Shown here in pieces: positions 1 to 38,263 of a stretch of DNA of 38,263 bases. Numbering within the stretch: the first letter of the stretch is position 1; every line of letters starts with the position of its first letter. The position numbers and the translations under genes are program-made. The notes under the pieces were generated by a model. The model was not told the DNA's origin, made no database searches, and saw only the letters and a program-made list of their open reading frames with translations. Source of the stretch: an uncultured Gammaproteobacteria bacterium (GTDB taxonomy: Bacteria; Pseudomonadota; Gammaproteobacteria; Steroidobacterales; UBA11654); NCBI GenBank assembly GCA_902634075.1, contig CACPJA010000011.1, positions 1 through 38,263 of the forward strand, written 5' to 3'.

Positions 1-1
1 T

Positions 2-208
2 CAGGCACTGACTCTATTTGGAACAGGGGATCCTAAATTAATGGCTGGTGGTATTTCACAAGCTTTGGTTACTACTATGCTTGGCCTTATTGTAGCCATA
101 CCTTTGGTTTTTCTCCACAGCGTCCTGACCAGTTGGAGCGGCTCTTTAATTGAAATTATAGAGGAACAAAGTGCCGGGCTTATTGCTAGAAACGCAGGGA
201 AAAAATAG
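2..208 (+). CDS. MotA/TolQ/ExbB proton-channel family protein, C-terminal end only (TtpC-like)
   Basis: Open reading frame entering from the left edge; 68 codons are visible before the TAG at 206-208. The visible part has the family-typical LFGTGDPKLMAGGISQAL segment followed by a hydrophobic helix (MLGLIVAIPLVFL) and a short charged tail ending in GKK, which matches the last two membrane helices of TolQ/ExbB proteins. It is followed 9 nt later by a second complete ExbB. In TonB2-type clusters the first of two such proteins is the long periplasmic-extended TtpC-like protein; that identity is inferred from gene order because the N-terminal extension lies outside the window. Role by family: part of the inner-membrane proton channel that powers TonB. 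Confidence 0.8.
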   Translation, partial: QALTLFGTGDPKLMAGGISQALVTTMLGLIVAIPLVFLHSVLTSWSGSLIEIIEEQSAGLIARNAGKK

Positions 209-217
209 TGTTGTTTT

Positions 218-835
218 ATGTCATATCTGAGAAATTTATTACGTTGGTTTGAGCAACAATCTAGGGGCAGGGAAACCACTGTAATTGTTGCTGTATCTTC
301 AGTAATTGTAGCCATTATCCTGTTTATCGTTTTACCGGAAATAAGAGAGTTCTTTGAAGCTGGCGGGCCCGTTCTCTGGGGTATTCTTATGGTTACAATC
401 ATTATGTGGACGCTAATTATTGAGCGATTTTGGTTTTTCCAATATCTATTACCTCAGAAGCGACTTGAGATTATTGATGAATGGGGTTCAGTCAATAATA
501 AAGGGGATTGGTTTTCCATGAGAATGAGAGATCAAATGATCTCTGAAGTTTCAACCGAGACCAAACGCTTTTTATTGACCATAGAGACAATGATGCAGAT
601 TCTTCCTCTTTTGGGACTCCTGGGAACCGTTGTGGGCATGATTAAGGTTTTTGATGTGATGACATTTTTTGGCACTGGCAATGCAAGACTTATGGCAAGC
701 GGTGTTTCACAGGCTACAATTCCAACAATGGCAGGTTTAGTGGCAGCTATTTCAGGGCTCTATATTGCCAACCTTTTAAAACGAAAAGCTGACGATGAAA
801 TCGCACGTATCGCTGATCAGCTAATAATCGATTGA
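218..835 (+). CDS. exbB: ExbB-type biopolymer transport protein (MotA/TolQ/ExbB)
   Basis: 205-residue inner-membrane protein. A hydrophobic segment lies near residues 22-40 and another near 50-70 (GPVLWGILMVTIIMWTLII), and the conserved MotA/TolQ/ExbB core runs from about 125 to 195 (LPLLGLLGTVVGMIKVFDVM, then SGVSQATIPTMAGLVAAISG). This GLLGTVVGM segment is the family signature of the pore-lining helices. It lies 9 nt after the preceding TolQ-like gene and ends just before the first exbD, so the set is one operon. Function by family: pentameric proton channel subunit that, with ExbD, converts the proton-motive force into TonB movement for outer-membrane receptor import. Length fits short TonB2-type ExbB proteins. 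Confidence 0.93.
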   Translation: MSYLRNLLRWFEQQSRGRETTVIVAVSSVIVAIILFIVLPEIREFFEAGGPVLWGILMVTIIMWTLIIERFWFFQYLLPQKRLEIIDEWGSVNNKGDWFSMRMRDQMISEVSTETKRFLLTIETMMQILPLLGLLGTVVGMIKVFDVMTFFGTGNARLMASGVSQATIPTMAGLVAAISGLYIANLLKRKADDEIARIADQLIID

Positions 836-841
836 TGTGTG

Positions 842-1243
842 ATGAGAAGAAAGTTTAAAAAAAATCGAGAAGAAAGTGAGATCAATATCACGCCTATGCT
901 TGATATCGTCTTCATCATGCTGATCTTCTTTATTGTCACCACATCATTTGTCAAAGAAATCTCTATCGATGTGAATCGACCCACTAAATCTCCAATTAAA
1001 GAGCAAAAGAAATCAGAAGTTATCTCAGTAAGAATCTCAGGAGAAGGGCAAATCTTTGTTCAAGATAGACTAATAACCCTGGATGCCGTGAGAGCTAATA
1101 TTGAATCTAATCTTGCATTAAAACCACAAGCGACAGTCGTTGTTGTTTCTGATCGAGAAGCAGATGCTGGATTCTTGGTTAAGGTGATTGACCAGTCAAG
1201 ATTAGCCGGGGCGAGGAATGTATCACTAGCGGCTCAAAAATAA
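842..1243 (+). CDS. exbD: ExbD biopolymer transport protein, first copy
   Basis: 133 residues from the ATG at 842; a GTG at 839 is an alternative one codon upstream. A short basic cytoplasmic tail (MRRKFKKNREE) is followed by INITPMLDIVFIMLIFF, a single membrane helix carrying the conserved Asp (PMLD) that ExbD proteins need for proton coupling, and then a periplasmic ExbD/TolR domain to the C-terminus. It is followed 4 nt after its stop by a second exbD. The first 40 residues of the two copies are almost the same, while the periplasmic domains differ clearly, so they are paralogues rather than a recent identical duplication. Role by family: stator partner of ExbB in TonB energisation. Confidence 0.92.
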   Translation: MRRKFKKNREESEINITPMLDIVFIMLIFFIVTTSFVKEISIDVNRPTKSPIKEQKKSEVISVRISGEGQIFVQDRLITLDAVRANIESNLALKPQATVVVVSDREADAGFLVKVIDQSRLAGARNVSLAAQK

Positions 1244-1247
1244 TTTT

Positions 1248-1649
1248 ATGATTAGAAAGAGAAGAAGAGAAGAAGAAGACAGCGAAATTAATATTACGCC
1301 GATGATGGATATTGTCTTCATCATGCTGATCTTCTTTATTGTCACCACATCTTTCATAAAAGAGACTGGCATTGACCCCAATCGACCAGAAGCTGAAACT
1401 GCCATGAGAGCTGAACAGGGTAATATACTCATAGCTATCTCTCCCAGCGATCAGATCTGGATGAACAAGAATCAGATTCAATTAGAGTCAGTGAGAATAT
1501 TGATGGAAGCTGCTCATGCTGAAAACCCTGAAAGCAGCGTTGTGATTGTTGCCGATGAATTAGCGTCGACAGGATTGGTCATAGATATTATGGATCAGAT
1601 TCGCCTTGGCGGTATTTCCAAAGTTTCCCTGTCTGCAAAAGAAAAATAA
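1248..1649 (+). CDS. exbD: ExbD biopolymer transport protein, second copy
   Basis: 133 residues. The architecture matches the first copy: a basic start (MIRKRRREEEDSE), the INITPMMDIVFIMLIFF helix with the conserved Asp, and a periplasmic TolR-like domain. The start codon lies 4 nt after the first exbD stop, which suggests translational coupling. A 38-nt stretch covering the membrane helix (1314-1351) is identical to 908-945 in the first copy. Paired ExbD paralogues could form a heteromeric stator; this is inference. It ends just before tonB. Confidence 0.92.
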   Translation: MIRKRRREEEDSEINITPMMDIVFIMLIFFIVTTSFIKETGIDPNRPEAETAMRAEQGNILIAISPSDQIWMNKNQIQLESVRILMEAAHAENPESSVVIVADELASTGLVIDIMDQIRLGGISKVSLSAKEK

Positions 1650-1653
1650 AACA

Positions 1654-2304
1654 ATGGAATCATTAACAATTAATTTGAAGCCAGAATTTAGATACCTCAC
1701 TGCTTTGTTGATAGGGGTAATCATTACTTTATGTTTGTTTTTTCTGATGCAAGCATTGATTGATTCTGGAGATCAAAGATTTCGTTCTTCATCCGAAGGA
1801 CAAATGATGGAATTTATTCGTATCAAGGATGACGAGAGTTTAAGCTTTAAGGACAGAAGAAAGCCCATAAAGCCTAAGCCACCTAAAGAGCCTCCGCCAC
1901 CTCCTAAATTAATAGTGAACAAGCAGGTAAAACCAACCTTGAATAAAGTTAAGATGGAAATTCCTGATATAGATTTACCGACGATTGCTGGAGGAGGTCC
2001 TTTTTTAGGGAACTGGCAAGGAAACCCTCTTGCTGAAGGGGATGTATTACCTATAGTAAGAATAGATCCACAATGGCCTAGAGAAGCACTAGTTGAAGGT
2101 ATAGAAGGTTATGTGGTTGTTGAGGTTACTATAGCGACAGACGGTTCTGTCAGAGGTGTGGTTGTGGTGGAATCAGTTCCCAAGAGAGTTTTTGATCGGA
2201 ATGTGATCAGGGCCGTTCTGAAATGGAAATTTAAACCAAGAATTATCAATGGAGTGCCTGTTGAAAGAAAAGCCATGCAGACACTAGAATTTAAATTAGA
2301 TTAG
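1654..2304 (+). CDS. tonB: TonB family energy transducer
   Basis: 216 residues from the ATG at 1654; this start puts one membrane anchor near the N-terminus (residues about 14-34, LTALLIGVIITLCLFFL) and leaves 4 nt after the upstream stop. A proline/lysine-rich stretch follows (residues about 70-85, KPIKPKPPKEPPPPPK), which spans the periplasm. The TonB C-terminal domain covers about residues 130-215, with the characteristic YPREA-like start (here WPREALVEGIEGYVVVEV), VFDRNVIRAVLKWKFKP and a final beta strand. Role by family: carries energy from the ExbBD complex to outer-membrane TonB-dependent receptors. Its short length and place after exbB-exbD match TonB2-type transducers. Confidence 0.93.
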   Translation: MESLTINLKPEFRYLTALLIGVIITLCLFFLMQALIDSGDQRFRSSSEGQMMEFIRIKDDESLSFKDRRKPIKPKPPKEPPPPPKLIVNKQVKPTLNKVKMEIPDIDLPTIAGGGPFLGNWQGNPLAEGDVLPIVRIDPQWPREALVEGIEGYVVVEVTIATDGSVRGVVVVESVPKRVFDRNVIRAVLKWKFKPRIINGVPVERKAMQTLEFKLD

Positions 2305-2307
2305 CTT

Positions 2308-3585
2308 ATGACGAAATTTATTAACTTCAGGAAATTGTTGATTGTATTGCCATTGTTACTAGGTGTGTATGCAGAGTATTCAATTTCTGAGTCATTGCCA
2401 AAATATCATCCTCTACGAGAGGATCGTGTGGCAATTGAGCGACCAAATTCAGCAAGGCAGATGACCAATAATGTCAATAAGAAATTTGAAGGGATTGCCG
2501 ATCGCTTTGGAGATAATGATTTTGAAGGAGCAATGGAAAACTTACAGAAAATGTTGAGTTGGAATTTGTCAAAATACGAAGAAGCCGTGGTGTATCAATT
2601 TATGGGATTCATCTATGTTAATCAGAACAAGATAGATGACGCAATTGAGGTATTTAGTAAATGTGTTGAATACAATGTCTTAGGTAACACACAACATCAA
2701 GGAACCTTATTTAATATCGCTAGTCTTTATGGTTCCAAAGAGCAATGGGACCTTGCTATTGCTTCTTTGATGGAATTTTTTAAATATGAAAAGGACCCAG
2801 CTGCAGAATCCTATATCATGACAGGCATCGCTTATTTCCAACAAGGGAAACCTTTAGAAGCGTTGCCTTATATCACTATGGCTAATCTCAAATCTTTAGA
2901 GCCAAAACAGAGTTGGCTTGAGTTAGAGCTTGCTATCTTATTTCTTAATAAACGTTATGACGACGCCATTAATATTGTTAAGCAGCTTGCAACATATTGG
3001 CCAGAGAAAGAAAAATACTGGGAAACAATGGCTGGCGCATACATGGAAATGCAAAAGGATGCAGACGCATTAGCTGCCCTAAATTTGGGATATAAAAACA
3101 ACTCTATTGAGAAAAAAGAGACGCTTGAGAGTTTGGCAAGATTAAGTCTATATTTAGAGATTCCCTATCAGGCAGCTGTGATTATGCAAGAAAATATGGA
3201 TGCTGGTTTAATCGAGAAGAACGAGGACAACCTAAGACTGCTTTTAGGCGCATGGACTTCAGCAAGAGAATTCAAAGAAGCTATAGAAGTAATAGATGTT
3301 CTTGCCCCCATGATAGAAGATGGATCATTGTTCATTCAGAAGGCCATGTTGCTTAATGAAATGAGCGATTGGGATGGAATTAAAGAAGCGACAGAAATGG
3401 CCTTGCTTGATCCTAATCTTGAGAATCCTGGGGATGTCTTTATTCTCAGAGGAATGGCACACACAGAACTTGAAGAATATGATCAAGCCATTGAATCTTT
3501 CACTGAAGCTATAGAAATTGGTACCGAGAGTAATAAAAGAAACGCAGAATCTTGGATAGAATACGTCTCCGATAGACGAGGTTAG
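2308..3585 (+). CDS. Secreted tetratricopeptide-repeat protein of the TonB2-type cluster
   Basis: 425 residues, starting 3 nt after tonB. A hydrophobic stretch at residues 9-22 (KLLIVLPLLLGVYA) looks like a signal peptide, so the protein is probably periplasmic. The rest is helical with TPR-like repeats, including segments near 65-130, 170-200 and a clear C-terminal pair around 375-410 (ILRGMAHTELEEYDQAIESF). A TPR protein closes the TonB2 operon in Vibrio and many marine gammaproteobacteria, where it is associated with TonB2 function; assignment here rests on that gene order. It ends 1 nt before the oppositely oriented plsC stop. Confidence 0.85.
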   Translation: MTKFINFRKLLIVLPLLLGVYAEYSISESLPKYHPLREDRVAIERPNSARQMTNNVNKKFEGIADRFGDNDFEGAMENLQKMLSWNLSKYEEAVVYQFMGFIYVNQNKIDDAIEVFSKCVEYNVLGNTQHQGTLFNIASLYGSKEQWDLAIASLMEFFKYEKDPAAESYIMTGIAYFQQGKPLEALPYITMANLKSLEPKQSWLELELAILFLNKRYDDAINIVKQLATYWPEKEKYWETMAGAYMEMQKDADALAALNLGYKNNSIEKKETLESLARLSLYLEIPYQAAVIMQENMDAGLIEKNEDNLRLLLGAWTSAREFKEAIEVIDVLAPMIEDGSLFIQKAMLLNEMSDWDGIKEATEMALLDPNLENPGDVFILRGMAHTELEEYDQAIESFTEAIEIGTESNKRNAESWIEYVSDRRG

Positions 3586-3586
3586 A

Positions 3587-4315
3587 TTAAGAGAAAGACC
3601 TGTGGTTCAGATCAGGTTCGTTCAGATCTCCAAGAATAATTTTCCTAGACTCATCAGATAATTCCTGCGGATTTGTGAATTCATTGGAGGTATTGAGTGG
3701 CGGATGAATCTTTATGTGTAGACTCACTTTTTTTGGTAACCAACTCTCAGACCTAAGTAAATCTCTGCTTCCATTAATGGTTATTGGGATGACTGGGCTT
3801 TTATTTCTAATTGCTGTGATAAATGCTCCCCTTTTAAATTTTAAGAGGCCCTTGTCTTTTATAAATGTCGCTTCAGGAAAGAAGACAATAGAATCTTGTG
3901 CTTTATTGCTTTTCATAATTTTGTTTAAGTCATCCGCCCCTTTCTTAGGGTTTACTCTATCCACAAGATGTGTACCTAACTTTCCAAGAACATAATTGGC
4001 AAAGGGGATATGCTTTAATTCTTTTTTGGCAACATAGCCAAATTTAGGAGGCAACGCAGCTGCCATAATCATAGGGTCAGTGTAACTGGCATGGTTTGCA
4101 ACCAAAATTGAGGGCCCGTCCACAAGGTGCTCACTACCTTCGACATTAAGTTCTATGCCCATTAGTTTTAGCATTGCAGATGCAGATCTTTTCCCCAATG
4201 TCCTAGTGGATTCCACTGTGCGTGTAAAAGGAAAGCAGCATACCATGATCAAGAGAGTGACGGTGAAGACCAGCCATGCCCAAGAACCGAATAAATACAT
4301 AGAAACACTTTTCAT
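3587..4315 (-). CDS. plsC: 1-acyl-sn-glycerol-3-phosphate acyltransferase (PlsC/LPLAT family)
   Basis: 242 residues, minus strand. An N-terminal membrane segment (residues about 8-30) precedes the acyltransferase domain. The catalytic HX4D motif is seen as H75-ASYT-D80 in NHASYTD, and the substrate-binding FPE motif as FFPEATF around residues 145-151; a later PVIPITINGS block fits family block IV. The reaction by family is transfer of an acyl chain to lysophosphatidic acid to give phosphatidic acid at the inner membrane. Several PlsC-like paralogues exist in gammaproteobacteria, some acting on other lysolipids, so the exact acceptor is not certain. It is divergent from xerD and convergent with the TPR gene. 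Confidence 0.88.
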   Translation of the reverse strand: MKSVSMYLFGSWAWLVFTVTLLIMVCCFPFTRTVESTRTLGKRSASAMLKLMGIELNVEGSEHLVDGPSILVANHASYTDPMIMAAALPPKFGYVAKKELKHIPFANYVLGKLGTHLVDRVNPKKGADDLNKIMKSNKAQDSIVFFPEATFIKDKGLLKFKRGAFITAIRNKSPVIPITINGSRDLLRSESWLPKKVSLHIKIHPPLNTSNEFTNPQELSDESRKIILGDLNEPDLNHRSFS

Positions 4316-4327
4316 GGAATTTTTATA

Positions 4328-4358
4328 TTGTGTATATTAAAAACAACATAATACACAA
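4328..4358. promoter_or_regulatory. Inverted repeat between divergent plsC and xerD, possible operator
   Basis: The 65-bp gap between the plsC and xerD start codons holds a perfect 8-bp inverted repeat, TTGTGTAT at 4328-4335 and ATACACAA at 4351-4358, separated by 15 bp of A-rich sequence. The symmetric centre lies between the two starts. This could be a dimeric repressor site or a chance feature of AT-rich DNA; no regulator is known here. Confidence 0.3.
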
Positions 4359-4380
4359 AACTAGGCAATGAAAAAAACTC

Positions 4381-5283
4381 ATGACTAATAATTCTGATAG
4401 CGATCAAATTATTGATACTTTCATAGATTCAATATGGCTGGAACAGGGCCTTTCTAAATCCACTTTGAGCGCCTATCGTTCTGATATTAATGTTTTAGGC
4501 AAATGGGCTTTAAGCAAACATCTCAAGATCGAGGACATTTCACGTGCCGATCTTCTCGATTTTATAGCAGATAAAGCCCATTCTGGAATCAGTGCAAGAA
4601 CCTCAGCGAGAATGCTATCTTCATTTCGGCGATTCTATGGTTATCTTTTTCAAGAGGAAATAATATCGACTAATCCCACCGAAAAAATTTCTATGCCAAA
4701 AATAGGTAAGAGTCTTCCAAAGTTATTGACAGAGGAAGAAGTCCTTCAATTGATTAAGGCGCCCAACTCAAAAAAACCTCTGGGTTTTAGAGACAGAACA
4801 ATGTTAGAAATTCTTTATGCTACCGGCTTAAGGGTGTCTGAACTGGTAAGTCTCAAGCAAGCAGATGTAAACCTGAATCAAGGCTATGTAAGGGTAATGG
4901 GAAAGGGGAACAAAGAACGATTAGTGCCTATGGGCACTATAGCAAAACGACGGTTGAAGAATTTTCTGGATGGACCAATTACAGAGATCTTGGGAGAAAG
5001 ACAATCAGAATTCTTGTTTCCAACGAAGACATCCGAACACATTTCAAGACAGGCTTTTTGGCAAATTATTAAGAAATATTCTAAAAAAGTTGGTATCAAA
5101 TCAGATTTATCTCCACACAGTTTGAGGCATGCTTTTGCAACTCATTTGATTAATCACGGTGCAGACTTAAGGGTAGTGCAAATGCTTTTAGGCCATAGTG
5201 ATTTGTCCACTACCCAAATTTACACGCACATTGCTCAACATCGTTTAAAAGATATTCATCAAAAACATCACCCAAGGGGATGA
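4381..5283 (+). CDS. xerD: Site-specific tyrosine recombinase XerD
   Basis: 300 residues, the usual length for XerC/XerD. An N-terminal SAM-like core-binding domain (residues about 8-95) is followed by the catalytic domain. All six catalytic residues are visible: R151 (ATGLRVSEL), K175 (GKGNKERLVP), H246 and R249 (PHSLRHAF), H272 (LLGHSDLST) and nucleophile Y281 (TQIYTH). The direct downstream neighbour is dsbC, which is the conserved gammaproteobacterial xerD-dsbC pair and separates it from XerC. Role by family: with XerC, resolves chromosome dimers at dif near the terminus, under FtsK control. The short spacer before the ATG has no clear Shine-Dalgarno. Confidence 0.93.
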   Translation: MTNNSDSDQIIDTFIDSIWLEQGLSKSTLSAYRSDINVLGKWALSKHLKIEDISRADLLDFIADKAHSGISARTSARMLSSFRRFYGYLFQEEIISTNPTEKISMPKIGKSLPKLLTEEEVLQLIKAPNSKKPLGFRDRTMLEILYATGLRVSELVSLKQADVNLNQGYVRVMGKGNKERLVPMGTIAKRRLKNFLDGPITEILGERQSEFLFPTKTSEHISRQAFWQIIKKYSKKVGIKSDLSPHSLRHAFATHLINHGADLRVVQMLLGHSDLSTTQIYTHIAQHRLKDIHQKHHPRG

Positions 5284-5303
5284 GATTTTTATAAACTAGA
5301 CCA

Positions 5304-6041
5304 ATGATTCGTTACCTAACAATGATTGCTTGTATGACTTGCGTGTTTGGAACTCTGAGCCTTAATTCTGAGGAAGATGATCCTGGGACAACTAGAGTAG
5401 AGGCGATTCTTTCTCAGTTGTCAGAATTTTTTCCAAATGATACGCATATCGACCTACAGCAATCACCTATCGATAATCTTTACACGGTTAAGATTGGATC
5501 CCAGGTTTTTTATGTTAGTGACGATGGAAAATACTTAATTAACGGGGATTTGTACGACACTGCATCCAGTGAGAATTTAACTGAGGCAGAACGAGAAAAT
5601 GTTCGCATTGATTATTTGAACTCAATCAGTTCGTCGTCAATGATAACTTTTGCTCCATCTGAGTATCAGCACACAATTACAATTTTTACAGATATTGATT
5701 GTGGCTATTGTCGAAAGTTTCACCAAGAAATAGAAGAGGTCTTGGATCAGGGAATCAGAGTGCAGTATGTATTTTTTCCAAGAAGCGGACCTGAAACAGA
5801 TAGCTGGTATAAGGCGCAAAAGGTTTGGTGCAGTGATAACCGACAGCAAGCAATTACTAAAGCCAAGCTAGGCGAAGAGTTCTCAAATAAAGTCTGCGCC
5901 AATGATCCCGTGCAAGATCACTATAATTTGGGGTTAATGTTTAATGTCCAAGGAACGCCGACGATGTTAACTGATAAAGGAGAAATGATAGTTGGCTATA
6001 TGCCTGCAGCTACTCTCCGAGCTCGATTAGATAACCAATAA
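5304..6041 (+). CDS. dsbC: Thiol:disulfide interchange protein DsbC
   Basis: 245 residues with a hydrophobic N-terminus (residues 4-20) that fits a Sec signal peptide, so periplasmic. Residues about 30-100 match the DsbC/G dimerisation domain, and the thioredoxin-like domain carries the DsbC-type active site CGYC at C133-C136 (DIDCGYCRKFHQ). The cis-proline loop is seen as GTPTM near residue 219. Another cysteine pair (C178 and C198 region) resembles the structural disulfide of DsbC. Role by family: isomerises wrong disulfide bonds in the periplasm, kept reduced by DsbD. It follows xerD by 20 nt, as in other gammaproteobacteria, but recJ is not next. Confidence 0.93.
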   Translation: MIRYLTMIACMTCVFGTLSLNSEEDDPGTTRVEAILSQLSEFFPNDTHIDLQQSPIDNLYTVKIGSQVFYVSDDGKYLINGDLYDTASSENLTEAERENVRIDYLNSISSSSMITFAPSEYQHTITIFTDIDCGYCRKFHQEIEEVLDQGIRVQYVFFPRSGPETDSWYKAQKVWCSDNRQQAITKAKLGEEFSNKVCANDPVQDHYNLGLMFNVQGTPTMLTDKGEMIVGYMPAATLRARLDNQ

Positions 6042-6049
6042 TACTAGGA

Positions 6050-6373
6050 CTATCGCTCTAGATATTTTAATTTATTCTTTACTTCTCTCCACTCATCAGC
6101 ATCTTCAGGTGGTTCAGGCGCTTCAGAAATTACTGGCCAAATTTCGCTGAGTTCTATATTAAGCTCTAAAAAGCCTTCTTGACCTTCAGGAATCTCATCA
6201 TCTGCAAAAATTGCATCGACAGGGCACTCAGGTTCACATAGAGCACAGTCAATGCATTCATCGGGGTTGATAACTAGCATGTTGGGACCTTCATGAAAGC
6301 AGTCCACAGGACAGACTTCGACGCAATCACCCAATTTGCACTTTATACAATTTTCACCCACTAAAAATGTCAT
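6050..6373 (-). CDS. fdxA: Seven-iron ferredoxin FdxA
   Basis: 107 residues, minus strand. The N-terminal half has the double cluster pattern of FdxA: C9, C17 and C50 for a [3Fe-4S] cluster and C21, C40, C43 and C46 for a [4Fe-4S] cluster ([14 protein letters not shown] and [12 protein letters not shown]). Extra cysteines at 12 and 25 are outside these ligands. The C-terminal half is acidic and has the [13 protein letters not shown] tail common in this family. It is a cytoplasmic electron carrier; its partner is not revealed by the context. It is 12 nt downstream of the NUDIX gene, so both are probably transcribed together from upstream of the tRNA. Confidence 0.93.
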
Positions 6374-6385
6374 AAGTTTTCCGTT

Positions 6386-6910
6386 TTATTGAATCGTTTT
6401 ATATATCGGTTCAAAATCATCAGGTGGTTTTGCAATCATTCCTCTAAGAGCAATTTTCCCTGTCTCAAATGCCATATTATCCCAAGGAATATCATTTAAA
6501 GGAAACATTTTGACATCCAGGGACTCAACTCCAGGAGAGAACTCTAGTTTTTCTAGAGTTGCTCTAAAGAAGATATGTACTTGATTTGCATGAATAACAT
6601 CGATCATTGCTAACATTGGTCCAAGTGAAGGCGTGAACATTGCTTCCTCTTCAGATTCTCTAATAGCTCCTTGTTCAAGACTTTCTCCGTTCTCAAGGAA
6701 ACCTGCAGGAAGCGTCCAATAATTTCTTCTTGGTTCTATTGCTCTTAAGCACAAGAGAACTTCATTTTTGAAAATTGGCACAGTTCCTACGACAATTTTT
6801 GGATTTTCATAGTGGATGAATCCACAGCCACTGCAAACAAATCTTACCTTCGTATCATTCTCAGGAATAATCGATTCATTAGTCTTTCCACATTGATTGC
6901 AATATTTCAT
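6386..6910 (-). CDS. NUDIX hydrolase with N-terminal zinc ribbon
   Basis: 174 residues, minus strand. Two CxxC pairs at the N-terminus (CNQCGK at 4-7 and CSGCGF around 26-29) form a zinc ribbon. The NUDIX box follows near residues 70-92: GFLENGE, then seven residues, then RESEEEA, so the metal-binding RE..EE core is intact although the consensus terminal glycine is replaced, which is common in this subfamily. Substrate is not predictable; relatives hydrolyse nucleotide diphosphate derivatives such as ADP-ribose or NADH. It begins 16 nt after the tRNA-Leu gene and precedes fdxA. Confidence 0.87.
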   Translation of the reverse strand: MKYCNQCGKTNESIIPENDTKVRFVCSGCGFIHYENPKIVVGTVPIFKNEVLLCLRAIEPRRNYWTLPAGFLENGESLEQGAIRESEEEAMFTPSLGPMLAMIDVIHANQVHIFFRATLEKLEFSPGVESLDVKMFPLNDIPWDNMAFETGKIALRGMIAKPPDDFEPIYKTIQ

Positions 6911-6926
6911 AAGCTCGTCTTTATTA

Positions 6927-7010
6927 TGCCGGGAGAGAGACTCGAACTCTCACGGGTTTAACCCCACCGGATTTTGAATCCGGCGCGTCTACCAATTCCG
7001 CCATCCCGGC
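6927..7010 (-). tRNA. tRNA-Leu (anticodon CAA)
   Basis: 84 nt on the minus strand. The acceptor stem pairs GCCGGGA with TCCCGGC plus discriminator A. The D-loop contains TTGGTAGACGC, the anticodon stem CCGGA/TCCGG closes the 7-nt loop TTCAAAA with anticodon CAA, a class II long variable arm follows (GGGGTTAAACCC region), and the T-arm reads AGAGTTCGAGTCTCT. The 3' CCA is not encoded. It reads Leu UUG codons. It lies 16 nt before the NUDIX start codon on the same strand, so it is probably processed from a longer transcript. Confidence 0.96.
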
Positions 7011-7024
7011 TAAATCCTTATGGC

Positions 7025-7053
7025 AGAATACCTCTTGTTTATAGGACAGTCCA
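7025..7053 (-). promoter_or_regulatory. Possible sigma70 promoter for the tRNA-Leu/NUDIX/fdxA unit
   Basis: Reading the minus strand, a -35-like TGGACT (7053-7048) and a -10-like TATTCT (7030-7025) are 17 bp apart and lie 14 bp before the tRNA 5' end. Each matches the consensus at 4 of 6 positions. The location is right for a tRNA promoter, but the match is modest. Confidence 0.3.
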
Positions 7054-7070
7054 CAGGTCATAATGTTTTC

Positions 7071-9196
<2,126 letters not shown>

Positions 9197-9244
9197 TTGT
9201 TTCTGTGTCATAATTGCACATCTATTTTTACTCAAGGGAGCAAA

Positions 9245-9571
9245 ATGAGTATATTTTTTGAAAATGCATGGGCACAAGATGGCGGAGTAGGGGGCGACCC
9301 TATTATGTCGTTTATACCGTTAATTATTATTTTTGTTGTTTTTTATTTTTTACTCATTAGACCGCAGTCTAAGAAGCAAAAAGAACATCAAGAGATGATC
9401 ACTTCTTTAGAGGTTGGAAATGAAGTTGTAACCGCTGGAGGAATTTTAGGCAAGATTAAAGAAATTAATGACCAATACGTTCAGGTTCAGATATCAGACG
9501 ATACGGTTATCAAGGTGCAGAGACATACAATTGGATCTCTGTTGCCAAAAGGCACAATAAAAAAAGGTTAA
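9245..9571 (+). CDS. yajC: Sec translocon accessory protein YajC
   Basis: 108 residues from the ATG at 9245, chosen because AAGGGAG at 9234-9240 sits 4 nt upstream and because it gives the normal YajC N-terminus; a longer reading from 9197 has no such support. One membrane helix (residues about 20-38, PLIIIFVVFYFLLIRPQSKK) is followed by a small soluble domain (LEVGNEVVTAGGILGKI). YajC binds SecDF and the SecYEG translocon at the inner membrane. It precedes secD by 6 nt. Confidence 0.95.
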   Translation: MSIFFENAWAQDGGVGGDPIMSFIPLIIIFVVFYFLLIRPQSKKQKEHQEMITSLEVGNEVVTAGGILGKIKEINDQYVQVQISDDTVIKVQRHTIGSLLPKGTIKKG

Positions 9572-9577
9572 ATTTCG

Positions 9578-11422
9578 ATGAATCAGTACCCCTTATGGAA
9601 AAATGCTTTGGTAATAATAGTGATTCTTCTTGGGACACTATTTGCTCTGCCTAATTTCTACGGCGAAGATCCTGCCTTAATAATTTCCAAGGAGAGTGGT
9701 CTAGTTTTTAATGAAAGTGAGTTAAAGGATGTTGAAGATTTCCTCTTGAGCAGAGAATCAAATTTTACTTCCATTACTAATAAAGATGGGGATTTGCTTA
9801 TCCGTTTCGCTAATGTTGAAGGGCAAATAGATGCTAGTGATCGTGTACGATCCTATTTAGGTAGATTTTCCACAGTGGCTTTGACCTTCGCGCCGAGAAT
9901 GCCAGGCTGGATTCAGCAGCTAGATTTAAATCAAATGAGCCTAGGTCTTGATCTTAGAGGAGGCGTTTATTTTAAATTTGAAGTTGATCTTGATGCTGCA
10001 ATTCAGCAGAGGCTTGATCAGTACATCACTGACATCAATAAATCACTCATTGATCAGAGAATAAGAAGAAGTATAAGAAAAGAAGGCAATAGTCTGAGAG
10101 TCGAGTTGGCTAACCCTGAGGATTACAATCAGGCACGGCGGTCTGTTAGAGAGATTGATAACTTACTTGAAGTAACAAACGCTTCTTCTGGCTCGCAAAC
10201 CGTTATGGTTGTCAACATGACAGACGATCAGCTTAAGCAAAGACGAGATTTTGCCATCCAACAAAATATTCTGACCATGAGAAATAGAGTCAATGAATTA
10301 GGTGTGGCTGAACCAATTGTTCAGCGACAAGGGCTTGACCGCATTGTGGTCCAGCTACCAGGGGTTCAAGATCCAACCCAAGCTGAAAGAATATTAGGGG
10401 CAACAGCAACATTAGAGTTTCGCTTAGTTTGTGAGAACGAGAATGCGTTTGAGGCTGAAGAGAAAGGACGAGCACCAATTGGTTGTGATCTTTTTAAGGA
10501 TCGATCAGGTAATCCTGTGCTTTTAAAGAAGAAGGCAATTGTTACAGGCAATCAATTGATTGATGCATCACAATCTTTTTCTCAAGGAAGGCCAGCCGTT
10601 TCAATACGCCTAGATAGCAAAGGATCTAAATCGATGCTGGAAACCACTAAAAAGAACTTAAATAAACCCATGGCCGTTCTATTTGTTCAGCAACGTCAAG
10701 AAACTATAGAAGAAGATGGTGATTTTTTTAATCGGTCTGTTCTTGATAAAGAAGTTATTAATATAGCAACCATTAGGGGTGTTTTTAGCAGTCAGTTTGA
10801 AATCACAGGTTTAACTGTCTTTGAAGCTAAAGACCTAGCAATTTTACTAAGAGCAGGAGCTTTAGCAGCGCCTATTTTTAAAATCGAAGAAAAGACTGTC
10901 GGTCCGAGTTTAGGTCAAGATAATATCGACAAAGGATTTGCAGCTATTGTGGCCGGTCTAATAGCCATTATTATTTTTATGATTCTTTACTATAAGGGTT
11001 TTGGTTTAATTGCAAACATTGGTTTGGTAGTCAACTTGACGCTTATTGTGGCTCTGCTCTCACTTTTACAGGCGTCTCTGACACTTCCAGGTATCGCTGG
11101 AATTGTTCTTACTGTCGGGATGGCTGTTGATGCAAATGTTCTTATCTTTGAACGAATCAGAGAAGAGTTAAGAAACGGTAATTCACCACAAGCTAGCATT
11201 GCTGCAGGATATCAAAAAGCATTTGGAACCATTGCCGATGCCAATATAACAACTCTGATTGCTGCCCTTGTGCTCTTCACCTTTGGTACAGGTCCTATTA
11301 AAGGCTTTGCGGTCACTCTTTCCTTAGGGATACTCACTTCATTGTTTACAGCTATTATTGCTTCAAGAGCTGTCGTGAACTTTTTCTATGGAAATAAAAC
11401 CATTGAGAAGTTGAGGATTTAA
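9578..11422 (+). CDS. secD: Protein translocase subunit SecD
   Basis: 614 residues, similar to E. coli SecD. It has an N-terminal membrane helix (residues about 9-25), a large periplasmic region starting with the LGLDLRGGVYFKFEVDLDAA block, P1 subdomain sequences (RNRVNELGVAEPIVQRQG and IVVQLPGVQDP), and five C-terminal membrane helices from about residue 450 (IVAGLIAIIIFMILYYKG, then GIVLTVGMAVDANVLIFERI). RND-like motifs in the last part support proton-driven protein export. It forms a complex with SecF and YajC, whose genes flank it; secF begins 1 nt after its stop. Confidence 0.97.
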   Translation: MNQYPLWKNALVIIVILLGTLFALPNFYGEDPALIISKESGLVFNESELKDVEDFLLSRESNFTSITNKDGDLLIRFANVEGQIDASDRVRSYLGRFSTVALTFAPRMPGWIQQLDLNQMSLGLDLRGGVYFKFEVDLDAAIQQRLDQYITDINKSLIDQRIRRSIRKEGNSLRVELANPEDYNQARRSVREIDNLLEVTNASSGSQTVMVVNMTDDQLKQRRDFAIQQNILTMRNRVNELGVAEPIVQRQGLDRIVVQLPGVQDPTQAERILGATATLEFRLVCENENAFEAEEKGRAPIGCDLFKDRSGNPVLLKKKAIVTGNQLIDASQSFSQGRPAVSIRLDSKGSKSMLETTKKNLNKPMAVLFVQQRQETIEEDGDFFNRSVLDKEVINIATIRGVFSSQFEITGLTVFEAKDLAILLRAGALAAPIFKIEEKTVGPSLGQDNIDKGFAAIVAGLIAIIIFMILYYKGFGLIANIGLVVNLTLIVALLSLLQASLTLPGIAGIVLTVGMAVDANVLIFERIREELRNGNSPQASIAAGYQKAFGTIADANITTLIAALVLFTFGTGPIKGFAVTLSLGILTSLFTAIIASRAVVNFFYGNKTIEKLRI

Positions 11423-11423
11423 G

Positions 11424-12344
11424 ATGTTTAAAACCACCATCAAATTTCTTTCTGTTCGTCGAATAACCACGATCTTATCAATTGTATTAATGATCTTGTC
11501 AGGGTCATCTCTTCTCATTAGAGGCCTAAATCCTGGGATTGATTTTACAGGCGGATTTCAGATAGAAGTTAGCTTTCAGGAAGCCCCTGAAATTCAGCAG
11601 GTTAGGTTAGATCTTTCCAGATCTGGTTTTGATGATGCCATCGTCCAAAACTCTGGTTCAGCCACCGATCTTATGATTAGGACTGCTCCAAGAGAAGGCG
11701 TGGATTCAAGAAAAGTTGGAAATCAGATTATTGAAGCTGTTAGCCAATCATCAAATAATGTCGAATTATTAAGTTCTGAGTACGTCAGTGCACAGGTTGG
11801 AGAGGAGCTTACTGAGCAAGGTGGCTTAGCCATGATCTTCGCATTAATCATGATCATGATTTATATTGTTTTTCGATTCCAATGGAAATTTTCAATTGGC
11901 GCGGTGCTCGCCTTGATTCATGATGTCCTTATAACCTTAGGTATTTTTTCATTTTTCCAACTTACTTTTGATCTGGCTGTTCTTGCTGCCATATTGGCTG
12001 TGGTTGGATATTCTCTTAATGATACGATTGTTATATTTGATCGAATTAGAGAAAATTTTCGATCTATGAGAAGATCGGAAACCATTGAGATCCTCAATTC
12101 TTCTATCACTCAAACCATCAGCCGAACTATCATCACCAGTTCAACGACCTTGATGGTTTTATTGGCGCTATATTTCATGGGCGGACAATCGCTATCAGGT
12201 TTCTCAATAGCATTGATTATTGGTGTATTAATAGGAACCTATTCCTCTATTTTTGTTGCCTCAACCAGCGTTTTCTATTTGGATATTTCTACCACAGATC
12301 TTTTGACCTCTAAACGAGAAGAAGTTGATGATGGGATGCCCTAG
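11424..12344 (+). CDS. secF: Protein translocase subunit SecF
   Basis: 306 residues. An N-terminal membrane helix is followed by GLNPGIDFTGGFQIEVSF, the SecF start of the periplasmic domain, and five membrane helices from about residue 135 (GLAMIFALIMIMIYIVFRFQW, VVGYSLNDTIVIFDRIRENF, TSSTTLMVLLALYFMGG). The D and R residues in NDTIVIFDRIREN are typical. It completes the yajC-secD-secF operon and converges on suhB with an 11-nt gap that holds no recognisable terminator hairpin. Confidence 0.97.
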   Translation: MFKTTIKFLSVRRITTILSIVLMILSGSSLLIRGLNPGIDFTGGFQIEVSFQEAPEIQQVRLDLSRSGFDDAIVQNSGSATDLMIRTAPREGVDSRKVGNQIIEAVSQSSNNVELLSSEYVSAQVGEELTEQGGLAMIFALIMIMIYIVFRFQWKFSIGAVLALIHDVLITLGIFSFFQLTFDLAVLAAILAVVGYSLNDTIVIFDRIRENFRSMRRSETIEILNSSITQTISRTIITSSTTLMVLLALYFMGGQSLSGFSIALIIGVLIGTYSSIFVASTSVFYLDISTTDLLTSKREEVDDGMP

Positions 12345-12355
12345 GGTTGACTGAT

Positions 12356-13162
12356 TTAGAATAGCTTTTTTAAACGGTCGTCGTATTTAGAGACAATTTC
12401 AGACATCGGATCAAAGAGATGAGGGTTTCCGCATAACAGGCTGCCGCTTTCTACTGCATCCTCACCCGGTATCATGCTTTTAACTAAACCTCCTGCCTCT
12501 TGGATTAAAAGAACTCCAGCTGCAACGTCCCAAGGCTTCAGACCAAATTCCCAGAATCCATCATATCGACCAGAGGCAACGTAGGCTAAATCCAAAGCCG
12601 CAGATCCTGGACGTCTGATGGCTCCAACAATTCTTGTGAAATCGATGAAAATATCTAGGTAGACCTCCAACCAGTCAAGCTGATCCCGATAGGGGAATCC
12701 CGTTCCAAGCAATGCTCCTTGAAGCGTGCGCTGCTTACTTACTCTGATCTTTCTTCCATCGAGCAGAGCACCCATACCTCTAATAGCAGTAAATAATTCT
12801 TGTCTGGAAGGGTCATAGATGACGGCAACCTCAAGTCTTCCTTTTATCTTTAATGCAATTGAAACGCAGTAAACCGGAAAGGAATGAATATAATTTGTCG
12901 TCCCATCGATAGGATCTATGATCCACAAATAATCTGACTCATCACCTTTAAGGCCTTGTTCTTCTCCCAATATGGTGTGGTCAGGGTATCGACCGTGAAT
13001 GATGTCTATAATCGCTTTTTCTGCTTCTTCATCCACAAAGGTGACGAACTCATTATAGGCTTTGGTTTTTATATCGCTCTGATTGATTCGTGCAAAATTA
13101 ATTTGAGCGATATCACCAGCCTTTCTCGCGGCTTCTATGGCAGTGTTTAAAAAAGCTTGCAT
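12356..13162 (-). CDS. suhB: Inositol-1-monophosphatase family protein SuhB
   Basis: 268 residues from the ATG at 13162 (MQAFLNTAIEAARKAG), chosen because this is the usual family N-terminus; an in-frame ATG at 13216 would add 18 unrelated residues. Metal-binding motifs are present: E67-E68 (LGEEQG), D83 and D86 in WIIDPIDGTTNYIHSFP, and KPWDVAAG near residue 218. Family role: Mg-dependent inositol monophosphatase that also acts in E. coli as an rRNA antitermination cofactor. It is divergent from trmJ, the conserved gammaproteobacterial suhB/trmJ arrangement. Confidence 0.95.
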   Translation of the reverse strand: MQAFLNTAIEAARKAGDIAQINFARINQSDIKTKAYNEFVTFVDEEAEKAIIDIIHGRYPDHTILGEEQGLKGDESDYLWIIDPIDGTTNYIHSFPVYCVSIALKIKGRLEVAVIYDPSRQELFTAIRGMGALLDGRKIRVSKQRTLQGALLGTGFPYRDQLDWLEVYLDIFIDFTRIVGAIRRPGSAALDLAYVASGRYDGFWEFGLKPWDVAAGVLLIQEAGGLVKSMIPGEDAVESGSLLCGNPHLFDPMSEIVSKYDDRLKKLF

Positions 13163-13265
13163 GCTAAAATCTCTATCATGAATAAATAACTCAATGGAAT
13201 ATGTGTAGAATAACAAAACTTTTTAATCAAATGTTTTACTTTATTGGTAATTGTTAAAGTTTGTT

Positions 13266-13976
13266 TTGAATCAGAAAATACAATTTGTGCTTGTAAGACC
13301 GTCACACCCTGGAAATATAGGAGCGGTTGCTAGAGCTATTGCAACTATGGGATTTGATCAACTAGCTTTGGTTAGCCCGAGTGAACACCCTCACCCAGAA
13401 TCAAGGGCTAGGTCTTCAGCTGCACTCGATGTTTTGCTTAACGCAAGCGTTCATAATGATTTGGAAGATGCCATTGGTGATTCTGGTTATGTGGTTGGAA
13501 CGACTGCGAGGAATCGAAGGATCAGTGTTCCCGTCTCCCCGATAAGAGACTTTGTTGATGAGATTGTCAGGATATCTGATAAGCAAAAGATCTCAATTGT
13601 ATTTGGGCCCGAGACCTCAGGATTAAGTAATGAAGAAATCGATAGATGTAATCACTTAGTTTATATACCTTCTGGAGAAAAATATTCTTCTCTCAATCTA
13701 GCCATGGCGGTTCAAGTGGTGGCCTACGAGATCAAAATGTCTTTGTCACCGGACGAAAAGATCATTCCTGATCGAAATTTAGCTTCTGGCCAAGAAATGG
13801 AATTATTTTATGAGCATCTAAAAGAAGTCTTGCTTGAGACCGGATTCCTTAACCCTAGAAACCCAAAACAACTAATGCGAAGATTAAGAGCATTATTTAA
13901 TAGAGCTGAACTTGATGAGAACGAAGTAAATATTATGCGGGGCATACTAACCTCTTATCAAAAGCCAAAAGAATAA
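13266..13976 (+). CDS. trmJ: tRNA (cytidine/uridine-2'-O-)-methyltransferase TrmJ
   Basis: 236 residues from the TTG at 13266, which gives the N-terminus MNQKIQFVLVRPSHPGNIG that lines up with other TrmJ proteins; a TTG at 13251 would add five residues. No ATG is available. SPOUT methyltransferase blocks are clear: HPGNIGAVARAI, FGPETSGLSNEEI, and the knotted SAM site YIPSGEKYSSLNLAMAVQVVAYEI. A C-terminal helical extension (residues about 180-235) is TrmJ-typical. Reaction: 2'-O-methylation of nucleotide 32 in tRNA anticodon loops. In E. coli the next gene is iscR; here it is the cysteine desulfurase, 1 nt after the trmJ stop. Confidence 0.93.
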   Translation: MNQKIQFVLVRPSHPGNIGAVARAIATMGFDQLALVSPSEHPHPESRARSSAALDVLLNASVHNDLEDAIGDSGYVVGTTARNRRISVPVSPIRDFVDEIVRISDKQKISIVFGPETSGLSNEEIDRCNHLVYIPSGEKYSSLNLAMAVQVVAYEIKMSLSPDEKIIPDRNLASGQEMELFYEHLKEVLLETGFLNPRNPKQLMRRLRALFNRAELDENEVNIMRGILTSYQKPKE

Positions 13977-13977
13977 G

Positions 13978-15147
13978 ATGTCGATAAAGAAAATATATCT
14001 TGATTATGCCTCTACCACGCCTATTGCAGGGGAAGTTAAAAAAGACATAAAGTCGGTTTTAGACAACGATCTTTTTGGCAATTCTTCTTCTTTGGATCAT
14101 GACTATGGAAGCTCAGTTAGTGAATTCATTGAATCCTCAAGAACGGATGTTGCTGAATTAATTAATGCCGATGGAGATGAAATTATTTGGACCTCGGGGG
14201 CAACGGAGGCAAATAATTTGGCACTTATAGGTTTTACTGAGTTTAAAATGAAAGATCGACCTTTAAAAATCGTGTCATCATTTATTGAACATAAATCAGT
14301 TATTGAGCCTCTTATGGAGCTTAAACAAAAAGGACATCGAGTTGAATTTATTACTCCTAATCATGATGGTTACCTCGATCCCGATATAATCTCGAGGACA
14401 CTAGATAATGGGGTTGATTTGCTCAGCTGTATGCATATCAACAACGAAGTAGGCAGTACTAATGATATTGCTTTAATAGGCGCCCTATGCAGAGATAAGG
14501 GAACCGTTTTCCATGTTGATGCTGCACAGAGTATCGGAAAATTATTACTTGATGTGAGGAAAAATAACATTGATTTAATGTCCTTATCAGCCCATAAAGT
14601 CTATGGTCCAAAAGGAGTTGGTGCTTTATTTGTTAATCACGAAACGGTGGGGCGACTCAAGCCACTAATATTTGGTGGCGGTCAGGAAAGAGGTATGCGA
14701 CCCGGGACCTTAGCAACTCATCAAATAGCCGGTATTGCCTCTGCCTTTCGTTTAGCTAAATCCTCTATGCAACAAGATTATCTACACTTGTCCAAATGCA
14801 GAGAGATATTTCTAGAATCGATTAAGGATCTAGAAGGGCTAAAGATTAATGGTGACTCTAATAACACATACCCAGGGATTATCAGCCTATGTTTTCCAGA
14901 TTTAAATGCAGACAGCTTAATATTTGCGATGGATGATTTGGCTGTCTCTAAAGGTTCGGCTTGCGCCACAGATAGCGATGAACCTTCGCATGTATTGAAG
15001 TCTATGGGTCTTTCCCAAGAAGAAATTAATGGCACCATACGAGTTAGTTTTGGTCGAGAAACCTCTTATGAAGACATAGAAACTGCCTCGTCTTCTCTAA
15101 GAGCAGCATCAGAGCACTTAAGATTGATTAGCGGAGGAACCGCATGA
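13978..15147 (+). CDS. iscS: Cysteine desulfurase, IscS/NifS type
   Basis: 389 residues. Class V aminotransferase fold with PLP lysine K207 in SAHKVYGPKGVGAL, the N-terminal YLDYASTTP block, TSGATEANNLAL, MHINNEVGS and the sulfur-carrying Cys C329 in KGSACATDS. It is most like IscS, but ends at HLRLISGGTA and lacks the roughly 15-residue C-terminal tail that in E. coli IscS contacts IscU. Reaction: takes sulfur from cysteine as an enzyme persulfide for Fe-S clusters and tRNA thiolation. It begins 1 nt after trmJ and overlaps the scaffold gene by 4 nt; iscR is missing from its usual place. Confidence 0.92.
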   Translation: MSIKKIYLDYASTTPIAGEVKKDIKSVLDNDLFGNSSSLDHDYGSSVSEFIESSRTDVAELINADGDEIIWTSGATEANNLALIGFTEFKMKDRPLKIVSSFIEHKSVIEPLMELKQKGHRVEFITPNHDGYLDPDIISRTLDNGVDLLSCMHINNEVGSTNDIALIGALCRDKGTVFHVDAAQSIGKLLLDVRKNNIDLMSLSAHKVYGPKGVGALFVNHETVGRLKPLIFGGGQERGMRPGTLATHQIAGIASAFRLAKSSMQQDYLHLSKCREIFLESIKDLEGLKINGDSNNTYPGIISLCFPDLNADSLIFAMDDLAVSKGSACATDSDEPSHVLKSMGLSQEEINGTIRVSFGRETSYEDIETASSSLRAASEHLRLISGGTA

Positions 15148-15512
15148 GTCAAACTGAGATTCTAAGTAAGGCGTTTTTCAACACAGATAAGGTGTTAAAA
15201 AGTAATGATGACTTAGAGAGTTATTTAGTGGGGAACTCAAAAAATCAAACAGGGATGAATGTTAAGGTATTTGTCAAATTGGAAGCGGACTCAATTGATG
15301 ATGCTAGATACCAAGTTTCTGGCTGTCCTCACTTGATTGGACTCACATCGATACTGATAAAAAAAATTATAGGACATGACACTGATATATTGCACGAATT
15401 TGATTATTTATCGTTGGCAGAGGCAATTAACTTACCTAAAAATAAGAAAGATCGACTTTTTTTGTTGGAAGATGCGGTAAAAGATTGTATAAAACACATT
15501 GAAAAAGGTTAA
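15144..15512 (+). CDS. IscU/NifU-like Fe-S scaffold family protein, ligand-poor form
   Basis: 122 residues. Matches the IscU fold: a central YQVSGCPHLIGLTSIL segment corresponds to the second cysteine region of IscU, and LPKNKKDRLFLLEDAVKDCI to its final helix. Only that central Cys (C61) of the three IscU cluster ligands is kept: the first site, normally ACGD, reads TGMN (about residues 36-39), and the third site, normally HCS, reads RLF. A second cysteine, C115, lies elsewhere. Such GCPH proteins are found next to cysteine desulfurase genes in some gammaproteobacteria. It may be an altered scaffold or sulfur acceptor. The ATG overlaps the iscS stop. Confidence 0.8.
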   Translation: MSQTEILSKAFFNTDKVLKSNDDLESYLVGNSKNQTGMNVKVFVKLEADSIDDARYQVSGCPHLIGLTSILIKKIIGHDTDILHEFDYLSLAEAINLPKNKKDRLFLLEDAVKDCIKHIEKG

Positions 15513-15515
15513 AAC

Positions 15516-15839
15516 ATGGATTTATCAGTAACAGACAAAGCAATTAAGAGATTCAGAGATAATCTCTCTGGTCAGCCAAATGCTATTGGATTAAGAATCA
15601 GCATAAAATCAACCGGGTGCAATGGATATTCATACCTATTGGACTATGCTGGTGAAGTAAATGATGAGGATAAGCTTATCAAAATATCTGACATCTCTAT
15701 TTTTGTTGACCCTGAGAGCATGAGTTTAATCAAGGGCACTGAGATTGACTTCATCGATGAAGGGCTAAACCAGGTGTTTAAATTCAAGAATCCAAATGCA
15801 ACTGGCGAATGCGGTTGTGGTGAAAGTTTTAGTGTTTAA
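15516..15839 (+). CDS. IscA/SufA/ErpA-type Fe-S carrier
   Basis: 107 residues, A-type carrier length. The three conserved cysteines are present: one in [10 protein letters not shown] (about residue 37) and two in GECGCGESF near the C-terminus (about 101 and 103). Role by family: delivers Fe-S clusters from scaffold to target proteins. It follows the IscU-like gene by 3 nt, so the desulfurase, scaffold-like protein and carrier form a compact set. IscA, SufA and ErpA cannot be told apart with confidence here; the gene order points to IscA. Confidence 0.9.
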
Positions 15840-15856
15840 CTAAAGAGGGTTTCAAC

Positions 15857-16255
15857 ATGGAAAGAACACTTTCAATTATCAAACCTGATGGCGTTGAAAA
15901 AAATGTCATTGGGGAAATATATAAACGTTTCGAAGATTCAGGACTAACTATAGTAGAAGCAAAGATGTTGCATTTAACCCGTGACCAAGCTGAAGGGTTT
16001 TATGCCGTACATAAAGAGAGACCTTTTTTTAATGATTTAGTTGATTATATGATCTCAGGGCCAGTTATGGTTCAAGTCTTAGAAGGCGAAAATGCCATAG
16101 ATAAAAATCGAGAATTAATGGGCGCCACTAATCCTGCCGAAGCTGATGAAGGCACTATTAGAAAAGACTTTGCTACCAGCATAGAAAAAAACACAGTTCA
16201 TGGCTCAGATGGGCCTGATACCGCTAAAGAAGAGATCAGTTTCTTTTTTGGTTAA
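15857..16255 (+). CDS. ndk: Nucleoside-diphosphate kinase
   Basis: 132 residues, about ten shorter than the E. coli enzyme but complete at both ends ([19 protein letters not shown] at the start). The phosphorylated histidine is H115 in [15 protein letters not shown], and [18 protein letters not shown] is conserved. Reaction: transfers the gamma phosphate between nucleoside triphosphates and diphosphates. GAGGGT at 15845-15850 is a plausible ribosome site. It lies between the Fe-S genes and rlmN, the usual gammaproteobacterial ndk-rlmN order. Confidence 0.97.
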
Positions 16256-16261
16256 TCACAG

Positions 16262-17347
16262 TTGAGTCAAACTCAAAATAATCTTCTCGGGCTCCCTCAA
16301 AGTGAGTTGCTAGAGTTCTTTGAAGGTATCGAGGAAAAGAACTATAGAGCAAAGCAACTGATGCAATGGATCTATGCTAAGGGTGTCTATGATTTTAATT
16401 TAATGACCAATTTTAATTTTAACCTGAGAGAGTATCTCAATGAGAATTGTACTTTGGGGTTTGATGATTCAAATAGAACTGATTTCTCTAAAGATGGAAC
16501 CGTAAAATGGTTAATTGAAAAACAAGATCAACAGATCATTGAAACCGTTTTTATCCCCGAAGAATCAAGAGGAACATTATGCATTTCAAGTCAAATCGGG
16601 TGTTTAATCGACTGCCCCTTCTGTGCTACCGGTCATCAAGGCTTTAATCGAAATTTAAAGGCGCATGAAATCATTGGGCAGATCCTTGTTGCTAAAGAAA
16701 GCCTAGGCCCTGAAAAGAGAATCACAAATGTGGTTTTTATGGGTATGGGAGAACCTCTAGCAAACTATCCAGAAGTGATAAAGTCGATAAAGATCCTCAA
16801 TGATCCACAGGGATTCAATATTTCAAGACGACGAATCACTGTAAGCACATCTGGTTTAGTTCCACAATTGCATAAATTAGGTGATGAAGTTGGTGTTGCA
16901 CTGGCTATATCATTGCATGCTCCAACTAATAAACTACGTGATGAATTGGTTCCTATTAACCGAAAGCATCCTATTGAAGATTTGCTTGATGCCTGCTGGC
17001 TATATGCAAGAAAACAAAATTTAAAAACGGTGACTTTTGAATACACCATGCTTAAAGGAGTTAACGACTCAAAGGAAGATGCAAGAGAGCTTGTCAGATT
17101 ACTCAGGGGTAAACCTGCAAAAATTAATTTAATTCCTTTTAACACTTTTCCCGGTGTAAAGTTTGAATCAACAGAAGCTAAAAAAATCAATGAATTCAGG
17201 AATATCTTATTGGAATCTGGAATAATGACTATTACTAGGAAAACACGAGGTGAAGATATCCAAGCAGCCTGTGGGCAACTATCTGGCAGTGTCAGAAATT
17301 TAGCAAAGAAGACACTAAGGGAAAAGCTCAAAAAACAAATGCATTAA
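16262..17347 (+). CDS. rlmN: Dual-specificity 23S rRNA/tRNA adenine C2-methyltransferase RlmN
   Basis: 361 residues, starting with TTG at 16262, 6 nt after ndk; this start gives the normal RlmN length and no ATG is nearby. The radical-SAM cluster motif CxxxCxxC is C114-C118-C121 (CLIDCPFC), and the mechanism-specific methyl-carrying C337 lies in QAACGQL. Other blocks are FMGMGEPLANY, STSGLVPQL and LAISLHAPTN. Reaction: radical-SAM methylation of A2503 in 23S rRNA and A37 in some tRNAs. In many relatives pilF, rodZ and ispG follow; here a 39-residue peptide gene and hisS come next. Confidence 0.96.
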   Translation: MSQTQNNLLGLPQSELLEFFEGIEEKNYRAKQLMQWIYAKGVYDFNLMTNFNFNLREYLNENCTLGFDDSNRTDFSKDGTVKWLIEKQDQQIIETVFIPEESRGTLCISSQIGCLIDCPFCATGHQGFNRNLKAHEIIGQILVAKESLGPEKRITNVVFMGMGEPLANYPEVIKSIKILNDPQGFNISRRRITVSTSGLVPQLHKLGDEVGVALAISLHAPTNKLRDELVPINRKHPIEDLLDACWLYARKQNLKTVTFEYTMLKGVNDSKEDARELVRLLRGKPAKINLIPFNTFPGVKFESTEAKKINEFRNILLESGIMTITRKTRGEDIQAACGQLSGSVRNLAKKTLREKLKKQMH

Positions 17348-17394
17348 ATAAAGTTATTATTGTATAACCATATAGATAAATAAAAGGAGTAAGT

Positions 17395-17514
17395 ATGTCT
17401 GATAATTCAAATTCAAATGTCCCAGAGCACATGGTCGCATTGAAGATAATTTCCATTGCTTGTGTGGTCTTGTTTCTGGTAACTCTGGTTGGAATGTATT
17501 TCTCTCACAATTAA
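17395..17514 (+). CDS. 39-residue single-pass membrane peptide, unknown function
   Basis: A short gene with ATG at 17395 and TAA at 17512-17514. AAAAGGAG at 17382-17389, 5 nt before the ATG, is a strong Shine-Dalgarno, better than that of most neighbours. The product begins with a polar segment (MSDNSNSNVPEHM, residues 1-13) followed by one hydrophobic helix of about 21 residues (KIISIACVVLFLVTLVGMYF) and ends SHN. It probably spans the inner membrane with the N-terminus in the cytoplasm or periplasm undetermined. It ends 4 nt before the hisS start. I do not recognise the family. Strong ribosome site, clean stop and position in a packed operon favour a real gene. Confidence 0.72.
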   Translation: MSDNSNSNVPEHMVALKIISIACVVLFLVTLVGMYFSHN

Positions 17515-17518
17515 GGAT

Positions 17519-18790
17519 TTGAGCGACCAGATAAAATCGATTAGAGGGATGCCAACCCTTTTGCCTGAGGAGTTGGTTAAATGGCAGTTTGTCGAGTCTC
17601 AGGTTAAGCAAGTGATGGGCGCTTATGCATTTAGAGAGATTCGGACACCAATTGTTGAGCGAACAGAATTATTCCAAAGAACCATTGGTGAGAGCACAGA
17701 TGTTGTTTCTAAAGAGATGTATTCATTTACAGATCGCAAAGATCAATCCTTAACTCTTAGACCAGAGGCTACGGCTGGTGTTGTTAGAGCAGGGATTGAG
17801 CATGGGCTATTTTATAATCAAACCCAAAAACTATGGTCTATGGGCCCAATGTATCGATATGAGAGACCGCAAAAAGGCCGCTATAGGCAATTTCATCAAA
17901 TTAATATGGAGGCTTTTGGCTACCAAGGACCTGACATTGATTTAGAAATCATTCTTATGACAGCAAGAATTTGGAAAGCCTTGGGTATTAATTCGATTCA
18001 GCTTGAAATTAATTCACTAGGTACCCCAGCATCAAGGCAGGTTTACCGAGATGCTTTGGTCGGTTATTTTAGTGATCAGAAAGACTCACTTGATGAAGAT
18101 TCAGTCACTCGTTTAAAAACAAATCCAATGAGGATATTGGATAGCAAGAACCCTGACATGAAGGGTTTAATTTTAAATGCTCCAAAAATTACAGATTTTC
18201 TCGACGATGAATCCAAACAACATTTCTCAATCCTGCTCAAAGCTTTGGAATCGCACGGTATCGATTACAAATTAAATTCAAATCTGGTGAGAGGGCTTGA
18301 TTATTACACTAAGACAGTCTTTGAGTGGACTTCGGATCAATTGGGCTCACAAGCTACTGTTTGTGGAGGTGGACGCTATGACGGCTTGGTTGAACAGCTT
18401 GGCGGCAAAGACGTTTGTGGCATTGGTTGTGCTATTGGCATGGAAAGATTAACTGAATTGGTTGAAGTCTCTGTAGAAAAAGCAGAAAATAGCCAGCCAA
18501 AAATTTACATTGTAGCAGTTGGTGAGGGCGCAGAGATACACGCCAGTATAATGGCAGAGACTATTAGGGATGAGAATCAGAATTACGCCGTTGAGGTAAA
18601 CATGGACGGAGGAAATTTTAAGCAGCAGTTTCGGAGGGCAGATAAATCTGGAGCTGAGTTGGCAATTATAGTTGGTGAGCAGGAAATAGAGCAGGGCACT
18701 ATTAGCCTTAAGCCTCTTAAAAGCGACGACGAACAGACAACTGTCAAACAAGAAGAGCTTATCGGTCAACTCGATGAATTCTTTGGTTAA
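17519..18790 (+). CDS. hisS: Histidine-tRNA ligase
   Basis: 423 residues from the TTG at 17519; this gives MSDQIKSIRGMPTLLPEE, which aligns with the normal HisRS start. A TTG at 17489 would extend it into the small peptide gene and is less likely. AAGG at 17513-17516 is a weak, close ribosome site, so translation may be coupled to the 39-residue peptide. Class II motifs are clear: EIRTPIVE (motif 1), YRYERPQKGRYRQFHQ (motif 2), the histidine-specific LVRGLDYYTKTVFEW, and GGGRYDGL plus GCAIGMERL (motif 3). A C-terminal anticodon-binding domain follows. It leads the hisS-yfgM-bamB-der operon. Confidence 0.96.
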   Translation: MSDQIKSIRGMPTLLPEELVKWQFVESQVKQVMGAYAFREIRTPIVERTELFQRTIGESTDVVSKEMYSFTDRKDQSLTLRPEATAGVVRAGIEHGLFYNQTQKLWSMGPMYRYERPQKGRYRQFHQINMEAFGYQGPDIDLEIILMTARIWKALGINSIQLEINSLGTPASRQVYRDALVGYFSDQKDSLDEDSVTRLKTNPMRILDSKNPDMKGLILNAPKITDFLDDESKQHFSILLKALESHGIDYKLNSNLVRGLDYYTKTVFEWTSDQLGSQATVCGGGRYDGLVEQLGGKDVCGIGCAIGMERLTELVEVSVEKAENSQPKIYIVAVGEGAEIHASIMAETIRDENQNYAVEVNMDGGNFKQQFRRADKSGAELAIIVGEQEIEQGTISLKPLKSDDEQTTVKQEELIGQLDEFFG

Positions 18791-18807
18791 AAAAAGGAAC
18801 ACAAAAA

Positions 18808-19461
18808 ATGGACGATAATTTAACAGACCAACAACAAGCCGAGATTGTTAAGAAGTGGCTCAAGGAAAATGGCATGAGCATTCTTCTTTCAATTGCTCTT
18901 GGTATTTCAGGTTATTTTGGTTTGCAGTTCTATCAAAAAGATAAACTTCGAGGTTATGAAAATGCTTCGAGACTCTATGCTGAAATTGAATTTGCTCTCA
19001 AGCAACAACGAATATCACAAGCACAAAATCTTCTTCAAGAAATGGACAATAATTTTTCTGACAGTCCTTATCAATATCAAAGCCATCTTGCTTTAGCAAA
19101 ACTTCATATGGATACATTGGATTATGATAACGCTATTATCCAGCTTGAGTTTGTTATGGATAATGCATCTGATGAATCTTTTAAACACATTGCGAGGTTG
19201 AGAATAGCCAGGATTATGGTTGAACAGAGTCAATTAGATCAGGCCTTACTCCTGTTAGATTCAGTCAGTATGATACCGGATGCCTATGCACCTTATTATC
19301 AATCGGTTAAGGGCGATATTTATACCTCTCAAGGACAATTAGATAAGGCTAAATCAGCCTATTCAACGGCACTTGAGTCATTGGAGCCTGGTAACTTTGA
19401 CTTTGATTTTATTAAGATGAAATCTGATCAAATTCAAGTAAATCCCACAGATAACTCGTGA
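18808..19461 (+). CDS. yfgM: YfgM-like inner-membrane TPR protein
   Basis: 217 residues. A cytoplasmic N-terminus (TDQQQAEIVKKWLKENG) leads to one membrane helix at residues about 22-40 (MSILLSIALGISGYFGLQFY), and the rest is a periplasmic TPR-like domain with helices from about 45 to 205 (FALKQQRISQAQNLLQEMD, LDYDNAIIQLEFVMD). This matches the YfgM/COG2976 family, known in E. coli as an ancillary SecYEG-associated chaperone partner of PpiD. It lies between hisS and bamB as in most gammaproteobacteria, and its stop overlaps the GTG of bamB by 4 nt. Confidence 0.92.
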   Translation: MDDNLTDQQQAEIVKKWLKENGMSILLSIALGISGYFGLQFYQKDKLRGYENASRLYAEIEFALKQQRISQAQNLLQEMDNNFSDSPYQYQSHLALAKLHMDTLDYDNAIIQLEFVMDNASDESFKHIARLRIARIMVEQSQLDQALLLLDSVSMIPDAYAPYYQSVKGDIYTSQGQLDKAKSAYSTALESLEPGNFDFDFIKMKSDQIQVNPTDNS

Positions 19462-20666
19462 ACACAGAAGCAAAACAACTATCAATCATTACAATTCCTA
19501 ATCAGTTCATGAAGGTACTATCTTTATTGCTCATGCTATCTATTATTCAGGGATGCTCCTTATTTGGTGGAGATGATGAGGATGAATCCTTATTACCTGC
19601 TGAGCTAATTGATTTTATAGAAACAGTTGAAGTTGATAGAGATTGGAAAACCTCTGTCGGTAAAAGTCATGAAGGATTGGGAGTTGGCTTGCTTCCAGCA
19701 TCTGATGGAGAAGTGGTCTTCGCAGCAAGTTTTAACGGTAATGTTGTCGCTTTAAACCTCAGTAATGGAAGAAAAGTTTGGGACAGAAGCTTTGATCTAT
19801 CCTTTACCGCAGGACCGACCTACAAAGATGGAATTCTGATTTTGGGAACCAACAATGGAGAGTTGATCAATATAGATTCAATGACCGGTAATCTTTTATG
19901 GGAAACCTCTGTGAGTAGTGAAATACTAGCTCCGGCTGCCATTAGAAACAATCAAATCTTCGTGCGTTCTGTGGACGGAAACTTATCTGCTTATGCAGCT
20001 GAAGATGGTTCATTGCTATGGATTGCAAACCATAAAGTTCCTCGATTAAGTTTGCGAGGTACCTCAAGTCCTGCAACATTTGCAAATGCGGTGATAAGCG
20101 GTTTTGACGACGGAAAAGTAACTGCCTACGATTTAATCGACGGCGCTCTTTTGTGGGAAACCATGCTGACACCACCTGGTGGACGAACTGAAATCGAAAA
20201 GGTTATAGATATTGATGCACCTATCGTGGTGGTTGGCAATGAACTCTATGCCGGAAGTTATCAAGGAGCTCTAGCAGCATTAGCGCTCGAATCCGGAGAT
20301 ATTATTTGGCTAACTGAGGCGTCTATCTATTCAGGCATGGCTGTTAGTGATGACGCTGTATTTGTCTCTCAAGCTGATGGCACGGTTATGGCGCTATCTC
20401 GATTTACTGGACGAGAGATATGGAAAAAAGAGAACCTGCTAAATCGATACCCGACAGCTCCTGCAATTGTTGGAAACTCCATAGTGATAGGAGATCTAGA
20501 GGGTTATTTGCATTGGTTAAATAAAGAATCAGGTGAGACCCAGCAAAGAATCAGTATTGGTTCGGATAAAATTTCATCAGCCCCAATAGTTGTTGATGAC
20601 ACCGTTCTCGTTCAAACCGATGGTGGCGATTTGGTTGCAGTTAAAACTTACTCTTCAAGTTCATAG
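19458..20666 (+). CDS. bamB: Outer-membrane assembly lipoprotein BamB
   Basis: 402 residues from the GTG at 19458, which overlaps the yfgM stop (GTGA). An internal ATG at 19509 gives a more usual lipoprotein signal (MKVLSLLLMLSIIQGC) and is a fair alternative. The lipobox SIIQGC puts the lipidated cysteine 33 residues after the GTG. The rest is a beta propeller with repeated PQQ-like blades (GRKVWDRSF, GNLLWETSV, GSLLWIANH, GALLWETML, GDIIWLTE, GREIWKKEN). BamB is a BAM complex lipoprotein that helps fold outer-membrane beta barrels. The context yfgM-bamB-der is canonical. Confidence 0.95.
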   Translation: MNTEAKQLSIITIPNQFMKVLSLLLMLSIIQGCSLFGGDDEDESLLPAELIDFIETVEVDRDWKTSVGKSHEGLGVGLLPASDGEVVFAASFNGNVVALNLSNGRKVWDRSFDLSFTAGPTYKDGILILGTNNGELINIDSMTGNLLWETSVSSEILAPAAIRNNQIFVRSVDGNLSAYAAEDGSLLWIANHKVPRLSLRGTSSPATFANAVISGFDDGKVTAYDLIDGALLWETMLTPPGGRTEIEKVIDIDAPIVVVGNELYAGSYQGALAALALESGDIIWLTEASIYSGMAVSDDAVFVSQADGTVMALSRFTGREIWKKENLLNRYPTAPAIVGNSIVIGDLEGYLHWLNKESGETQQRISIGSDKISSAPIVVDDTVLVQTDGGDLVAVKTYSSSS

Positions 20667-20683
20667 TATGAGGGGGTCAAATC

Positions 20684-22084
20684 ATGTTACCAGTAGTCGC
20701 AATTGTCGGAAGACCTAACGTCGGAAAATCCTCTCTCTTTAATCAACTCACCAAAACAGAAGATGCATTGGTTGCTGATTTTCATGGTTTAACAAGAGAT
20801 CGGATCTACGGTCATATTGTTAAAGATGAAAATGAAATTATTCTTATAGATACCGGTGGTTTGGAGCATGACCATGGTGATTTATCACAGGTAATCAATC
20901 GACAAACCGATCAAGCTATTGACGAATCAGACTTGTTATTGTTTGTTGTTGATGGACGTGAAGGCTTAACCAATAGCGATCAAGAGATAGCTCAACGCCT
21001 AAGAAAAAAGAACAAAAACATGATTTTAGTCATCAACAAGACGGAAGGCATGGACGATCAAGACTTGGCTTCTGATTTTTATTCCCTAGGCTTTAAAGAC
21101 ACTTTAAGTGTTTCGGCCCTTCGTGGCGATCATTGTCAGAGCTTGGTTGATCTAATCTCAGAAAGTCTCAATCAAGATGAAGCAATATCAGAGGTTGAGG
21201 AACTGCCTGAAGATCTAATTTCTGTTGCTCTAATTGGCAGACCAAATGTTGGTAAATCAACATACATCAATTCTCTGATCCAAGAGGATCGATTATTAAC
21301 AGAGGACCAACCCGGGACCACCAGAGACAGTATTTTTATCAACTACCGATTTGGCAAACAAGATCTTGTACTAATTGATACTGCTGGTATTCGAAGAAAA
21401 AAGAAAGTTGAGGAAACCATAGAAAAATTCAGCATTGTTAAAGCATTGCAAGCACTCGATTTATCGGATGCAGTTATTGTTATGCTCGATGGCAATGAGG
21501 GTATTACTGACCAGGATCTTTCCTTGATTGGCTTGGTGCTCAATTCAGGTCGCGCCTTAACCATTGCCATTAATAAACAGGACTTGTTGAATGAAGAAGA
21601 TCTAGAGAAGATTGATCGACAAATAAAAAGAAAACTAAAGTTTGTATCCTATGTTGACATTGAATTCATCTCTGCAAAAGATGGTAAAGGTCTTAAAGGG
21701 TCGCTTAAATTAGCAGTAAATGCAGCTAATAACGCTGTACAAACCGTCGCCACATCTGAATTATCTAAGTTGGTTGAGGGACTAATGGAAACTGACCCAC
21801 CTCCTTACGTTCAAGGACGAAGGATTAAGCTTAAGTATGCACATCAAGGTGGAGTGCAACCACCGACCTTTATTATTTATGGTAATCAAACAAAAAAATT
21901 AAGAGACAATTATAAGAGATTTATTGAAGGTCAAATAAGGATCAGATTTTCTTTGTTGGGAACCCCAATAAAGTTATTTTTTAAAGACAGCAAAAACCCT
22001 TATTCAGATAGGAAGAACAAGCTGAGTTCTAGGCAATGGAAAAAGAGACGACGAATTATTCGCTTGAGAAAGAAACGTTCCTAA
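20684..22084 (+). CDS. der: Ribosome assembly GTPase Der (EngA)
   Basis: 466 residues with the diagnostic tandem of two GTPase domains. Domain 1 begins GRPNVGKSSLFNQL (residues about 8-21) with DTGG and NKTEG; domain 2 begins GRPNVGKSTYINSL (about 187-200) with DTAGIRRK and NKQDL. A C-terminal KH-like domain (DPPPYVQGRRIKLKYAHQ) and basic tail (RRRIIRLRKKRS) follow. Role by family: 50S ribosomal subunit maturation. GAGGGGG just upstream (20671-20677) supports the start. Its stop codon overlaps the stop of convergent xseA. Confidence 0.97.
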   Translation: MLPVVAIVGRPNVGKSSLFNQLTKTEDALVADFHGLTRDRIYGHIVKDENEIILIDTGGLEHDHGDLSQVINRQTDQAIDESDLLLFVVDGREGLTNSDQEIAQRLRKKNKNMILVINKTEGMDDQDLASDFYSLGFKDTLSVSALRGDHCQSLVDLISESLNQDEAISEVEELPEDLISVALIGRPNVGKSTYINSLIQEDRLLTEDQPGTTRDSIFINYRFGKQDLVLIDTAGIRRKKKVEETIEKFSIVKALQALDLSDAVIVMLDGNEGITDQDLSLIGLVLNSGRALTIAINKQDLLNEEDLEKIDRQIKRKLKFVSYVDIEFISAKDGKGLKGSLKLAVNAANNAVQTVATSELSKLVEGLMETDPPPYVQGRRIKLKYAHQGGVQPPTFIIYGNQTKKLRDNYKRFIEGQIRIRFSLLGTPIKLFFKDSKNPYSDRKNKLSSRQWKKRRRIIRLRKKRS

Positions 22085-23439
22085 TTTTTCTTCTTTTCAA
22101 TGCGAGTAACACTCGATTCAAATAACCCGTCCTTGATCCGTGTTGTTAATGTTGAACCCTTCTTCAGTGAGTCAATTGATCGGATATTTTTACCAGTGTC
22201 TTTATCAGTGATATAGGCATAACCTCTAGATAGAGCATTTAATGGAGAACTGCCTTCAAGCTTTGCTAGCGCAATTGAGAATCGTTTTTCTTTAGCCTTT
22301 AAGAGGTTTCTCATGAGTGACGGCAAGTTATTTTGCTTTAGTTCTAAGTCTTTCTGCATGTTATTAATAGAAAATCTTGGGTTAACAAGGGACAGCGAGT
22401 TTTGATCGTCATTAAGCCTTAAACGAAGGTTATCCGCATAGGTTTTAGGCGTGGCTTTTATTCTTTCAAGAATAAAATCCAATCTTTGCTGATGTTGTTG
22501 TAATTTATTTCTCGGATGATTTTCTTCAAGTTTTAGATAACTCTTAGTTAAGGCATGTCGGAGGTTTGTTAGAGCAATGCTAAAGCTTTGTGTGATCTGC
22601 TTGGATAAGCTAGAGACTGTTTTTTGTATTTCTGATTTATCAGGCAGAACTATCTCTGCTGCTGCTGTCGGAGTTGGCGCTCTAACATCGGCTATCATAT
22701 CAGCGATGGTGACATCGGTTTCATGACCAATTCCAGTAACAACAGGTATTTTTGACCTGAAAATTGATCGCGCCACCTCTTCATCATTGAAACACCATAG
22801 ATCCTCCAATGAGCCTCCACCTCTTGCTAATATAATCACAGAGCATTGATTGTCTTGATTCGCCGATGCTATAGCCTGACAAATTTGTTGACTTGCCTCT
22901 TTGCCCTGCACCATGGTTGGATAAACCAATAATTCAACCAGGTTAAACCGGCGTTTAATGGTGTTGAAGATATCTTGAATAGCGGCACCTTTTGGCGAAG
23001 AAATAATCCCGACCTTATTTGGAATATAAGGCAGTGTTTGTTTGTGAACTGGATCAAACAATCCTTCAGATTGGAGTTTATTTTTTAACAGTTCAAATTT
23101 TTGACGAAGTAGACCCTCGCCAGCTTGCTCGGCATACTCAATCACCAATTGGTATTCCCCACGGGCTTGATAAAGACCGACTTTAGCTTTAGCCAGGATA
23201 TGTTGACCGTCTTCCATAGCAAAACCAATCGATTGATTTTGTATTCTAAACATTGCGCATCGGACGCTAGAGTCGGAGTCTTTGAGTGAGAAATAGGCGT
23301 GCCCAGCTGCTGATTTCATATAATTTGAAATCTCACCCTCAATCCAAACAATTCCAAAATTAGAACTAAGCAAACCCGAGACTTCATCGTTGAGTTCTGA
23401 AACCGTGTAGATGTGTTCTTGTGAAATATCAGAGTCCAT
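22081..23439 (-). CDS. xseA: Exodeoxyribonuclease VII large subunit
   Basis: 452 residues, minus strand. An N-terminal OB-fold (YTVSELNDEVSGLL, FGIVWIEGEISNYMKSAAGH, HAYFSLKD) is followed by the catalytic domain with VGIISSPKGAAIQDI, ILARGGGSLEDLWCFNDEEVARSI, and PVVTGIGHETDVTIADMIAD. A long coiled-coil-forming region (about 275-400) follows and ends at LSRGYAYITD. Role: with XseB, degrades single-stranded DNA. The small subunit gene is not in the window. The stop codons of xseA and der share the bases CTAA at 22081-22084. Confidence 0.96.
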   Translation of the reverse strand: MDSDISQEHIYTVSELNDEVSGLLSSNFGIVWIEGEISNYMKSAAGHAYFSLKDSDSSVRCAMFRIQNQSIGFAMEDGQHILAKAKVGLYQARGEYQLVIEYAEQAGEGLLRQKFELLKNKLQSEGLFDPVHKQTLPYIPNKVGIISSPKGAAIQDIFNTIKRRFNLVELLVYPTMVQGKEASQQICQAIASANQDNQCSVIILARGGGSLEDLWCFNDEEVARSIFRSKIPVVTGIGHETDVTIADMIADVRAPTPTAAAEIVLPDKSEIQKTVSSLSKQITQSFSIALTNLRHALTKSYLKLEENHPRNKLQQHQQRLDFILERIKATPKTYADNLRLRLNDDQNSLSLVNPRFSINNMQKDLELKQNNLPSLMRNLLKAKEKRFSIALAKLEGSSPLNALSRGYAYITDKDTGKNIRSIDSLKKGSTLTTRIKDGLFESSVTRIEKKKN

Positions 23440-23475
23440 ATAGTTGTTAATTATACAAGAAGCCTAAGCTCTCGG

Positions 23476-23503
23476 TTTACAAATTGAGCCATGAGTGTAA
23501 AAT
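23476..23503 (+). promoter_or_regulatory. Likely sigma70 promoter for guaB-guaA
   Basis: A -35 TTTACA (23476-23481) and -10 TAAAAT (23498-23503) with a 16-bp spacer each match the consensus at 5 of 6 positions. They lie in the 101-bp gap between divergent xseA and guaB. The bases after the -10 (GCC) are GC-rich, a feature of promoters under stringent control in E. coli, which would suit a GTP-synthesis operon; that regulatory reading is inference. Confidence 0.45.
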
Positions 23504-23540
23504 GCCTTTGACAAATCCATAGTGATAAATGGAGATGTCA

Positions 23541-25007
23541 ATGACAACAGAGAAACTGGCCTTAACATTTGATGATGTTCTTCTTCGTCCGAACTATTCG
23601 GATGTCCTTCCACGCGAAACAAACCTCTCCACCAGACTCACAAAAAATATTTCAATCAATATTCCACTGCTCTCGGCAGCTATGGATACTGTGACTGAAT
23701 ATCAGCTTGCAACTGCTATCGCACAAGAAGGTGGGATTGGTATCATCCACAAGAATTTCAGCGTCGAAGACCAGGCGGCTCAAGTCAATAGGGTCAAGAA
23801 ATTTGAGAGTGGGATCATCGCAGATCCTATAACTGTCAGACCTGACATTACCATTAAAGAAGTGCTAGCAATAACCAAGAGGAACAATATTTCAGGTGTT
23901 CCAGTTGTTGATGAGAACGGTACTGTCGGCATAGTCACCAATCGAGATCTCCGATTTGAAACCAATTTAGATGGCCTTGTTAGCAGCGTTATGACACCTA
24001 AGGAAAAATTGGTCACTGTTAGGGAGGGAGAGGATGAGGAGGAAGTTCTCAGATTGCTTCATCACCACAGAATAGAAAAGGTGCTTGTGGTTGACGGCGA
24101 TTTTCAATTGAAAGGCATGATTACCGCCAAAGATTTTCAGAAAGCCACCGATTTCCCGTTAGCGTCTAAGGACAGTAACGGGGCATTATTGGTTGGCGCA
24201 GCAGTTGGCGTCGCTAAGGGCACAGAGGAACGTGTGGCTGCATTACAGGCCGCAGGTGTTGATGTGATAGTGGTGGATACTGCACACGCTCACACCGAAA
24301 GTGCAATAGGTCAATTAAAAGCCATTAAGTCTAACTACCCAGACTTAGACGTGATTGCTGGGAATATCGCCACTGGTGAAGCTGCAATTGCATTGGCTGA
24401 AGCAGGCGCAGATGCTGTTAAGGTTGGTATTGGACCCGGATCAATTTGCACCACAAGGGTGGTTGCTGGAGCTGGTATGCCTCAGGTCACCGCAATTACA
24501 GAAGTCACAGAAGCATTGAAGAAATCAGATGTTTGCGTTATCTCTGATGGAGGTATCCGATATTCAGGGGATATTGCCAAAGCAATTGCAGCAGGCGCTA
24601 ACAGCATTATGTTAGGTAGCTTGTTTGCTGGAACAGAAGAATCACCAGGTGAGATTGAGCTTTACCAAGGCAGAAGTTTCAAGTCATATCGAGGAATGGG
24701 CTCAATAGGGGCTATGGCAAGTCAACACGGTTCCAAGGATAGATATTTCCAAAGTGAGGTTGAAGAACCTGAAAAACTAGTCCCAGAAGGCATTGAGGGT
24801 AGAGTGCCCTATAAAGGTAAATTGACTAAGATTATCGAGCAGTTGGTCGGTGGTCTGAGACAGTCCATGGGCTATACTGGCTGCAGTAATATAGATGACC
24901 TACAGAATAACACTGAATTTGTGCGAATCACCGACTCTGGTAAGCGAGAAGGACATGTCCACGATGTCAATATCACCAAAGAAGCACCAAACTATTCTGT
25001 TGACTGA
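23541..25007 (+). CDS. guaB: Inosine-5'-monophosphate dehydrogenase
   Basis: 488 residues from the ATG at 23541, favoured over in-frame ATGs at 23529 and 23535 because GGAG at 23531-23534 lies 6 nt upstream of it. The TIM-barrel begins [17 protein letters not shown]; two CBS domains fill about residues 90-205 (IITVRPDI..., [16 protein letters not shown]); the catalytic loop GPGSICTTR holds C303, followed by [17 protein letters not shown] and the flap region with [10 protein letters not shown]. Reaction: IMP to XMP with NAD+, the committed step to GTP. It heads the guaB-guaA operon. Confidence 0.97.
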
Positions 25008-25015
25008 TCTCTGTG

Positions 25016-26563
25016 ATGCAAGACAGTATTCTCATACTCGATTTCGGTTCTCAATACACACAACTCATCGCCCGCAGGGTCAGAGAAGCCGGCGTCTATA
25101 GTGAGATCTATGCTGGTGACCTAGATCACCAGCAAATCAAAGACTTTAACCCTTCGGGAATCATTTTTTCGGGAGGACCTGAGTCAGCCTTTTTAGAGAA
25201 TGCCCCTAAGCCAGCTGCTGAAATTTTTGAAATGGGTGTACCGATACTAGGGATTTGTTATGGCATGCAGATAATTGCAGAACAATTGGGCGGAAAGGTT
25301 CAATCTTCAACACATCGAGAATTCGGTTATGCCGAAGTGAATATTGAGACATCCAATAAACTCTTTCATGGGATCGATATAGAGAACAATTGCTTGGAGG
25401 TGTGGATGAGTCATGGGGATCGGGTCGAGGACTTACCATTAGGATTTAATACTTGTGGTACCAGTGATAATTCTCCCACAGCAGCAATGGCTAATGATGA
25501 ATCTCTTTTCTATGGTCTGCAGTTCCATCCTGAAGTTACCCACACCAATAAAGGTCAGATGATTATAGAGAATTTTGTTCACAGTATTTGTCAATGTGGC
25601 AATGATTGGACGCCGGGTAATATTATTGAGAAAGATATAAATAATATTCGTGAAGACGTTGGCGATGACCATGTTCTACTTGGGTTATCAGGTGGTGTTG
25701 ATTCGTCTGTTGTTGCAGCCTTGCTGAATAAAGCTATTGGTGATCAATTAACTTGTATTTTTGTTGATAACGGACTTCTGAGACTTAATGAAGGGGATCA
25801 AGTCATGGAGGTGTTTTCAAACCATATGAGTTTGAATGTCATCCGTGTAGATGCTGAAGAAATTTTCTTAGAAAAATTAAGAGGAGTTCAAGACCCGGAG
25901 GAGAAAAGAAAAATCATTGGTAATACCTTTATTGAAGTTTTCGAGGAGCAGGCCAGCAAACTCGACAATGTTAAATGGTTAGCCCAGGGGACAATTTATC
26001 CTGATGTAATTGAGTCTGCAGGAGCAAAGACTGGCAAAGCTCATGTGATTAAGTCGCATCATAATGTGGCTGGACTTCCTGAGAACATGTCCTTAAAACT
26101 TATTGAGCCTCTTAGAGATCTTTTTAAAGATGAAGTCAGAGTTATCGGCAAAGAGCTAGGTCTACCTTCAGAGCTTGTGGATCGTCATCCCTTCCCAGGA
26201 CCAGGACTGGGAGTTAGGATCTTAGGGGAAGTGATAAAAGAATATGCTGATCTTCTTAGAGCAGCTGATTCAATTTTCATTGAAGAACTCATTGCTAACG
26301 ATCTTTATAAAAAGGTCAGTCAGGCATTCTCAGTTTTTCTACCAGTTAGATCAGTCGGAGTTATGGGCGATGGAAGGAGATACGATTATGTAATTGCTTT
26401 AAGAGCAGTTGAGACCAGTGATTTTATGACAGCAAATTGGGCTAAACTGCCTTATGAGTTTTTAGATCATGTATCTACAAGAATTATCAACGAGGTAGAA
26501 GGAATATCTAGGGTTACCTATGACATTTCCAGTAAACCTCCAGCAACTATTGAGTGGGAATGA
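25016..26563 (+). CDS. guaA: GMP synthase (glutamine-hydrolysing)
   Basis: 515 residues from the ATG at 25016; a GTG one codon upstream is a weaker option. The class I glutamine amidotransferase domain has nucleophile C81 in GICYGMQ and the His/Glu pair in [10 protein letters not shown]. The ATP-pyrophosphatase domain has the P-loop [14 protein letters not shown], and the C-terminal dimerisation domain ([14 protein letters not shown] to KPPATIEWE) is complete. Reaction: XMP plus glutamine and ATP to GMP. It begins 8 nt after guaB, so the two are co-transcribed. Confidence 0.97.
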
Positions 26564-26589
26564 CCAAAGAAAGATATAATGAATAACTT

Positions 26590-27393
26590 ATGAAAGAAAA
26601 TTCAAAAATATTAATTAAAGAAAAGTCTGACAGGGGGGTATTACGTCTTCTCATGAATAATTTAGATCAAAAGAATGCTTTATCTGAAAGCATGATGAAC
26701 ATTCTTATGGATGAGATTAAAGGCGCATCTTCTGATAAATCCATAAAAGTTATGGTTTTAGCGGCAAACGGAAATGTATTTTGTTCAGGGCATGACTTGA
26801 AAGAAATAACAGCTGCTAGAGAGAACGAAGATAGTGGTCAGGACTACTTTAAAAAGCTTTTTGATTCTTGCTCTTCATTGATGGAGTTAATAGTTAATAT
26901 ACCTCAACCGGTTATTGCTGAAGTTGATGGGGTTGCTACAGCTGCAGGTTGTCAATTGGTTGCAAGTTGTGATCTCGCAATTGCCTCACATGAATCTAAG
27001 TTTGCAACACCAGGGGTAAATATTGGTCTTTTTTGCTCAACCCCAATGGTTGCTCTTTCTAGAAATGTTAACAAGAAAAATGCCATGGAAATGCTTCTTA
27101 CTGGCGACTTTATTGATGCTGAAAAGGCAAAAGAAATAGGGCTAATAAATAATACGGTTCCAAAGGAGGAGCTAACCACTGAAGTGAGCAAGTTAGCAGA
27201 AAAAATTGCTAGCAAGTCCTCTATGACAGTATCAATTGGAAAAAAAGCTTTTTATGTTCAAGCTGAAATGGATTTATCTAAAGCCTATAAATACACATCT
27301 AAGACTATGAGAAAGAATTTACTAAAATATGATGCAAAAGAGGGTATTAATGCATTCATAGAAAAAAGATCACCTGAATGGAAAGACGAGTAA
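26590..27393 (+). CDS. ECHDC3-like enoyl-CoA hydratase/isomerase family protein
   Basis: 267 residues of the crotonase fold. The oxyanion-hole segment FCSGHDLKE (about 64-72) and the block VATAAGCQLVASCDLAIAS are present, and ATPGVNIGLFCSTP is characteristic of the ECHDC3 branch. The two glutamates that act in classical enoyl-CoA hydratase are replaced: the first by Q122 (GCQL) and the second by G142 (TPGV). Classical hydratase activity is therefore doubtful, and the substrate is unknown. A TATAAT at 26574-26579 lies just before the start codon, which might mean an own promoter with almost no leader. Confidence 0.85.
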   Translation: MKENSKILIKEKSDRGVLRLLMNNLDQKNALSESMMNILMDEIKGASSDKSIKVMVLAANGNVFCSGHDLKEITAARENEDSGQDYFKKLFDSCSSLMELIVNIPQPVIAEVDGVATAAGCQLVASCDLAIASHESKFATPGVNIGLFCSTPMVALSRNVNKKNAMEMLLTGDFIDAEKAKEIGLINNTVPKEELTTEVSKLAEKIASKSSMTVSIGKKAFYVQAEMDLSKAYKYTSKTMRKNLLKYDAKEGINAFIEKRSPEWKDE

Positions 27394-27419
27394 TTTGATT
27401 AAAGAAGAGAGAATAAATA

Positions 27420-28445
27420 ATGAATAGACGACAATTTTTATATGGCACAACAGCAGTTGCAATGCCCGTACTCGTGGGTTGCGATAATAATGATGATGAA
27501 CCGATTGTAATTATTGATGAAAGCTATCCGGTGGGACCTTTTGGTGCGACATCAACCGCTGAGGAGGTAACACTCGGGTTGGATTTATCAGGAAAGACCG
27601 CAATAGTCACAGGCTGTAACTCAGGATTAGGATTAGAGACCATGAGGGTCTTAGCACTCAGAGGAGCTCACGTTATTGGCACCGGTAGGAATCTTGAGAA
27701 AGCCAGCAAAGCTTGTTCCAGCGTGTCTGGCAAAACTACCCCTGTTGCGCTCGAGCTATCTAACTTAGATTCCATTGTAGAATGTGCAGATACAGTTACT
27801 AAACTAGGTTATCCCATTGATATTTTGGTGTGCAATGCAGGTATAAATACCTTTGGTGAATTGGAATTAGTGAATGGTGTGGAGAGGATATTTGCAGTAA
27901 ATCACCTTGGTCACTTTATATTGGTAAATAGGTTAATGCCGATGCTGAAAAAGGCTAAGAAAAGTCGAATTGTTCATGTGAGTAGTAGGTCTGCCTATAT
28001 GCAGGCCCCTGAAGTAGGAATAGACTTTGATAACTTAAGAGGTGAGGGTATTTTTGATTATTGGGAAGCTTATGGTAGATCCAAGTTGGCGAATGCCTTA
28101 TTTTCTCTTGAGTTGGCTGTGCGTTTGGAGGGTTCTAATATCACTTCAAATGCTCTTCATCCAGGCTTAGTGCAAACCAATATCGCTCGTAATGCCCCTA
28201 TAATGCTTCGCAAGGCTTTCGATTGGTTTGGAGAATACATTGCGAAAACACCAGAGCAAGGAGCTGCCACGCAAGTTTATGTGGCTACAAATCCATCACT
28301 CAATGAAGTAAGCGGCGCCTTTTTTGAGGACTGTAATGCAGTTAATGTGATTGGTGATAACTTCTTATTCGATAAACCAATGGCTGAGCAACTATGGTCA
28401 ACTAGTGAGCAGATGGCCCAAGGATATCTCATTGAGTGGGAGTGA
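27420..28445 (+). CDS. Short-chain dehydrogenase/reductase with Tat-type lipoprotein signal
   Basis: 341 residues. The N-terminus MNRRQFLYGTTAVAMPVLVG has a twin-arginine motif (RRQFL) and a lipobox LVGC with C21, followed by D22, which in E. coli favours inner-membrane retention. The SDR domain begins near residue 52: TGCNSGLG (64-71) for the dinucleotide, NAGIN, the catalytic Y218 and K222 (YGRSK), and NALHPGLVQTNI. This resembles retinol-dehydrogenase-like SDRs. Export of an NAD(P)-dependent enzyme is unusual. It ends within the start of the DoxX-like gene (GTGA overlap), so the two are coupled. Substrate unknown. Confidence 0.88.
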   Translation: MNRRQFLYGTTAVAMPVLVGCDNNDDEPIVIIDESYPVGPFGATSTAEEVTLGLDLSGKTAIVTGCNSGLGLETMRVLALRGAHVIGTGRNLEKASKACSSVSGKTTPVALELSNLDSIVECADTVTKLGYPIDILVCNAGINTFGELELVNGVERIFAVNHLGHFILVNRLMPMLKKAKKSRIVHVSSRSAYMQAPEVGIDFDNLRGEGIFDYWEAYGRSKLANALFSLELAVRLEGSNITSNALHPGLVQTNIARNAPIMLRKAFDWFGEYIAKTPEQGAATQVYVATNPSLNEVSGAFFEDCNAVNVIGDNFLFDKPMAEQLWSTSEQMAQGYLIEWE

Positions 28446-28864
28446 CTCTCATATTCAATATTTTAAATATATTAAAATTACCCACTGAGTGGTGGAGGAT
28501 TTTGTCCCTGTTTGGGCTATCTGTATTTTTTATTTATTTCGGTATTGATCATTTCATTAATCCTGACTTTTATTTATCTATCATGCCTCCCGCTTTTCCT
28601 TTGCACGCAGAGGCAGTATATATCAGCGGTTTTTTTGAAATATTAGGTGGTATCTGTGTGTTAATCCCTTCTTTAAGAAAATTAGCCGGATGGGGATTGA
28701 TCGCACTACTAATTTCTGTTTATCCGGCAAATATTTATATGGCAATCACACCTGAGTCTTTTCCTGAAATATCAATCGGATTATTATATTTTCGACTTCC
28801 ATTGCAATTTCTATTTATTTATTGGGCTTACTCAATAACCAGATCTGTATATATAAAAACATAG
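28442..28864 (+). CDS. DoxX-like four-helix membrane protein
   Basis: 140 residues from the GTG at 28442, which overlaps the SDR stop as GTGA; a GTG at 28436 is an alternative. Four hydrophobic helices are visible (about residues 22-40, 58-76, 82-100, 110-130), with the DoxX-type pattern FIYFGIDHFINPDFY in the first helix and GFFEILGGICVLIPSLRKLAGWGL in the middle. DoxX-like proteins are small quinone-associated or redox-related membrane proteins of mostly unknown role. Translational overlap with the exported SDR suggests a joint membrane-side function. Confidence 0.82.
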   Translation: MTLIFNILNILKLPTEWWRILSLFGLSVFFIYFGIDHFINPDFYLSIMPPAFPLHAEAVYISGFFEILGGICVLIPSLRKLAGWGLIALLISVYPANIYMAITPESFPEISIGLLYFRLPLQFLFIYWAYSITRSVYIKT

Positions 28865-28873
28865 GAGAGAAGT

Positions 28874-29416
28874 ATGAGCGACCCATTTAATCTAAAAAAA
28901 CACATTAGAACTGTGAGAGATTTTCCAATTGATGGGATAAAGTTCAGGGATATCACAAGTTTGATCGAAACCCCAGACGCATTTGTAAAGACCTGTAAGG
29001 AGCTTGCGAGACTTACCGAAGGATTTGATGCAAGCATCATTGCCAGCATTGAGAGCAGGGGATTCATCTTCGCTGGATCTATAGCTCACGACCTGTCACT
29101 GCCTTTTGTTCTTGCTCGAAAACCTGGAAAACTTCCTAATGAGACTTATAAGAAGAGTTTTGACCTTGAATACGGAAGCACTTCGATAGAGATTCAAACT
29201 AATACCAATATTAAGAACACAGACAGGGTGGCTATAGTTGATGATCTCATCGCTACTGGCGGGACAGCAATTGCGTGTGCTGAGCTATTAACCGAAAATT
29301 TTGGTATCAAACCAGAGAATATAGTGATTTTAGCAGTGATTGATCTTCCCGAACTAGGAGGCAGTAAGCGCATTGAAGCAGATGGCTATACGGTTGAAAC
29401 ATTGTTGAAATATTAA
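28874..29416 (+). CDS. apt: Adenine phosphoribosyltransferase
   Basis: 180 residues, the family length. It begins IRTVRDFPIDGIKFRDIT, has the ESRGF motif, LPFVLARKPGKLP, and the PRPP-binding loop VAIVDDLIATGGTA (about residues 119-132). Reaction: adenine plus PRPP to AMP, purine salvage in the cytoplasm. AGGAGAG (28863-28869) 4 nt before the ATG is a strong ribosome site. It follows the DoxX-like gene by 9 nt. Confidence 0.96.
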   Translation: MSDPFNLKKHIRTVRDFPIDGIKFRDITSLIETPDAFVKTCKELARLTEGFDASIIASIESRGFIFAGSIAHDLSLPFVLARKPGKLPNETYKKSFDLEYGSTSIEIQTNTNIKNTDRVAIVDDLIATGGTAIACAELLTENFGIKPENIVILAVIDLPELGGSKRIEADGYTVETLLKY

Positions 29417-29460
29417 TTAAAAATATATGAGAGCTTAAAAACTCCTGATGAGGAATAGAA

Positions 29461-30072
29461 ATGAGAATATGTATAATTTTTGGACATCATAATACGGAGA
29501 ATTCTTTTAATGCCTCAGTCAGAGATACTTTTATCGATGAGGCCAAAAAAAGCGGTCATGAGATTGATCTGATTAATTTATTTGATGAAGACGAGCAACT
29601 TCCTTTTTATAGGAGCGACATTAATCCACCGCCAGAAATAGTTTTGCAATATAGAAAAAGACTAGAAGATGCAGATGCCATGTTTTTGATCGGCGCGTGC
29701 CACAATTTACGAATGAATGTAATTATTGAGAATTGGATTGATTGGGTATTACATCCAAAGTGGTTTTTCTCATACAGGTCTTTATTGCCTGACAGTAAAT
29801 ATTTTGGAAATTATGGATATCCTGTCCCTGGAGCAATGAAAAATAAAATTGGGATTGTCTCAATGTCCTATGGAGGTCCAATGTTAAGTTATTTTAATTT
29901 CTCCTTGTTCGACAATATTCCCTATAGAAGATTAAAAAAGTCAGTATTCCAATTAGGGGGATTAAAAACAAAATACCTAAGGTTTTATTCTGTTTTACCG
30001 ACTATGACTGATGCAGCTTTTGATAAGCATATGAGAAGGGTAAGAAGATTCGCACGAAACTTAAAAAAATAA
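29461..30072 (+). CDS. Flavodoxin-fold NAD(P)H-dependent oxidoreductase (KefF/MdaB-like family)
   Basis: 203 residues. The N-terminus CIIFGHHNTENSFNASVRD matches the FMN phosphate-binding start of Flavodoxin_2-fold quinone reductases, and AMFLIGACHNLRMNVIIENWIDWVL matches the second flavin and substrate block. A GIVSMSYGGP segment follows. Relatives reduce quinones with NADPH or regulate K+ efflux systems, but no partner is seen here, so the substrate stays open. GAGGAA at 29450-29455 supports the ATG. It is followed by the non-coding RNA region. Confidence 0.78.
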   Translation: MRICIIFGHHNTENSFNASVRDTFIDEAKKSGHEIDLINLFDEDEQLPFYRSDINPPPEIVLQYRKRLEDADAMFLIGACHNLRMNVIIENWIDWVLHPKWFFSYRSLLPDSKYFGNYGYPVPGAMKNKIGIVSMSYGGPMLSYFNFSLFDNIPYRRLKKSVFQLGGLKTKYLRFYSVLPTMTDAAFDKHMRRVRRFARNLKK

Positions 30073-30084
30073 TTAAAAAAAAGG

Positions 30085-30112
30085 TTGACAAAATATAGGA
30101 CTTTGCTAAATT
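30085..30112 (+). promoter_or_regulatory. Strong sigma70 promoter for the 30.12-30.26 kb RNA
   Basis: A perfect -35 TTGACA (30085-30090) and a -10 TAAATT (30107-30112, 4 of 6) are 16 bp apart. This predicts transcription starting near 30118-30120. It is the clearest promoter in the window and lies 12 nt after the flavodoxin-fold gene, in a run of A residues that could act as an UP-type element. Confidence 0.7.
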
Positions 30113-30117
30113 AATTC

Positions 30118-30258
30118 TTGCAAACGAAGTATGGAAATGGAGGTGGCAACACCAAAAGGGAAATCCAAAGATTGAAGTAGGCAGAAGGGAAGGAAAACAG
30201 ACTAACCGACAGACCGACTGCCCGCGAAAAACCCAGGGACTTAACAGTCCCTTTTTTT
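30118..30258 (+). ncRNA. Structured non-coding RNA, either a stand-alone sRNA or a terminating leader
   Basis: About 140 nt between the promoter and terminator, with no protein gene of normal size. Visible structure: a GGTG-GCAA-CACC hairpin with a GNRA loop (30142-30153); a long-range pairing GGCAG (30180-30184) with CTGCC (30218-30222); a purine-rich loop with GGGAAGGA; repeated ACAGAC and CCGAC elements near 30198-30218; and a 3' terminator. Six GGA motifs occur, which could be CsrA/RsmA sites. GACTG (30216-30220) could also pair with CAGTC (30245-30249) and break the terminator. A 14-codon frame at 30131-30175 could be a leader peptide. It matches no RNA family I recognise. Confidence 0.62.
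30236..30258 (+). terminator. Intrinsic terminator of the non-coding RNA
   Basis: A 6-bp perfect stem GGGACT/AGTCCC with loop TAAC, followed directly by seven T residues (30252-30258). It ends 29 nt before the next gene's ATG at 30288, so it could stop a free sRNA or control read-through into that gene. Confidence 0.88.
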
Positions 30259-30287
30259 ATGCTTGAATACAGCGACCTAATAATACG

Positions 30288-31460
30288 ATGAAAAATAAGT
30301 ATGAAATAGTTCTCTATGGAGCGACGGGCTTCACCGGCCAGCTTTGTGCAAAATATTTGATGGATAACTACCCAGATTTAAATTGGGCAATTGCAGGAAG
30401 AGATAAGAAAAAATTAGAACAGCTTAAATCAGATATAAACTTTTCAGGCGATGTCTTAATTGCAGACGGGCAAGACCTTGAAGATCTGAATGCATTAGCA
30501 GAACAAACAAAAGTGGTTTTATCTACCGCTGGCCCTTTTGCTAGATACGGTTCTCTTTTGGTGCAGGCCTGTGTAGAGCAAGGAGCGCACTACACTGACA
30601 TCACTGGCGAGAATCACTGGGTGCGAGACATGATTGATCAACATCATGAGAAAGCTGCCTCTAAAGGAGTTAGGATTATCCCTTCTTGTGGTTACGATTC
30701 CATTCCTTCTGATATCGGTGCTTATTTTGCAGTTTCCCAATTTGATAAGCCTGTGAGCCGAGTGGATGTTTATCAAGAAGCTGTTGGAACAGCTTCTGGA
30801 GGAACAACAGAAACCATGTTTACCATGGGTGATGTGTCCAAGAAAATGAGAGATCCTTTTATTTTGAATCCCGAGAATACTGTTTCAGATAAACAAAGAA
30901 GACGCTCAAAAGATGGGTTTAAAATTGAAAAGATAGAGGGATTAGAGGGATGGTCTGGTGTGGGAATGATGGCTATAGCTAACACAAGAGTGGTCAGACG
31001 ATCGGCTGCATTGATGGAGCAAAATAAAAAACCCTACGGTAAAGATTTCACCTTTGGTGAATACGGCTTATTCAAAACAAAAAAATTGGCCAAAATTACC
31101 TCTTATGGTTTGATATTTGCAGTTATGATCATTACCTCTCCACTAAGACATTTAGTCAGGCCTTTCTTGTTAAAGCCTGGAGAAGGACCTAGTAAAGAGG
31201 CAAGAGATAAGGGATGGTTCAGGTCAACTTTCATCACACGTGCTGAGGATGGTGAACAAAAGACTTGCTCAATCTATGGATCGGGAGATCCAGGCTATAA
31301 ATCCACCTCAAAATTGGTATGTGAATCGGCTCTAGCTTTAGCTAAATCGGATAATTTACCAGGCGGTGATCAATATGGAGGAGTCCTAACCTCTGCTGTT
31401 GGTCTAGGAAACGAATTAATTTCGAGGCTAAGAAAAGCCGGAATAGAATTTAAGTCTTGA
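30288..31460 (+). CDS. Saccharopine dehydrogenase-like (trans-acting enoyl reductase type) oxidoreductase
   Basis: 390 residues. The N-terminal Rossmann motif YGATGFTGQLCAKYL (10-24) is followed by AIAGRDKKKLEQL, STAGPFARYG, and YTDITGENHWVRDM, then IIPSCGYDSIPSDIG and the SGGTTETM block. This matches saccharopine dehydrogenase-like proteins such as human SCCPDH and mycobacterial trans-acting enoyl reductases, which act in lipid metabolism or have unknown substrates. A hydrophobic stretch near 267-283 (YGLIFAVMIITSPL) may associate with membrane. No clear ribosome site is visible before the ATG, and a terminator lies just upstream. Confidence 0.85.
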   Translation: MKNKYEIVLYGATGFTGQLCAKYLMDNYPDLNWAIAGRDKKKLEQLKSDINFSGDVLIADGQDLEDLNALAEQTKVVLSTAGPFARYGSLLVQACVEQGAHYTDITGENHWVRDMIDQHHEKAASKGVRIIPSCGYDSIPSDIGAYFAVSQFDKPVSRVDVYQEAVGTASGGTTETMFTMGDVSKKMRDPFILNPENTVSDKQRRRSKDGFKIEKIEGLEGWSGVGMMAIANTRVVRRSAALMEQNKKPYGKDFTFGEYGLFKTKKLAKITSYGLIFAVMIITSPLRHLVRPFLLKPGEGPSKEARDKGWFRSTFITRAEDGEQKTCSIYGSGDPGYKSTSKLVCESALALAKSDNLPGGDQYGGVLTSAVGLGNELISRLRKAGIEFKS

Positions 31461-31491
31461 AAATTGCTCTTAAACACTGAAGAATAGTCCT

Positions 31492-31761
31492 GTGAAACTT
31501 TTTGGGAATAAAAATTTTATACTTATAACAGGATTACTCTTTGTAACTTCTGTATCTTTTCACTCTGTAGAACATAGATTCATTGATGATGAAATTTCCC
31601 ATATAGAATGTCTATTATGTGATAACACAGTCTCTGACTCCGTTGAATCAAATGTCATCGTTGAGAAAGTTTCACTGTCCGAAATCTTAAAAGTCGAAAT
31701 AAATGAAAACTTTATTTCATTCAATCTTAATTCCTATTACTCAAGAGCACCTCCTAAATAA
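31492..31761 (+). CDS. Small secreted CxxC protein preceding the metal receptor
   Basis: 89 residues from a GTG at 31492. The N-terminus has a basic start and hydrophobic helix (NFILITGLLFVTSVSFH, residues 8-24), a likely signal peptide or anchor. It then shows HSVEH (24-28), a CLLC pair (ECLLCDN) and a C-terminal SRAPPK tail. Small His/Cys proteins with a similar layout and an RAPP ending occur just upstream of TonB-dependent metal receptors in other gammaproteobacteria (DUF2946-like); the link is from memory of family features, not a search. It lies 46 bp before the His-rich receptor, in the same direction. Function unknown; metal sensing or chaperoning is possible. Confidence 0.6.
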   Translation: MKLFGNKNFILITGLLFVTSVSFHSVEHRFIDDEISHIECLLCDNTVSDSVESNVIVEKVSLSEILKVEINENFISFNLNSYYSRAPPK

Positions 31762-31763
31762 AG

Positions 31764-31784
31764 CTTAAATTTTTCTTAAATTTT
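31764..31784 (+). repeat. Direct repeat CTTAAATTTT upstream of the metal receptor
   Basis: Two copies of CTTAAATTTT at 31764-31773 and 31775-31784 are 11 bp apart from start to start, one helical turn. They precede the receptor's AGGAGG (31798-31803). This could be a regulator site or simple AT-rich sequence. Confidence 0.25.
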
Positions 31785-31807
31785 AGTTTTTAACAATAGG
31801 AGGTTTT

Positions 31808-34168
31808 ATGAAAAACTATCATATAACGCTTTTTATAATGAGCGTTTTAATTACAAACAATGTAATCGCAGATGAAATAGAAGAAGTAGTAGTTACTTCA
31901 TCTTATATCAACCAGTCGAGCGATGAGATAAAGGATCCATTGCATATTATCACTGAGCAAGAATTGGAGACAAATCCAACTCAAAGCTTGGGTGAATCTA
32001 TTGATAACTTACTTGGTGTCTCATCTTCAGATTATGGCGCAGCTGTTGGTCAACCAATCATTAGGGGTATGTCTGGGAGCAGAGTCAAAGTTCTAAACAA
32101 TGGCTTACTTGTTCGTGATATTTCAGGTTTGGGTGCTGATCATTTAAATGAGGTCGATATGAACAATGTCAAGCAAATTGAGATTGTTAGAGGACCATCA
32201 TCCTTGATGTATTCCAATGGTGCAATTGGAGGCATAGTCAATGTCGTCGATGAGACTATTGCAAAACAAGATTTCAAAGAGCGAGACTTGCGACTTGGTT
32301 TAGAGACGCAGTCTACAAATGATGGTGAAGTTGGTCAATTCAGCTATAAGGATAATTTAGGTGGCTTGAACATTTCATTAGCTTATAAAGATGGCTCTTT
32401 CGATAACTATGATATTCCCATGGGTGCAATTATTCATTCTGAAGAAGAGCATGAAGAAGAGCATGAAGAAGAACACGAGGAAGAACATGATGATGAGGAG
32501 CACGATGAGCATGATGAGGATCTTGATTATCTGGAAAATTCAGATTATGAGTCTGAGACCCTTCGATTAGGTCTTTCAACTGCTGGCGATTGGGGGCATT
32601 TTGGCGCTTCATTCCAAAACAGTGAAAGCTTATATGGAATACCTTTTCATGGAGAAGGCCACGAAGGACATGGCGGTCATGATGAGGATCACGATGAGGA
32701 TCACGATGACGAAGAGCATGATGGGCATGATGAGCATGGGGAAGAAGAAAGAATCTTCTCCACCACTGACTCTGAAACATTCAATATAGAAGGTTCTTAT
32801 GTTCTTAGTAATGGTCCTTTAAATCGTATTAATTATTACTACAGGAACACAGACTATTCATTAACTGAGCAACATGCTGAAGAAGGACACGACGAAGACC
32901 ATGATGAAGAACATGATGAAGACCATGAAGGTGAACATGATGATCATGATGAAGGTCCAACATTATTTTCTAATGATGCCGATGAATTTGGTTTGATCTT
33001 AGATTTTGCACAATACAATTCTTTATCACAGAAATTGGTGTTACAGAATATGAATGAAGATGTCTCCATTCTGGGGGCAGAGGCTTTCATGAATCCAGCA
33101 GAATCTAATGAGAAGATGATTGGCTACTATCTGGGAACGCGTTTTATGGGCTTGGATCTCGATCTAGGTATTCGACATGATCGCATCAATCGCAGAGGCA
33201 CTGTTAGTCATGCGCATGAAGAAGAAGAGCATCATGATGAAGACGAGGAGGATCACGATGAAGAGGAGCATCACGATGAAGAGGAGCATCACGATGAAGA
33301 GGAGGAGTTGGAGTCTTATGATATGGATTACAACGATACCAGTATCGCCCTTTCTCTTGGTTCATCTATTAATGAAAATACCAGCTTTAGCATTGGTCTA
33401 GCTCAAGTCAAAAGAGCGCCATCTGCTGTTGAGCTGTTCATGAATGGAGAGCATTTATCGACTGGGCGCTTTGAAGTTGGTAATACCAATTTGGAAGCCG
33501 AAACATCTAATAATTTGGATTTTAGTCTCAATTATGAAAATAACGGATTCTTTGCCAGTGCGTCAATTTTCAGAAATGATGTTGATGATTACATCTACTT
33601 GCAGGATGAGACTGAAGAAGAGCATGAGATGCATCACGATGAAGATGAAGACCATGATGAAGACCATGAAGGTGAACATGACGATCATGATGACCATGGC
33701 GGCTTAATATTGGCAAATTATCTTCAAAAAGATGCTGAACTTAATGGCTATGAGTTTGAGATTGGTAGATCTGTAGAAATGAACAATGGTTCTATGACAC
33801 TTTCATATGGAATGGATTATGTGAATGCAAAGTTCGAAGATGGAACTTATGTGCCAAGGATCAACCCTAGACGACACATTATTTCTTTGGGTTATGCAAA
33901 AGAAGGAACCAGCGCTTCATTGATTATGAGGAAAGTAACATCACAATCAAAACTTGCATTAAATGAGACACCTACGGAGTCTTACAATATGCTTGACCTT
34001 AAAGTCTCTCAGAGAATCCCTATTTTCTATGGCGAAAGTGAGATGCTTGTTACTGTCTTCGCAAAAAATTTATTGGATGAGGTTGCAAGAAATCATTCAT
34101 CTTTTGTAAAAGATCAGGTGCCTTTACCAGGGCGAAATATTGGCATTAGGTTTAATTTTCAATTTTAG
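31808..34168 (+). CDS. TonB-dependent outer-membrane receptor with five His/Asp/Glu-rich insertions, probable zinc receptor
   Basis: 786 residues. Signal peptide (residues 1-21, ending NNVIA), a TonB box-like IEEVVVTSS, a plug domain (about 35-150, with QPIIRGMSGSRVKVL and EIVRGPSSLMYSNGAIGGIV) and a C-terminal barrel ending in a terminal aromatic (RFNFQF). Five insertions rich in His, Asp and Glu lie near residues 212-240, 281-314, 357-382, 467-501 and 600-631; they fall between barrel strands and are probably extracellular loops. Such loops characterise ZnuD-like zinc receptors, though cobalt, nickel or copper is possible. AGGAGG at 31798-31803 is a strong ribosome site. Import would be powered by a TonB-ExbBD system such as the one at 0-2.3 kb. 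Confidence 0.9.
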   Translation: MKNYHITLFIMSVLITNNVIADEIEEVVVTSSYINQSSDEIKDPLHIITEQELETNPTQSLGESIDNLLGVSSSDYGAAVGQPIIRGMSGSRVKVLNNGLLVRDISGLGADHLNEVDMNNVKQIEIVRGPSSLMYSNGAIGGIVNVVDETIAKQDFKERDLRLGLETQSTNDGEVGQFSYKDNLGGLNISLAYKDGSFDNYDIPMGAIIHSEEEHEEEHEEEHEEEHDDEEHDEHDEDLDYLENSDYESETLRLGLSTAGDWGHFGASFQNSESLYGIPFHGEGHEGHGGHDEDHDEDHDDEEHDGHDEHGEEERIFSTTDSETFNIEGSYVLSNGPLNRINYYYRNTDYSLTEQHAEEGHDEDHDEEHDEDHEGEHDDHDEGPTLFSNDADEFGLILDFAQYNSLSQKLVLQNMNEDVSILGAEAFMNPAESNEKMIGYYLGTRFMGLDLDLGIRHDRINRRGTVSHAHEEEEHHDEDEEDHDEEEHHDEEEHHDEEEELESYDMDYNDTSIALSLGSSINENTSFSIGLAQVKRAPSAVELFMNGEHLSTGRFEVGNTNLEAETSNNLDFSLNYENNGFFASASIFRNDVDDYIYLQDETEEEHEMHHDEDEDHDEDHEGEHDDHDDHGGLILANYLQKDAELNGYEFEIGRSVEMNNGSMTLSYGMDYVNAKFEDGTYVPRINPRRHIISLGYAKEGTSASLIMRKVTSQSKLALNETPTESYNMLDLKVSQRIPIFYGESEMLVTVFAKNLLDEVARNHSSFVKDQVPLPGRNIGIRFNFQF
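32441..32488 (+). repeat. Four tandem 12-bp units coding EEEH in the receptor
   Basis: Four consecutive 12-bp units encode Glu-Glu-Glu-His. Synonymous changes (GAG/GAA, CAT/CAC) show they are not a very recent expansion. They form the first metal-binding insertion and could change copy number by slippage. Confidence 0.7.
33254..33304 (+). repeat. 18-bp tandem repeat (2.8 copies) in the receptor
   Basis: The unit CACGATGAAGAGGAGCAT occurs at 33254-33271 and 33272-33289 and partly at 33290-33304, with no mismatch. It encodes HDEEEH. Exact identity suggests a recent slippage expansion or contraction in the fourth insertion. Confidence 0.85.
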
Positions 34169-34184
34169 AATCTAGTCCCCTAAT

Positions 34185-34217
34185 ATCTGTGTTCGAGATC
34201 TGATCTCGAACACAGAT
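34185..34217. terminator. 33-bp perfect palindrome between convergent genes, probable bidirectional terminator
   Basis: ATCTGTGTTCGAGATC at 34185-34200 and its exact reverse complement at 34202-34217 form a stem of up to 14-16 bp with a tiny loop. It lies between the receptor stop (34168) and the stop of the convergent DUF305 gene (34237), so it could end both transcripts. A clear T-run is missing on the plus side, which makes Rho-independent termination imperfect. Confidence 0.6.
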
Positions 34218-34236
34218 TCACAAAGCAATAAGATTC

Positions 34237-36687
34237 TTAATTCTGTAAATCTTCAGCAATAGTTTTTAGTGTTGAATCTAACCATATGATTCGATCTCTC
34301 GTGCGTTGATCGATATCCAATTCCTCTGATGGTAAATCAAAACCCTTAATTTGCCTTGCAAGTCTCCTGCTACCACCTTTCTCCATAGCAATCTTAGCTT
34401 TACCAAGTTTATCTATCATATTTTCAGCAGTTTTTTCTTCTATGGCATTATCTCTTATAAGTTGATCAATATAAGCCAATGCAACATCAGGTTTTGCGGG
34501 CCATTTCATCGGAATTTGCTGTTGAGGATTAAACAGCCTTTTTGAACCAATTGCAGGAAAAGCATAATTAGCAGCTTCTATTTCATTTGCAGTAATGTGA
34601 TCACTTGGTGTTAATTTAAGAACATCGAGTCCTCTTTGTATTTCTGTTCCATAAATTGCTCCCTCATAATAATAAACGGACCAAAAGCCACCAGGTATCA
34701 ATTCATCTTCTAAATAAGGACCCCGATCAAAATAAGCAATTTCAATAGGATTAGATGAATCAGTGAAATCAATGACTGAAATACCTCCTTGGTACCATGC
34801 TTGAACAAAGATGTCTCTTCCAGGAATGGGGATAATAGATCCATTATGTGCCACGCAATTTTCACTTTCTTTCTGAGGTGCTGGCATTTTGAAATGACTT
34901 CGAAACTCTAATTTTCCATTTTCTATGTCATAAATCGCATTAGCTCCCCAGTCCAATGGATCCCATGCACGACATCTAGGTCTTCCGCCTCCACCCCATT
35001 CATCAGTAAATAAGATCTTTGTTCCATCATTGTTGAAAGTCGCGGAGTGCCAATAGGCAAATCCAATATCAGTTACAACATCAATTCTTTTTGGCTCAAT
35101 TGGATTTGAGATATCAAAGAGGATTCCATTGCCTGAACAAGCACCAGCTGCAAGCTTTGCAGATGGAAACACAGTAATATCATGACACTGATCAGTGATT
35201 TCAGTCTCTTGTGTTTCATCCCCATGATCTCCACCTCGCCACAATCCAGCAAGTACCCCAGTTTCTGAGTCAGCAAAAACTGTAGGGCTATTAACGATTT
35301 TTGATTGAGATGGATCATTTATAGGAATTTCAATGACATCAATTCTGAATAAAGCAGTTCGATCATCTCCAGGTATATCCTCAAAGCAGTCTTCCATTTC
35401 TTCTTGATCGCGAACGCTTGATGTTCCTGAGTTATAGACAATTATCTTTCCATCTATTGTGGCGCCGTCTACAACAGAATGTGTGTGTGAACCTCGACAT
35501 GTTTGAACTGCACCGACCTGAATAGGCATTAGTGGGTTAGAAATATCAAAAATTCTCAAACCTCTAAATCGCTCTTCACTTGGTTCCGGGCTTACTCCTT
35601 GAAGTCCGCAATCCAGTCGACCTCTAGTGTCTTGAACCGATAGTATTAATAAGTTACCCACTACTGATACATCACCCTGGCCTCCAGGGCAAACCACAGA
35701 AGTAATATGATTTGGTATACCATTTTCCTCTAGACGATAGATATTAAACCCGTGATAACTCCCAGCTATCAGCAGATCATTACTAAAGGCCATATCAGTG
35801 TTATCAAAACTTAGCATCGGCCGTCGCTGATTTGAGGCCAATGATTCTATTGAGCTTTCTTCCTCTTCTTCCTCATCTTTATCTTCTTCGTTACTTAATC
35901 CTTTTTCGAGTCGGTTATCAGGATCAAAGAATCCAACTGGTTTTTTCAATGAGGCAATTAATTCCATATTTGATATTGCTACTCCGGCATCAAATAATCC
36001 CGGCGCTAAATTTGCTCTCGGGTCATCAGAAAGATCGATCAAAATTCCATTCATGCGTTCTATTTCGACACCTTGGTCATTCGTAAGATCAGAAACAAAT
36101 TCATATAATTGAGGGTCATAAGCTGAACCAGGGTATTCATTTAATCTATCAACCATTTCAATGGCTCCCTCATGATGTTTGATCATCAAATTTAAATACA
36201 TTCGATCAAAATCAGTGGAATCTGACTGGTTTAATTGCTGCATTTGCTCCGGGGTCGCCATGCCCATCATTTTATGATGATGCATGTGATTGCTTTTCGA
36301 TGGATCAGGAACTGTTTGACCCATATCTAGCAGCCAATTTTCCATGAAGCTTATTTCATCTTGTTGTGAGATATCTATGCGTCCAGCCAGATCAAGAATG
36401 GTCTGATTATTAGTTCTTGACGTGGCCATCTCAGACATTAGAAAAGCTTGATAATGATGAATAATCATACCTTGCATGAAATCGACATCTGCAGCTGTAT
36501 ACGATGTATTAGCAATAGCAATTGCTGTTTCCGAATCAATTACCTTTGTAGGCTCCCCAGGCGAACCAGGCTGTAAAATAGGGACTTCTGAAACAATTGA
36601 AGTCGGTAGCAGAAGACCAAAAAAGACAATAGAAACTGCGATTACAGAATAAGTTCTAAAAAAAACGTTATAAATAATTTCTAACAA
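34237..36687 (-). CDS. DUF305 plus LVIVD-type beta-propeller exported protein
   Basis: 816 residues, minus strand, TTG start at 36687 supported by AAAGGGGA (36700-36693) six nt upstream. An N-terminal hydrophobic helix (about 15-34) is a signal or anchor. DUF305 covers about 55-220, with paired His motifs FMQGMIIHHYQAF and LMIKHHEGAIEMV and a HMHHHKMMGM stretch near 134; this ferritin-like family is linked to metal or redox functions. An acidic linker (about 268-282) leads to LVIVD-like repeats (GLRIFDISNPLMPIQVG, GILFDISNPIEPKRI, GISVIDFTDSSNPIEIA) forming a propeller to about 690, with a helical tail. Function unknown. It follows lysA on the same strand. Confidence 0.82.
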   Translation of the reverse strand: MLEIIYNVFFRTYSVIAVSIVFFGLLLPTSIVSEVPILQPGSPGEPTKVIDSETAIAIANTSYTAADVDFMQGMIIHHYQAFLMSEMATSRTNNQTILDLAGRIDISQQDEISFMENWLLDMGQTVPDPSKSNHMHHHKMMGMATPEQMQQLNQSDSTDFDRMYLNLMIKHHEGAIEMVDRLNEYPGSAYDPQLYEFVSDLTNDQGVEIERMNGILIDLSDDPRANLAPGLFDAGVAISNMELIASLKKPVGFFDPDNRLEKGLSNEEDKDEEEEEESSIESLASNQRRPMLSFDNTDMAFSNDLLIAGSYHGFNIYRLEENGIPNHITSVVCPGGQGDVSVVGNLLILSVQDTRGRLDCGLQGVSPEPSEERFRGLRIFDISNPLMPIQVGAVQTCRGSHTHSVVDGATIDGKIIVYNSGTSSVRDQEEMEDCFEDIPGDDRTALFRIDVIEIPINDPSQSKIVNSPTVFADSETGVLAGLWRGGDHGDETQETEITDQCHDITVFPSAKLAAGACSGNGILFDISNPIEPKRIDVVTDIGFAYWHSATFNNDGTKILFTDEWGGGGRPRCRAWDPLDWGANAIYDIENGKLEFRSHFKMPAPQKESENCVAHNGSIIPIPGRDIFVQAWYQGGISVIDFTDSSNPIEIAYFDRGPYLEDELIPGGFWSVYYYEGAIYGTEIQRGLDVLKLTPSDHITANEIEAANYAFPAIGSKRLFNPQQQIPMKWPAKPDVALAYIDQLIRDNAIEEKTAENMIDKLGKAKIAMEKGGSRRLARQIKGFDLPSEELDIDQRTRDRIIWLDSTLKTIAEDLQN

Positions 36688-36725
36688 AGCATTCCCCTTT
36701 CAAAAAAATATAAAAATAAATATTA

Positions 36726-37988
36726 CTATAACCAATCTGGAATTTTATCCCTTTTAACGATTTCATCTATTTCAATTTTATCTCTTATTAATTCTGACTG
36801 ATGATCTTTCACTAGAACCTCTGAAATAGTAGGGCGTGAGTTGTAATTTGAAGATAAAACAGAGCCGTAGGCTCCAACCGAAAGCAGAGCTAATAAATCA
36901 CCTTTTTTTGGATTATCCAATGCAAGGTTCTTGAAGAATAAATCACCAGTCTCGCATATAGGACCAACTATATCGTATGGCTCTAAGCTATTACTCCGTG
37001 TGTTTTCAATCACAGGTAAAATCTTATGCTCGGCCCCATAAAGTGTAGGTCGAATAAAATCATTCATGCCAGCATCAACTATGACAAAATTTTTATTGGA
37101 TTCTTTTTTCACATAAATAATTTCTGTAACCAATACGCCAGATTCAGCAGTAAGATATCTTCCTGGTTCTATAATGATAGTTTTTCCTAGATCACCTAGT
37201 TTTTCTTGAACTAATTCGAAGTATTCATCGATATTTAGATTTTTACCTTCGTCTTTATAGTCAATGCCTATACCTCCGCCGATATCGATGATATCAATAT
37301 TAAAATTTCTTGATTCAAGCTCTTTGATGATGTCCAAAATGCATTCGAAGCTTTTTGAGAAGGGGTCAAGATCATTAATCTGACTGCCAATATGGATATC
37401 AATACCCTTAATTTCAATACCTTCTAAGGAGTCTGCAATATTATAAATATCAATAGCATCTTCCCAGCTGATACCAAATTTGTCCTCTGTCTTGCCTGTA
37501 GAGATTTTTGCATTCCCGCCTGCCGCTATGTTGGGATTAATTCTAATCGCAGTGGGTGCTTTTATACCTTGATTCTTTGCTAAAACAGAGAGATGCTTAA
37601 GTTCATCCAATGATTCAACATTAAACATAAGAATATCTTTCTCCAAAGCATAATTAATCTCCTCGGTTGTTTTTCCAACACCACTGAAAACTATTTTTTT
37701 ATTCGGAATATTAGCTTTTAGAGCTCTTTTTAATTCGCCTATTGAGACCACATCCGCACCAGAACCAAGATCTGAGAAGCATTTAATAATTGATTGATTA
37801 GAATTTGCTTTTATTGAGTAGCAAATAAGCAAATTGTCATTCGTATAAGAAGACGAAAGGGCCTTGTATTTATCTTGAAGCGAACTAAGAGAATAGCAGT
37901 AAAATGGTGTACCGATAGATTTTACTATGTCTGCTAGATCAATATTCTCAGCAGATAATCTTGATTCCTTGTAAGTGAAATAGCTCAT
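36726..37988 (-). CDS. lysA: Diaminopimelate decarboxylase
   Basis: 420 residues, minus strand. Group IV PLP decarboxylase: PLP lysine K60 in CYSIKANSN, GADVVSIGEL, the HIGSQI block, DIGGGIGIDY, the phosphate-binding EPGRYLTAESG, and CETGDLFF with the catalytic Cys near residue 340, ending in the YNSRP region. Reaction: meso-diaminopimelate to lysine and CO2, the last step of lysine synthesis. The PxCETGD motif favours LysA over ornithine or arginine decarboxylases. Its start is 86 nt from the divergent ABM gene; dapF is not next to it in this window. Confidence 0.93.
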   Translation of the reverse strand: MSYFTYKESRLSAENIDLADIVKSIGTPFYCYSLSSLQDKYKALSSSYTNDNLLICYSIKANSNQSIIKCFSDLGSGADVVSIGELKRALKANIPNKKIVFSGVGKTTEEINYALEKDILMFNVESLDELKHLSVLAKNQGIKAPTAIRINPNIAAGGNAKISTGKTEDKFGISWEDAIDIYNIADSLEGIEIKGIDIHIGSQINDLDPFSKSFECILDIIKELESRNFNIDIIDIGGGIGIDYKDEGKNLNIDEYFELVQEKLGDLGKTIIIEPGRYLTAESGVLVTEIIYVKKESNKNFVIVDAGMNDFIRPTLYGAEHKILPVIENTRSNSLEPYDIVGPICETGDLFFKNLALDNPKKGDLLALLSVGAYGSVLSSNYNSRPTISEVLVKDHQSELIRDKIEIDEIVKRDKIPDWL

Positions 37989-38037
37989 ATTATTAGTTTA
38001 ATAAATACATATCACACTAGATGATATGATTAGTATT

Positions 38038-38043
38038 TATAAT
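38038..38043 (+). promoter_or_regulatory. Possible -10 element for the ABM gene
   Basis: A perfect TATAAT lies 31 nt before the ATG at 38075 in the lysA/ABM divergent gap. No good -35 is visible at the right distance, so activation by a regulator or a weak promoter is possible. Confidence 0.3.
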
Positions 38044-38074
38044 TATAAAATATATTCAAATAGAGGAAATAAAA

Positions 38075-38263
38075 ATGACAGCAAGTGTTTTATTAGAAGG
38101 CGTTCTAAAGGATGGAGAGGTTGAAAATTTTACTGAAATCGCGAGAGAAGCTTTTAAGGTCACAAGAGCTTATGATGGGTGTATTGAGATTAATTTAACC
38201 CTGAATGTAGAAAACAGGAACAATTTTGTACTCACTGAAAAATGGGAATCAAAAGAGCATTAT
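38075..38263 (+). CDS. Antibiotic biosynthesis monooxygenase (ABM)-domain protein, N-terminal part
   Basis: The frame is open from the ATG at 38075 to the window edge (63 codons). AGAGGA at 38062-38067 gives a good ribosome site. The residues EIAREAFKVTRAYDGCIEIN and FVLTEKWESKEHY match the ABM ferredoxin-like domain, in which the ...WES(xx)H segment is typical. These small dimeric proteins include quinol monooxygenases and many of unknown function. The C-terminus is outside the window. Confidence 0.75.
   Translation, partial: MTASVLLEGVLKDGEVENFTEIAREAFKVTRAYDGCIEINLTLNVENRNNFVLTEKWESKEHY

What the first reader, a model, noticed from the sequence alone, without database searches (positions are those of the whole stretch)
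30085..30258. Candidate new structured RNA with its own promoter and terminator
Seen directly: TTGACA-N16-TAAATT promoter, about 140 nt without a normal gene, a GNRA hairpin (GGTG-GCAA-CACC), a GGCAG/CTGCC long-range pair, and a terminator with a 6-bp stem plus seven Ts. The order is promoter, structured body, terminator, with no fit to tRNA, tmRNA, 6S, SRP RNA or a riboswitch I know. In a genome with so little gap space, a 215-bp gene-free region with such signals is very unlikely to be junk.
Basis: partly seen in the sequence, partly recalled or inferred. Interest (0 to 1): 0.75.

Follow-up and report, generated by a model that had tools for sequence, protein, structure and literature searches.

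The report
Lineage-specific small RNA gene, tripled in relative
A small stretch of DNA in a marine bacterium with a compact genome very probably makes a short RNA instead of a protein; it is kept almost unchanged in one sister species, where its core is repeated three times in a row, but it is found nowhere else and its job is still unproven.

Summary
TTGACA-N16-TAAATT (30085-30112), a GNRA hairpin, a GGCAG/CTGCC pair and a terminator with T7 (to 30258) lie in a 215-bp gap, the largest of a 95.9% coding window. The promoter-then-terminator order is unique in the window and absent from 80 shuffled strands. No Rfam family matches. The only homologue is in a same-genus MAG (BPCL01000007.1), between the same genes, where the 112-nt body is tandemly triplicated (period not a multiple of 3) under one promoter and one terminator. 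The promoter is identical and the bodies are 92-96% identical, against 83% at fourfold sites and 66% in the downstream spacer: under selection and non-coding. Changes avoid predicted pairs, but covariation is absent and folding only mildly stable (z -1.3 to -2.4). 6S RNA lies elsewhere; CsrA, Hfq and ProQ are absent from all 11 family genomes, excluding a Csr/Rsm sponge or the usual chaperone-dependent sRNA. The downstream gene is not a type III toxin; no antiterminator is seen. Best reading: an independently transcribed, purine-rich, trans-acting small RNA without a known chaperone, its body multiplied in a sister species. A new orphan RNA of a known kind; target and expression unproven.

The parts
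30085..30112 (+). sigma-70-type promoter TTGACA-N16-TAAATT with TG before the -10; expected transcription start about 30119-30120
   Evidence: the stretch is identical in the sister genome
30120..30231 (+). RNA body, 112 nt, 72% purine; the unit that is tandemly triplicated in the sister genome
30138..30167 (+). hairpin 1: GGTG-GNRA-CACC (30142-30153) on a weaker outer helix TGGA/TCCA; loop GCAA here, GAAA in all three sister copies
30177..30225 (+). hairpin 2: GGCAGAAGG/CCGACTGCC long-range helix; two internal mismatches become A-U and U-A pairs in sister copy 3
30188..30206 (+). purine-rich apical region of hairpin 2, predicted mostly unpaired and almost invariant; proposed interaction site
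   Evidence: unpaired probability about 0.85; role inferred
30235..30258 (+). intrinsic terminator, 7-bp stem, TAAC loop, T7
   Evidence: identical in the sister genome, present there once, after the third copy
30259..30287 (+). spacer before the next gene; not conserved (66%), no sigma-70-like promoter and no clear ribosome-binding site seen

Best explanation
The locus is an independent small-RNA gene: RNA polymerase starts at about 30119, makes a purine-rich RNA of about 140 nt with two stem-loops, and stops at 30258. In the sister species the body was duplicated twice inside the same transcription unit, so one transcript of about 363 nt carries three bodies. The most likely mode of action is in trans and by multiplicity: the exposed purine-rich stretches (GGAGG, GGGAAGGAAAACAG) pair with pyrimidine-rich stretches of target mRNAs, or present binding sites to an RNA-binding protein. 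Extra copies raise dosage or valency. Shown by sequence: promoter, terminator, selection, lack of coding capacity, tandem triplication, absence of Hfq/CsrA/ProQ. Inferred: transcription itself, action in trans, base pairing, and any cutting of the tandem transcript into units.
For: Promoter and terminator order unique in the window and absent from 80 shuffled strands. Sister genome G009 has the same flanks, an identical promoter stretch, the terminator at 27 of 28 bases, and body copies with 4, 7 and 9 changes in 112 (96, 94, 92%), against 37 changes in 216 fourfold sites (Fisher p 0.00016, 0.004, 0.016) and 66% in the 3' spacer. Period 112 breaks any reading frame. The repeat unit starts within 1 nt of the expected transcription start and ends just before the terminator. 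The three copies differ from one another by 3-10 bases, so the array is not a simple assembly echo. Only 1 of 13 variable columns lies in a predicted pair, and it keeps a G-U pair (hypergeometric p 0.028); the GNRA loop stays GNRA. GC of the body is 47% in a 39% window, and its purine content is the highest of any 112-nt stretch. The upstream gene carries two frameshifts in G009 while the RNA is intact.
Against: No expression data. Only two species, so few independent changes. Folding z-scores are modest and no compensatory change is seen. A 16-nt search for complements of the apical loop found no target shared by both genomes and no excess over the reversed-pattern control. The downstream gene has no visible promoter of its own, which leaves a leader role open.
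Confidence: 0.55

Rival explanations
1. Cis-acting leader or attenuator: the RNA is the 5' leader of the saccharopine-dehydrogenase-like gene (30288-31460), and the terminator is switched by a ligand, protein or translation.
For: The terminator's T run ends 29 nt before the ATG, the gene is on the same strand, and no other promoter is seen in the spacer. The gene follows the RNA in both genomes.
Against: No alternative partner for the terminator's 5' arm: losing the terminator costs 9.1 kcal/mol here (7.9 in G009), with 4 scattered pairs in its place. No riboswitch match in Rfam. The gene exists at 52-55% identity in five same-genus genomes that lack the RNA. The spacer is not conserved.
Confidence: 0.2
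2. Sponge RNA of the CsrB/RsmZ type that titrates CsrA through its GGA motifs; the triplication would add sites.
For: Six GGA motifs in 139 nt and a purine-rich body; copy number would raise titration.
Against: CsrA (PF02599) is absent from all 11 family genomes while the control rings in E. coli and B. subtilis. The hairpin loop is GNRA, not GGA.
Confidence: 0.04
3. RNA antitoxin of a type III toxin-antitoxin locus (promoter, tandem RNA repeats, terminator, toxin gene).
For: The order promoter, tandem repeats, terminator, gene in the sister genome matches three of the four criteria used for ToxIN (PMC8860590).
Against: The following gene is a saccharopine-dehydrogenase/NADP-binding protein, not a ToxN-like RNase, and occurs without the RNA elsewhere. 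There is one copy only in the window.
Confidence: 0.02
4. A short translated ORF (MEMEVATPKGKSKD, 30131-30175) or other small peptide is the product, not the RNA.
For: The 14-codon frame is open in all four bodies.
Against: Four of the five changes inside it alter the amino acid. There is no good ribosome-binding site. The 3' half outside the frame is conserved as well.
Confidence: 0.05
5. Mutational relic: a promoter and terminator left from a lost gene, conserved only because the two species are close.
For: Only two genomes carry it.
Against: It evolves more slowly than fourfold sites and the adjacent spacer; promoter and terminator are kept intact while the upstream gene is frameshifted in G009.
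Confidence: 0.12

Closest known systems
Tandem sibling sRNAs (PrrF1/PrrF2 with the read-through PrrH, OmrA/OmrB, AbcR1/AbcR2; review PMC4211561)
   Same: Highly similar small RNAs side by side, copy number and arrangement differing between close relatives; PrrH is a read-through RNA spanning two siblings.
   Different: Those siblings have their own terminators (the review names prrF1's own), and in the main examples their own promoters and Hfq (general knowledge). Here one promoter and one terminator serve three bodies, and no Hfq is found.
CcsR1-4 of Rhodobacter sphaeroides (PMC8625941)
   Same: Several similar sRNAs made from one transcript and matured by RNase E.
   Different: [quoted passage not shown] here the RNA has its own promoter, no protein gene in the unit, and purine-rich loops.
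ToxI antitoxin RNA of type III toxin-antitoxin loci (PMC8860590)
   Same: Promoter, tandem RNA repeats, terminator, then a gene.
   Different: Repeats there are short pseudoknots (about 35 nt, general knowledge) followed by a ToxN RNase gene; here units are 112 nt and the gene is a saccharopine-dehydrogenase-like enzyme.
Candidate structured RNAs of 'Candidatus Pelagibacter ubique' (PMC2704228)
   Same: Found as long, relatively GC-rich intergenic regions of a streamlined marine genome; some have few or no relatives outside metagenomes.
   Different: No match to any of them that is in Rfam; different lineage.

Membership tests
Known RNA families (Rfam 15) | score at or above a family's gathering score | tested here: not met
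   only a tRNA-Leu in the whole window; best weak match in the region is STnc50 on the minus strand, 29.2 of 55 bits, resting mainly on the terminator hairpin
6S RNA | match to RF00013 | tested here: not met
   6S is elsewhere, at G000:C6:19790-19970, and present in all 11 family genomes
Csr/Rsm sponge RNA | CsrA/RsmA protein present | tested here: not met
   0 of 11 genomes, controls positive
Csr/Rsm sponge RNA | several GGA motifs | tested here: met
   6 in 139 nt
Hfq- or ProQ-dependent sRNA | Hfq or ProQ present | tested here: not met
   0 of 11 for PF17209 and 0 of 11 for PF04352, controls positive
Intergenic trans-acting sRNA | own promoter and intrinsic terminator in an intergenic region | tested here: met
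Intergenic trans-acting sRNA | conserved above neutral rate, not coding | tested here: met
Intergenic trans-acting sRNA | discrete transcript and regulated targets | not testable with these tools
   no expression data; one loop-complement search without a shared target
Tandem sibling sRNAs | adjacent near-identical copies | tested here: met
   in G009 only: three copies, 112-nt period; one copy in the window
Tandem sibling sRNAs | each copy with its own promoter and terminator | tested here: not met
   one promoter, one terminator for three copies
Riboswitch or attenuator leader | alternative antiterminator structure | tested here: not met
   no competing pairing of the terminator arm; cost 9.1 and 7.9 kcal/mol
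Type III antitoxin RNA | toxin (ToxN/CptN/TenpN-like RNase) gene follows | tested here: not met
   Pfam: Sacchrp_dh_NADP

The most novel reading that the evidence does not exclude
A chaperone-independent, multivalent RNA regulator in a streamlined marine lineage without Hfq, CsrA and ProQ: a purine-rich 112-nt module that evolves by changing the number of modules in one transcript (one in this genome, three in its sister), working as a concatemeric antisense or protein-binding sponge.
Probability: 0.25. Interest if true: 0.55.

Novelty: new member of a known kind. Interest (0 to 1): 0.42.

Why it matters
If it is transcribed as predicted, it is an undescribed RNA gene in an uncultured, compact marine genome whose family lacks the three best-known bacterial RNA-regulator proteins, so it must work by other means. 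The one-versus-three copy difference between sister species gives a rare snapshot of an sRNA body being multiplied inside one transcription unit.

Tried and rejected
6S replacement: rejected, 6S is present. CsrA sponge: rejected. Hfq or ProQ client: rejected. Type III antitoxin: rejected on the toxin gene. Weak BLAST matches in other genus members lie in protein genes (for example rplX in L007) or show no similarity beyond about 20 nt: chance. Bacteroidales pattern match L033: in a repeat-coding region, chance. Covariance-model match in G453 (26.7 bits, L048): inside an 86-aa ORF with the long helix broken, chance. Phages, plasmids, E. coli and IMG/VR: no match. The first alignment, A1, mixed strands and was discarded. 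Target search with the loop complement: nothing shared. Papers on small RNAs in this lineage: none found.

Full report
Observation. The gap 30073-30287 is 215 bp, the largest in a window that is 95.9% coding by a simple ORF model. A promoter-like site by itself is no evidence (23 found, 34.5 expected by chance). The combination is: under a strict definition the window holds a single terminator, and a promoter followed by a terminator within 60-250 nt occurs once in the window and never in 80 shuffled strands.

Known families. Rfam finds only a tRNA-Leu in the window at gathering scores, and nothing credible in the region at E up to 10. 6S RNA is at another place in the genome and in all 11 genomes of the family.

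Relatives. BLAST of the region against 59 near relatives, then 396 genomes of the order, finds it only in the window's genome and in G009, same genus. A covariance model built from the four bodies finds nothing more in 396 order genomes. In 369 class genomes it adds one match that lies inside a protein gene and breaks the long helix. A pattern scan of 84,980 species genomes identifies G009 as BPCL01000007.1, 'Woeseia sp. CM1_200m.P17'. IMG/VR, phages, plasmids and E. coli are negative.

The sister locus. In G009 the RNA lies between the same two genes. From promoter to terminator there are three copies of the 112-nt body, head to tail, with period 112 and 112. The unit begins at GCAAACG, within one base of the start expected from the -10 box, and ends just before the terminator, which occurs once. 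The copies differ by 3, 7 and 10 bases from each other, so the array is not an assembly echo of one copy. The window's single copy could in principle be a collapsed array, because the window genome is a draft of 35 contigs.

Selection. Fourfold sites of the two flanking genes differ at 37 of 216 positions between the species. The bodies differ at 4, 7 and 9 of 112 (Fisher p 0.00016, 0.004, 0.016, one-sided; the three copies are not independent), the promoter stretch from -35 to -10 at none, the terminator at 1 of 28, and the 29-bp spacer after it is only 66% identical. Promoter, body and terminator are therefore under purifying selection as a unit. The upstream flavodoxin-like gene meanwhile has two single-base frameshifts in G009, so the RNA is not maintained on behalf of that gene, unless both frameshifts are assembly errors.

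Coding. A period of 112 changes the reading frame in each copy. The only small ORF common to all copies (14 codons) has four amino-acid-changing substitutions among five. A protein product is unlikely.

Structure. All copies fold with the GNRA hairpin and the GGCAG/CTGCC helix. Twelve of 13 variable columns fall outside the predicted pairs and the other keeps a G-U pair (p 0.028). The tetraloop changes from GCAA to GAAA, both GNRA. In copy 3 two substitutions turn an internal loop of the long helix into two further pairs. No pair shows a change on both sides, and folding energies are only 1.3 to 2.4 standard deviations below shuffles. 'Structured' is therefore plausible but not proven. The apical part of the second hairpin is predicted to be open (unpaired probability about 0.85) and is nearly invariant. 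The body is 72% purine, more than any other 112-nt stretch of the window.

Proteins. CsrA, Hfq and ProQ are absent from all 11 genomes of the family, while controls ring. With completeness of 64 to 92%, absence from all eleven is unlikely to be a gap effect. A CsrA sponge is thus excluded, and an sRNA here would have to work without the usual chaperones.

Cis or trans. The RNA precedes a saccharopine-dehydrogenase-like gene on the same strand, and no second promoter is visible. This leaves a leader role possible. Against it: no antiterminator pairing (cost 9.1 kcal/mol, 7.9 in G009), a drifting spacer, and the presence of that gene without the RNA in five genus members. In G001 the upstream gene is present at 88% identity but is followed at once by a convergent gene, without RNA. 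The three-copy array under one terminator fits a trans-acting, dosage- or valency-dependent RNA better.

Comparison. The arrangement resembles tandem sibling sRNAs, the PrrH read-through RNA in particular (PMC4211561), the jointly made CcsR1-4 RNAs (PMC8625941), and superficially type III antitoxins (PMC8860590). It fails a defining feature of each named family that could be tested. It is filed as a new orphan member of the general kind 'intergenic small RNA gene'.

Verdict. A real, selected, non-coding RNA gene is likely (about 0.8 by my judgement). The trans-acting multivalent mechanism is the best guess (0.55 together with the gene claim). Expression and target remain open.

Noticed in passing
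whole family (11 genomes, G000-G010): Hfq, CsrA and ProQ all missing from every genome of the family, whereas 6S RNA is kept.
   Followed up: partly
window 29461-30072; G009:C7:57583-58190: The flavodoxin-like gene upstream of the RNA has two single-base frameshifts in the sister genome: a pseudogene there, or assembly errors.
   Followed up: partly
window 31808-34168: TonB-dependent receptor most like the zinc receptor ZnuD, with long His/Asp/Glu-rich loops encoded by 12-24-bp tandem repeats.
   Followed up: no
window 34237-36687 (-): 816-aa protein that joins a CopM/DUF305-like metal-binding part to a choice-of-anchor B part.
   Followed up: no
window 17395-17514: The second-largest gap holds an unlisted small ORF (MSDNSNSNVPEHMVALKIISIACVVLFLVTLVGMYFSHN) with a good ribosome-binding site, probably a small membrane protein.
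   Followed up: no
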